The notes beneath the pieces are model-generated. The model searched no databases, had not been told where the DNA came from, and saw only the letters and a program-made list of their open reading frames with translations. From contig CM038924.1 of assembly GCA_021904315.1 (NCBI GenBank), positions 13,690,026-13,754,025 of the forward strand: a stretch of 64,000 bases of DNA, written 5' to 3'. Positions 1 through 64,000 of this stretch are shown piece after piece (position 1 is the first letter of the stretch; the number at the start of each line of letters is the position of its first letter). Made by a program: the position numbers and the translations under genes. This DNA comes from Sphagnum magellanicum. Taxonomy: Eukaryota > Streptophyta > Sphagnopsida > Sphagnales > Sphagnaceae.

Positions 1-303
1 ATTCGAACGTTGGGAAGAGGTCGATTCCCGACTTTTAGTGGTCGGGAGTCAAACTGCCAGTTTGACTCCCGGCCCTTCTTTTGCCCATAACTTGGGCTGC
101 AGATGTCCGAATGACCAATGTGAGGCCATTTTCGATATCTACGCTTCAAGACCTTTCCAATCACACCAAGAACACCTCAATGCGAGGTGTTATGGGCCTT
201 GCTATTGAGCTCTGAACATTCGGGAGTCTCGGAGGATTCCAAGTCCCCAACTTTGGAAGTGTTGGGCTTCACCCCCACACTTGGCCAAAGTGGGGTTGCG
301 ACA
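1..303 (-). mobile_element. LTR fragment, minus orientation, cut by the window edge
   Basis: The reverse complement matches the first ~300 bases of the LTRs at 49153 and 55265: the same start (TGTCGCAACCCC), the same 'cccaacactt' block and the same inverted motif around the sequence tttgactccc. The outer TG end lies at 303. The bases just beyond it read, on the minus strand, aggagaaagag, which resembles a polypurine tract, so this could be the 3' LTR of a minus-strand element whose interior lay to the right. No coding interior survives there. The left part is outside the window. Confidence 0.8.
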
Positions 304-1290
304 CTCTTTCTCCTAGTCTAAATTCTTCTTGTTCCTAGTTAGCAGTTCCTTGTGTTCTTGGGCTACAACTCTTATTGCTCTTGGCCAAAGCTCCTTTTGC
401 TCCTAGTTTGCAACTCTTCTTGTTGTTGGTCTATAGCTCCTCTTGGTCCTAGTTAAAGCTCCTTTTGCTCTTGGTCGGTAGCTCTTCTTGTTCCTAGTCA
501 GCAATTCCTCTTACTTTTGGTTGGTAACTCTTCTTGCTTCTAGTCTCTGGCTCTTCTTGGTCATTATCTAACTCTTCTTGCTCTTGGTCTGTAGTTTTTC
601 GTAATCATGGTCAAAACTCCTTTTGCTCCTAATTCGCAACTCTTATTGTTGTTGGTCTATAATTGCTTTTAGTTTTGGTTAGAACTCTTTTTGGTCCTGG
701 TTGGCATCTCCTCTTACTCCTAATTGGTAGCCCTTCTTGTTCCAAGTTGGTAAATCGTCTTGTTATTGGGTTGTAACTCCTCTTGCTCCTAGTTTCTAAC
801 TCTTCTTGGTCATGGTCTAGCTCCTCTTACTCTTGTTCTATAATTCTTTTTGTTCTTGGTTGGTAGTTCCTCTTCTTCTTGGTGGTAGCTCTTCTTGTTC
901 CTAGTTCGCAGCTCCTTTTGCTCCTCTTCTACAACTTTTCTTGGTCCCGGTTAGAACTCCTCTTAGTCCTAGTTGCTAGCTCCTCTTGGTCTTGGTTTCT
1001 AGCTCTTCTTGGTCTTGGTTTAATTCCTTTTATTCCTAGTCAAAGCTCCTCTTACTCTTGGTCTATAGTTTTTCTTACACCTAGTTCAACTCCTCTTGCT
1101 CATGGTTCACAACTCCTTTTGTTCCTGGTTGTAGTTCATGTTGCTCCTAATCGTGTTAACTTTTCTTGTTCATGGTCTATAGCTCTTTTTGCTCCTAGTC
1201 GTAGCTCCTTTTGTTCCTTGTCGTCGGCTCCTTTAGTTCTTGGTCATGTAACCCTTCTAAGTTCTTGTTCCTTGGAGCTTTGGCTCCCCA
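304..1290. repeat. Degenerate pyrimidine-rich tandem tract
   Basis: About 1 kb of imperfect repeats built from a short phrase of the form 'ctcttcttg-ctcctagt-ygtagctc', with many variants of roughly 25-35 bases. The strand bias is strong: C and T dominate the plus strand. The 179-residue open frame across it (879-1418) is Leu/Ser-rich only because of the repeat and is not a gene. It abuts the LTR fragment at 303. Confidence 0.75.
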
Positions 1291-1960
1291 CTCCCTTGCC
1301 CCTTTTGATATATTTAAACAATTGTAGCACTTGGCCATGCAATGTTCATAGATGCATGGGTCGTTACTACATTTCTTGGTTGATTTGCTATTATATTGGC
1401 TATTGCAACAATTGGTGATGAAGTTAGTGTTACATTGGTTGTTGTAACACTCATTACTCCACTCGACATTGAATCATTTTGTTACATTTTTTATTTTGCT
1501 ATTACTTTTTCTTGTTGTTGACTAATACTTGTGATCCCTAAATTAAGTGTTGTTTCACTTGTGTGCATGCTTGTGGTGATAGCTACCTAGATGTTTTGAT
1601 GCAGTCAACCTCGAGTTGATTTTATTGTTGTAGGGGACCATTATGCATCAAAGGTGATTTTGGCCTCCCTCGTAACCTTTCACAAGGTTGCCCACTCTGC
1701 TGGGGTTATGGTACTAGTTATAGGGGACCATTGTGCATCAAAGGTGGCTTTAGCTTACCTTTTAACATCTCGTAGGGCTACTTGTTCTTCCAAGGTTGGG
1801 GTATTAGTTGCCTTCTTCAACCTACCGTTTTTTTTTTTGCTTCTTTAGCTTCATTAACAGCTACCTTGTCCATGGTTTTTTCTTTCAAGATAACATGATA
1901 TTCCTTAGAAGTGACAACATGTGATTGAAAGTAGTTTACTAACAATTCTTTACCTTTGGT
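1291..1960. other. Non-coding stretch with a short direct duplication
   Basis: No gene is recognised. A phrase beginning 'ggggaccat-atgcatcaaagg' occurs twice about 90 bases apart (near 1633 and 1723), so a small tandem duplication is present. The rest is AT-rich sequence between the pyrimidine tract and the transposase relic. Confidence 0.5.
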
Positions 1961-3206
1961 TTATTTTGTAGGTAAATGTGGCAACGATAGTAGATTGTGA
2001 ATCTTCAATGACTTTTGTGTTAAGCTAAGTAACTCCTGATCCTCTTGATGTTCAAGTTCATGAAACTCAACTTCCTCCCAGTTGACTGCCATGTCTTCCC
2101 TTTTGGTATTCGATATGTTTATCTCTTTTACCCTATCATCAACTTCCGCAAGGTTGCATGGCATGTCCACATAGTTGCATTATTCTACTTTAGGTCTACT
2201 GCTAACATTACATTTTTCAATCCTAATTTGTACTCTTGTCGTGTGTATACAAAGGTCTGTGGCAACAAACTATTCAATTCTTAATTCATCTCCTTCAAGT
2301 TGTTCATTTGATTCCTCTTTTTCCCCTTCATGTTCATTTGCCACCATTGTGAAAATGTTGGAAAGTTCAGTCTTGTTGTCCATTGCCCTAGGGTTTAGAG
2401 GGTATATGCTTGTAACCTTAAATCCAAACCTAATGTTTTGTTCCGTGATTGATTTGTCCAAGGCCTGGTCAACCCACCCAATTAAAGGTTATTTTATCAA
2501 GCTCCATGTAATTGCTCTTAGACATTGCAACATATTTTTCCTTCCTAAAGGTTGTTTTAAAAGGCTTAAAGCAAGAAACATCGAAAGGTTGTAGGGCATG
2601 ACAGGTGTGAGTGGGCAGAGTGACCATGTTTAATCCAAATTCATGTGCTTGCTCTATGGCCCCCAAAGTAACATGACTACTGTGCCCATCTTGAATTAAC
2701 AAGTGCCTATTGGTAAATGAAATTCCTCTTGGGATGGACCTTTTAGAAAAAAACAAAAACTCTTTGAAAAGAAATGAAATCATCCAAGTTTTTTTTTGGA
2801 TTGCCATGTAGGTTCGAGGTTTGCAAAATTGAATGTAATCATTTTACAACCATTCACCTTTGAAAATGTAAAACCTTAGTAGTATGTCCCCTGTTACATT
2901 CACTACACAATTTATAATTAACCATTCCCAAAACTTAGGAATGATGTCATAAATTGTGTTTGTCCCTCTTTTAGCCAAAACCTTAGCTCCCAATTGTCAA
3001 CATGCTTGAACACCTATTTCATCTAAGTTCCATATATGGTCTAGGCTATATTTGTGTTGGTCATACAATGTTTGCAGGTTGCTATAAAATGCATTACATG
3101 CACTAGTAGTTAAGCCATGTGCTTTGTTGACATCAAGTCCTTTTGGAGTTTGTATGACAACTTCCGAGTGCCGATAAAGCATATGGGATAAATGTTTTTG
3201 CTCCAA
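1961..3206 (-). pseudogene. pogo/Tc1-like (DDE_1 type) transposase relic
   Basis: Read on the minus strand, several frame-broken pieces line up in the order expected for a pogo/jerky-like DDE transposase. First comes a piece with WNLDEIGVQ (first catalytic Asp, near 3010). Next is a block reading GAKVLAKRGTNTIYD (near 2980). Then comes LLIQDGHSSH (second Asp, ~2680) followed by LQPFDVSCFKPF (third Asp, ~2600). Last is a C-terminal piece with SIYPLNPRAMDNK (~2400). The frame shifts near 2465 and a stop follows IGVQAC, so no intact protein can be made. Such enzymes cut and paste DNA transposons. No terminal inverted repeats were located. Confidence 0.8.
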
Positions 3207-3464
3207 ATAGTTTACAACTAAACATTTTTAATTGCAAATTATTTACATCTAAAAAGGTTTATTCCATGTTGTTATCTTCATTTTATTTTTTGTAAATTAT
3301 GTAACTAAGTAAATAAGTGTCTAACTAACTAGATAAATAGCTAAATAATTAACCATAAAAAATATTACTTTATTAATAAAATTGTTAAATAATTAACTAA
3401 TAACTACATTAAAAACTAACAAATTCATTAATAAACTATCCAACTACATAATTATTTATAAAAA

Positions 3465-4199
3465 TCATCGTCAATAAATTTTGATTCCATATTAAGATAG
3501 TTAACAAATTAATTATATTACTAGTTTATTAATAAATATGACTAAATTTAGTAGCTATATAACCAATAATATTTTTAAATTCTAATTATATGTTAACTAT
3601 AATGATTTTTCAACCAATTTAATTAACTAACAAATAACTTATATTGAAATAAATAGCTAATTAATAAGAACTAATTAGTTAATATTTCATAACCAAATAA
3701 AGTAATATAATAACTGAAATATTCAGCAATTATTAACTATTAACTATCAATTTTAAATATTAAGTAATAATTATTATAAATCTAATAATATAATTAAAAC
3801 CTAGCCTAGGCTAATTATTTTACTATAATTGTTCCCATTATATATATATTTTATAGTTAATAAATAATATAAATATAAATATTTGACAATAACAATGACA
3901 TTAATTCAGTTATTATTGTGGTTAGTTGGTAGCCAAGGTCAGTTAATTTATTTTTATTATTCATATTATTACTTCATTCATTATAGTTATGTATGAACTA
4001 TTATAATAAATATTTTATATTTATAATAAACATACAATTATAATAATTTATTAGACTTTTTGCTATTTATTACAGTGATTATTATAAAATAATTACATAA
4101 TAAAATTGAATATAAAAACTTTATTTTATTAATTGATAATAATCATTGAATAATTAATAATTATAAATTTTGAAATAAAATTATCTATGAATATTTTTT
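3465..4199. repeat. AT-rich dispersed repeat, copy 1
   Basis: About 735 bases of very AT-rich DNA nearly identical to 44457-45181 in direct orientation, starting at tcatcgtcaataaattttg and ending near atctatgaatattttt. It has no coding capacity. At its right end this copy is joined within ~10 bases to the 3.46-kb repeat starting at 4209, while the other copy continues with different AT-rich sequence. The join is therefore a junction between two elements. Confidence 0.85.
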
Positions 4200-4208
4200 A
4201 ATTCTAAC

Positions 4209-7200
4209 TTTGACAGCTAATGAATTTATTGTTAATGATTTAGATATTAATGATTTAATTATTAGTGAATTTGATTAACTATTGGTGAAATCAATTATCT
4301 ATTAATGAATTTTGTGAATGTTATGGAACGTTATGTCGCCACCAACAGTACAAGTACTTTTTGTACCTCTCAGTGTAGATATGATCTATTATATTTGTTC
4401 TTACATTAGGTCTTGGTGCTGCTATTGGTGTAAGTTCATGGTGCAAAAAAATAGACTTTGGATTTGCCAACTCTATGTTTATTGTTGATTTTAGACCTAG
4501 ACATGACCTTGTTTTTATTGTGGCCTCGATTTTGACATTAGAACCCAAAACCCTAATTTAAAACTCCCAAGCTCTTTTGTATTGTAACCTTCTACTTCAA
4601 ATCCATGCTCATTTGCTAACTCTACTTTAACATTTGAATCTAAAAGTTTGATTTTTTTTGTTACCTCGACTTTGACATCTAAACCCTTAAACCCTATTAT
4701 AAAACCCTTAGCCTTTGCTGTCCTATAGCCCCTTACTTCAAGTCCTTTTTCATCGAACAACTCTACCTTGACATTTGAAACTATCGGTTGTATGATTACA
4801 ACTTATTTTGCTTCTGAACTAAAGTTTATTCATGTTAATATTTCAGGCCTTTCCTTCACATTTAGATGAGTACAAATTGAATTAGATCTTAAACATGTTG
4901 CATTAAAAATAATCAACTCTAGGAATGCTTGTAACTCCTCCTCTGAAATTGGCAGAGAGGACATAGTTAGAGCTACAATTTAAACCTCAAATGGGAGGGA
5001 ATGTGTGATGTTGCTCATGTAATTTGTGCCTTGTTGATTTTTGGGCGGGAAATACAAAGTGGACAGCTTGGGGGTAATTCCCTCTTTGCTAATCATTGGG
5101 GGGCTAATAAATGATGTCAAGCTTCTTCAAAACCTGGGCCTTTGCTTGTTGTTTGATCATTTTAAGATAGTCAGTTTTTTTTTATGTTATTGCTTTAAAT
5201 GCACACCTCAAATGATAAACCAGACATGCGTTTGTGTTCAATTGAACTCTGAAACGCCCACAAGCAGATGCTTCTTGCTACTGGCTACAGGCTACACTAA
5301 ATGGCTTGTAATTTTAGACCTAGTGAAACCTTAAAACATAACCCTCAGAATCCCCCACCGTTTTTTTTTCTTTTGCACTTGACACCCACCCCTAGCACCA
5401 CTCAAAAAAAAGGCACTTGGCAAACTTCTCCTCTTCTATTACTACACCACTCAAAAAAAAGTTCCGGACCCAAATATTTCTTGGCGAGCGTCCGATCATG
5501 GGTCTTCAAATGTCTGTCAAAAATTGCGCGCTGTGCACCCACTGGCCGCACGGACACCGGCATGTGCACAGTTGGGGCCCTCTCTATCCTAACTAAACTT
5601 GGATGTGAGGATGATTTTTGCAGGGTCACATACTCAGCAGCACGAGGATGCTCTAACCTCCGATGTTACAAGTACCAGGAGGCACAGTAACATGCCAAGT
5701 GTCTTGTGGTCTGTTAGATACCCTGCACCCAAAACATGGGTTCTGCCTGCCCAGTGCTCTTCTAGAAAAGGCTTGTGGCAGTTATTAGTTTGGTTAAGTC
5801 CTCGTGTCAACCACACTGCAACCTGACCTGGTGTGAAGGCAGATGGCAGTTTGCCGCGGCTGTTTGTCAGCAACGAGTAGTTTATCCAAAGCTCACCAAC
5901 GCAAGGTTTTGGCATAAACTACTTGTAATTTCAGCATGTCCCACAATTTGAAAGAAGTTTCTCCAAATTAGCAATGCCATCAAATGCCAATTCTAAGTCT
6001 CAGTTGAAGTTGGGTTCTTCGATACAGGTCTCATTATTTGGACTAGAAATGTAAAATATGAATTAGGGGGGGAGCAATTTCAAACAATTTTTGTACACTA
6101 GGCTTCTCCTCTAAGGCCATTATGGTATGGTATATATGATTGAAAGATATGTAATGGGTATCAACACAATGATATTAACATATGTCTTTTGGACTTTCAT
6201 ACCATTAGTAGGTATATATAATAACTATGGTATCAATAATGCCCCTATTGATAATGTGATTTTGACATAATCATAACTAATCAAATCTTTCACTTCAGTG
6301 TTGAAAATATTTAAGTATGTATACCAAAAGGAGGATTAAAGATTGATATCAAGGGAAAAAGGAAGAGGAATGCCTGATATCAAATATTAGTTTGGTATAA
6401 ATTTTGTAAATATCAGACTGGTATGGAATTCACCCAAAAATTTGGAGTTTGATACTTGGGGTATAATGGTATGGGGGGGAGTATCTGGACATTTGATATC
6501 AGGCTGGTGTGGTACTTGATGCCATTGTTGATACCATTATTGATATCAGGGGTTTGACATATATATGAACTCAACACTGGTTGCTAACAGTGTTGGCAGG
6601 TTCTTATTTTTCAAAGAGAACCTTTGGTCCCAGTATCAACTTATTTTTTAATTTGAAAGAACCCCGAGTTCCAGCTCAAGGATTTTTTTTTGAATTTGAT
6701 AAAACCTCCGACCTGGTTTCCGGACTTGGTTCTTCACATTTCAAGACCCCTTAGTTCAGGTTATTTAAGAGAAATTCTAAGCTGGGTCTTGTTCCTAACC
6801 AGATCCGGTTTTACCTACCTAGGCACAACACAAAACTAATTTCTTTTTCTAGTTATTAGCACCGTACCACCAATAAAATGTGACCATCTATGTCAACTAA
6901 TGCCTAAAACCCAAATTTTCTTGAAAATTTTGCATATTTGAGACTTGATCCAAAAGTAATAACTACATGCCTAATACCATCCACGCCCCACCCCAAATTA
7001 TAATTCAAAAATTTCATTGTTATTATTCAACACCCTAGTTTTTTTTCCTCAAATTACCAACATGTTTAATCCCAACAGGAAAAGCCAATTTTTTTTTTTT
7101 GAATTTTTCTTTTAATTTTAAAATTTTAGAACCGAAACTTGGATAAAAACAATGTCTTGGGCATGTCCAATTCTAGCTGGAGGTCCTTGGTTCCTAGTTC

Positions 7201-7666
7201 CAATTTTGGCCAATTCCCAGTTCCAGTTCTGAAATTGTTTTTTCAAATTTTAGAACTGGCAATCCGTGTGGACCAACCAAAGCTGGAACCGGCCAAACTA
7301 GTTACTACAAGTGTAGAATGGTTATTTGATTTTGTTAATAACCCTGATCCTTGTTTTGTTAAAAAATCCTTAATCAAAGGACCTCTGATTTGGATTGTTT
7401 TAATATTTTTAGAGTTGTAAAGTTTAGGGTTTAAGTTTAGACAAAAGGTCAAAATTGGTTCTATGGTTAAGAACACCAACTATTTTCAAATGTTAAGACC
7501 TAACTTTGAGTTTAGTGTAAGTGGTTCTCTTTATTCGATTGCCAAAAAAATATTAGACCTATGTAACACAAGGACACCTATGTCTACGCTTAGTGTTAGT
7601 TTTTGCCTAACATTGCTACCAACAAGAAGTAAGAAAAATTGCAACTTTTTTTTGTTTACATTAACT
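4209..7666. repeat. 3.46-kb dispersed element, copy 1
   Basis: This stretch is repeated in direct orientation at 15632-19109. Shared landmarks in order are tttgacagctaatgaattt at the start, a GC-richer block (5460-5900 here, 16890-17340 there), a region rich in 'gatatcaggctggt' phrases, a region rich in 'ccagttccagt' phrases, and an end near tttgtttacattaact. Small indels distinguish the copies. No transposase, integrase or reverse transcriptase is visible in any frame; open frames inside it are short and shared only as parts of the repeat. It is probably a non-autonomous transposable element or a segmental copy. Clear terminal inverted repeats or target duplications were not found. Confidence 0.85.
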
Positions 7667-7679
7667 ATGAGTTAGTTGG

Positions 7680-7860
7680 GAATTAACTGCCATTCAACTA
7701 AAACTTAACTGAGAATTAACTCAAACTTAACTAAGATTTAACTGGGAGTTAATTTGAACTTAACTAAAACTGACTAGGAGTTAATTTGGATTTAAGAAAA
7801 TTTAATTGGGAGTTAACTCAAACTTAGTTGAGAGTTTACTAGGAGTTACGAATGAACACT
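7680..7860. repeat. Short degenerate tandem tract (TTAACT-rich)
   Basis: Reiterated phrases such as 'aacttaact', 'gagttaact' and 'gggagttaatt' occur every ~20-30 bases. This is a low-complexity tandem tract just right of the 3.46-kb repeat; no function is evident. Confidence 0.6.
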
Positions 7861-7943
7861 ATGGATGAATTTCCATCCATTAGAAGATGGTGTTTAATTT
7901 TTGCATTTGTCACAGATTCCACAAAACCAAAATACACACATTT

Positions 7944-8083
7944 CACTAGAAGAAAAACCCCATTTTTTGACTTGTCTTAAGCGATTAAAAATGTCTTTTG
8001 CAACTATTTTTGATCAAAAATAGTTGCAAAAGACACTTTTAATCACCTAAGACAAGTCCAAAAATGGGGTTTTTCTACTAGTG
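7944..8083. mobile_element. CACTA-type palindromic MITE, 140 bp
   Basis: The element begins CACTAGAAGAAAAACCCC and ends with the near-perfect reverse complement (ggggtttttctactagtg). The two ~70-base arms pair over almost their whole length around a central gatc, with only a few mismatches and small indels. It is flanked on both sides by ttt (7941-7943 and 8084-8086), which fits the 3-bp target duplication of CACTA transposons. It has no coding capacity, so it is a non-autonomous miniature element. Its transcript would fold into a long hairpin. Confidence 0.85.
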
Positions 8084-9943
8084 TTTGTTCAAAATTACAA
8101 TTATCCTTATAAACTTTTTACATAAACACTTGATGGACTTCACATTTGGAATCATAAGTAAGTAAATGCTTGAACCTACTAACAATGGGTGGGATGGAGA
8201 CTTTTAGTTCTACATGTTTAAAATTTCCTTAACTTTTGTTTAAAATTTTTCTTCACCTATAGTTTTTAAATCCCTAGCTATTTACAAGTTATTAATTTTA
8301 ACTTTGTTTACCTTACAAACATTAATTTGCATTTATGTTTGCAACAAAGCATGACATTGTTCTTATATGTCCACTTTCATAATGTATGTCATTTGTTCAA
8401 TGCTTCATGATTAATTTTGCAAATAATCTAAGGTCAAAGCATGGTTGGGGTACCAAAAAAGATTATTGAACTTCTTATCCCCAATGGACCCCTTCATTTA
8501 AATATTTTGTTGTAACTTAATTCATATTGAAAGTTTGATTTTCTTCATGGATAGATACATTATTAAATACTATTCTATGCATAGCATGTCAATTTTGAAC
8601 AAGTTTCAAGATCCTTACTAAATCTTGAAAAGAAATCCAAGATTTTGTCTCTTGAGCGAAAAAATGTTCAAGGCTCATAAAAAAATTTACACAAGTTTTT
8701 TTGGTTTTGAATTTTTACCACAAACACCTTAAGTACTAATGTACATAAAATGTATGAATGTGACAAAATCCAAGTACTTTATTGCAATGTAAAAAAATTC
8801 AAAAAGTGAAAATTCAAAAAAAATTGGGCTAGTGATAGAACATGGCCCACATTGGATAAATTTTATTATTAATTTTTACTTTCATAAGTGAAAAAAATAA
8901 ATATTTTAGATGCCTATATAAAACTTGGAACAAAATTATTTTTTTACAAGAGAAAAAAGGGGAAATTTAAGATAAATCATAAGAAAAATGAAGAAAAAGG
9001 TGAATTTGAAAGTCTTCAGAGTTAGTCTTTATATTTCAAAGGGGATACCCCAATCATGCTTGGACCTTCCACCTTCATCTTAGCCTTTTCAAAAAAAATC
9101 AATGTAGAGGCAACCTACAGGTTTAATGTTACAAATTAGGCCCATGTGATCTAAAATCTCCAAATATTCATAAATAGAAAGAAGATTAGATGTCGGTGTG
9201 GATGCAAGACTAGATGGGGTTGATGGATTGGTACCATTGATCAATTATGGTTTGTCAACATTTTAAGACATTACGCATGGCATGTTTGTCTATTTATTCT
9301 AGGTGTGTTAACATTTCTTCATTTTACAATACAATTTTCTTTGAAACTTCTTCATTTAATGTCCTTATTGTCAATGCCCTAGATGTTTCCTACATCCATT
9401 CTTTCAAGGTTTCCTCCTAGAACACAAAATTTGGAAAGTTGGTTTTGTATCTTTCATACACAACCTTCTCCATTACAAAGGAATCAATTGTATTACTTTG
9501 GTCTTTTCCTTGCTATAGCTAGCAAAATGATGAATGTAAACAACAAACATGGTATTCAATTGAACATACTTGACAATTTGCCAAGTTCATTTCTCTCACA
9601 CTAGCTTTTACCACATGAATATGCAAGAATTTTTCATCACATTGAAAACCTTCCACTCCAACATAATCAAACCCATCCATTCTTGAATTTCACACATAAA
9701 CATCCACACAATTCCACTCTCAAACCTACCACACTATTTATTTATGTGCCTCTATGTCCTAATCTCATCTTTGCCATAATTTCCCTTGAGCTATCAACTA
9801 TCTTTGGGAAATTTTCCTTTTTATCTCTAGCAATTTTCCTCTTTGTGTTTGTTTATGCCATATTCCAAACTCTATCCAAGCCTTTCCAAGCACCATGTGA
9901 TTAAATCTTATCATGAAGGTATTTGGGATCAGTTCAAAAACAC
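8084..9943. other. AT-rich intergenic DNA, no gene seen
   Basis: Short open frames only (e.g. 9383-9604 and 9683-9904), with no recognisable domains and ordinary low-complexity composition. No repeats shared with other parts of the window were noticed here. Confidence 0.5.
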
Positions 9944-10625
9944 CATTAAGGTTGAATAAAATCTCATCAACAAAATCTACATCAATAGGTTTTGCATTTG
10001 TGGTCTAATTTTAGGTGCTAAAACATTAAAGTGGATAAAATGAATGGAGACTATTAGACCAACATGAAAACAGTCATCTAAACTGATGAAGAAAAATAAC
10101 AATAATCTTGCTTCAAATCTGAACAACAAAATCCCCACATGTGATTTAGGTTAAAGTGTTGAAATACAAGGGTTTAAATGGGATGAATAGGAATTAATAT
10201 ATCAACATAAATACAATAACCAAAATTGATTAAGAGAAGCAATAGAAGCCTTGGCTCAAATCTAATCAATAAAATCCACATTTCTTATATCAATTGTAAG
10301 ACTTTAAATAGGATGAACATAAATTATTAAATGCCCATGAGCTTTGAAGACAATCATAAAAGTTTAATTAGTTCAAACTAATCAAATGAAACAACTTTGA
10401 ATAAGATCTTATTAGTAGAATTGACTTCCATGATCTAGGCTCAAATGTTGAAATGTTGGGGTTTACATGGGATGAATGGAATCTACAGGATCAACATCAA
10501 AATGAACAAAACCAACAATAGGGTTGGATCAAATCTTATCATTGGAATCCACAATTGGCATCTAGGATAAGGTTTTGAGGTATTGAAAATGAAAAGAACA
10601 ATCAAAATTGATGAGACAAATGGTA
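9944..10625. repeat. Divergent satellite-like array, ~130-150-base monomers
   Basis: About five diverged copies follow one another. Each contains a 'tcaaatct-atcaa-aaaatccaca' start, a 'gttgaaat' segment, a 'gggtttaaatgggatgaat' segment and a final 'gatcaacat-aaaa' segment. Copies begin near 9944, 10109, 10250, 10405 and 10530. Divergence between copies is high, so this is an old tandem array. Confidence 0.6.
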
Positions 10626-11932
10626 CCCTAGGATAAGATTTGATCCCTGCTATGCTATATGTGCAAAAGATAGGAGAAAAATTAAATGGTGTTACCTACC
10701 ATTCAGGATTGGTAGTGTCAAATTGTAAATGTGTGGTCCTCTCTAGTGGGGTGGTTGCTTTTTGTTCAAATATGGTTTTACCTTGCAATGGATTCTTTGT
10801 GTTTGTGTCAAAAAAAAATTCATGTTCCCTAAAAGGTGCTTAGAACATTAAATTTATTTATTTTCCTAGTTGGTATTCAAAAGGAATAATTTATTACTTT
10901 TGTGTTCAGATATAGGATAGACATGTATCACAAAAAGAAAGATATATATGTAAGGAATGGTTAAGAAATAAATGCCAAAAACTAAAAAAATGTGATGTAT
11001 TGGACCTTCCACAAATAACACACGTAATTTCTCATCACAAATAACACTTCATGCAAGGAGGAGGTAGTAATGTTGAAATAATTCTCAGAACTCTTAATGT
11101 GTTTTGCATCCTAAATAACATCTTTGTGGAGGTTGCAGCGTTGAAATAATTCTCAAAATTGTTAAGGTTTGTGCATCCTAAATAACATCTTTGCATAAAA
11201 ATGAGGGAGAATTAAGTTACATGTGTTAAAAGTTCCAAATTTTGCTCAAAGCTCCTTGAAATGTGCATGCACAATATGTAAACAATAATACCCCAAGGCA
11301 ACTTTTAAAGGCAATTGATTTGAACAATTGGCCAAAAAAACTTTCTTTGCACCTAGACACAAACCTATGAGGCTATTACAACATTGAAATGCTAGTTTGC
11401 TCAGCAACAAGACACACTACATACTCCCCGTTGAGCTCTATCCAATGTTCATTTTATGGTGTTTTTTTCAACCTTTTTGCACTCTACATAGAATTGGATG
11501 TTCTAACATTGTAGTTTTTCAAGTTCTAACATGCAAGAAAAAACCATTACAATATGCTCTATGGAACCCACATGTTCTATTGTACTAAACCAATTTCGAA
11601 CCTATGATCCCTCAATAGAAGAACAAGATCCCAACCAATAGCCTACTTTTGGGCACAAAAAATAGCCATATTATAAATTTATCCTGTAATTAACCTTGCA
11701 ATAATCAAATCTGGCAATAAAACCAGGCGGTTCCATGCTTTGGATAGAGTTCGATGGGGGTTTTTTTAGTGTCTTGCCAAGCTAATGCCTCAAAACAATG
11801 GAATCTTCCCATTCGAAAAACCTCATCGGTCATATAAGCTTTTTTTTTCACTCCTAAACCCAATCCTATTCCAAAACTTTATACATTTGTGTATATTTTC
11901 TACGGTAATACTTTAACCCTTCTCCATATACA
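10626..11932. other. AT-rich intergenic DNA with one small tandem duplication
   Basis: No gene is recognised. Around 11040-11190 a ~75-base unit containing 'gttgaaataattctca' and 'gcatcctaaataacatcttt' is present about twice. The rest shows nothing distinctive. Confidence 0.5.
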
Positions 11933-12400
11933 GACAGGGTTAAAAACGCAAGAAATGTGCCTGAACACCACAAAAGAGAATCTAGAAAATATAAAATTCA
12001 ACATGTTGTACAAAGTCCAAGGATTGACATGAAAACCCTCAACTGCGGAGGGAACTTTTTTGACAATTTTGGTGCGTTCTCCTGAGCCGGATCATGAGGT
12101 TCCCTCCCCATCCGGCCACCAATTGTTTTCTAAGCATGACTAGGACATGGTATGGCTCAGATGTATCCAAACCAATCCAAGGAAGCAAATCATAAATAAC
12201 GTTTGATCCTGAGGGATTGCTTGTGTTCTTGAGGCTAAAATCGCATCATACCGCCCATTACCTTTTCAAAAGAATCAAAAGAGAAATTGCTAAGGAAATT
12301 ACGACAAACGTAAAGTAAAGAGCAGCGGTGCTTTTTGCCTTTCTATTTTCAGGACGCTCCCCGGCCTGAATTTTGCAGTAATTGAACTGTACCTTCCGAA
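11933..12400. repeat. Dispersed repeat R3, copy 1
   Basis: Nearly identical in direct orientation to 60137-60605, from agacagggttaaaaacgcaa through to ctgtaccttccgaa. It carries a 'tgcggagggaac' block and 'gagccggat-atgaggttccc'. There is no coding capacity. At its right end this copy runs into a strong hairpin, while the other copy is joined to repeat R4. Confidence 0.85.
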
Positions 12401-12467
12401 ATGTGGAAGGCCCAGTACAGCCTGTTAGACCGGCTGTACGGGGCCTTCCACATTTCGGAAGGTACAG
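12387..12467. repeat. Long hairpin: 36-base arms, 9-base loop
   Basis: Left arm 12387-12422 and right arm 12432-12467 are reverse complements with a single mismatch; the loop is 12423-12431. The arm begins ctgtaccttccgaaatgtgg. A second pair of complementary segments lies outside it (gtaaagagcagcggt at 12315-12329 and its complement at 12566-12580), so the hairpin sits inside a larger, imperfect palindrome. It could be the centre of a fold-back element or, if transcribed, a small-RNA precursor. No gene is associated. Confidence 0.8.
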
Positions 12468-15042
12468 TTTTCAAACTCAACAATCTCTCTTTACAATATT
12501 TGCAATGGATTTCACATTTTATCAGTTTTTGTCTTTATCTCTATTGGGAAGCGGAAAGAAAAATTACCGCTGCTCTTTACGTAGGGGAATCGTCTATTTT
12601 CAGACCCTTCTCCTATACAGAATTCATACATCACTTCTTTCCGTCCCATGCAAATCTTCGAATGGTTTTAACTTGAATTAGACTTTTGACCTTATGAACC
12701 ATAGTTTAAAATTATATACTTTACTGTATGGTTAGTTTCATCATTGAATAATCCTTAAAACAGTGAGACATTTTCATGAAAATGTTGAAAAGAAGCCGAG
12801 GTGTGGAAACCATCATAATCATGGCAGGCAACAATCTGAATAATTTCATCTCCTCATATAACAATATCATAGTAGATCATGAAAAAAAGAAATTTTATAT
12901 TTTTGAAAATATAAATGAAAAAATGAAAAAAAAAGACTGCAATTGAGAGCTAACTGAAGGTTAACTACTGGTTTCAATGCAAGTTACCTTAAACTGGATC
13001 AGAACAGGGAACAGAACCTGAATTGGGATTTTTTTTGAAGAACCAAATCAGGAACTGGAACTGGTACCAGTTAAAACTGGAAGTAAAGAACCCCCCAACA
13101 CTGTTCAAGAGGATTTGTGGCCAGTTAATCTGTGGTTCTGGTTGTTAATAACTAGAACCTAACGGAAACCATTCTTCCATAATTGAACTAGAATGAACTG
13201 AAATATTTGATTGAATGCGACTAAATCTGGAATTTGTCTCTCTCCAGTGTCAAACTAGAATCAGGAGACGGTAAGTCTTGAACCAGAATTTCCTAGTCAA
13301 CCCTGAAATAATAGAAAATAGCCCTAAAACGACCATTTCATCCTTCAAATAAATTTGATTAGCCCTAAAAACAGCATTCATTGGTGTTATATTAATCTTA
13401 ATCCATCATGATTCATGTCATATAAATCTTACCTAAAGAAAAGGACACATAATTGACAATCAAAATCATTTATAGAATACCAGAATAAGAACCAGAACCA
13501 GAACCTTTTTCTTCGCGCTTTTGAAACTGGAACCTGAAGAAGTGAAACCAGTGTCAATTTATTTCACAAAATTGAAACTGATATCCTTGTCAAAAGGATA
13601 GAATTTCTAACAGTTATGAAACCTGTTGAGACTTGTAAGAATGGGTTGACGCAATCTTTAAGTCCAATCATAGTTCACAAGTTGACATATTTGAGTACAA
13701 AGTTGTGTATAAGGCTGAAGTCATGCATGCCTCCTACTCCAGGTAGAAAGTCATGCATTTCAAGGTTATTCAGTTAACAGATAAGGCCCTACACATGACT
13801 TTGGGTTACTACCTCACCATGCTTAGCATTCTTCTTCCCCCTTAGATGTCTAACCAAGTCAAATTCATGAATATCCAGCAAGGTGAGAAATGTGTACACA
13901 TGTGTACATGTGATCCAAACCCTTCAACTGATAACCCAATCATGGGGGACTGCTTGCATAATGCAAGGAAGGCATCAAAAGACCTTGGTCAAGTCTACAA
14001 CAACTATGCATTCGTGAGCAACAACTTTCATAATCCTAAGTACACATGAGTCTATTGTAACACCATATAAAGATTGTCAAACCAAATGACAATAGAATAA
14101 TTTGAATGTAGAAAACTTTGGGTTTCATGCGGACCTGAGAGAGGCAATACAACCATGGAGAAATCCTTTTTCATAGAATTCAACCCTAAATAGCCATAGG
14201 TAGTAGTAGCCAGATTGAGAATCCTGACCTCAAGTTGCAAATTTACTTGGGCTATGAGCGTTTGGAACTGAAATTTGAAGCTATAACCCAGGACTACACA
14301 CAAAACTTGGGCCATGTATCTCCTGGTCCCCACTTCAGAACCACAACAACACCTACTCCAAGCAGAAAATGAGGCATAGTTTTTCATGCAAAGCTTGAAA
14401 AGCTTACAGGTAAAGGTGTAGAGATTAGATTAGTAATTTGAACATACCATTTGAACCAAGGTCCTGAAGGTCAGGTTGCAAAAAGTTAATGGACCTGACA
14501 TTTGCATAATATAACAGATGTTGCAATGGTAGTCTTGCATGTGATGTCAACATGTCTAAAATGTAGTGAAAAAAAGCCACACAATTGATGAAGGACAAGG
14601 AGGGACCAAAATCTTTGTAGAAAGTGGTTAAATCTAACCACACTTTTCCCACATAATTAGAATATTTGTTTAAAATCATTTATGCACAAATGTAGGTTAA
14701 ATCTAAGCCTGAAAAATATGCAACCCCACCAATTTGCATTTAAACCATGTTATTAGAAGATTGATTTACAAGGCCAACTTAATTATCCATTAGAAAGATT
14801 TGTGAACTTGTTGCCCTATTAAGCCCATTGGTCATTGCTGATATGGGATATTGATAGTGAGTAGATGTTACATTGCTACTTCATTATCAAATCTTTTAGT
14901 ATAGTGACAACTCTTCAAGGTGTAAATAGAAAAATGACACAATATTATACCAAGCATCATTTGCCAACAATGTCATCTTTAGGTAATCTAGTGATCTCCT
15001 TTTTCATGTTTGGAAGTATCCCAAAGAAACAACCTTTTGACC
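12468..15042. other. Intergenic DNA, no intact gene
   Basis: AT-rich sequence without a recognisable gene. Between about 13000 and 13600 it is rich in 'aactggaac' and 'ggaactgg' phrases, roughly the complement of the 'ccagttccagt' phrases in the 3.46-kb repeat, so it may hold an old inverted fragment of that family. The open frames at 14052-14387 and 14425-14679 (minus) show no domain I recognise. Confidence 0.45.
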
Positions 15043-15631
15043 TTAAATGATTGAATAAAAATGCATATTGACAATATAAAACCTAGCAAGAACCATACTA
15101 ACACAAACCAAATGCATTTTTTGGAACACAATCATTAAATCACAAAACTTTCTATATTCTTTGCATTTTTGAAAGCAAAGTTTGAGCTTCATCAAATGAT
15201 TCTCCATGTCATTATAGACCATGAAGTCATCTAAAAATATCTTCATCAACTAGTCTAAATACTTTCTAAAGGTTCTGTTAATTATTCTCTAGAAAGTTGG
15301 TGGCCCATTTTTAACACTAAATGACATCACCATCCAAACAAAAGCTCCTTAATCTGTTACAAAAGTTATTTTGTATCTATCCTCAAGGGTTATAAAAATC
15401 TGATGGTATCCTGAATATCCATTTAAAAATGAACCCTACTACAATGTTCAATATTTCATTAGAAAATGGCAAAGGATAAGGATTCTTTTTGCTGGCCTTA
15501 TTTTGCTTCATAAAATCCACACCAATTCTCAATTTTCCATTCTTCTTAAGCACTACCACTATAGGTGATAACCATGTAGCCTCTTCTATTGGTTGAATGA
15601 ATCATGTTGCTACTAATTTGTCAATATCCTA
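15043..15631 (-). pseudogene. Ty3/gypsy reverse transcriptase relic
   Basis: On the minus strand from 15631 downward the translation has the Ty3 RT opening: FIQPIEEATWLSPIVVV, then KKNGKLRIGVDF. Near 15240 follows FLDDFMVYNDMENHLMKL, which corresponds to the catalytic-loop region and helix of Ty3 RTs; the usual DD pair is there. Stops and frame changes between the blocks show it is decayed. It ends at 15631, exactly where copy 2 of the 3.46-kb repeat begins, so that repeat probably inserted into it or the two were joined by deletion. Confidence 0.75.
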
Positions 15632-18600
15632 TTTGACAGCTAATGAATTTATTGTTAATGATTTAGATATTAATGAATTTATTATTAATGATTTAATTAT
15701 TAGTGAATTTGATTCACTATTGGTGAAGTCAATTATCTATTAATGAATTTTGTGAATGTTATGGAACGTTATGTCGCCACCAACAGTAATACAAGTACTT
15801 TTTGTACCTCTTAGTGAAAATCTGATCTATTATATTTGTTCCTACATTAGGTCTTGGTGCTAGTATTGGTGTAAATTCTTGGTGCAAAGAAATAGATTTT
15901 GGATTTGCCAACTCTATGTTTATTGCTGATTTAAAACCTAGACATGACCTTGTTTTTATTGTGGCCTCGATTTTGACATTAGAACCCGAAACCCTAATTT
16001 AAAACTCCCAAGCTTTGTTGTATTGTAACCTTCTACTTGAAATCCATGCTCATTTGCTAACTCTACCTTAACATTTGAATCTAAAAATTTGATTTTTTTT
16101 CTACCTCTATTTGGACATCTAAACCGTTAAACCTATTGTAAAACCCTTAGCCTTTGATGTCCTATAACCCCTTACTTCGACTCTTTTTTCATCTAACAAC
16201 TCTACGTGGACATTTGAAATTAAAGGTTGTATGATTACAACTTGTTTTGCTTATGGACTAGAATTTACTTGTACCGATGATTCAAGCCTTTCCTTCACAT
16301 CTAGATGAGTACAAATTGAATTAGATCTTAAACATGTCACATGATGAATAATCAACTCTAGGAATGCTTGTAACTCCTCTTCCATTGAAGCTGGTAGATA
16401 AGACATAGTTAAAGTTGTAATCTAAAGCTCAAATGGGAGGGAATGTGTGATGTTGCTCTTGTAATTTGTGTCTTGTTGATTTTTTGGTGGGAAATACAAA
16501 GTGGACAACTTGGGGGAGTTCCCTTTTGGCTAGTCATTTGGGGGCTAATAAATGATGCCAAGCTTCTTCAAAACCTGGTCCTTTGCTTGTTGCTTGATCA
16601 TTTTAGGGTTGTTAATTTTTTTTATGCTATTGCTTTAAATGCGCACCCCAAATTATAAACCAAACATGCCTTTGTGTCCAATTGAACTCTGAAACGCCCA
16701 TAAGCAAACGCTTATTGCTGCCAGTTGCACTAAGTGGCTTGTAATTTTAGACCTAATGAAACCCTAAAACATAACCCTCAAAATCCCCACTGTTCAATTT
16801 TTTTTTCTTTTGCACATGACTCCCACCCCTCGATGGGTCAAAAAAAGGCATTTGGCAAACTTCTCCTCTTATCTTATTAGACCACTCAAAAAAAAGTTCC
16901 GGACCCAAATATTTCCTGGCAAACGTCCGATCACGGGTCTTCAAACGTCAGTCAAAAAATGCGCGTTGTGCACCCACTGGCCACACCGACACCGGCATGC
17001 GCACAGCTGGGGGCCTCTCTATCCTGACTAAACTTGGATGTGAGGATGATTTTTGCAGGGTCACGTACTCAGGAGCACGGGGATGCTCTAACCTCCCATG
17101 TCACAAGTACCAAGAGGCACAGTAACATGCCAGGTGTCTTGTGGTCTGTTAGATACCCTGCACCCAAAACATGGGTTCTGCCTGCCCAGTGCTCTTCTAG
17201 AAAAGGCTTGTGGTAGTTATTAGTTTCGTTAAGTCCTGGGTCAAGCACACTCCAACCTGACCTGGTGTGAAGGCAGATGGCAGTTTGCCGCGGCTGTTTG
17301 GCAGCAACGAGTAGTTTATCCAAAGCTCACCAAGGCAAGGCTTTGGCATAAACTACTTGTAATTTCAGCATCTCCCACAATCTGAAAGAAGTTTCTCCAA
17401 ATCAGCAATGCCGTCAAATGCCAATTCTAAGTCTCAGTTGAAGTTGGGTTCTTCGATACAGGTCTCATTACTTGGACTAGAAATGTTAAATATGAATTAG
17501 GCGGGGAGCAATTTCAAACAATTTTTGTACACTGGGCTTCTCCCCTGAGGTCATTATGGTATGGTATATATGATTGAAACATATGTAATGGGTATCAACA
17601 ATTAATGATATCAACATATGTCTTATGGACTTTCATACCATTAGTAGGTATATATAATAACTATGGCATCAATAATGCCCCCATTGATAATGTGCTTTTG
17701 ACATAATCATAACTAATCAAATCTTTTACTTAAGTGTTGAAAATATTTAAGTATGTATACCAAAAGGAGGATTAAAGATTCATATCAAGGGAAAAAGGAA
17801 GAGGAATGCCTGATATCGAATATTAGTTTGGTATACAAAAATTTAATATCAGACTGGTATGGTATTCACCAAAACATTTGGAGTTTAATACTTGGGGTAT
17901 AATGGTATGGGGGGGAGTATCTGGACATTTGATATCAGGCTGGTGTGTGGTACTTGATGCCATTGTTGATACCATTATTGATATCAGGGGGTTGACATAT
18001 ATATAACTCAACACTGGTTGCTAACAGTGTTGGCAGGTTCTTATTTTTCACAGAGAACCTTTGGTACCAGTTTCAAATTATTTTTTAATGTGAAAGAACC
18101 CCCAGTTCCAGTTCAAGGATTTTTTTTTGAATTTGATAAAACCTCCGACTTGGTTTCCGGACTTGGTTCTTCACATTTCAGGACTCTGTAGTTCAGGTTT
18201 TTAAGAGAAATTCTTAGATGGGTCTTGGTTAGGGATCCGGTTTTACCTACCTAGGCACAACCCAAAACTAATTTCTTTTTCTAGTTATTAGCACCGTACC
18301 ACCACTAAAATGTGACCATCTATGTCAACTAATGCCTAAACCCAAGTTTTCTTCAAATTTTGCATATTTGAAACTTGATCCAAAAGTAATAACTACATGC
18401 CTAATGCCACCCCTGCCCCACCCCCAAATTATTATTCTAAAATGTCATTGTTATTATTCAAATACCTAGTTTTTTTTCCTCAAATTACCAACATATTTAA
18501 TGCCAACCGGAAAAGCCAAAAACATATTTGAATTTTTCTTTTAATTTCAAAATTTTAGAACCCAAACTTGGATAAAGACAGGTCTTGGGCATGTCCAATT

Positions 18601-19109
18601 CTAGCTGGAGGTCCTTCGTTTCTGGTTCCAATTTTGGCCAATTCCCAGTTCCAGTTCTGAAATTGTTTTTTCAAATTTTAGAACTGGCAATCCCTGTGGA
18701 CCAACCAAAGCTGGAACCAGCCAAACTAGTTACTACAATTGTAGAATGGTTATTTGATTTTGTTAATAACCACGATCCTTGTTTTTAAAAAAAATCCTTA
18801 ATCAAAGGACCTCTGATTTGGATTGTTTTAATATTTTTAGAGTTGCAAAGTTGCAAAGTTTAGGGTTTAGGGTTTAGACAACAAAATGTCAAAATTGGTT
18901 CTATGGTTAAGAACACCAACTATTTTCAAATGTTAAAACCTAACTCTCAGTTTAGTGTAAATTTAGGGTTCTATTTATTGGATTGCCAAAAAATACTAGA
19001 CCTATGTAACACAAGGATACCTATGTCTACGCTTAGTGTTAGTTTTTGCCTAACATTGCTACCAACAACAAGCAAGAAAAATTGCAACTTCTTTTTGTTT
19101 ACATTGACT
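15632..19109. repeat. 3.46-kb dispersed element, copy 2
   Basis: Direct copy of 4209-7666 with the same internal order. Its left border cuts a reverse-transcriptase relic, and its right border ends near tttgtttacattgact, shortly before the zinc-finger retrocopy. Differences from copy 1 are scattered substitutions and small indels, so neither copy is very recent. No protein-coding gene is supported inside. Confidence 0.85.
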
Positions 19110-19243
19110 GTTAGAATGTCAACAACTTAATTCCTTGTTATCTCCTAGCCTTACAGGAAGTTCACATCATTTTTTTTTCATAGCTTGCATGTTGTCATGC
19201 CCCTTAAGAATTGAGTTGTGTTGTCTGTAGCTAGTGAACTATA

Positions 19244-21834
19244 GTGTTGTTGTCACAACATTATGAAACCAAAGGGATTTTCAAGCCTCTGCCCAAGGAT
19301 TCAAAACTTGCAGCTGAGGAAGAGTTCACGAGTCGGTGGCAAAGTACTCTGTATGTAAGGAATCTGCCCCTCACAGCAGAGGCGTACAATGCTCATGGCT
19401 TGCGAGAGGTTTTTGACAGAATGTTGTGCTGCACACTTGAAGACAAGCCGGTAGTGAGGTGGGTGAAGGCTGTGACATGGCCTCCAGGAAGGCACTATGC
19501 CCATGTGGAATTCAACTCAGAATCGGCAGCAAATGCCAGTATGGATGCCTACATTGAGCAGACAGCTGAGTTTTGACTAAATGATGCAGCCTTTTGCATG
19601 TTCTGGCATCAAAAATATGTGCGCCCAGGGGCCGTTTACAAGACAACCAATCATGGTGTATTAAATTTGAACTTGACAGTAGAGGTAAACCAAGAGAAGA
19701 AGAGTATCAAGAATTTGAGCCTGGAATCCCAGAGCAGTGAACAATGTCTTGATGCTTTAGACCTAGACGGAGAGGAAGGAGATGAGAGCCTTGATGAAAG
19801 TGTGCAAGCTGGGCACATGGAAATGAAGCCAGATGAAATGGCTGCAGCAGTGCATGCAGTTCCTGCACTCATCAAAGCTGTCAATGAGGTTACAGAACAA
19901 GGCCATGTGGGTGGGTGGAGCACCCATCTTTATAAGACTAGATTATGTAATAAGTTCAACAATGGAGGTTGTCCATATGGTGCACGGTGTAGGTATGCAC
20001 ATGGAGTAGAAGAACTTTTGCGGCCTGCTCCTCCACAGATGCCTCATGCTCAGGGGAGAAGATCAGCTGTGACTCCACCATTGGGATCCAGTAGTAGTAC
20101 AGGTCGGACAACAGATTTCACAGGCAGGCAAGATACTACTGATACAGGTGACGAGTATGTGGATCCAAAGAGTGTTATCTGTGTGTGGGGAGTCGCAGAT
20201 GGTCTCACTTCCTTTTCACTCAAGGGAGCCATGAATGAATTGGCAAGCATGTTGTGCACTACTCACAATTTAAGGATAACTCCAAGCAGGCCCTTGTTAC
20301 CCTTCTCAATGTGGAGGCTGCCACTGCAATCCTCTCAGTTGTGGAGCCCTTGAAGATTGCAGGCCAGCCTCTTGTGATACTACCATAGTCGAATATGCAA
20401 CAGCAGAAACTGCAACCACTTCCCAAAGCGAATGCTGGTCAGCCTGGGTTCCAGCCTACTTTTAACTTAGGAGATACTCATGACGTACTGAGTTCATCTC
20501 CTGGTAATAGCAGAGCACCTCATGGTTGGCTACCCACTTCATGGTCAGGCCCAGAGCAGCCGTGGTCTGTACATCCTCCAGGGCTGTCATCTGTTGAGTG
20601 TCCGCCACATGTTGGTCAATTTGGTCCTCCTCTCCAGACTGGTATGGTTCCACTGCCATTCTTACCTACCCAAGATCAGCTAGACTCTAACAGACCTCCC
20701 CTGCCAAGTGGCCCCTCATGCCATCTAAGCTTTGGTCCTCACAATGGAATCAGGCCACCACCACCATGGACACAAAGTCCTCCAATTCCATCTGTACACC
20801 ATCTTCAGTCTCCCAGTGGAGATGGGTGGCCAGTGCCACCCTCTGCTTGGGTTGAGCCCCATCATGGCCTGCATCCTGGAAACTTCGGCTGGAGACACAA
20901 TGAAGGTGTGTTGCATCCCGATATAATTTCTCCACCGCTTCAGCAGCACAGAGATGGTGTCCATAGAATGCACTTTTCACATGAGGATACCAAATTCAGG
21001 GCAGAATTACTGTGTCAAAGCAGCAACAAAATTGACAAGAACACAGGTGGGTGGTTGGAAGATGATGATGATGAGGAGGCAGATATGCCTGCATCCGAGC
21101 CTGCTACTGGTGATGGAGACAGAAGAGGAGTGGATCCAGAGGGGGGACGGATAATCTCTGAGGAGGCCAGTGCATCTAATGTTGATCCCTTTCAACATAA
21201 GCAGGTAGACAGTGGTGCAAAGGCTGAGCTTGCAACTAGCATATCCGACCATGTTCATCCAGCGACATCGGTGTCTGATGTGTCAAGACCCAGGAAACAA
21301 ACCCCTGACATTGGAAATGTTTCCTTTGCAGACCAAAATCCTATCTCCAGCCAAGAACCCATGTCCAGTAGGGAGAGCCATTGGGTAGAGGATGGTGAGC
21401 TTAGGCGAGAAGGGAATAAACGGAAGTGAGAGACTGATAGGAGTGGCATTGAGGCTAAGGGACACTCTAGTCATGATAATCGCATGACAAAGCACAAGTT
21501 ACACAAGGAGGCAGACTGGGATTTGGGGGATGGAGGCCATGAAGCAAAGGACCAAAGCAGGAAGTCCAGTAGAGATCGAGAAGTAGGCCACTCCTCCATC
21601 AGGCAGAAACTGCATCATGATCGAAGGGATCCACCTCAAGAGTCAGATGGAAGAGATGCCAGCCGGCATAGACCAAGTCAAAGCTCAGGAAGGAGATGGG
21701 ATGTAGAACCCCATGAAAAATCTGACCGGGAATCACGACGGAAGTCAGATTCAGGTAACCACAAAACCGACTCTACAAGCAAACTTGACAGGGGGACCAT
21801 AGATGATAGATCAAGGTCCCGATGGCATAATTGA
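19244..21834 (+). pseudogene. CCCH zinc-finger / RRM protein retrocopy (broken)
   Basis: An intronless coding-like stretch. Order: an RRM-like domain (LYVRNLPL and HYAHVEF as RNP2/RNP1, ~19340-19560); an acidic segment; a CCCH finger reading CNKFNNGGCPYGARCRYAH (C-x8-C-x5-C-x3-H, ~19945-20000); a second RRM-like part (ICVWGVADGL, ~20175); a Pro-rich region with DDDDEEADMP; and an Arg/Ser/Asp-rich tail (~21484-21834) like RS-type RNA-processing factors. Breaks: a TGA after EQTAEF (19574), a frame change near 20285, a TAG near 20386 and a TGA near 21427. Reading resumes in the correct sense after each. No introns over 2.6 kb with several disablements suggests a processed pseudogene. The parent would bind RNA, probably in splicing or mRNA processing. 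I cannot name the parent gene. Confidence 0.75.
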
Positions 21835-24800
21835 TCAGACAGTGATCAGTTCCTTCTCTTCCAAATGTATGACATAGGTCAGTCAGATCACATACAGTAC
21901 AGTGGCTACAACGTGTACACATATGCTTTCTTGTTTTCTTTTTTTCAGGAAGATGAAATTTCTCTTCTTGGATTTTCTTCTCCATTCACATCATTTGCCT
22001 GGGTTACAGTTGTAATTTCATCCCATGTCTAATGAACCTTACCCAATAATCAGGCTACACAGTTTTTTGAGTTCAATTTGATGTTCAGTCTGCGGTTCGG
22101 TTGATGCCATTGAACTCCCATTCATGTCAAAAATTAAGATCTTTCTCTTTCTTTCAGATTCATGATCCTCGCACTTCACATAACACCAACGAAATCTTTT
22201 TTCTAGCTGTTTTCCTTGTGCATGGGTGTCCAATTCAGTACCTGTATTTCACTTTCTCTCATCATTGAACTCAGCAACAAGGCTTTGAAACATTTGAAAC
22301 ATAGCAAGGTGACTTCCTTCAGAAAGTGGACGAACCTGCTTTCCTTCAGGCCTTTGAAAAACAAAATAACCAAATTTGTCAAAAGTCAGTTTATGCAGGG
22401 TGCAGCCTATTGTCGTGACAGCATCCGCAAGAGCAAAGCTTGGCCAAACGTTGAAGCTCTGTTTGAAATAACAAGTCTGATTCCCAAACAAAACCTTCCT
22501 TGCACTAGAAGACCTGAAGCCAGAGGTGATGAATGTGGATGATTGATGGTATCTTGGCATCAACTAGTTGGGAGTTGAACTTGATGGGTATTTTGGGATG
22601 CCAGGGTAGAAATCCTGGACCATATGTATTGATAAGCCATTTGCACACTTCTGACACATAACTGGCACACAAAGGAATAACTTGTAATCAAACACAAATC
22701 TTGCATAATACAACAAGAAACATGCACGTACATGTTTTACAATTAGACTTGCAAAGATCAAGGATGGCAAGACCTATAGGGTTTTATTCAAATGCAGGAT
22801 AGTTTGGAGGTTTAGAAGGACGATTGCATTCTCACAAGCCTAAATCTAGAATCTGGTAATGTAAAATAAAAGCCTTTTAAATTTTACCTATTTATCTTGC
22901 ATCAACATAAACTTTCTTTATAGAATGAGCTAGCTAAAACCATTAATCATCTGGTTAACTTGACAATACGTGTTTCACTTTTGTCATGTGGGAAGCTGCA
23001 ATTGAACCTAGGTCATTACCATCATTTGGGATGCTCCTTAGGCCATCTCTTTACCTAGTTGTGGCACTCATCTCCCCATGGGCCATGACTACCCAATCAC
23101 TTTGGATCCCCTTCATCAAAGTTTTCTCATGCGTCTCAATTGTGGCTTCTCATTATTCTAACAGTAGGGACACTTTTGGTATTATGAAACTCCAATCTCT
23201 AATGTATTGAGTTGATACCAGCCCTTGATGTATTCTTGCCTTGGCTGGTTGCATTTAGAATCCATTGCATTTATCCTACACACAACTAACATTCTTCAAC
23301 AAAAAAACCCCATAATCAACCACTTGCATGATTGCAATGGCTAAGTTTGTTGGGGTATTACTATTGGATTTCATCTTGTTGATTTTGATCATATGGGAAT
23401 GGGGTGGACATTGCCACAACAACATTTGAAGTGTCCGCATGTTCTTTACAAGTCATCCTTTGCTAAATGATTTATGTCAATAATGATGCAAATCCATGAA
23501 AGAAATGGGCAAGCTAGGAGTCTTTGAGACTCAAGTAAAATAAAATCATCCATACCACAAAAACACACATAAGACATCATTTTCACCTACGAATGAAAAA
23601 TGATTAATAAAAGGCAAGCTTACTATGTTACATAATATAACAAGAAAAAAACACAACACATATATGCTCTGCAAGTATGTTTTGAAATATTAATGATGGC
23701 AAGAACTATGGGCTTAACTCAAATATAGGAAAAATTGGAGGTTCAAAAAACATTTTCATTATCACAATCCTGAAACTATAAATTAATAAATAGAAGTCTT
23801 CAAATTTCACCTATTTTTCCTACAACCGAGATCAACTTCTCTAACCTCTTGACACCCAATATTGAATACGATTAAAAAATCATAGTTTTTTTGCTTGTCA
23901 AAGCATTAGCAAGTGCAAAAACCCAGAGCAACAACTTGTCAATGCTCCAATTGGTTCTATAAATTCTTACAAGTCTTTATTGTTGCAAGCACAACACAAA
24001 GAAAAGACAACCACAACAATAGGCAAGAGTTGCACTACTTCAATATCCAATATTTAGGATCACCTTTAGGATCTTATTTAGATATGGGAGGAAACATTTA
24101 GTTCCATTTAATTTTCATTTGCTTGGAAGTTGGCACAAACCTTAGGAGGTTATTGACATGTTGTACCAAACATGATTGTACATATACAACATGTTATTAT
24201 TATTTTGGTACTGCATTGCAACAACTCTTGTTCTCATTCATTTAAGTGATTACTTTTGAAGCTACCAATCAAGTATGTTTTTTCTTATGTTTTTGCATTT
24301 ATCTTCATGATCTACAATCAACATAAACATTTCATAACAACCAAAGGTCCACCAACCAACCAAATATATTGGACAAGAAATCACATAATAAGCATGCCGC
24401 TTAACTACCAAATTAGAGGTTCCATTCCAAGTGACTATCAACACAAGTTGTACCCAAACCATACTTGTTTACAAGCTTTATAAGGTGACAATGGAAGGAT
24501 AACAAAACCCATTTATACATGTAATAGACAGAGAATAGTAATGAGAAATAAATCTAAATTGTAACTATTTGTAGTGAATTAAATATTTTCTCATTTGTCC
24601 ATGGCACTTGTGCACACACATTTGATTATGTACCTACTTGCAATTGATGTGAAGGAATTATAACTTTGACTTGTCCTAGTATGAAAATAAAGAGAAACCC
24701 AACATGTATTTTACCAAAATGCTAAGCCCAACATTACCACATGTATTTCTACTGCTTACCACCTCAACTAGTTCATAGGAAATATTGTTAATTACATCAC

Positions 24801-25218
24801 ACACATAATACAATGACATTGATAGGGTTTTAGTACTCTTATAACTAGTCTTTCCTTTCCTCAAGTCCTGACACACTTTGGGGCCAAGTCTCACTACAAG
24901 TGCTCCCATGCTATTCCTCACACATCTCTCTTCTTTCATGTTCCCTCTTGTTTGACTTGAAATTGATATCACACCCTTATCTAGCACATTGATGATAGTC
25001 TCCACCTCCTACAAAAGTGGTAGCTCCACCCCCTTACCCTCCTAGACAATTCTTCCACTGATTTACCATATCCAACCTTCAAGGGCTAGATTAGTATTTC
25101 TTCTTTTACTCTATGAACTACTTGCAAGTATTTTTCATTCCTTATGTAGCTAGTAAACAACTTCAAATTACCAACATTCATAATTTATTACATAGAATTG
25201 ACCATTTCTAATAAGAAA
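21835..25218. other. Intergenic DNA, no supported gene
   Basis: The first few hundred bases may be the former 3' UTR of the zinc-finger retrocopy. An open frame of 104 residues on the minus strand (22249-22563) and the overlapping plus frame have no recognised domain. The remainder is AT-rich with short open frames only. Confidence 0.45.
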
Positions 25219-26832
25219 TTAGTGCCTTTGTTGTGAACACCAAAGGTTGAGGTTCAAATGTGGGTCACGTTTCATCAATTCCTCCAAAGCGTGTTCCAAA
25301 GCATGTTGACCTCCTTTGCTAGTTACAATTGCCCAAAAGCCATCTGGTACTGAAATAGCAGACATGGAATGGTCATGGTCGTGAAGATCATGGAGATCTC
25401 TTTCATTGTGGCAAGCATCACAAAAATCAAAATCTGAACATACATCACAATGCCAACGTTGTGTCATGATAGGGACACAACCACAACCGTCACATTCGAG
25501 TACCATATACCAACCAATTGTTGGGTTGAACACTTGAAAGTGACAAAGTTTTTTAGATGTTAGATCAATTGACTTTACATTACCCTAATCTATAGACCAA
25601 TAAATTCTATCTTACATGAACATGGATCATGACACACCTAAAAATTTGCTTTGAATTCCATGGCTAACCAACCTCGAGGTCAGAAATTCTGGTATAATGA
25701 AGCTCTTTGATAACTTAAACAATTCCAACATTCCAAGTTGTTTTCAAGAGAGATACTAATGAACAAGAAATTAAAGTAAAATAAATTTCATACATACATC
25801 ACATGTGACCTTATCAAAGTTCTGAATGGGTTTTCATAATTAATCTAGTGAATTCGTTATCCCATGTTAAAAGTAGTCATATCAAGTGCATATGTTCTCT
25901 AGCATTAAGTGGCCAAGAACTTTTGGGAAAATCATTATTAATAAGTGGAAAAAAAAGGAAAAAAGAAAAACATATAAAATTGATTAAATCACACATTAAT
26001 TACATCTGATTTATTATGGTAGAGACAACAAATATTTTGAATAAGGTCCACATATGTGATATGGATCTGTAATAAAAAATCATTGTTGTGGTATTAGGCA
26101 TCTCAAATATTAGATATGGGTCTTACTCCTTTTGCTAGTGTTATGTAAATGTGTTTCAACTAGAGAAAGGAAAATAGGAAAATTGTAAAGCATTACTTAG
26201 GATTGTAGTTGTACGCATCGGAACCCACTTCCATGCATTCCTTAGGATAGATTCTGGATTGTCAACTAACAATGATGAAGTCATTTTTTCTTTTGTTCCT
26301 TGTGACTGCACATCCACATTGGAATCACCCTCAATTGTCCCATTTGCCACCACATGTATCTCCCCAAGCACTGAATACACCACACATATTGCCTCTTGAT
26401 TCACGGTAATAGCCCATCCCTAGTACCTTGATCTTGCATACACACATATCTTGTCACCATGTTTCAAAGCATGCACAGATGGATGTTGCCTTCGCAATGT
26501 GCAAAAATACACTTGGTCATTGTCATCAGCTTCCCGCAATTTGAACAAATGACTAATGAAGACTTCTTCGTTGTTTCTAATAATGCGAGCTTCCATGGAG
26601 CAAAAACCATGTTCGTACCGACCATGGTTCCAATCATAATCAGACCACCCTTGATCATGTGCCACAAAAGAGAAGATGATTGCAATGCATTCTTCTGGCT
26701 TTGTAACAGTGGCTTCCATGCAAATTTCATTGCATCTTTTTTACCAATCACTTTTCTTCCCATGCCATTATTCACAAAGCTCAAGTTGTCATCATAATAG
26801 TTAACCAATTGCAAGGCTGGTTCTTCCTGCAA
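25219..26832 (-). pseudogene. Broken gene with a C-terminal ZZ-type zinc finger
   Basis: Minus-strand pieces lie in order. 26832-26464 opens the reading. 26719-26420 carries DQGWSDYDWNHGRYEHGF and ends at a TAG after YARSRY, but the same frame continues as GWAITVNQEAICVVYS to 26156. 25533-25219 carries a ZZ finger, CDGCGCVPIMTQRWHCDVC, then FCDACH and a His-rich end (HDHDHSM). ZZ fingers bind two zinc ions and mediate protein contacts; this one resembles the ZZ of plant BIG-type proteins. The HDQGWSDY block looks like a conserved but uncharacterised module. The frame change near 26720 and the in-frame stop argue for a pseudogene; introns could explain part of it. Confidence 0.55.
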
Positions 26833-27992
26833 TACATCAATATAGAGTCTTTAGCAATGTAAAATGATCAATGTGGAAGTGACCATATTTGAGTAACCCA
26901 TGTTAATCAAGAGTAGAACTTCAAAAGACTTGTCTCTTTAGTGGAGGTAGGCCTGAGGGCTCAAAACGCAATCTAAATTTTCAGGGTGCCACGTGGCATC
27001 ATTTTTTTTACTTTGTCTCTCTATACCTACATTTGGCCGCATTTCCTTTTTCTTTACTAGTGCTACCAAGATTATACCCACTTTTTGACCTTCAAGTCCT
27101 AGTCATTCTCTCAGCAGCTTTCAACTTTGATCCCATCCATTCAAGACACCATGATAAGATGGCACTCGTATCTATAGAATTGCAACAAAAGAAAAATCAC
27201 AAAAGCATGCCATCTCACACAAAATTTTGATAAAAAAGAAAAACACACATATTTCCTGACTTTTGCCAAAAACTCAAAACTTCAAAACAAGTACATTGAA
27301 ACTTTTACACCCTATCCATGTTGACATGGGCCAATCCTTTACTTCACTCCACAACCAAAGGTTCATGGTGTGCCAACCCCTACTCTCACACACAAAAAGA
27401 TTGTCTACAGTCCTCATATTGTCATATTAACTTTCAGGTTATTTTATTGTTGAAAACCACTCTGAAGTACGAACTTACATGCATGAACAGAGTTTTTAAG
27501 GTAAGAATTCTCAATAAGCAGCTTTATAAGAACAAACTGAAATAGTTTTGAAATGAGCATTAAAAAATCATGTGAAAAAGATCATACTGCAGTAAAATTA
27601 ATTGGCAAAGGTTGCCAGCTCTCATATTAATGTACACATTAATTTGGTGTATGCAATTTTCTGACTTACACAAAATAGGGAACATTGTTTAGTGTACACG
27701 TGGTGCAAAATCCAACAAATGGATTTTGCACCCTAGTGTGAAATTTGTATGGAGCAACTCTAAAAATTCAATAGTTGCAAAGTCTAATGATGAATGTCAT
27801 CATTGGAGTCATGCTACCCACTGCTGTTGTTGCAGCTCATGAAATTACTAAACCGCTAGAGGGTAAGTAAATTCACTAAAAAGACTCCATCCCAACATAA
27901 CCACCCCGTTCAAGGACGACAAATTAAGGTGCAGTTGATGATCAATTCTGGTTGAGAAAGCAGGAAGCACACATCATTGTGATGTGCACTGG
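26833..27992. other. Intergenic DNA, no gene seen
   Basis: AT-rich sequence with no recognised open frame or shared repeat. It lies between the ZZ-finger pseudogene and the 3' end of the invertase pseudogene, both on the minus strand, and may hold the invertase 3' UTR and terminator near 27990. Confidence 0.4.
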
Positions 27993-29264
27993 CTAAATAG
28001 GATGCATTACAACATGCGTCATATGGTACACATCCTCACTACACACAGTAACAGTAGTTGTGCCATTGTTGAAGAGATAGAGGTTTGCAAGGTTGTCAAC
28101 TGCCACTCTTGGATATACCCTTGAAGTGATTGCCATCCGCCCACCTTGCACAAAGCTTTCCACTATTGAACGGTCAACCTGGAAGGAAATGAAGAACAGG
28201 TTCCTGTTAGCAGCCATGGAAAAGAGAAGAGAGCAAGAGTTTTCCAGATTCAAAGGAATCTTGCAATACTGAAATACACCCCAAAGAATTTTTTTTCAGA
28301 AGGTAGATATTCTCATCATGGCTGCAAGCATTTGTTTACTTCTGAGAGAGGGAATTGAGGGAGGGGTGAGAAGCTCACAAGTACACAGACTCACAGAAAA
28401 TCCTCTGTGGGCAGAACTTTCACATAACTGCCATAGACTGTGGTGTCAATGTCTTGTAGCAAGGATGATCTGCACAATACAAATTGCAACGAATCAGGTT
28501 TCCTTCCTTTCTCTCCATATTCTGTATATTTCCTCCAGGATTGCAGTATGTTTCATTGTCATAGACTTCAAGAAGAACAGGAGATTGTGGCCATAAAAGA
28601 TAATGTGAGTATTTTCTTTGGAACTGAAATATTACCTGCTCTGGTCACTGCGAAATCTTGTGGTCCATTGACCGTCGTTTGTATGTGCAAGATAGAAAAA
28701 GAGAGCGGTTTGTTCCTGGAAATCATTGTCTGTTAAGACGAGCAAACCAAAAGGTCCCAGGACACCATGATGTGCAGATCCACCTTGACTGCAATCGAAA
28801 TTGTCATCAAAGTTGGCTTCCTCTACAACACCCACAGCTGATATATTTGGGTACTCAAAAACTACCTCAACATCCAACTGCACATCAACCCATTCAATCA
28901 ACAAAACAATGAATGTCAGAGTCTTGGAAACTTGGAAGATTTTGATGGATGTTTTAAAAAGTTACTTACAATAAGCCTCTTTTGAATTCCTGAAGAAAAA
29001 TTCATATTACTGCAATAGAAAATACTGAGATGAGATGTAAGAGAAAGTCCTTTCAATTCTGGAATTTTTTGTGCTCTCACCTGACCACCTGCAGCACTCT
29101 CCACTTCCACAACAGCACCTGCATCAAGCTGCAATTCTGTCATTGACAGCTTTGCCCCCCTCAGTGCATTCACTTCCTCAATTGGCCACTGTATGAGGCT
29201 AACATCCGTCTTGCTGTCTAGGGTAACCATCCTTGGAATTCCCTGCAGAAATTGCAAACAGAGA

Positions 29265-29530
29265 AGAATTGGTGAGAAACAAAAACGTCAAGACTCAGTG
29301 AGAAACAAAATCTCAAAAATTATCAGTGAGAAAACTCTCAAGAATCAGTAAGAAATGCTAAAAATTTCCTCAAGAACCAGTGAGAGTTCCTCAAGAATAT
29401 CAGTGACAAAACCCTCAAAAATCAGTGAGAAATGATCAAAACTCCTCAAGAATATATCAGTGAGAAGTGCTAAAAACCCTCAAAAACCAGTGAGAGATGC
29501 TAAAAGATCCTCAAGAATCCGTGAGGAATG
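29265..29530. repeat. Minisatellite inside the invertase pseudogene
   Basis: About nine imperfect copies of a ~30-base unit of the form 'ctcaagaatcagtgagaaatgctaaaa' occupy the interval where the missing central invertase exons should be. It is probably linked to the deletion of those exons. Confidence 0.75.
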
Positions 29531-30451
29531 CTCAGGCATAACATCGAGATACTACACAATTCAGGACGTTTCACTATCGGATTCTGCTTCACTTTGACCC
29601 ACTTCCTGAGAAGAGGATCCTCGGGGTCAGCCGGCACCGCCATGTTTTGCGTCTGCTCATTGCAGTGACCAGTCTCATTAGATCCCCCTGTCACACAACA
29701 ACTAAATATATTCAGTCTCAAAATCTCTCCCATCTCACGCAAACACAATAAGATCACTTTAGTAGTTGACATCTCGCAAGGATCTGGTGGGATTTGCGTG
29801 TGTGATACAACAGAATTTGCTACGATTGCAAAGAACTCAAGCAGAGAAGAAGAAGCCCCCCAGGTGGTGGGCTCAAACAGAGTTGTGCAGGAATCTGTGA
29901 CCAATCCATAGAATATTTTCTTGAAGGGAAACGAAGGGTGGGTGTCCACTGTCATAGAGAAACATGTTGCTACTACTGCATATGCCGCTCCTCCAGAGTC
30001 CTTACCTGCGTAGAGAATGAAGGGGACGTCATCCGGGCCATTGGTAGCTGAGCCTGACCATACTCCCATGTCGTCATACCACTGATCAGGCTCCAAACCA
30101 TTTTCCAAGTACAGCCAGTGCATCAGAGCTGTGGAGACAGCATGACCCCAAGCGATGTGGCCCCACACTGCTGCATCAGGATTGTACTGGTAGAACAAAT
30201 GGTAGTATCCCTTGTAGTACATGGGAGCTGCAAACAGAAAAAAAACACACAGAAACTCGGTCACTTCACTGGAGAAAATTCCTCAAAACAGCTGTTCGCT
30301 GCTGCTGCAACGATACTTTTATGTTCGAACAAGGTTCTTCCACTGATGGGTCTCTTCTAGATTTTGAAGGAAGAATTGCAACTGAATCTCTGAAGAAAAT
30401 TCAAAACAAAGAAACCCAAGAAAATTCTTCCAGAGAAATAGGGTTGCTTAC

Positions 30452-30460
30452 CATTCGGAT
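30452..30460 (-). other. 9-nt invertase microexon (DPN)
   Basis: On the minus strand ctgtag precedes ATCCGAATG, which is followed by the donor gtaagc. With the preceding exon ending AACG and the next starting CTCCC, the joined codons read N-D-P-N-A-P. This is the classic plant invertase mini-exon, recognised by its size, phase and position; the Asp is the catalytic nucleophile of the family. Confidence 0.9.
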
Positions 30461-30818
30461 CTACAGATCAAGCCAGCAGAAGTCCAACTGCGCCACACAT
30501 GCCACAGCAAACAAGAACCCATTTCATCAGTTTTTTCAATCCAGAGAGAAACTCGCTACAAATTGTTTCCAGTTGATCAAGCACATGTATGGCATCATCG
30601 TGTGTGTGTCTCTCTCTCCCCAGACTCAAGATGCGGAAAACACAGGGGATCCCAAGGTCATGGGAAGGGGGGACCAATTCTTTTGGCTTACCGTTCATCC
30701 AATTCTCTGCTTCTGGCGATTCCGCTAATCCCATGTAATAATCACCACTCCCTCCGGCAACTCTATCCAAAAGGCCGCTCTCAAGATCAGCAATCCGTGT
30801 CTTCTCCTCGGATGCCAT

Positions 30819-31370
30819 CTTCTCCGCACTCAACAACAGCTTCGAGTTTGCAACTCCCAATCTCGAGGGGAAAAAAACAGAAAAAAATCTGCTATCTGAA
30901 CCTAACAAGTCTCTCTCCCCAATCCTGAAACATCAGAATCAATCCAGCGCTCAACCAGAAGACACACCGAATTGAACGACCAAAGCCCCCGCAAAATTTC
31001 CCCCCACAAAAATCCCAAAATAGAACCAAAACACAACAGAACTCCCTGTCCTCTCTCCTCTCCTCAGCGAACTCAGTCACAAGTGACACTCTCTGGAAAG
31101 AAGCCAACTTAGCCAAAGGTCCAAATTGTAGATTCACCACTTGGGAACGTCAAAACTGGAAAACTTGCGAGAGAAGAAAAAACGCAAAAGCAACGGAGAA
31201 GACAATTAGCAAAGAGGAAAGCCGCCGAAAATGCGTAATAGAGTAACAGAGGCGTCAGCAGCAGCAGCGCAGACGTCTAACAAGGAGAGACTGAAGACCG
31301 AGAGAAGAGGAAGAAGAATTGGGTATTGTCCCATAGTTGTGCTACACCTTTTACCAATGTCAAAAAAAGA
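30819..31370 (-). promoter_or_regulatory. Upstream region of the invertase pseudogene
   Basis: Sequence between the invertase ATG at 30818 and the end of the TIR-NLR-kinase gene at 31371. It is somewhat richer in GC and purine-rich runs than its surroundings. Both genes are on the minus strand, so this holds the 3' flank of one and the promoter/5' UTR of the other. No TATA box or motif was identified with confidence. Confidence 0.4.
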
Positions 31371-32879
31371 TCACAATGTACAACCTATCATGAGTGAACA
31401 CATAATATGTCTCAACTCCAAACAAATTTCAAGAAATGAAGGCCGTGTGGCAGGGTCAGGATGATAACATTCTTGGATCAATTTGGAGAGTTGGTGAGGA
31501 CATTCTTCAGGTAAATTTGGACGCAATCCATCCTTTATCTTCGTTCGGAGTTCCGTCATTGAACTCTGATTGTGAAAAGGGATATTTCCAGTCAAAATTT
31601 CATAACAAACCATCCCGAAGCTGTAGACGTCGACTTTGAAGGGATATCTCCTGGATATTTGTTCATTTGACGAACTTGGATGTTGGGTCTCTTGACAAAC
31701 CTGGATTGGAACACTTTGATCAAAATTGCCAAATAATTCTGGTGCCATCCATTGAGTTGTCCCCTGATCCATGGTTAGGTTGGAATATGTGCAACTTGAT
31801 TCTTTTGTTTTGGAGAGCCCAAAATCAGCCACTTTTGCATACACATGCCCATCATGTTCATCGCACTTCACAAGAATGTTCGTCGATTTCAAATCTCGAT
31901 GAACCACCTTCTTTTGATGTAAGTAATGCATGCCTTCCGCTACTTGCAACATGATGTCAATTGCTTCAAGAAGCTTGAATGGGGCACCCTGGATTTCATG
32001 GTTGTCCAATCTTTTGCGAATCAGTCCATAAAGATCCCCATCCATAAGTTCCGTAACAAGGGAACACAAATTAGCCGTAGTAACAAAACAAAACAAGGGC
32101 AATATATTTGGGTGAGACAATCCTGCAAGAAGAGATGCTTCTTTTTGGAAATGTTCGCCCTCTAGTCCAAAAAACCTTTTCTCTGCAAAATGTTTTCCAA
32201 GCCACTCAACTTTGTGCACACTTGCAGATGCCCCCTTTCCTATTTGACCATGTGGCACTCTTTGAATACTTTTGTGTGCCACCTTCCATGCATCAATCTT
32301 TCCAGGATGATTTAATCTTTTGATGAGATTCTCCGAATCAATTGACCCAACCTCCATCAATTTGGATAGTAACCATTGTTGATCTTCCAATGCTTTCTCA
32401 TCAATGATGGGAAATTCTTCATCCTTGACATCATCACTCCACTTTCGATCTTGTAGTTTAATCAAAAACTCCTTTGTTGCTCCTTCCTTGAAAATGCTTT
32501 GGAAAAGTTGCATGTATAACCTTAATTTAAAAATCAAGGATGTAAAATGCTCTTTTGCATTTGCCAACATCATGGCCACTCGAATCCATTGGGCATCACA
32601 ACAATCACCAACAAGTATCTCACCTTCCTTCCATGTTTGTGCAAGACTCTCCAAAATACAACAAGATCGTTGAATGTCTTGTGGAGATAAACCATTAATG
32701 CATGCCTTTGCATCATTCAAAGACTCACGGAGCTTGTGAAATAAGTAACCACATTGAAGCCAGTTGATTAGTACTGAATCGGAACTCTGTGCTGAAATCA
32801 TGTTTTCAACGTTCTTCAAAGATTTTGTTCCAAGCTCAAAGGATGAAGATGGTACATCCACGTTTGATACATTTGGCTC
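31371..32879 (-). CDS. Exon 7: helical region and intact TKL-like kinase
   Basis: Begins at an acceptor with EPNVSNVDVPSSS; the open frame's apparent start is a GTG, so no ATG heads it. Residues ~1-210 are helix-rich (ESLNDAKACINGL, AKEHFTSLIFKLRLYMQL). The kinase follows: glycine loop IGKGASASVHKVEW, candidate ATP lysine in HFAEKRFF, C-helix Glu in FQKEASLL, VVHRDLKSTN, ADFGLSK, GTTQWMAPE and a C-lobe Arg in PATRPSF. All catalytic residues are present, consistent with an active Ser/Thr kinase of the TKL group. Ends SLMIGCTL and stop at 31371; 503 codons including the stop. Confidence 0.9.
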   Translation of the reverse strand, partial: EPNVSNVDVPSSSFELGTKSLKNVENMISAQSSDSVLINWLQCGYLFHKLRESLNDAKACINGLSPQDIQRSCCILESLAQTWKEGEILVGDCCDAQWIRVAMMLANAKEHFTSLIFKLRLYMQLFQSIFKEGATKEFLIKLQDRKWSDDVKDEEFPIIDEKALEDQQWLLSKLMEVGSIDSENLIKRLNHPGKIDAWKVAHKSIQRVPHGQIGKGASASVHKVEWLGKHFAEKRFFGLEGEHFQKEASLLAGLSHPNILPLFCFVTTANLCSLVTELMDGDLYGLIRKRLDNHEIQGAPFKLLEAIDIMLQVAEGMHYLHQKKVVHRDLKSTNILVKCDEHDGHVYAKVADFGLSKTKESSCTYSNLTMDQGTTQWMAPELFGNFDQSVPIQVCQETQHPSSSNEQISRRYPFKVDVYSFGMVCYEILTGNIPFHNQSSMTELRTKIKDGLRPNLPEECPHQLSKLIQECYHPDPATRPSFLEICLELRHIMCSLMIGCTL

Positions 32880-35800
32880 CTACAAACAATCACATAACTA
32901 GTCATTGGTACATGCATTTGCCTAAAAATCTAACCAACATGCATCCAACTCTATAAGATTTGCTAGAATTGAAGAACAAAGTTGATCGATGCAAGATTCT
33001 AGAAAGAACAATTCTAGAATCTTGCATCAACTTTAATGTTTCTTCAAATTGTTCATGAATATCACAAAGTTTTAAAATCTTGTTACATCTCCATTAATTG
33101 TTTGGCAATATATATTCATATGCATCTAGTAGAATCCAACAACAATGATGATAAATTTTTTTTGATGGAATTTGTTGGTATACAAGGTTGTTTGTTAGCA
33201 CATATGGCTACAACTGTCCTAAATACCTCCGGGAGCATTTCCAACTTAGGATTGTCATCCATTTGGAGTCTTTGGAGTTGGAGGAAATGAAAACTTTGAG
33301 GAAGAGTTTGCAAGTTTTTGCACCCGTAAAGATGCAACTCAACCAGGTTTTGAAGGTGCCCAAAATCCTCTGGAAGTGTTTGCACTCCAATATGCCCCAT
33401 GTGCAACAACTTCAACTTCACAAGCCCACTCATGGAGGGCAATTCTTGGATCTTCTCACACTTGTGGAGATGCAAGTCTTCCAAGTTGGACAATTGTGAA
33501 AATGAATGTGGTAGTCTTGACAAGGAAGTTGCATCAGCCCAAAATTCATCCAATCTTTGAAGTTTCCCAAATTCTGATGGCAAAAATTCCAATTTGGTGC
33601 AATTAACCAACCATAATTTCTCGAGTTTCGACAAGAGACAAATGGTATCAGGTAACCTCTCCAAAGTTGTGCAGTTTGATAAGTTCAATTGCGTAAGTTC
33701 CACTAATTCGCCCACAGAATCAGGTAAGGCCTTCAATGTTGAGCACCCTTGCACATCCAAATTCTTCAATCTTGATAGTTTCCCGATAGTTTGAGGAAGC
33801 TCTTCAAGAGCAGTACAATGCTTGAGTATCAACATTCGCAACTCCTTACAAGGAAACTGTAATCCAACATTTTAAAAACATGAAATTTTGATTAAGATTT
33901 TGATTTAAAAAGGGGTTCACTCCATGACAAACCCCATCTACTAATATCATGTATCCTTTTTTGGAATTAAAACCAAGAAAATTACTCACTTTTGAAAAAA
34001 TTAATGTTGAGTAAAATAATACAACAAAAACGAAAATTGGACAACAAAATCCTAGATAACCAAATAAGCTATTGAATTGTTTCAACCATTTTGGATGTAC
34101 AACATGAAAATAGAGGTAGGTCCTTACCTTGTCATTGGAGGAAAAGTGTTACGCCTTCTTCTTTACTATATATAACATATGAACAAGTTCCCATGACTAA
34201 CATCCAAATAAAAGAAAAACCAATTGAAGGAGAGTTTGCAAAACTAATATCTTAAGGTGTGCACTCATATGTTGAACAATTTCTAGCAATCAAAATCTGT
34301 GTTAACTAAGTTCAACAGTTGTGCATCTACTGGTTATGAAGATCTATGATTCTTAGTGCATCATTCCACCTATTTGTAGGGTTTGTACCTCATCATTGGA
34401 ATTCTTGGGAGAAATTCGAGTCACACTCTTGCTGCCAGTGAGGTCCAACACTGATAAATTGAGAGGTAGCTCTGACAAGGGCAAAGACAAAATTGAGTTG
34501 TTGCCAATATGAAGGTCAACAAGTGATTTAAGTCTTCCAAATCCTTCCGGGAGCATTTCCAACTTGGGATTGTCATTCATTTGGAGTCTTTGGAGTTGGA
34601 GGGAACCAAAACTTTGAGGAAGAGTTTGCAAGTTTTTGCACCCGTAAAGATGCAACTCAACAAGGTTTTGAAGGTGCTCAAAATCCTTTGGAAGTGTTTG
34701 CACTCCAATATGCCCCATGTGGAACAACTTCAACTTCACAAGCCCACTCATGGAGGGCAATTTTTGGATCTGCTCACATTTGTGGAGATGCAAGTCTTCC
34801 AAGTTGGACAATTGTGAAAATGAATGTGGTAGTCTTGACAAGGAAGTTGCATCAGCCCAAAATTCATCCAATCTTTGAAGTTTCCCAAATTCTGATGGCA
34901 AAAATTCCAATTCGGTGCAATTAACCAACCGTAATTTCTCGAGTTTCGACAAAAGACAAATGGTGTCAGGTAACCTCTCCAAAGTTGTGCAGTTTGATAA
35001 GTTCAATTGCGTAAGTTCCACTAATTCGCCCACAGAATCAGGTAAGGCCTTCAATGTTGAGCACCCTTGCACATCCAAATTCTTCAATCTCGATAGTTTC
35101 CCGATAGTTTGAGGAAGCTTTTCAAGAGCAGTACAATCCTTGAGTATCAACATTCGCAACTCCTTAAGTCTTCCAAATCCTTCCGGGAGCATTTCCAACT
35201 TAGGATTATCATTCATTTGGAGTCTTTGGAGTTGGAGGAAACCAAAACTTTGAGGAAGAGTTTGCAAGTTTTTGCACCCGTAAAGATGCAAGTCAACAAG
35301 GTTTTGAAGGTGCCCAAAATCCTCTGGAAGTGTTTGCACTCCAATATGCCCCAACTTCAACTTCACAAGCCCACTCATGGAGGGCAATTCTTGGATCTTC
35401 TCACACTTGTGGAGATGCAAGTCATCCAAGCTGGACAATTGTGAAAATGAATGTGGTAGTCTTGACAAGGAACAACCTATCATGAGTGAACACATAATAT
35501 GTCTCAACTCCAAACAAATTTCAAAAAATGAAGGCCGTGTGGCAGGGTCAGGATGATAACATTCTTGGATCAATTTGGAGAGTTGGTGAGGACATTCTTT
35601 AGGTAAATTTGGCCGCAATCCATCCTTTATCTTCGTTCGGAGTTCCGTCATTGGACGATCGTGAAAAGGGATATTTCCAGTCAAAATTTCATAACAAACC
35701 ATCCCGAAGCTATAGATGTCGACTTTGAAGGGATATCTCTTGGATATTTGTTCATTTGACAAACTTGGATGTTGGGTCTCTTGACAAACCTGGATTGGAA

Positions 35801-38800
35801 CACTTTGATCAAAATTGCCAAATAATTCTGGTGCCATCCATCGAGTTGTCCCCTGATCCATGGTTAGGTTGGAATATGTGCAACTTGATTCTTTTGTTTT
35901 GGAGAGCCCAAAACCAGCCACTTTTGCATACACATGCCCATCATGTTCATTGCACTTCACAAGAATGTTCATCGATTTCAAACCTCGATGAACCACCTTC
36001 TTTTGATGTAAGTAATGCATGCCTTCCGCTACTTGCAACATGATGTCAATTGCTTCAAGAAGCTTGAATGGGGCATCCTGGATTTCATGGTTGTCCAATC
36101 TTTTGCGAATCAGTCCATAAAGATCCCCATCCATAAGTTCCGTAACAAGGGAACACGAATTAGCCGTAGTAACAAAACAAAACAAGGGCAATATATTTGG
36201 GTGAGACAATCCTGCAAGAAGAGATGCTTCTTTTTGGAAATGTTTGCGCTCTGGTCCAAAAAAACATTTCTCTGCAAAATGTTTTCCAAGCCACTCAACT
36301 TTGTGCACACTTGCAGACGCCCCCTTTCCTATTTGACCATGTGGACTCTTTGAATACTTTTGTGTGCCACCTTCCATGCATCAATCTTTCCAGGATGATT
36401 TAATCTTTTGATGAGATTCTCCGAATCAATTGACCCAACCTCCATCAATTTGGATAGTAACCATTGTTGATCTTCCAATGCTTTCTCATCAATGATGGGA
36501 AATTCTTCATCCTTGACATCATCACTCCACTTTCGATCTTGTAGTTTAATCAAAAACTCCTTTGTTGCTCCTTCCTTGAAAATGCTTTGGAAAAGTTGCA
36601 TGTATAACCTTAATTTAAAAATCAAGGATGTAAAATGCTCTTTTGCATTTGCCAACATCATGGCCATTCGAATCCATTGGGCATCACAACAATCACCAAC
36701 AAGTATCTCACCTTCCTTCCATGTTTGTGCAAGACTCTCCAAAATACAACAGGATCGTTGAATGTCTTGTGGAGATAAACCATCAATGCATGCCTTTGCA
36801 TCATTCAAAGACTCACGGAGCTTGTGAAATAAGTAACCACATTGAAGCCGGTTGATTAGTACTGAATCGGAACTCTGTGCTGAAATCATGTTTTCAACGT
36901 TCTTCAAAGATTTTGTTCCAAGCTCAAAGGATGAAGATGGTACATCCACGTTTGATACATTTGGCTCCTACAAACAATCACATAACTAGTCATTGGTACA
37001 TGCATTTGCCTAAAAATCTAACCAACATGCATCCAACTCTATAAGATTTGCTAGAATTGAAGAACAAAGTTGATCGATGCAAGATTCTAGAAAGAACAAT
37101 TCTAGAATCTTGCATCAACTTTAATGTTTCTTCAAATTGTTCATGAATATCACAAAGTTTTAAAATCTTGTTACATCTCCATTAATTGTTTGGCAATATA
37201 TATTCATATGCATCTAGTAGAATCCAACAACAATGATGATAAATTTTTTTTGATGGAACTTGTTGGTATACAAGGTTGTTTGTTAGCACATATGGCTACA
37301 ACTGTCCTAATTACCTTCGAGAGCATTTCCAACTTAGGATTGTCATTCATTTGGAGTCTTTGGAGTTGGAGGAAACCAAAACTTTGAGGAAGAGTTTGCA
37401 AATTTTTGCACCCGTAAAGATGCAACTCAACCAGGTTTTGAAGGTGCCCAAAATCCTCTGGAAGTGTTTGCACTCCAATATGCCCCATGTGCAACAACTT
37501 CAACTTCACAAGCCCACTCATGGAGGGCAATTCTTGGATCTTCTCACACTTGTGGAGATGCAAGTCTTCCAAGTTGGACAATTGTGAAAATGAATGTGGT
37601 AGTCTTGACAAGGAAGTTGCATCAGCCCAAAATTCATCCAATCTTTGAAGTTTCCCAAATTCTGATGGCAAAAATTCCAATTCGGTGCAATTAATCAACC
37701 ATAATTTCTCGAGTTTCGACAAGAGACAAATGGTGTCAGGTAACCTCTCCAAAGTTGTGCAGTTTGATAAGTTCAATTGCGTAAGTTCCACTAATTCACC
37801 CACAGAATCAGGTAAGGCCCTCAATGTTGCGCACCCTTGCACATCCAAATTCTTCAATCTTGATAGTTTCCCGATAGTTTGAGGAAGCTCTTCAAGAGCA
37901 GTACAATCCTTGAGTATTAACATTCGCAACTCCTTACAAGGAAACTGTAATCCAACATTTTAAAAACATGAAATTTTGATTAAGATTTTGATTTAAAAAG
38001 GGGTTCACTCCATGACAAACCCCATCTACTAATATCATGTATCCTTTTTTGGAATTAAAACCAAGAAAATTACTCACTTTTGAAAAAATTAATGTTGAGT
38101 AAAATAATACAACAAAAACGAAAATTGGACAACAAAATCCTAGATAACCAAATAAGCTATTGAATTGTTTCAACCATTTTGGATGTACAACATGAAAATA
38201 GAGGTAGGTCCTTACCTTGTCATTGGAGGAAAAGTGTTACGCCTTCATCTTTACTATATATAACATATGAACAAGTTCCCATGACTAACATCCAAATAAA
38301 AGAAAAACCAATTGAAGGAGAGTTTGCAAAACTAATATCTTAAGGTGTGCACTCATATGTTGAACAATTTCTAGCAATCAAAATCTGTGTTAACTAAGTT
38401 CAACAGTTGTGCATCTACTGGTTATGAAGATCTATGATTCTTAGTGCATCATTCCACCTATTTGTAGGGTTTGTACCTCATCATTGGAATTCTTGGGAGA
38501 AATTCGAGTCACACTCTTGCTGCCAGTGAGGTCCAACACTGATAAATTGTGAAGGCTTAGCGTTGGAGGTAGCTCTGACAAGGGCAGAGACCACCATTGC
38601 AGCCATCTCAATTCTTTAGACCAAGTAGAAAAGTCGCCCTTGACTTGACAATGATCCAATATGAGAAAGTGGAGTTCAGTCATTCTGGTATATGTTTCAG
38701 CTTTCCAAGCTGCACCATCTTTTGCTCCTGCTACTGAAAGTCCTCGGACTGTATCTGTTCCCTACAAAAGCCACAAAATCTCACAATTCAATTTTGCAAT

Positions 38801-41800
38801 ACTTCATGAATGTTACACCTAACGTTTGGAGTTTCATGCAAGCAAGGTATATAAGTTGAATATGATATGGGTACTTGGGAATTATTTGATTCTATGCATG
38901 ATGCACATGAAGATCATGTGGTAGGGTTGAGATTATAGAGACCAACAATTTGCAAAATGACATCTCTTGCATGTCAATTCATCTATATGTTAGTGTAGAA
39001 TTTTTTTTGTGCTAGTAGTTCAAATAGAGGTTTTCCCCATGCCGTCCAAACTAAATTTACACATATCATCATGTTGATGTCTCAAGCCAACTAGGCAATC
39101 TGTTAAAAATGAAAAATGCAATTAATTAGTAACAATGTTTCAAGCACCATCACTAGTAAGCATCACTTTGAATGAGTGGCTGCCACAATGGAATATCACT
39201 CTCAACTAGTAGCTGTTTAATAAGAAAGAACATAGCTTTCAAATTAGTGACTGCCACTAAATAGCATTACTTTCAATTAATTCCAGGAATTAGTTGTGAA
39301 TCATGATATTGAGTCTCAACCTCTTACTTGTAGCAATACTCTTAATTAACTGTGAGGATTAGTTGTGATATTGAGTCCCGGCTTCTTAAATCATGGTCCT
39401 TATAGTGTGAGAACCTCTCTCAACGCATAGCATGCATGGGTGTATTCCTTTTCAGCATAGATGTGAAGAAAGCCTTTCTGCAAACTCTCACACATGTTTG
39501 CTTGTTTTGTTTGTTATTTTGTTGCCTTTCTACACTTACAACCTCTCTTGCAAGTAAGTTTTCTACAGGTTGTGACCCCTCTTGCATGTAGATCGTTGCA
39601 CAAGTTATATCCTCTCTTGCATTGTCACCTAAAACTATTGAGACGGCATCTCATGAGCACCTTAAACCAGATTATGCGATCAGTTGAGTGTATATTTGTA
39701 CCTGGTTCTTTCGCAACACTCGTTCAGCCATGGCAAGATCCCACAAGTGACTTCGTTGCCCTTCAATCTGTGACTGCTTGGTGACCACATTCCGTCCCAT
39801 GTCACAGAGAAGATCATGCATTCTTATTCGTCTATCGCTGTCCAACGTTACTAAAGACTTGTCCATAAGTGCATGAAATGACACTTGTGGTCCCGTGTAG
39901 GAGATGCATGATTCAAATATCTGCATTGCCATTTGCTCATCCTTGCCAATCAAGAAGCATGCTATGTCTGTGAACATCAGCCTAGATTCATCTGACGAAA
40001 GACCATCATAGCTAATCTTGAGCTTGTTTAAAATGTCTCCATTTGCACGCAATGTTTCAGTTGCTTGATGCCAGCAGTCTCTATCCTCTGGTCTTTTCTT
40101 GTCGAACAAGAATGCTCCAATAACTTCCAATGCTAATGGAAGGCGACAACAAGCATCTGCAACTTTCCTTGCAAGATCTTGGAAACCATCACTGGCCTTC
40201 TCATTGTAGAATGCGTGCCAATTGAATAGTCGATGAGAGTCATGGGGACTCATCAGCTCCACTTCATGCATTGCAGTCAAATGTCCATCTCCTCTCATGA
40301 TGTTAGTCAAAACATTTTGATCCCGTGACGTAACCAAAATTCGGCTCCCTCGAGCAAGTTTGTCAATGTCAGGTATAAGAACATCGAATTGCCTCCGATG
40401 ATCAATGTCATCGACAACAATGAGCACTTTTCGACCCATGAAGCGATCAAAACAGTAAGAAAACTCCTCTGAACTTTGTAAATCCTCTTGTAGCAGATCA
40501 TTCACGAGTTGCTTTTGTGAATCCAGGTCAGTGATACTCCTTACATCTTTTAGAAAGCTTTGCTGCTCAAATCTCTTCTCCATTGCAAAATGGTTGTATA
40601 CCTCCCTCGCAAGTGTCGTTTTTCCAATCCCACCCATTCCAAACACACCTATAACCCCAACACTGTTCCCCATTAGGTTTAATTTCTTAATCACGCCCTT
40701 CGATGACTCCTCTAACCCCACTCGGTGTGGTGGAACTTGCTGCAATCGACGAGCAGGCAAGGCACGTTGAACTGCAAGTACAATTCTTCTCTTGAGTTGG
40801 GCTTCATCACTGCACGTAGCCACATGCCAACTATTAGCACACAACTATATTTCAAAGCCAAGAACCATCTAAATAAACTCATTTTGGTATCAAAACAAGA
40901 TGAGGTAAACTTACATTTGGAATATACAAAAAAATATTAAGGTCATGTTGCAAACTTATCCAAGGTTTATTACATTTACAAAAATGGTTATTTTTGTGTT
41001 ATTATTATTATCATTAAATATTAATTAATATAGTCAATAGTTTATACAAAAAATGACATAATAAAAAACTGAATAATAATACTATGATTATTAATTCAAT
41101 AATAATGATGATAATAGTTATTTATTTGAATTATTATTAAAGCGTAATAATTGATTTCAATTATAATTCTTTATATGTTAATAGTATGTTTTATAATAAT
41201 AATTATTAGCTTAAAAATAATTAGAGTAATCAGGATCATAATAGTTAATAGATTACCATTTATTAATTAATATTTTTAAAATAGTTAAGTTAAATATTTT
41301 TAATAATTTAATAATTAATGATAATTCAACTAATTGGTTGATTATACAATTATGTAATAAAAATCTATTGATGATTTTTATTAGTTAATTAACTAGGTTT
41401 TTAAATTAATTAATTATTTTAAGGTTAAGTACAAATTGTTTAATGGATAGCCTCAGATTGTGGACAATCTAGAGAAGGTATCAATAGCTACATGAGGACA
41501 TCAAGTGTCAAAGGCCTCACCCATTAAACTCGGCAAGTCGAAACCCTTGGAGGTCAGCAACTTTTGCCAAAGCAGTTTCCCATCTCTCCACATCTTGATG
41601 GCGCCCTCGCTTCTTATGTTTGCGGAGACCTGCTGCAAATGGTCCATCGTAGGGTCGACAAAGATGTTCAACTTCGACGCCATAGAAAACAGGAAGAATG
41701 AGCTTCCCACTTTCCAACATGTCATGTAGCTCTTCAAGACAGTACTTGGATTCGGCGTAACCCTTGGAGAATATTGCCACATGCACACCGACCCCAGAAA

Positions 41801-42059
41801 GTGCCTCGTTGATTGAGTTGTAAGCGTGTTTCCCCTTGATGAGCGACTTGGCATCCAAGAAAGGATGGAAGCCAGCGGCGCAGAGTGCATCATTGAGGTC
41901 AGCGACGAACGTGTCTTTTACATCAGGTCCTCGATGGTTCAAGAAGACATCATACTTTCCCAGTGATTGGATATCATATGAAACAGTCGGAGGCAGAGGC
42001 CGCACATCCTCCGGCACCGGACTGACTTGAACTTCAGGGGCCACTGAAGGTGCATCCAT
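31371..42059 (-). CDS. TIR-NB-ARC-LRR receptor with tandem kinase modules (seven-exon model)
   Basis: Exons in transcription order: 42059-41521, 40809-39702, 38761-38477, 37932-37315, 36967-34389, 33844-33227, 32879-31371. All borders are GT-AG; the first junction is phase 2, the others phase 0. Counting one missing base in exon 5, the sum is 7257 nt, about 2418 residues: TIR, NB-ARC, LRR, helical region, kinase, LRR, helical region, kinase. TIR-NLRs detect pathogen effectors; the TIR cleaves NAD+ and the NB-ARC is an ATP/ADP switch. A C-terminal kinase could act as integrated decoy or signal output (inference). As sequenced, the 1-nt deletion near 36344 would end translation at 36329, giving a ~1062-residue TIR-NB-LRR-helical protein. 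Alternatives: separate NLR and kinase genes, or a decaying locus. Transcript evidence is not available here. Confidence 0.75.
32988..33028. repeat. Intron hairpin, 17-bp perfect stem (also at 37076-37116)
   Basis: gatgcaagattctagaa (32988-33004) and its exact complement (33012-33028) flank a 7-base loop, within the intron before exon 7. The duplicated intron carries the same hairpin at 37076-37116. It may be a tiny MITE or a chance palindrome. Confidence 0.7.
33227..33844 (-). CDS. Exon 6: LRR block (duplicate of exon 4)
   Basis: Opens ELRMLILKHCTALEELPQ after ttgtaag and ends EMLPE at GAG|GTATTT, phase 0, 618 nt. Only scattered differences from exon 4. Flanking introns are also duplicated and almost unchanged, showing that the whole exon-intron block was copied. 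Confidence 0.85.
34389..36967 (-). CDS. Exon 5: helical region, degenerate kinase and LRRs (frameshifted)
   Basis: Acceptor ttgtag then GAGCCAAATG gives EPNVSNVDVPSSS in frame with exon 4. A ~205-residue helix-rich region without a recognised family precedes a TKL-like kinase (IGKGASASVHKVEW, WMAPELF). In this copy the catalytic loop reads VVHRGLKSMN and the DFG reads GFG, so both key Asp are Gly: a pseudokinase. The kinase end (CSLMIGC) runs straight into LRRs beginning SLSRLPHSF, and two LRR sets follow to NSNDE|GTACAA. One base is missing near 36344 relative to copy 2 (tgg-act against tggcact), which creates a stop at 36329; an ATG at 36377 opens the other frame. Confidence 0.85.
37315..37932 (-). 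CDS. Exon 4: LRR block
   Basis: Acceptor ttgtaag opens ELRMLILKDCTALEELPQ, followed by LRRs of ~24 residues of the L-x-x-L-x-L-x-x-C-x-x-L-x-x-LP-x-x-x-G type. It ends EMLSK at AAG|GTAATT, phase 0; 618 nt. Nearly identical to exon 6 (33844-33227) at an offset of 4088. The readthrough tail ending STRCI is intron sequence, not protein. Confidence 0.88.
38477..38761 (-). CDS. Exon 3: NB-ARC/LRR linker and first LRRs
   Basis: Acceptor ttgtag opens GTDTVRGLSVAG, the standard TNL linker after the MHD exon. It is followed by AWKAETYTRMTELHFLIL, LRWLQWW and LSVLDLTGSKSVTRI. 285 nt, phase 0 at both ends, ending NSNDE at GAG|GTACAA. There is no start codon at its head, as expected for an internal exon. 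Its 3' part and following intron are duplicated at 34389-34490 and downstream. Confidence 0.85.
39702..40809 (-). CDS. Exon 2: NB-ARC domain (TNL type)
   Basis: Acceptor gtgcag then TGATGAAGCC restores the frame as G-D-E-A. Motifs in order: P-loop GMGGIGKTT, kinase-2 KVLIVVDDIDH, RNBS-B GSRILVTSRDQNVL, a GLPLA-equivalent CRLPLALEVIG, RNBS-D ACFLIGKDEQ, and MHD as RIRMHDLLCDMGRNVV. The final Asp of kinase-2 and the MHD are typical of TIR-class NLRs. All nucleotide-binding motifs are intact. Ends ...AERVLRKNQ at a CAG|GTACAA donor, phase 0. The preceding intron (41520-40810) contains a long AT-rich tract. Confidence 0.93.
41521..42059 (-). CDS. Exon 1: TIR domain
   Basis: Starts at an ATG (MDAPSVAPEVQ) and after a ~35-residue Pro-rich leader shows the TIR boxes: KYDVFLNHRGPDVKDTF (near residues 35-51), FLDAKSLIKG, VAIFSKGYAESKYCLEELHD and LPVFYGVE. 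The Glu of the CLEEL segment corresponds to the catalytic Glu of NADase-competent plant TIRs, so activity is possible. The exon ends ...RLAEFNG at a GG|GTGAGG donor, phase 2. This is the usual place for the first intron of plant TNL genes. Confidence 0.93.
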
Positions 42060-42651
42060 CGCGGGCGGACTAGCTCGGGGGGGCGTCGATGGTGTGTATC
42101 CACACCATGTCCATGGTAAAATTTTAGACCAAGGTCTCTGAGCTCGAATACTCCTATTGGAAGTAGCTAGTTCATGTAGTATCTAGGGTGTATGAGTTTT
42201 AACAAATTTTGCTAACTTCTTGATAAACAAATCATGAGTAACAAGCAGCAGGATCATGTTAGGGGGAAGACCCAAGCAGCTCTGGCCAACTGACTAACTA
42301 ATACTGGAGAGTGAAGGAGAGAAGTAGCAGGTGCTACCTAGGGCTGTCGCTGGCGCTACTTGAATCCTCTATCTCTCGTGTTCATCTCTCCAAGCTGCTC
42401 CATCTTGACTAGTGTTCAATGCTGTGTTATGTCACAATCTTGTGTGGCAATCGAAACCCAATCGAACCCAGTTACCAAAGACAGAAAAGAACCCAAGAGA
42501 GAGAGGAAATCAAGCCCCCTATGGAATGAGTCTGTCAGCCCCCAAGGTTCACAAACTACGGTACACATGAGTAGCCATCAGCTTTGTTCCTCTTTCTCTC
42601 TCTCTCGCTCGCTGTGGCCTCGGTAAGTAATGTGTCTGCTGCTATGCTTTT
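42060..42651 (-). promoter_or_regulatory. Upstream region of the TIR-NLR-kinase gene
   Basis: The ATG at 42059 has the context GCGATGG. The upstream sequence includes a GC-richer leader (42060-42120) and a CT-microsatellite-like run near 42590. No TATA box was assigned. Repeat R4 starts at 42652, so the private promoter may be only ~600 bases long unless R4 contributes. Confidence 0.4.
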
Positions 42652-42976
42652 GAAAGCTTCACACCCAATGCTTTTGTTTTGGCAAAATTTCGTCAAATTT
42701 TGACCTGAAATTTATGATTTCGACCTAGACTAAGGATTTTTCGTGGAGAAAAATGTAGTGCCCAAATTCGCCAGGTTTCGACAAAGATAGAAATCAAATC
42801 GCCAGATTTTCATGAGAAGTTTCAGTAAGTAGCCAAAATTATAGAAAGTTTTGAGTTTCTTTTCTACTTTCATATCTAATATGTAACCAAATCTGGCTAA
42901 ATCATCTTATGGATGATCACCACTTCAGCTACATCACAAAATTGAGAAAAAATAAACCCTTGCACCCCAGGCAACA

Positions 42977-43160
42977 AAAGTCGTCGTCCTGTGCAAGGAA
43001 ATCCGTGTTCAGCTATCCAAAAGCTACTAGTAGGGAACGAAAGTCGTCGTCCTGTGCAAGGAAATCCGTGTTCGGCTATCCAAAAGCTACTAGTCGGGAA
43101 TAAAAGTCGTCGTCCTTTGCAAGGAAATCCGTGTTCAGCTAGCTAAAAGTTACTAGTAGG
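42977..43160. repeat. 63-bp minisatellite, three copies
   Basis: The unit begins tcgtcgtcctgtgcaaggaa and includes 'ccaaaagctactagt'. Copies begin at 42981, 43044 and 43107. The other R4 copy has one (near 60945), so the array expanded after the copies separated. Confidence 0.85.
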
Positions 43161-43650
43161 CAGGTACTACAAAGTCTGGACAATCCTTGGGTTGCGAGTG
43201 GTGACTAGCCTGGTTGTAAATAGCTCTGTCGGTAACGCAAAAATCTTGTAACAACCTGTGAGAAATTTACAGTATTTGCAGCCCATAAAACCACTAACAT
43301 TTACATATGCCCATAGTCGTGGCCAGGGTGAACCAGCACCCACATTGGTACCTTCATCTTTTTGAGTGAGGCCTTTTATTAGTGTCCATATTATGCCCCA
43401 AAATTATTAGATTTGAAGTCAGCCACCCTGACTTAGTTCAAGCATGGGATTTTTTTAATATTTAAAATTAATTTAAAGTGAGTTTTGGGATTTTTACCAT
43501 GTTACCAATATGGGTGCTGGTTCACCCATGGCCATAGTTGTTATTGTAGTCAATACGAGAGTACTGCTGCAATTTTTTCCTCTCAGTCTGCCCTTTTGCC
43601 CTTTCTTTTTTCACCTTGTCATATTTTGCACCCATAAGAGGATCCCCACC

Positions 43651-43893
43651 GGTGCTTGGTATGTGACCCTGCACATTAACACCGGACGAAGAGCAGTCAA
43701 CATACGCCAGTTTGGCTCAGGAAAATTGTTTTTCTCCTGTACATTTGGTCAGTTTGGCGAGGCTGGTAAATGGTGCTTGGTATGTGACCTTGCACATGAA
43801 AATCAGACAAAGAGAAGTCAACATACGCCAGTTTGGCTCAAGGAATGGTTTTTCTCATGTACATTTGCTGAGTTTGGTGAGGCTGGTAAATAG
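43651..43893. repeat. 121-bp tandem duplication
   Basis: The unit begins ggtgcttggtatgtgaccc at 43651 and again at 43772, with 'gtcaacatacgccagtttgg' inside. The second copy is somewhat diverged. Repeat R4 copy 2 shows only a partial echo near 61490-61620. Confidence 0.8.
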
Positions 43894-44456
43894 CGCAGCA
43901 AACCTCTGCACCAGCTAGAGAACAGTGTAATAAATATGATCCCACTGCTGCTCCCCATTTTTGATTGGTCAATCATAATGATTGGTAATAGAAAAGGATC
44001 TCAACTGTGCGCACCAGGAGTGCGATGTTTCTATCGCTGGTCGCTAAGAGATAGATCTGCAAGCAATTTGCTATAAGTAATTCCCACCTATTTGTGGTCC
44101 CTATTTCAGTCTCATGGGTGGGGTTGCAAAAAAGTATATAGGGTAGAGAGGCCAGTGTCCAGACACTTAGTGGTGTGCAAACCTTTGCTTTTTTATTGAG
44201 TGATCAATTGGCAATACTTTTGAAAGACCAAATGTAAGTTGGCTATGGGCGCTCCCATGACGCTTTGAATCACCTAAAATGGTGAAGAAACATGTAAGTT
44301 GTGGCCACTCAAAGTGAACAGGGTCAAAAATTTCATAAAAATTGGCAATGTACACCTCTTTCTTGTTCTCCTTACAACTTCCTTGCTATGAATGTACCCT
44401 TGTTTTTGCATAATAGTATGTTACCTACCTCCATCCTTGGGATAATTCATCGTCAA

Positions 44457-45181
44457 TAAATTTTGATTCCATATTAAGATAGTTAACAAATTAATTATAT
44501 TACTAGTTTATTAATAAATATTACTAAGTTTAGTACCTATATAACCAATAATAATTTTAAATTTTAATTATATGTTAACTATAATGATTTTTCAACCAAT
44601 TTAATTAATTAACAAATAACTTATATTGAAATAAATAGCTAATTAATAAGAACTAATTAGTTAATATTTCATAACCAAATAAAGTAATATAATAACTGAA
44701 ATATTCAGCAATTATTAACTATTAACTATCAATTATAATTATTAAGTAATAATTATTATAAATCTAATAATATAATTAAAACCTAGCCTAGGCTAATTAT
44801 TTTACTATAATTGTTCCCATCATATATTTATATTTATAGTTAATAAATAATATAAATATAAATATTTGACAATAACAATGACATTAATTCAGTTATTATT
44901 GTGGTTAGTTGGTAGCCAAGGTCAGTTAATTTATTTTTATTATTCATAATATTGCTTCATTCATTATAATTATGTATGAACTATTATAATAAATATTTTA
45001 TATTTATAATAAGCATACAATTATAATAATTTATTAGATTTTTTGCTATTTATTACAGTGATTATTATAAAATAATTACATAATAAAATTGAATATAAAA
45101 ACTTTATTTTATTAATTGATTATAATCATTGAGTAATTAATAATTATAAATTTTGAAATAAAATTATCTATGAATATTTTT
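44457..45181. repeat. AT-rich dispersed repeat R1, copy 2
   Basis: Direct copy of 3465-4199 with few differences. It continues to the right into further AT-rich DNA not shared with copy 1. No coding capacity. Confidence 0.85.
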
Positions 45182-47266
45182 AAATTATTATAATGTAGTA
45201 ATGCTTCATAATTGATTACTTATAATCATAATAATAATGCAATTATAGTTAGCTTAAGTGAGCTATTTTTTAATGATTACATATATTATTATATCATTTT
45301 TCATAGTTATTATGATTTATTATTATTTTTATTTTTATTTTTCAAGAAATAATAATAATAATTTTTAATAAGTACATTACCCCTTTGAATTTAGAATTTT
45401 GTAATAATATAAAAAGTTATTACATTTTTAAAGTAAAATTTTCAATAATTTTAAAAAATAAGTGCATAAATATTAAAATATAATAAAATTCTAATGATGA
45501 TGATTTCATTAGAGTTGGTTTAGGTGGGATGAGTTATAGTTGTAGGTCGTACAAAAACACAATTCCAAACTACGCATTTATTAGAGGTCAAATCCAAATT
45601 GGAATGTTTAAAAAGAACATTTTACAAGTTGTAATGTTTCAAAATGTCCTTCTAGATTTCAAAATAATCAAAAGACAATTTTTTTTAAAATTTTTTTTAA
45701 TGTCTTTTGAAATCTTTGTGTCCTTTCAAATTTCATACACATGTAAACATGTAATTTCATACAAATGTAAATATGTGTTATTTCATTTGAATATGCTAAG
45801 GTTATGTCAAGAGATTAACAAAGGAGTAAGCATGTCCATGTAAATATCTAATAATAATAATAATAATCATGATCATAATGGTTTTAATTTTAATCATTAT
45901 ATTATTATTTTTCCTATCATACTAATATCATCATCATGATCATTATGTAGTAAAATAATCAAAGATAATAACTTGGATAAACTTGTAATATGGTCATTCA
46001 TATATATTCAAAATATACATTTTAAAATTATAATATACCCAATTATATTTTTGAGAATACACAAAATACACCTTTGTATTTTAAATTGGTCACATTTGCA
46101 ACTAATGGGACATAAATTGTTCTTCTTGGATGAAAACCAAACTAAATGTTGTTCATATGGAAGGATGAAAACCAAAATAATTGCAAATATGACCAATATA
46201 AGAAGTAGTTGCAAAAATGTTCAAAGGTAGTTGCAAATGATTAATAGTCATAGGTACAATTTCTACTATTAACATTATAACCCGGGAGCAAAACCCTTGA
46301 TTTTTCTAAAACTCAGGATGATAGTCAAATTGCAAGATGGGACAATAAAATTATCCATGTAAAGTAATACTAGGTTTCAGCCTCACTTTTCTCTTAACTA
46401 TCCCTCTCACCCACCGTTTTTGAGCTATCCATTGAAAGACTAGACTAGCCTTGAAAACATAAGATAATTTTGCAAATTTAACCACCATGGTCACTTTGTA
46501 ACCACATGCCAGTTTGCTTTCATGGCCATAAACTAGTGCCCATGGGGTGAAATAGGGTAGCCACCAACCTAGTTATCATTACTACAAAACTAATCATTAA
46601 CTAGGCCAATGAATTCACTATGTCCCCACTAGGTCTCATTCATTATGACCAGTGAATTCACTCAACATGTAGTGAAATCACTTGACGTATAGGTACACCT
46701 TTTGTTATAGTGCATCTATGGGTTACCTATGTACCTTACCCACCTTGTAACCTATGGGCTACCTACCTACTTACCTAAGAGTACTTATAAGCCACCTACT
46801 TATCTATTCAAAAGTTACTTATGGTTTATCTACCTATCCATGGGTTATTTAGGGACTATGTAGTCCCTAAATAAGCTAGAGGGCATATAAGGTCTTCTTA
46901 AATTAGGGAATACCTAGGGATAACTTGTAAGGTTATGTAAGGGTTATTTAAGAAACTATTTTGAAAGTTATGTTGAGCTATTTTGGGGCCAGTTAAAAGG
47001 CTATTTAAGGTCCATCTTAAGGATTGCTACGGTAAATAGGTAGATACATCATATAAGCTTAAATGGTTATATAATTTAAAAGGTTGTACTTTGTTGCACT
47101 TATAGGGTCACATAGTGGGTTGCCTAGGGGATACTTAAAAATTAAGTAAATATTTACTTCAAGTTAGGGTTATCCATATAATACAATTTAGAAGGCTATT
47201 TAAAAGCTACCTAAGGGGGATATTTTAGAATCACACAAGGGCTTACTTAAGTTAAGGGATATTTAA
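45182..47266. other. AT-rich intergenic DNA, no gene seen
   Basis: Runs of taa/ata trinucleotides up to ~46000, then ordinary AT-rich sequence. From about 46720 to 47260 short phrases such as 'ggttacctatgtacctta' and 'taagggttatttaag' recur, forming a degenerate tract. No domains were recognised in the short open frames. Confidence 0.45.
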
Positions 47267-47794
47267 TTGTTATTTACAGATTATTTAAATGAACGGTTAC
47301 CTAAGGTGCTACATAAGGTTTATCTAAGCATATATAAAGGTGGATTGTATAAATGGAAGCACCTCCCACATTTTACTTCTTTTCATTTTACTTGTGAAAG
47401 GTATTTCCGCTTGGAGATCATGGCCTCATCTTTGAGTTCTAGTTTTAGTTTTATGGGAAATGGTTTTAGCTCCTCTTCTTCAAGTGATGATGAAATCTTG
47501 GAATAATTATTTGTGAACATGGATAGGAAAAGGCAATGTGTTTTTCCATGTGTAGTTTTAGTGGCCAACTCATTTCACATGTTCAATGCCAATGTATTGG
47601 AGGAAGGGGCAAGTTAATCAATGGACCCAGTGAGAGTTCAAGATGTGTTCGCTACTATGTGGGCAACATTACAATTGTTTAAGATGCTAATTAATTTCAG
47701 ATTGGTCGAGTTTGAAAAGTTAACGGCACTAGTGGTGCCCGTTGTAAACCATCCACAATCTACATGTGGGCATTATAATCTAGCTTCAAATTAA
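47267..47794 (+). pseudogene. Decayed ORF, unknown (possibly transposase N-terminus)
   Basis: One frame stays readable over ~175 codons with two in-frame stops, after DDEILE (47504) and after EEGAS near 47615. It contains MASSLSSSFSFMGNGF, then SSSDDEILE, and later NFRLVEFEKLTALVVPVVNH. A Ser-rich, acidic start followed by a helix before 'L..LV.P.' is reminiscent of PIF/Harbinger transposase N-termini, but the match is weak. It ends exactly where the telomere-like tract begins. Confidence 0.35.
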
Positions 47795-48530
47795 AATTTG
47801 ATTTTAAATGTTTAAATTTGGGGTTTTGAATTATGCACTTCATTGTAGGGTTTGGATTAAGGAATTAAATTAGGGTATTGGATTGTATGATTTGGATTAA
47901 TGTTTCAATTTTAAGGTCTTGATTATATGGTTAGGGTTTTGGTTTTAGATTTTAGTATAGGGTTATTGTTAAAATTTTAATTTTAGGGTTTAGGTTATGG
48001 TTTTCATTTTATAATTTGAATTAAGGTTAGGGTTAAGGTCTTAGTTGTAGGCTTTGGATTAAGGTTTGGGTTTTAAGGTTAAGGTTTAAATTTTAGATGA
48101 TGGATTAAGGTTTTAGTTGTAGACATTGAATTAAGGTTTGGGTTAAAGGTCTTATTTTTAGACTTTGGATTAAGGTTTTAATTTTAAAGTTTGGGTTTAG
48201 TAGGGATTTTGTTTAAGGTTTGGAATCTAGATTTAAAGGGTTTGGGTTTAAGGTTTGCATTAAGGTTTCAGCTTTAAACTTTGGATTAGGGTTTTGGTTT
48301 TAAACTTTCAATTAAAGTTTTAATTTTAGACTTTGAATTAGAGGTTAAGGTCTAAGGTTGTAATTTTAAGGTTGGAGTTAAAGTTTGGATTATGGTTTGG
48401 GTTTGGGTTTAACCTTTAGGTTTTAATTTTAAGCTTTGGGTTTTTAGTTTCAAACTTTTGATTAGGGTTTAGGGTCTAAATTGATGTTTAAATTTCATGT
48501 TTAAAGGTTAATGGACTATGTGTGTTTTGT
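47795..48530 (+). repeat. Degenerate telomere-like (TTTAGGG-related) tract
   Basis: About 730 bases of G/T-rich phrases on the plus strand such as 'ttagggttt', 'gattaaggttt' and 'ttttaggg', heavily mutated relative to the plant telomere unit TTTAGGG. It stops ~40 bases before the solo LTR. It could be an old interstitial telomeric array or an independent low-complexity repeat. Confidence 0.6.
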
Positions 48531-48568
48531 AAATGATCACCACATTCAAAAAGGGCATCCTTCAAAAT

Positions 48569-49152
48569 TGACGTGCTCCCAAGTCCCTAATTAGCCCCAA
48601 GTTGGGTCTAAGTTACTCAAGTTGCGAAATTGTGGGGGATTTGGGGCACGCTCCCAGCTCTCAGCACTAAAACGGGTAAATGGGCATGCTGAAGCTCCAA
48701 GATGGGACTAGGAAGAATGACAAGCTATTCACTTACTCGAACCTACATCAAACCAACCAACAAGTTGGTTAGTTCACCTTCTGGAGCACCTTTGGTGCTA
48801 GGACAAGCCATGGGCAATTCTGGATTCACACGACTCACATGACTTAGCACGGCCTAGACTCGGGGGAAGCCACCACCTTCCCCCATATAGTATATTCTAT
48901 GTTTCTGCACGGCACCCACATCCAAATGGCTTTTTGTTTCGAGACTCCCAAGGAGGAGTCCCGAAACTGTCCTGGTTCGAACTCCCAGGACTTTGAAAGA
49001 TCATAACTTTTTGCTCAGACCTCCAATTGGGATGAGGTCTCAAACAAACTTGTAGCTTTCCTCAAGAGCTTTCAAACGGTGTGTCGCACTCCACCTGCAC
49101 GCATCGGGGTCGGGTTAATTCCCAACTTTTAGTGGTCGAGAGTCAAACTGCT
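48569..49152 (-). mobile_element. Inverted solo LTR, left part (split by the chromovirus)
   Basis: Reverse complement of the LTR family at 49153/55265, starting TGACGTGCTCCC. It includes the 'gaagccaccaccttccccc' block in reversed sense. Preceded by aaaat (48564-48568). Continues at 56108-56355 after the inserted element. Confidence 0.85.
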
Positions 49153-49950
49153 TGTCGCAACCCCACTTTGGCCAAGTGTGGGGGTGAAGCCCAACACTTG
49201 GAAAAGTTGAAGGTTAGGAGTCTTCCAGGACTCTCGAATGTTCAGAGCTCCACAGCAAGGGGCAAAACACCTTGCATTGGGGTGTTCTTGGTGTCATTGC
49301 AAAAGGTCTTGAAACGTAGATATCGAAAATGCCCTCGCATTGGCAATTCAGATATCTGCAGCCCAAGTTATGGGCAAAAGAAGGGCCGAGAGTCAAATTG
49401 GCAGTTTGACTCCCGACCACTAAAAGTCGGGAATCGACCTCTTTTCGACATTCGATTTGAGCGTGCAACATGGCGTTGAAAAGATTTCGACGAGGGCTAC
49501 AACTTTGCTTTAGACTTCGTTGCGATCGGAGGTCAGAGCGAGAAGATATGACCTCCCAAAGTCCCAAGACTCCAACTTGGGAGTCCCGGGAATTTGTGCC
49601 ATTTGGATGTAGCCTCGGTGGCGAGCTGCAAAGAATACTATATGGGGGAAGGTGGTGGCTTCCCCCGAGTCCGGGCCGTGGTGAGTCTTGTGTGTCCAAG
49701 TGCCCGTGGCAAGTCCCAACACCAAAGGGTGTCCCGAATGCTAAACTAACCCAATTTGGTTGGTTTTGGATGCAGATTCACACAAGCTAAGTTAGTCCCT
49801 CTTCCTAGTCTAATCCCGGGGCTCCCAACTCGACCCTTTACCCCTTTCTAGAGTTCGGAGTCGGGAGCGTGCTACCAAGTCTCAACTTTCCGCAACTTGA
49901 CTTTGTGAAACCCTCAAGTGGGTTTCACCCCGTGACTTGGGAGCGCGTCA
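49153..49950 (+). mobile_element. 5' LTR of the chromovirus
   Basis: Begins TGTCGCAACCCC and ends GGGAGCGCGTCA (TG...CA). 798 bp. It contains a short inverted motif (tggcagtttgactcccgacc region near 49400). It lacks a ~45-bp segment present in the 3' LTR. Confidence 0.93.
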
Positions 49951-49952
49951 CG

Positions 49953-49964
49953 TGGTATCAGAGC
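49953..49964 (+). promoter_or_regulatory. Primer binding site, tRNA-Met type
   Basis: TGGTATCAGAGC lies two bases after the 5' LTR. It is the standard sequence complementary to the 3' end of initiator tRNA-Met used by most plant Ty3 elements to prime minus-strand synthesis. Confidence 0.92.
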
Positions 49965-49993
49965 AAGTGGTGAAGCTCACTTCTTGGGTTGGA

Positions 49994-51550
49994 ATGGCTC
50001 CCAAGAAGAACCGCAAACAACCGCAAGACTCCGTGTTGGAGAAGCCCGTCGAAAACCAAGTAGCCCCGCTCGAATCTATTGGGGAGGAGGAACCCATGCC
50101 CCAGGAAGACCGTGATGAGCCCGAAAGTGAGGAGGAACAAAGGAGCTCGGTCCTATTCACCCCGGAGCAATTGGAAGTGCTCCTCAAGATGGGAAGGCCC
50201 GACTTTGGTGAGTTGGTGGCAGCCCTCAAAATGGGAGCTGCCAAGGGTGAAAGGTTTCAACCGGCCAAGCCCGGGAACTTCGATGGTGCCCGAGACCACA
50301 AAGTTGTGGATGCCTGGCTTGCGGAGATGGAGGATTATATACATGCCGCCAAGGTTAGCCAGCATTCTGCCGTGGAGCTTGCCCAATCTTACTTGAAAGG
50401 CTATGCCGCTACATGGTGGCGGACGGTGAGGCAAGACGAGGGCAAGAACCATGGCTATACGTGGGAGTTCTTCAAGGATCGCATTGAGGCGGAATTCATC
50501 CCGAGGAACTCCGACTACATTTCTAGGTGCAAACTCCGTGACCTTGTGAATGCCACAAATGAAAACTTGAGGCAATATGTGAGGGCTTATTCCGAACTCA
50601 TGTTGGAGGTTCGACACATGCACGAGATGGACCGTGTGTGCCAATTTGTGATGGGGCTTCCAACTTGGGCGAAGCGAAAGCTTGAGGAGAGTTGGCCCGC
50701 CTCATTGTCCGAGGCCATCACGAAAGTGGAGAACTTTTCGGATGTGGGGTGGAGTGACAAATCCGAATTCAAAAAGGACAACAAGTTCCTTCAAAAGAAA
50801 CCAAGGCATGAGGGGGAATGGAACCGGGGGCAAGGTAGCCCAACCAAGGATAAGCCCAAAACATTTCAAGGCTCGGGGTTCAAACCTAAAGGAAGTTTCG
50901 TGAAGAAGGGGGTTCCTTCAAAAGGGAGCCAACTCAAGGGAGATTTTGGAGCAAAGCCCAAGGGGGCATGCTTCAATTGCAATGAAGTGGGGCATTACTC
51001 CAAAGATTGCCCCAAGTCCAAATCGGGTGTTGGGAGCTCCAAGGTACTTGCTCTCAATGCCACTTTAGCCCAAAAGGAATGCAACCGACTTATCTTCTTG
51101 AAAGGGAAGATTTCTAAGCGGGAAATTTTATGTCTTTTGGACAAAGGGGCTTCTCACAACTTCATAACTCGAGAAAGCGCCCAAAGGATGGAGCTCCATT
51201 TGGAGGAGCTCAAGGCACCCATCGAGGTGCACTTCGCGGATGGGGTTCCCCATCCAACTACTTTACAAGCAAAGGGAGTGCCACTCCAACTGGGGAATTG
51301 GAGAGGAAAGGTGGACTTGTTAGTTTCCACCTTGGGTGGAATGGATTGTGTTTTGGGAATGGAGTTCATCACCCAAAACAATGTGCTCATAGAAGGGCAC
51401 AATAGATTAGTAAGGATCCCATCTAAAAGTGGGATTGTTAAGGTGAAGGCACATGAGTTGCTTTGTGTGGGTGGGCCAACCATCCACTTCATGGTGGGAA
51501 AAGCTTGGGAAAAGCTTGGGAAAGAGAATGTGTGGGAGGTTTTGGCATGA
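49994..51550 (+). pseudogene. gag-protease ORF of the chromovirus
   Basis: Starts at the first ATG after the PBS (MAPKKNRKQ). It contains a Retrotrans_gag domain (FDGARDHKVVDAWLAEMED ... WWRTVRQ, residues ~95-260), a basic linker, a CCHC zinc knuckle CFNCNEVGHYSKDCP (~residue 343) and an aspartic protease. The protease signature reads LLDKGASHNF where family members have DTG or DSG, so the active-site triad is changed (ACA to AAA). It ends at a TGA at 51548 because an 11-bp tandem duplication (aaaagcttggg twice, ~51504-51525) throws it out of frame with pol. Confidence 0.9.
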
Positions 51551-52887
51551 TGTGTGTCATGCGGGTGTTGGATGAGTATGAGCCCAAGGAAGCCACCAAG
51601 TTGGTGACTTCCGCCAAGTGCATAAGGCGAGTTTTGGAAGAGTTCCCGGATGTGATGCCCGAAGACTTGCCCGAAGACTTGCCCCCGAGAAGACGTGTTG
51701 ATCATGCGATTGAAGTGATGCCGGGAGTGGAACCTCCCGCCAAGGCCCCATACCGAATGAGCCATGAGGAGTTGAAAGAGTTAAATGTTCAACTCGAAGA
51801 ACTCCTCGCCAAAGGTTACATCAAACCAAGTAAGTCACCATATGGGGCACCCGTTTTTTTTGTTCACAAGAAGGATGGGACTTTGAGGATGTGTGTTGAT
51901 TATAGAGCACTCAACAAGGCAACGGTGAAAAATCGGTATCCTTTACCTCGTATCGATGATCTATTTGATCGTCTCTCGAGAGCCAAGGTTTTTAGTAGAA
52001 TTGATTTACGTTCGGGGTATTACCAAATAAGGATCAAAGAAGGGGACGAAGAACAGACCGCTTGTCGCACAAGGTATGGGTCATATGAGTTCTTGGTGAT
52101 GCCCTTTGGGCTCACCAATGCACCCGCAACATTTTGCACTCTCATGAATGACATTTTCCGAGAATGGCTTGATGATTTTGTGGTCGTCTACATAGATGAC
52201 ATTTTGATTTATAGTAGCTCCATGGAGGAGCATGCGGAGCACCTTCGCAAGGTGTTCCAAAAGCTACGAGAAAACAAGTTGTATGCCAAGCTTGAAAAGT
52301 GCGAATTTAGGGTGACGGAAGTGGACTTCCTTGGGCATAGGATAACTCGAGAAGGTTTGATGATGGACGATCATAAGGTCAAGGCAATTTTGGATTGGGA
52401 GCCGCCTAAGTCGGTTCCCGCCTTGAGATTTTTTTTGGGATTGGCCTCCTACTATCGCAAGTTCATCAAGAACTTTGCAAAGATAGCGGCCCCTTTGACA
52501 AACCTCTTGAAGAAGTCCGCCGTCACCTATGATTGGGATGAAGCATGCGACGAAGCCTTTGAAGCATTGAAGGGCATTTTGGTGAAGGCGCCGGTGTTGA
52601 AGTTGCCCGACTTTGACAAGGACTTTGAAATCCATTCCGACGCCTCCGACTTTGCAATTGGGGGTGTTATAGTGCAAAAGGGAAGATCGGTGGCCTTTGA
52701 AAGCAAGAAGTTGAGTGAGACGAAGAGAAGGTGGCCAACACATGAGAAGGAAATGTGGGCGGTCATACATTGTCTCAAGACTTGGGGCCACTACATAGGA
52801 TCCAAAGATGTGGTGGTGTGGACCGACAATGTGACCTTGAAGTACTTCGCGACTCAACCCAAGTTGTCATCAAAACAACAAAGGTGA
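51463..52887 (+). pseudogene. Reverse transcriptase and RNase H part of pol
   Basis: Typical Ty3 [48 protein letters not shown] and the catalytic YIDD in [13 protein letters not shown]. RNase H follows with [13 protein letters not shown] and WTDN. The frame stops at a TGA (52885) in SSKQQR, where relatives have Trp; the same frame resumes at once. The open frame overlaps the gag-protease ORF by ~90 bases, but the true coding part probably begins after 51525. Confidence 0.92.
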
Positions 52888-54477
52888 CAAGACACATTGG
52901 CCTTGTTCAATGTGGACATTCGGCACAAGCCGGGAAAGGAAAACATAGTCCCGGATGCCTTAAGCCGAAAACACCAACTTAGAGTGGTGTATGTGGGAGA
53001 GTCGGAACTTCAAAAGGAAGTAAGGTTAGCAAACTGCTGGGATGCTTTTGCCAAAGAGACGAGGCAAAGCATCCAAAATGGAGCCAAGTCCCACTTCCAT
53101 TTGAGAAATGGATTGTTGTGGTATAAGCAAAATAGACTCTATGTGCCGGAAGGGAAAATTAGGGACACACTTTTGAAGGAATGTCATGATGGACTGCTTG
53201 TGGGCCATGGTGGTGCAAAGCGCACCACAACATTCCTAAAGAAGTCCTACTATTGGCCCAACTTGAAGCTTGATGCGGAAGAGTATGTGAAGACTTGTTT
53301 AACTTGTCAACAAAACCGGACCCTCAACAAGAAGCAAGCGGGTTTGTTGCAACCTTTGCCAATTCCTCAAGGGCCATGGGAAAGTGTGTCAATGGACTTC
53401 ATGGTAAGTTTGCCCCCTTCAAAAGGGTTTGATGCCATCATGGTTGTGGTGGATCGCTTTAGCAAGATGGCACATTTCATTCCCACAAAAGATGAAGCCA
53501 CGGCCCAAGAAACGGGAAGGTTGTTCTTCTCCCACATTTTCAAGCATCATGGTCTTCCCAAAGACATAGTGTCGGATCGAGACCCGAAGTTTACAAGTAA
53601 GTTTTGGCGGGCCTTGTGGAAGCGAATGGGGTCGAAACTCAAGATGAGCACTTCGTTCCGCCCCCAAATAGATGGCCAAATCGAAAGGGTCAACTTGGTG
53701 ATCCAACAATTCCTAAGGAATTATGTGGCGGCGGATCAACAAGATTGGGTGGACCATTTGGAGTTAGCCGAGTTTTGTTATAATAACTCGGCACATTCCG
53801 CAACCGGGTCCACCCCATTTCAAATGGTGACGGGCAAGTCACCAATTGTGCCCATGACTTGGGCATCACAAGGACAAACTCCAAGTGATGCAAGTGAGGA
53901 AGTGCCAATGGTCACACAACTTGATGAAGAGAGGCGGCACCTTTGGGAGTTGGCAAAAACCAACTTGGAGAAGGCGCACAAAAGGTACAAGGATTTTGCG
54001 GACAAGTCCCGACGAGAGGTGAAATTCCAAGTGGGAGATGAGGTGTGGTTGAACATCAAGAACTTCCGGTTGCCAAAAGGTTTAAGTCATAAGTTTTTGG
54101 GCCCATATGCGGGTCCATTCAAAGTGTTGGAAAAGAAACTTTCCGACACTTATAAGTTAGAACTACCGGAAAATCTTAGAGTTCATCCCACATTTCATGT
54201 TTCTTTCTTGAAGCCGGTCGCCCGTGATGCCTCAAGGCCTAATCGAGAGCACACCTCAAGGCCTCCACCGGACTTGGTTCATAATGAACCAGAGTTTGAG
54301 GTAGAGGCCGTGCTCAAATCAAGACAACTTAGAGGACGAGAGCGGGAATACTTAGTCAAGTGGAAGGGATACCATGCAATAGAGGCTTCTTGGGTGAATG
54401 AATCCGACATGGAACATGCCCAAGAAGCCATAGAAGAATTCCACACAAGATTGGCAAAGAAAAAACGTAGAGCGTGA
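52888..54477 (+). pseudogene. RNase H end, integrase and chromodomain part of pol
   Basis: Same frame as the RT. Contains HKPGKENIVPDALSRK, an HHCC zinc-binding N-terminus (CHDGLLVGHGG ... CLTCQQNR), the integrase catalytic core with Asp in SMDFMVSLPPS, Asp in SDRDPKFTS and Glu in GQIERVN, a GPY-like module (KFLGPYAGPFKVLEK), then HPTFHVSFLKP and a chromodomain (VLKSRQLRGREREYLVKWKG). Chromodomains direct integration to marked chromatin in this clade. The residues needed for catalysis are present; the defect is the upstream stop. Confidence 0.93.
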
Positions 54478-55252
54478 TGAGGACATCACCTTTCTTTTAG
54501 AGGGGGAGAGTTTCATAAAATGTACCACATCAAGTTGCAAGTGAAATAAAAAAGGGCATTAAAACTTCCAAGAGATTGTATCACGAGAAATTTGTATAAG
54601 GCAAATAAAATTGTAAAGTGGCATGGGACAAATGGAACTATTTCGCATAGGCCCGAATCAAAATCGGACTCCTCCTTGGGGTTGAGGAAACTTGGCCCCG
54701 AAGGAAGAGGCAAGCAAGGTGAGCTTGCGGGGACATGCACATGGCTTAAGTGCATCCCGAAGGGTTGGTTGGTAGTGTGGCCAACGCGGGGAGTCATGAC
54801 CCCGTTCACATACTTTAAGTGTAGTTTGGGACTTAGATTTGGCAAACCCAAGTGTTGCTTCTCGTACCTTGATAAGCAAACCTTTTTGTTAAAGCTTGGT
54901 TGTTGTGACCAAGGCGCGAGATAGGAAAAGGAGTCATGTCAAATAGCTTAGGTCAAGAGTAGACTTGACTTAAGTCCTCATGAGGGGAAGAAAAGGAAAC
55001 AAGTTCCTCCCAAATGAGGGCTTCGTCAATTATGCTAGTTTAGTCTTTTGACGAAGCATGGGAAGAGGGTTTTCCACAAGACCCTCTTGGACTTGTCAAG
55101 AAAGTGTTGGAATCTTGGGGACGCCTAAATTAGCTTGAGACAAGGTCCAAGCCGCAAAGAATCGGCAAATGGCCAAGGATCCAAAATGAAACAATTGCAA
55201 TTGTGCGAAGGAAAATTCTAAGTGTCAATGAGGACATTGACCTCTTTCTTCT
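54478..55252 (+). other. Untranslated interval between pol and the polypurine tract
   Basis: 775 bases with no sustained open frame in the sense direction. They include 'agagggggagagt' (54501), a second PPT-like run just after pol that could serve as a central polypurine tract. The rest is unremarkable. Confidence 0.6.
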
Positions 55253-55264
55253 AGTGGGGGAGAG
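55253..55264 (+). promoter_or_regulatory. Polypurine tract
   Basis: agtgggggagag directly precedes the TG of the 3' LTR. It is the plus-strand primer of the element. Confidence 0.88.
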
Positions 55265-56107
55265 TGTCGCAACCCCACTTTGGCCAAGTGTGGGGGTGAA
55301 GCCCAACACTTGGAAAAGTTGGAGGTTAGGAGTCTTCCGGGATTCCCGAATGTTCAGAGCTCCACAGCAAGGGGCAAAACACCTCTCATTGGGGTGTTCT
55401 TAGTGTCATTGCAAAAGGTCTTGAAACGTAGATATCGAAAATGCCCTCGCATTGGCAATTCAGACATCTGCAACCCAAGTTATGGGCAAAAGAAGGGCCA
55501 GGAGTCAAACTGGCAGTTTGACTCCCGACCACTAAAAGTCAGGAATCGACCTCATCTCGACGTTCGATTTGAGCGTGCGACATGGCATTGAAAAGATTTC
55601 GACGAGGGCTACAACTTTGCTTCAAACCTTGTTGCGATCGGAGGTCAGAGCGAGAAGATATGACCTCCCAAAGTCCCGGGATTCCAACCGGGACGATTTT
55701 GGGACAATTTCGGGACAATTTCGGGACTCCAACTTGGGAGTCCCAGGAATTTGTGCCATTTGGATGTAGCCTCGGTGGCGAGCTGCAAAGAATACTATAT
55801 GGGGGAAGGTGGTGGCTTCCCCCGAGTCCGGGCCGTGGTGAGTCTTGTGTGTCCAAGTGCCCGTGGCAAGTCCCAACACCAAAGGGTGTCCCGAATGCTA
55901 AACTAACCCGATTTGGTTGGTTTTGGATGCAGATTCACACAAGCTAAGCTAGTCCCTCTTCCTAGTCTAATCCCGGGGCTCCCAACTTGACCCTCTACCC
56001 CTTTCTAGAGTTGGGAGTCGGGAGCGTGTTACCAAGTCTCAACTTTCCGCAACTTGACTTTGTGAAACCCTCAAGTGGGTTTCACCCCGTGACTTGGGAG
56101 CGCGTCA
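55265..56107 (+). mobile_element. 3' LTR of the chromovirus
   Basis: 843 bp, same ends as the 5' LTR. It has about 45 extra bases near 55680-55730 containing a tandem 'gggacaatttc' unit, plus scattered substitutions. The insertion is thus not very recent, or one LTR was altered by conversion. Confidence 0.93.
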
Positions 56108-56355
56108 CTGTTAGTTTAATTCCCAACCTTTCTTTTTGCCATAACTTGTACTGCAGATGTCCAAATGGCCCATGCGAGGCCATTTTCGACATTTAAACTT
56201 CAATAGCTATCCAATGATATAAAGAAAACCCCAATGCGAGGTGTTTTGACCCCTACAATCGAACTTTGAAATTTCGAGAGTCCCAAAAGACTCCCAAGTC
56301 CCCATTTCGGGAGTGTGAGTTTCATCCTCACACTCTTTCATGTAGGGTTATGACA
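56108..56355 (-). mobile_element. Inverted solo LTR, right part
   Basis: Continues the LTR interrupted at 49152: reverse complement of the LTR start, ending ...gggttatgaca at 56355. Followed by aaaac (56356-56360), which pairs with aaaat at 48564 as a 5-bp target duplication with one change. Left and right parts together give ~827 bp (less the duplicated 5 bases), the right length for one LTR. Confidence 0.85.
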
Positions 56356-59300
56356 AAAACTATGCCTTGAGCAATGCCTTTTGGAATTCATTTTGTACAT
56401 GAAACATGATAATGTTTATGTGTATGATTTTTTTCTATGGAATTGATCAAAAGGTGCAATTTGTGATGACACCATTTTCATTGCATCTTACGTCAATGAT
56501 GCAATTGGGGATGAGATCCAATAACCCACTTCATAGGGGAAATTTGTGTTGGGCACTACCATGCCTGAGTTTAGCATTGGGTTGATTAATGGCACACTCA
56601 TCAAGATCCACAAACCTTGGAACAATGCTACATACAAAACTTGGTTCAATGAGCACAAGAAGATCTACTCAATGAGTAACATTATATGTTGTTCATCCTC
56701 AAAGTTTGTTCATCCACCTAAATTTATATATACAGACTAGTCTGGAAACCCATTTTGCAAGCAAAATGATCAAATAAGCAAAAGACTAAAGTGTTATGTA
56801 TCAAAGTCCATTTTGTCCACTTCTACCCATCAATGATTTTTAAAAATCAAATGTGCCCCAACACTGAATAAGTGGGGTGTTCTTTGCATGGGGCGTTAGC
56901 CCATGCCAAAAATGGTGATGAAGTCTTTTGGAAAGAGAAATTTCATGCAGCCAATGGGAAGGCCCAAACATGCATTCAAGGCGCCTTGTTTTTTTTCCTT
57001 TTATGTTTTGGGGTGTGGGGGGGGTGAGGAAAGATTTTTTTTCATTTTTCCCGACTTCCCAATGTGTTCGCACTATGTTCCTTTCAAGTTCCCAATGGGT
57101 TCCCAATATTTTCCCCAACATTTTTTTCATACCTTTTCACTTTTATATGCCTTGGAAAATGGTGTCCTCCTTTCACCTATATGGGTGGCCAAAAGGGGAG
57201 GAATTGTACAGTTCAAAATAGAGTCTTTTGTTTTGGGGAATCTCCATTATTTTATTTTTTTTGGAGTGATGGGCCAATCAAATTGACACGTTGCCCCAAA
57301 AAAAAACTTAGGAGGCACCTCATTTAATTAATAGGAAAGGTGATTATTTCCTCAAATTTATTTCCCTGCCATTAGCCTAGGCCAAAAAGGTAATTAACAA
57401 TTTTGAAAATAGAAATTGCATGTAGCCAATGGGAAGGTGCAACATCCATTCAGGCACCCCAACTTTTTAATTTGCGTTTTGGGGGGAGGGGGGAGAGGTT
57501 TTTTTTTCCATGAGTTGCTGATGTGTTCCTACCATGTTCCCAAGTTGTTCCCCAAGTTCTCAATGTGTTCCCCAAGGGTGTTCCCAATAGCACCTAATAT
57601 CAAACCCATATGTTTTGTCCAAAATCCTCCCCTTCTCACTTATATAGCCGAGGTGTTTGTTGCGAAGGGTAATAGCTCAGGCGAAAAATTATAATGGGGG
57701 TATTAATCAAGGTTGAAAACAGTGTCAAAAAGTTTTGGGAATAGAAGTTTCATGCAACCAATGGGAAGGTTCAACCTACAGTCAAGGTGTCTTGTTTTTT
57801 TCTTTTAAGTTTTGGGGGGGAAAGGGGGGGGGGGGGAGAAAGACTCTAAAACCATAGTAAATGTATTACCAACAACCCTAAACAAACCCTAAACCTATAC
57901 TCTAAAACATAACAAACATATTACCAACAACCCTAAACAAACCCTAAACCTAAACAACCCTAAAAAAAAAAAAAAGGGGGCAAGAATGGTGAAATTAAAT
58001 CTTAACCGAATGTTGTTAGTTTACATTCTAAACACAAATATAAAGAGGCCCCCCCTTTCCCTTGAGGCCCCAGCCAAAGTGAGCGGATGGTGGGATGGTG
58101 AACATAGTGGGAACCAGAGAAAATTGAAAAATATCCTCCTCTAAATCCCCCGCCCCCCAAACTTAAAAGGAAAAAAAGTTTATCACCATTTTGACCTGAT
58201 CTTTATTCCTCACAAGTCCAATTTTTTTTTATTGAATTTGATTGGCCCGAACAAAAAAAAATTGAAACTATGAAAGCTCACAAAAATTGAAGATTGTGTG
58301 GACAGATGGAGTGCCTCCCCCTTTGGCTCACCGATATATGTGAGAAGGGGAGGACTTTGACCAAAACATATGGGATTAATTTGTGCTTCTGACAATTGTT
58401 TTCTTTTGTTCTTTGATCGTGCATGACATGGGTCACCTTGTATTGGGTGTTCAAGGATGGTCCGTGTCCAGACTGTAGTGGGCCGCGGCACATGATGTAA
58501 ATCTGAGCCAAGGGTGAACTGGTCCATGGGATTCCTGCATTTAGGGTAGACCCATGAACAACTTGGAAGGTGGTTATGAAGAGAGGTTGAGAAAAAGGAT
58601 GCAACTGGTCCTTCTAGGATGGTGCACGCCGTGTGGCAGCAAAGACAATTGAGGCTGGTTAAAGTCTTCCGTAGTACCTACTCAGAACTTTACTCTGGAA
58701 TATATTATTGCAAGTGGATAGTTTGCCGACTTTCTGTCTAGTTGTTGTCTGCATTCACGCTGTTCAAGATTGGAAGTCTTTAATAAAGTTATGCGTGCGT
58801 CCTGGACACGGAACTTCCTCCGATCATTGAAATATTTGGCGTTTGGAAAATGGAGGCAAGTGGTCCATCATTGATGGACTGGCGCCCACCATGGTGTGTG
58901 TCAGCAGAGAAAATTCAGGCCAGTTAGAGTTTCCCAGAAGAACCCAGTGAAGAACTTCTGGTTTTTGAAGAAAGGATTGCTCTTGTTCGGGGGCTCTCAA
59001 GGGAACCAGGGGGGGGCAGCTCCAGCCAATCACAAATTACCGAATCAAGCACGTCTGTAAACCCATTTTGCAAGCAAAATGATCAAATAAGCAAAAGACT
59101 AAAGTGTTATGTATCAAAGTCCATTTTGTCCATTTTTACCCATCAATTATTTTTAAAATTCAAATGTGCCCAACACTGAATAAGGGGGGTGTTCTTTGCA
59201 TGGGTGCGGCCGAGGGGGGGCGGCCGAGGAGGATTCATTTTCCTTTCAGTCAATAGGAGGGCCCAAGGTGCCTTGCTTTTATTCCTTTCAAATTACAGGG

Positions 59301-60136
59301 GGATAGGGAAGAATTTTTTTTCAGTTGTCCTTGTTTCCTAAGGTGTTCCCATGATGTTCCCTTTAAGTTTTTAATGGGTTTTCACAATGTTCCCCAAGTT
59401 CACAATGTGTTCCCTAACATGTTCTCCATATAAGCACCTCACTTTTAGCCCATATGCTTTCGCACTTTCACCTACATAGGTGGGCCCAAAGGGAGGAACT
59501 ATATAACCTTTTATTTTGAGGAGCCTCCATAGCTTCATTTTTTTGGTAGCAATGGGCCAATCAAATTGGTTTTGGCCCAGAATTTTGGCATAGTTTGTTG
59601 ATGAGAGCGAACATTCCGGAGGTGTGACTCGGCTCCAAAGCTCTAGAACATGAATTAAGAGTGGATCAACTATTGGACTCTGTATTGCAACGGGTCTGTG
59701 AACTAATTTTAGTGTCTGACTTTGAAGTTCACATGTATCCAGCAATTTCTTAGTGCATTTAGACCCCACATCATAGTTATCCATAAAGTCACCCTCTGTT
59801 TCACCCCCTCTCTCCTCTGCTTTCGCCCCCTTATCCTTGATATCTGCAAAGTAAGAAAATTTTATTAAATCTGGGTATGAAATTCTGAACCTCAGCATTT
59901 AATGCACAAGGTTTGAGAGTAATTATAGTGGTCGTACATATAGGACCACTGAAAATATATGTAGCAGCAGTGAAAATAGGCGCTAATGAGAAAGGAAACA
60001 GAGGATGAAACTCAGTTTACCACGAAAATCGGCGGTTCTTCTGGGCCCTCATAGGAAAGGGTGTTGGGGGCGGGGCCTCGAGCCAATCGCGAATTATCGC
60101 ATCAAGCACGTGGACACCCATTTCTTTATAGTAGTA
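56356..60136. repeat. Mosaic of related, gene-free repeats
   Basis: 56748-57290 and 59058-59580 share an opening (acccattttgcaagcaaaat, 'gtgttatgtatcaaagtcc') and a tail rich in 'gttcccaatgtgttcccc'. Shorter relatives lie at 57410-57700 and 57735-57840, and an inverted one at ~58150-58420. All carry a G-run next to 'ttttatgttttgggg'. Between 57840 and 57990 is a telomere-like 'ccctaaac' run. 58600-59030 holds unclassified sequence. No gene is supported. Confidence 0.6.
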
Positions 60137-60605
60137 GACAGGGTTAAAAACGCAAGTAGCGTGCCTGAAAACCCACAAAAGACAATCCAAAAAATATAAA
60201 TTTCAACATGTTGTACAAAGTCCAAGGATGACATGAAAACCCTCAACTGCGGAGGGAACTTTTTTTGACAATTTTGGTGCGTTCTCCTGAGCCGGATGAT
60301 GAGGTTCCCTCCCCATCTGGCCACCAATCGATTTCTGAGCATGACTAGGACATGGTATGGCTCAGATCTATCCAAACCAATCCAAGGAAGCAAATCATAC
60401 CGTTTGATCCTGAGGGATTGATTGTGTATTCTTGAGGCTAAAATCGCATCATACTACAGCCCATTACCTTTTCAAAACAATCAAAAGAGAAATTGCTACG
60501 GAAATTACAACAAACGTAAAGTAAAGAGCAGCGGTGCTTTTTTCCTTTCTATTTTCAGGACGCTCCCCGGCCTGAATTTTGCAGTAATTGAACTGTACCT
60601 TCCGA
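60137..60605. repeat. Dispersed repeat R3, copy 2
   Basis: Direct copy of 11933-12400, joined on its right to repeat R4 through a short duplication of 'ctgtaccttccgaa'. Confidence 0.85.
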
Positions 60606-60617
60606 ACTGTACCTTCC

Positions 60618-62107
60618 GAAAGCTGCACACAAAGTGCTTTTGTTTTGGCGAAATTTCGTCAAATTAAATTATGATTTCGACCTACACTAAGGACTTTTCA
60701 TGGAGAAAAATATAGTAGCCAAATTAGCCAGGTTTCGAAAAAAAAAGAATCCAAATCGCCAGATTTTCATGAGAAGTTTCAGTAAGTAGCCAAGAATATA
60801 GAAAGTTTCAAGTTTCTTTTCTACTTTCACATCTAATATGTGGCCAAATCTGGCTAAATCATCTTATGGATGTGGTACTTCAGCTACATCACAAAATTGA
60901 AAAAAAGAAAAAAAAAACTCTTGCACGCCGGGAACAAAAGTCGTCGTCCTGTGCAAGGAAATCCGTGTTCAGTTATCCAAAAGCTACTAGTAGGCAGCTA
61001 TTACAAAGTCTGGACAATCCTTGGGTTGTGTGAGTAGCCAGGTTGTAACTAGCTCTGTCGGTAACGAAACAATCTTGTAACAACCTCTGAGAAATTTACA
61101 ATATTTTCACCCCATAAAACCACTAATATTTACATATGCCCATAGTTGTGGCCAGGGTGAACCAGCACCCACATTGGTACCTTCATATTTTTGAGTGAGG
61201 CCTCTTATTAATGTCCATATTATGCCCCAAAATTGTTAGATTTGAACTCAGCGACCCTGATTTAGTTCAAGCATGGGATTTTTTTAATATTTAAAATTAA
61301 TTCAAATGAGTTTTGGGGTTTTTACCATGTTACCAACATGGGTGCTGGTTCACCCATGGCCATAGTTGTTATTGTAGTCAATACGAGAGTACTGCTGCAA
61401 TTTTTTCCTCTCAGTCTGCCCTTTGCCCTTTCTTTTTTCACCTTGTCGTGTTTTGCACCCATAAGAGCATCCCCACCGGTGCTTGGTATGTGACCCTGCA
61501 CATTAAAGTTTGACATAGAGAAGTCAACATACTCCAGGACAAAGAGAAGTCAACATACGCTAGTTTGGCTCAGGAAAATGGTTTTTCTCCTGTATATTTG
61601 CCCAGTTTGGTGAGGCTGGTAAATAGCGCAGCAAACCTCTGCACCTGCTAGAGAACAGTGTAATAAATATGATCCCACTGCTGCTCCCCATTTTTTATTG
61701 GTCAATCGTAATGATTGTTCCAAGTGGCTTGCTATTGGTAGTTCCCACCTATTTGTGGTCCCTATTTCAGTCTTATGGGCAGGGTTGCAAAAAAGTATAT
61801 AGGGTAGAGAGGTTGGTGTCCAGACACTTAGTGGCGTTCAAACCTTTGCTTTTTTATTGAATGATCGGTTGGCAATGCTTTTGAAAGACCAAATGTAAGT
61901 TGGCTATAGGCACTCCCATGATGCTTTGAATCACCTTAAATGGTGAACAAACATGTAACGTGTGGCCACTCAAAGTGAAAGGGGTCAAAATTTTCATAAA
62001 AATTGGCTATGTACACCCCTTTCTTGTTGTCCTTATAAATTCCTTGCTATGAGTGTACCCTTATTTTTGCATAATAGTATGTTACCTACCTCCATCCTTG
62101 GGATAAT
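60618..62107. repeat. Dispersed repeat R4, copy 2
   Basis: Direct copy of 42652-44456 without the 63-bp and full 121-bp expansions. No coding content. Confidence 0.85.
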
Positions 62108-62332
62108 TTTTTTCCCAAAGCAAACATTCATCTCCTTCTAACATTCACAAAATCACCATAGCAGTTGAAATGCATCCTGTCTAATCGATTTATCGTGCCT
62201 GTACATGGCCTCATACATGATGACTAGTTACGGGCATGCCCATGTGCGCTTTTAGGGTTAATGTACGATTTTAAGCGACTATACGTTATTAGGTACTTAG
62301 GGTTTTAGTTGGTTGATGGTAGTATAAAAGGA

Positions 62333-62340
62333 CAAGCCCT
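62333..62340 (+). promoter_or_regulatory. TATA box of a retroelement LTR (likely)
   Basis: tataaaag in 'gtagtataaaaggacaagcc', ~1.27 kb upstream of the gag-like ATG at 63599. It fits an LTR promoter, with transcription probably starting ~30 bases on. LTR ends were not located with confidence. Confidence 0.5.
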
Positions 62341-62754
62341 TTCTTTCTCCTTTTAGTTTTTCTAGAATTCCTTTGTCAAAAGAGTTTCTCCATAATAAGC
62401 TAGGATTTATAGATGCTCACGGCGGCCATTGCATGGCCACTGTCTACATACATTTCATTTTCTTCTTTATTTGCAATTCAATTCTAGAAAAACTTCACTT
62501 TATGTGCTTCATGTTGAAAGCCACATATTTCTTTTGCTTGTAAGTTCTTGAGTTATTATTATTGTTGCTATTGTTGTTACTGTTGGTGTTGGTGCTGTCG
62601 AAGGGGGTTGGCGTTATTACAAGGAGTTGGTGTTATGCCAACTAATAGAGCCGGAAAACAGGTTTCGAATCTCTCTCCTTTCTCTCTTTCTCGCTCTCTT
62701 TTTTTCTCTTGAAACTGTCTAGTAAAAAAAAAATTAACAAAAAACAAATATTTC

Positions 62755-63480
62755 GACAGCCGTCACCTGCCATTGTTGCAGAGCAACAAAGCGCTTCCTG
62801 CCATCACTAACGCTGCTCGCCATCATTGCATAGTGCGCTGTTGTCTGCCGTTGCCGCGAGTTACAACGCCACAATGCTGCAGCATCGCAACGTTGCAAGT
62901 TGTAGCGCCATAGCACCACAACACTGCAGCATCGCAAGCTGCAGTGTTGCAGCACCATCACTACAGTAACAACAGCGCCGTGGCGCCATCGCTGCAACAA
63001 TAGCAGCGCCGCAACACCATCGCTGCAACAACAACAACATTGCAAGCTACAACGCCATCGTTGTTGCAACATTACAAGCGACAATGCTGCCATCACTGCG
63101 ACCTTGGTTTATTCGACGTCCATTTGACTTTCGTCGGACTCTTGTCGGATGATTCATTCAAGTCCGTCTGTCGAACTTTCGTCCATCCAGAGACTTTTGT
63201 CCGATGTTCGTTGGACTTTCGTCCTGCGCCCTATCGTCTTACGTCATGCGCCCTACCATCATACGTCCTACGCCGTGCCATCCTGCAGCTGCCATATACA
63301 TCATACGTCCTGTTGTTTTGCGTCTTGCGCCCTATTGTTTTGTGTCCTACGCCCTACCATCCTACGTTCTACCATCTCGCATACTGTTTTTTCATCCTGC
63401 ATTTTCATCTGACATCTGTTTGATTTCCATCCAACCTTCGTCCGACTTTCGTTAGACGTTCGTTTGACCTCCATGCGATG
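62755..63480. repeat. Low-complexity, GC-richer tandem tract
   Basis: 62755-63110 is made of variants of 'gcaacaccatcgctgcaacaac'. 63110-63480 is made of variants of 'cgtcctacgccctaccatc' and 'ttcgtccgactttcgt'. The open frames across it in several directions are by-products of the repeats. It lies in the leader or LTR of the retroelement at the right edge. Confidence 0.65.
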
Positions 63481-63598
63481 TTTGTGTGTCACGGGTCATT
63501 CCTAACAACGCATTGTATTCTTCAAACTATACGTTGTGTGAAAATTTTATAGTTAGTGTTGTGTACTATCACAAAATTTTGGGGCATGGGACAACACC

Positions 63599-64000
63599 AT
63601 GTCTTCGGATGATGATAACACTACCGCTCAACCAAAGCCCAGGTATCAACTACGAAGTAACACACAATCCTTTGAGCCGATTTCTTTAAGCTCACGATCT
63701 TCACAACGATACCATCAAGTGTCTAGAGCACCATTGTCATCTAGTACAACTCCTACCAAGAATTCAGGCTCAGGTTACATTACATCAACGGTACATCAAA
63801 GTCCATTTGGAGGGGCTCATCAGTGGGGTATGCCTGTTACCGCACATACTTTCATACCATCACCGTATATTCGATTACAAACTATGATCTCAACACCCAT
63901 ATACACCATGGAGGTCATCAGTTCTTCTGGGAGAATTGAGAAGTTCAGCGGAAGGCCAAGTACTATTTCTTTGAGGGAGTTCGAGTCAACTTTCTCAATT
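63599..64000 (+). CDS. gag start of an LTR retroelement (cut by window edge)
   Basis: ATG at 63599 opens an uninterrupted frame of 134 codons to the window end. The start is acidic and then basic/Ser-rich (MSSDDDNTTAQPKPRYQLRS). The last visible part reads RIEKFSGRPSTISLREFEST, a pattern common just before the conserved gag domain of Ty3-type elements. The upstream TATA box and low-complexity leader fit a retroelement 5' end. No zinc knuckle or pol is visible because the window stops. A host gene cannot be ruled out. Confidence 0.6.
   Translation, partial: MSSDDDNTTAQPKPRYQLRSNTQSFEPISLSSRSSQRYHQVSRAPLSSSTTPTKNSGSGYITSTVHQSPFGGAHQWGMPVTAHTFIPSPYIRLQTMISTPIYTMEVISSSGRIEKFSGRPSTISLREFESTFSI

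Follow-up and report, generated by a model that had tools for sequence, protein, structure and literature searches.

A Sphagnum TIR-NLR gene with a terminal exon that resembles the HeLo–brace–kinase unit of plant MLKLs

The stretch of DNA analysed here (the window) comprises 64,000 nucleotides of Sphagnum magellanicum contig CM038924.1 and is free of N. Seven exons with GT-AG borders lie on its minus strand, and we are highly confident of what their parts are: a TIR-NB-ARC-LRR receptor (TNL) with an MLKL-like tail. Exon 1 (41521..42059) carries the start codon and the TIR domain (Pfam, E = 9.4e-24), including SKGYAESKYCLEEL, the TIR catalytic-glutamate motif. Exon 2 (39702..40809) encodes the NB-ARC domain (Pfam, 3e-30) and a ROQ1-type winged helix (7e-13), with P-loop, kinase-2, RLPLAL and MHD motifs all present. 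The NB-LRR linker or first LRR occupies exon 3 (38477..38761), which ends in phase 0, and is followed by an LRR block in exon 4 (37315..37944; Pfam LRR_14, 8e-24), a chimeric and damaged exon 5 (34389..36967), a second copy of the LRR block in exon 6 (33227..33856) and the tail in exon 7 (31371..32879), consisting of a helical region, a kinase (Pfam, 2e-47) and the stop codon. TIR, NB-ARC and LRR fall in one reading frame and carry their motifs, and by sequence the gene would be classed as a TNL. With an additional non-canonical domain fused to the NLR it is also an NLR-ID, and not a Pkn-NLR, since those have an N-terminal kinase and here the kinase is the last exon.

The exon borders were compared with those of homologous proteins (P numbers) by tblastn, considering rows of at least 55% identity and the best 25 rows per protein. 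Exon 1 is 97% identical to P0001, P0002 and P0121, with an identical donor, and exon 2 is 85–95% identical to nine annotated TNLs among the matches listed. P0001, P0002 and P0004 share alignment edges at 41520, 40808, 39702, 38761 and 37944, and at 32864 or 32852 for the tail. The exon 4 acceptor agrees with P0001 and P0002. For exon 6, P0001, P0002 and P0004 align from 33856, as they do from its twin 37944; the acceptor 33844 proposed in a preliminary description of the locus is a possible one, and P0130 aligns there. The same description correctly placed the start of the kinase exon at an acceptor, with no ATG at its head and a phase-0 join to the LRR exon: the TAG of the exon's own acceptor directly precedes 32879, and the first in-frame methionine is residue 27.

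A 4.09-kb tandem duplication underlies the repeated exons. Copy 1 (35465..38552, minus strand) and copy 2 (31373..34464, minus strand) share 98.38% identity across 3092 columns, and comparison of their introns shows one mismatch in 532 bases and two in 347. The preliminary description mentioned neither the duplication (38552-35465 / 34464-31373) nor the damage to the first kinase. Exon 5 holds the first copies of the helical region and the kinase (35466-36341) and then continues in the kinase frame through LRR sequence to 34389, which is why the stop codon of kinase copy 1 is gone. Relative to its twin, the exon has a one-nucleotide deletion at 36345, and the resulting stop ends at 36329. In kinase copy 1, HRG and GFG replace HRD and DFG. 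These aspartate losses are private to copy 1, since site 352 is D in all five homologues compared, and site 329 is D in four of the five and H in P0002. The two copies differ by three nonsynonymous and one synonymous change before the frameshift, by 16 and two in the larger kinase piece, and by four and two in the end piece. Exon 7, for its part, differs at seven sites where copy 1 matches all five homologues.

The seven exons had been thought to join in frame from ATG to stop. Their GT-AG borders hold, but their phases do not all match: the full join contains 60 stops, of which the earliest is codon 1067, and in-frame splicing of all exons fails at the deletion in exon 5, a failure tied to the tandem duplication. 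A cryptic acceptor before ‘TATTC’ near 36352, considered as a rescue for exon 5, is in phase but by eye has no pyrimidine tract. Three shorter joins translate without interruption, namely exons 1-2-3-4-7 and 1-2-3-6-7 (1356 residues each) and exons 1-2-3-4-6-7 (1566 residues).

The window contains several other features. Between 24557 and 26829, on the minus strand, lies the decayed tail of a further TNL from this family, which matches the C-termini of P0124, P0125, P0127 and P0130. It contains an in-frame stop near 26420, includes a ZZ finger ORF at 25219-25584 (Pfam, 1.8e-9) and, by tblastn, has no adjoining TIR or NB-ARC head. A GH32 (invertase-type) exon is located between this tail and the TNL-kinase gene (29500-30282, minus strand), and by eye the invertase-like sequence seems to extend to about 28.0 kb. 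On the plus strand are Ty3/gypsy-type ORFs for gag and protease, reverse transcriptase and RNase H, and integrase with a chromodomain (49901-54477), and a CCCH zinc-finger ORF (19577-20353) that perhaps goes on to 21834 through adjacent ORFs. A DDE_1 transposase fragment is found at 2469-2843 on the minus strand.

The order of domains recurs in other Sphagnum proteins. Of 7987 candidates in a search with the exon 7 part of the joined protein, 5754 reached E ≤ 0.001; 120 of these were listed, and at least five of the listed matches are 87–95% identical over exon 7. TIR, NB-ARC and LRR stand in front of the tail in three of these five close relatives: P0001 from S. compactum (1641 aa), and P0002 (1488 aa) and P0004 (1834 aa) from S. 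troendelagicum, all predicted gene models. Identity between the window and these proteins is 92–97% for TIR, NB-ARC and tail, and none of the listed proteins matches the window exactly. The other two relatives have different heads, an AP2 domain in P0005 and, by eye, an LRR-like region in P0003, for which PF27087 is listed and a domain scan of the head found nothing. In two further proteins LRR sequence leads into the helical part: the predicted S. magellanicum gene model P0309 (307 aa), and P0241 (579 aa), whose origin may be a transcript or a copy without introns. The preliminary description's reading of a C-terminal kinase exon on a TIR-NLR is thus supported at the sequence level by gene models of the same order in two named Sphagnum species.

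That description left the helical region in front of the kinase unassigned. The predicted fold of exon 7 comprises a HeLo four-helix bundle (residues 9-128), a brace (134-190) and a kinase (206-497) in which K234, D329 and D352 are intact. Over its whole length, the AlphaFold model can be aligned with AtMLKL3. In the VIA structure list for the whole exon, AtMLKL3 is row 10 among the best 50, tied with kinase rows, and is the only row to reach residue 11; 8s93 (BTK) reaches residue 101, and all others start at 181 or later. AtMLKL2 is absent from those 50 rows but ranks first when the helical part is compared alone, where AtMLKL3 in turn is absent from the listed rows. Foldseek matched 4btf with an rmsd of 18.8 over both parts, and none of its 274 matches for the helical part alone reached E ≤ 0.001.

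Direct sequence detection of a HeLo domain in the tail is weak. Neither exon 7 nor copy 1 has a Pfam match to PF06760 (DUF1221) at E ≤ 1, and profile A1 gave six matches in the PDB at E ≤ 10, none of them an MLKL. A narrow profile missed AtMLKL2 (6.7 bits, versus 7.6 for the best of 2000 shuffles) and did not list P0104 or P0107, and the N-terminus of AtMLKL3 gave no alignment with P0086. PF06760 is matched by the bridging relatives P0086 (2.7e-6) and P0103 (precomputed), and an iterated profile that includes DUF1221 relatives found AtMLKL2 with 25.1 bits versus 10.1. By predicted fold and bridged profiles, a HeLo bundle and brace precede the kinase fold, and the helical region and kinase together are homologous to the HeLo/brace/kinase unit of plant MLKLs. 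AtMLKLs are described as pseudokinases (PMC10951266). Because K234, D329 and D352 are all present in exon 7, we call the tail MLKL-like rather than an MLKL of the AtMLKL type.

A kinase-domain tree of 40 hand-picked rows was calculated with IQ-TREE. The four TNL tails fall in a single clade (99/94), which lies among the tails of Sphagnum AP2, LRR-like and hydrolase proteins (100/99, 99/95). AtMLKL2/3, on a long branch, group with fern, clubmoss and Sphagnum kinases, including DUF1221 ones (97/92), and this group in turn connects to the Sphagnum tails (98/94). The kinases of the Ceratodon TIR-TIR and NB-ARC proteins lie in a separate clade (100/100), so that, by this tree, TIR or NB-ARC parts met the module at least twice; the placement of P0122, P0114, P0091 and P0071, which have long branches, is unsure. 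In a survey of 239 sequences, with fragments counted as not intact, the lysine, the HRD aspartate and the DFG aspartate are all kept in 88 of the 102 kinase domains that have a helical domain in front. Exon 7, P0001, P0003, P0004 and P0005 have all three residues, while P0002 reads HRH.

Heads and tails have been exchanged. A protein search with the TIR-NB-ARC head yielded 2080 proteins among 7968 candidates (120 listed), and nine listed Sphagnum proteins are 85–96% identical to the head. The full helical-kinase tail is present in three of these nine, and five have no kinase. The ninth, P0122 from S. jensenii, carries part of a different kinase at residues about 900-1212, preceded by a stretch that looks helical by eye; a second NB-ARC-LRR follows this part, and the protein could reflect either another capture event or an error in the gene model. 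At the end of P0125 is a ZZ finger match just below the Pfam cut-off. The helical-kinase unit itself comes after other heads as well: a weak alpha/beta-hydrolase match in P0007, a legume lectin in P0049 and, in Ceratodon, a TIR-TIR region (P0055), phytochrome domains (P0041) and a WRKY domain (P0063). It precedes NB-ARC or NB-ARC-LRR in Ceratodon P0057, P0065 and P0082, and in P0028 it stands ahead of an HSP70 match. PF06760 had no match in any of the three Ceratodon kinase-NB-ARC proteins that were scanned. The Physcomitrium homologues P0024 and P0047 are named ‘light-sensor protein kinase’, a name that may derive from the phytochrome hybrid.

We lean slightly towards the reading that the gene encodes a TIR-NLR whose last exon is a complete MLKL-like unit, a sensor fused to its own executor; for the executor role of the tail taken separately, the chances are roughly even. 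The cell would splice around the broken exon 5, which can be skipped because its phase-0 borders allow it, and would make a protein of 1356 or 1566 residues. Effector binding would cause the receptor to oligomerise and bring several tails together, whose kinases would phosphorylate each other in trans and release the HeLo bundle to attack membranes. Such a receptor would do without the EDS1/helper-NLR relay. Several findings count against an executor: the catalytic losses recur (copy 1, and HRH in P0002) and fit a decoy as well; the tail is not universal among the nearest TNL heads, with a full tail in three of nine and a kinase piece in one; and the homologues are predicted gene models. The link to MLKLs is weakened by the faint direct HeLo signal, the poor fit to 4btf and the long AtMLKL2/3 branch.

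The main alternative to an executor is an integrated decoy, in which the tail would be bait copied from a moss MLKL-like kinase attacked by effectors, and changes in the tail would trigger the receptor to signal through its own TIR. We consider this possible but not probable. No integrated domain is commoner in NLRs than the kinase, which occurs at either end of the protein (PMC4759884), related proteins bear other tails on the same TNL heads, among them the weak ZZ finger match of P0125, and catalytic aspartates are missing in copy 1 (two) and P0002 (one). Against bait, the entire HeLo/brace/kinase unit has been retained, the K/D/D residues are intact in exon 7, P0001 and P0004, and proteins other than NLRs (AP2, hydrolase-like, WRKY and phytochrome) end in a similar unit. 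It is rather unlikely, in our view, that the locus belongs to a decaying NLR cluster in which the duplication broke the gene and no functional fusion is made here, though intact ones exist elsewhere. The frameshift in exon 5, the catalytic losses, the 16 to 2 and 4 to 2 ratios of nonsynonymous to synonymous changes, the seven sites at which exon 7 departs from copy 1 and the five homologues, and the decayed TNL tail nearby (26829-24557) would all fit such decay; on the other side, the TIR, NB-ARC and LRR exons and exon 7 are open, their motifs are present, and the phase-0 borders permit the broken exon to be skipped.

It is very improbable that the kinase exon forms a gene of its own following an ordinary TNL gene, even if Sphagnum does have helical-kinase proteins with other heads or none (P0244, 535 aa). 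The frame of exon 7 is closed by the acceptor TAG, and its first methionine, residue 27, lies inside helix 1 (9-29). The N-terminal part of P0244 has no convincing match in the window (best E 0.11), three gene models join the tail to a TNL, and P0309 and P0241 continue from LRR sequence into the helical part. An independent kinase gene was rejected on the closed frame, the position of the methionine and the three TNL-joined models.

If the tail is a fused executor, the gene bears on how TNLs signal. AtMLKLs are reported to be needed for TNL but not CNL resistance in Arabidopsis (PMC9950082), and a gene joining a TNL to an MLKL-like unit would be a natural hint that the two cooperate. EDS1 and PAD4 are reported missing from mosses (PMC11850516), and the fusion would suggest how moss TIR-NLRs could signal without them; the same paper also denies mosses canonical NLRs, in conflict with PMC11218826. 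More speculatively, and with considerable doubt, mosses may use an interchangeable HeLo-kinase cartridge, a still-active ancestor or sister of the seed-plant MLKLs, which behind a TIR-NLR would give a one-piece sensor-executioner bypassing EDS1 and helper NLRs; the Pkn-NLR kinases and the Ceratodon phytochrome hybrid would then carry the same cartridge. AtMLKL2 and AtMLKL3 were solved as tetramers, according to the titles of their PDB entries, TNL resistosomes are tetramers too, and on this reading a four-fold receptor could seat a four-fold executor.

The preliminary description considered the architecture unusual. For a kinase tail as such this does not hold, since kinase IDs are reported at either end of NLRs from mosses onward (PMC4759884), and an expansion of NLR integrated domains has been reported for Sphagnum (PMC11218826); it does hold for the MLKL-like helical region. 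C-terminal NLR kinases and, in fungi, HeLo-NLRs are already known, and the new element, not found in the literature searched, is an MLKL-like unit on a plant TIR-NLR. For mosses in particular, the literature as available gave no MLKL-like unit on an NLR; supplementary tables may include TNL-kinases from S. fallax or S. magellanicum. The kinase of moss kinase-NLRs can evidently come with a HeLo-type bundle, and NLRtracker, which calls MLKLs via PF06760 (PMC8559963), may miss such bundles.

Among known systems, NLRs with integrated kinases such as Rpg5 and AtWRKY19/At4g12020 (PMC4759884, PMC5067614) share the fusion of a kinase to an NLR, but the available text of these papers reports no HeLo or brace alongside. 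Moss kinase-NLRs had been contrasted with this gene as carrying the kinase N-terminally. Ceratodon P0057, P0065 and P0082, which fit the description of Pkn-NLRs (PMC11218826), do so, but with the same helical-kinase module that is C-terminal in the Sphagnum TIR-NLR. The module is also the C-terminal tail of the Ceratodon phytochrome-kinase hybrid (PMC4525182), whose head is a photoreceptor and which, by its domains, we infer to be P0041. Fungal NLRs with HeLo or MLKL-like domains (PMC10952240, PMC9815663) combine a HeLo-type death domain and an NLR in one chain, as here, but their HeLo is N-terminal, and the accessible parts of these papers name no HeLo-kinase tail behind a TIR-NLR. Wheat Pm13, an MLKL_NTD-kinase fusion that confers disease resistance, is like the tail in having a HeLo-type domain and a kinase with catalytic residues, and is described as having an RLK/Pelle-DLSV kinase and no TIR, NB-ARC or LRR (PMC10951266). 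The plant MLKLs AtMLKL2 and AtMLKL3 (PDB 6lba, 6ka4) have the HeLo bundle, brace and kinase fold in common with the tail; the structures match end to end, and the two are neighbours in the kinase tree. The Arabidopsis MLKLs are stand-alone pseudokinases, whereas the moss tail, which lacks a Pfam DUF1221 match, keeps its catalytic motifs and is fused behind a TIR-NLR.
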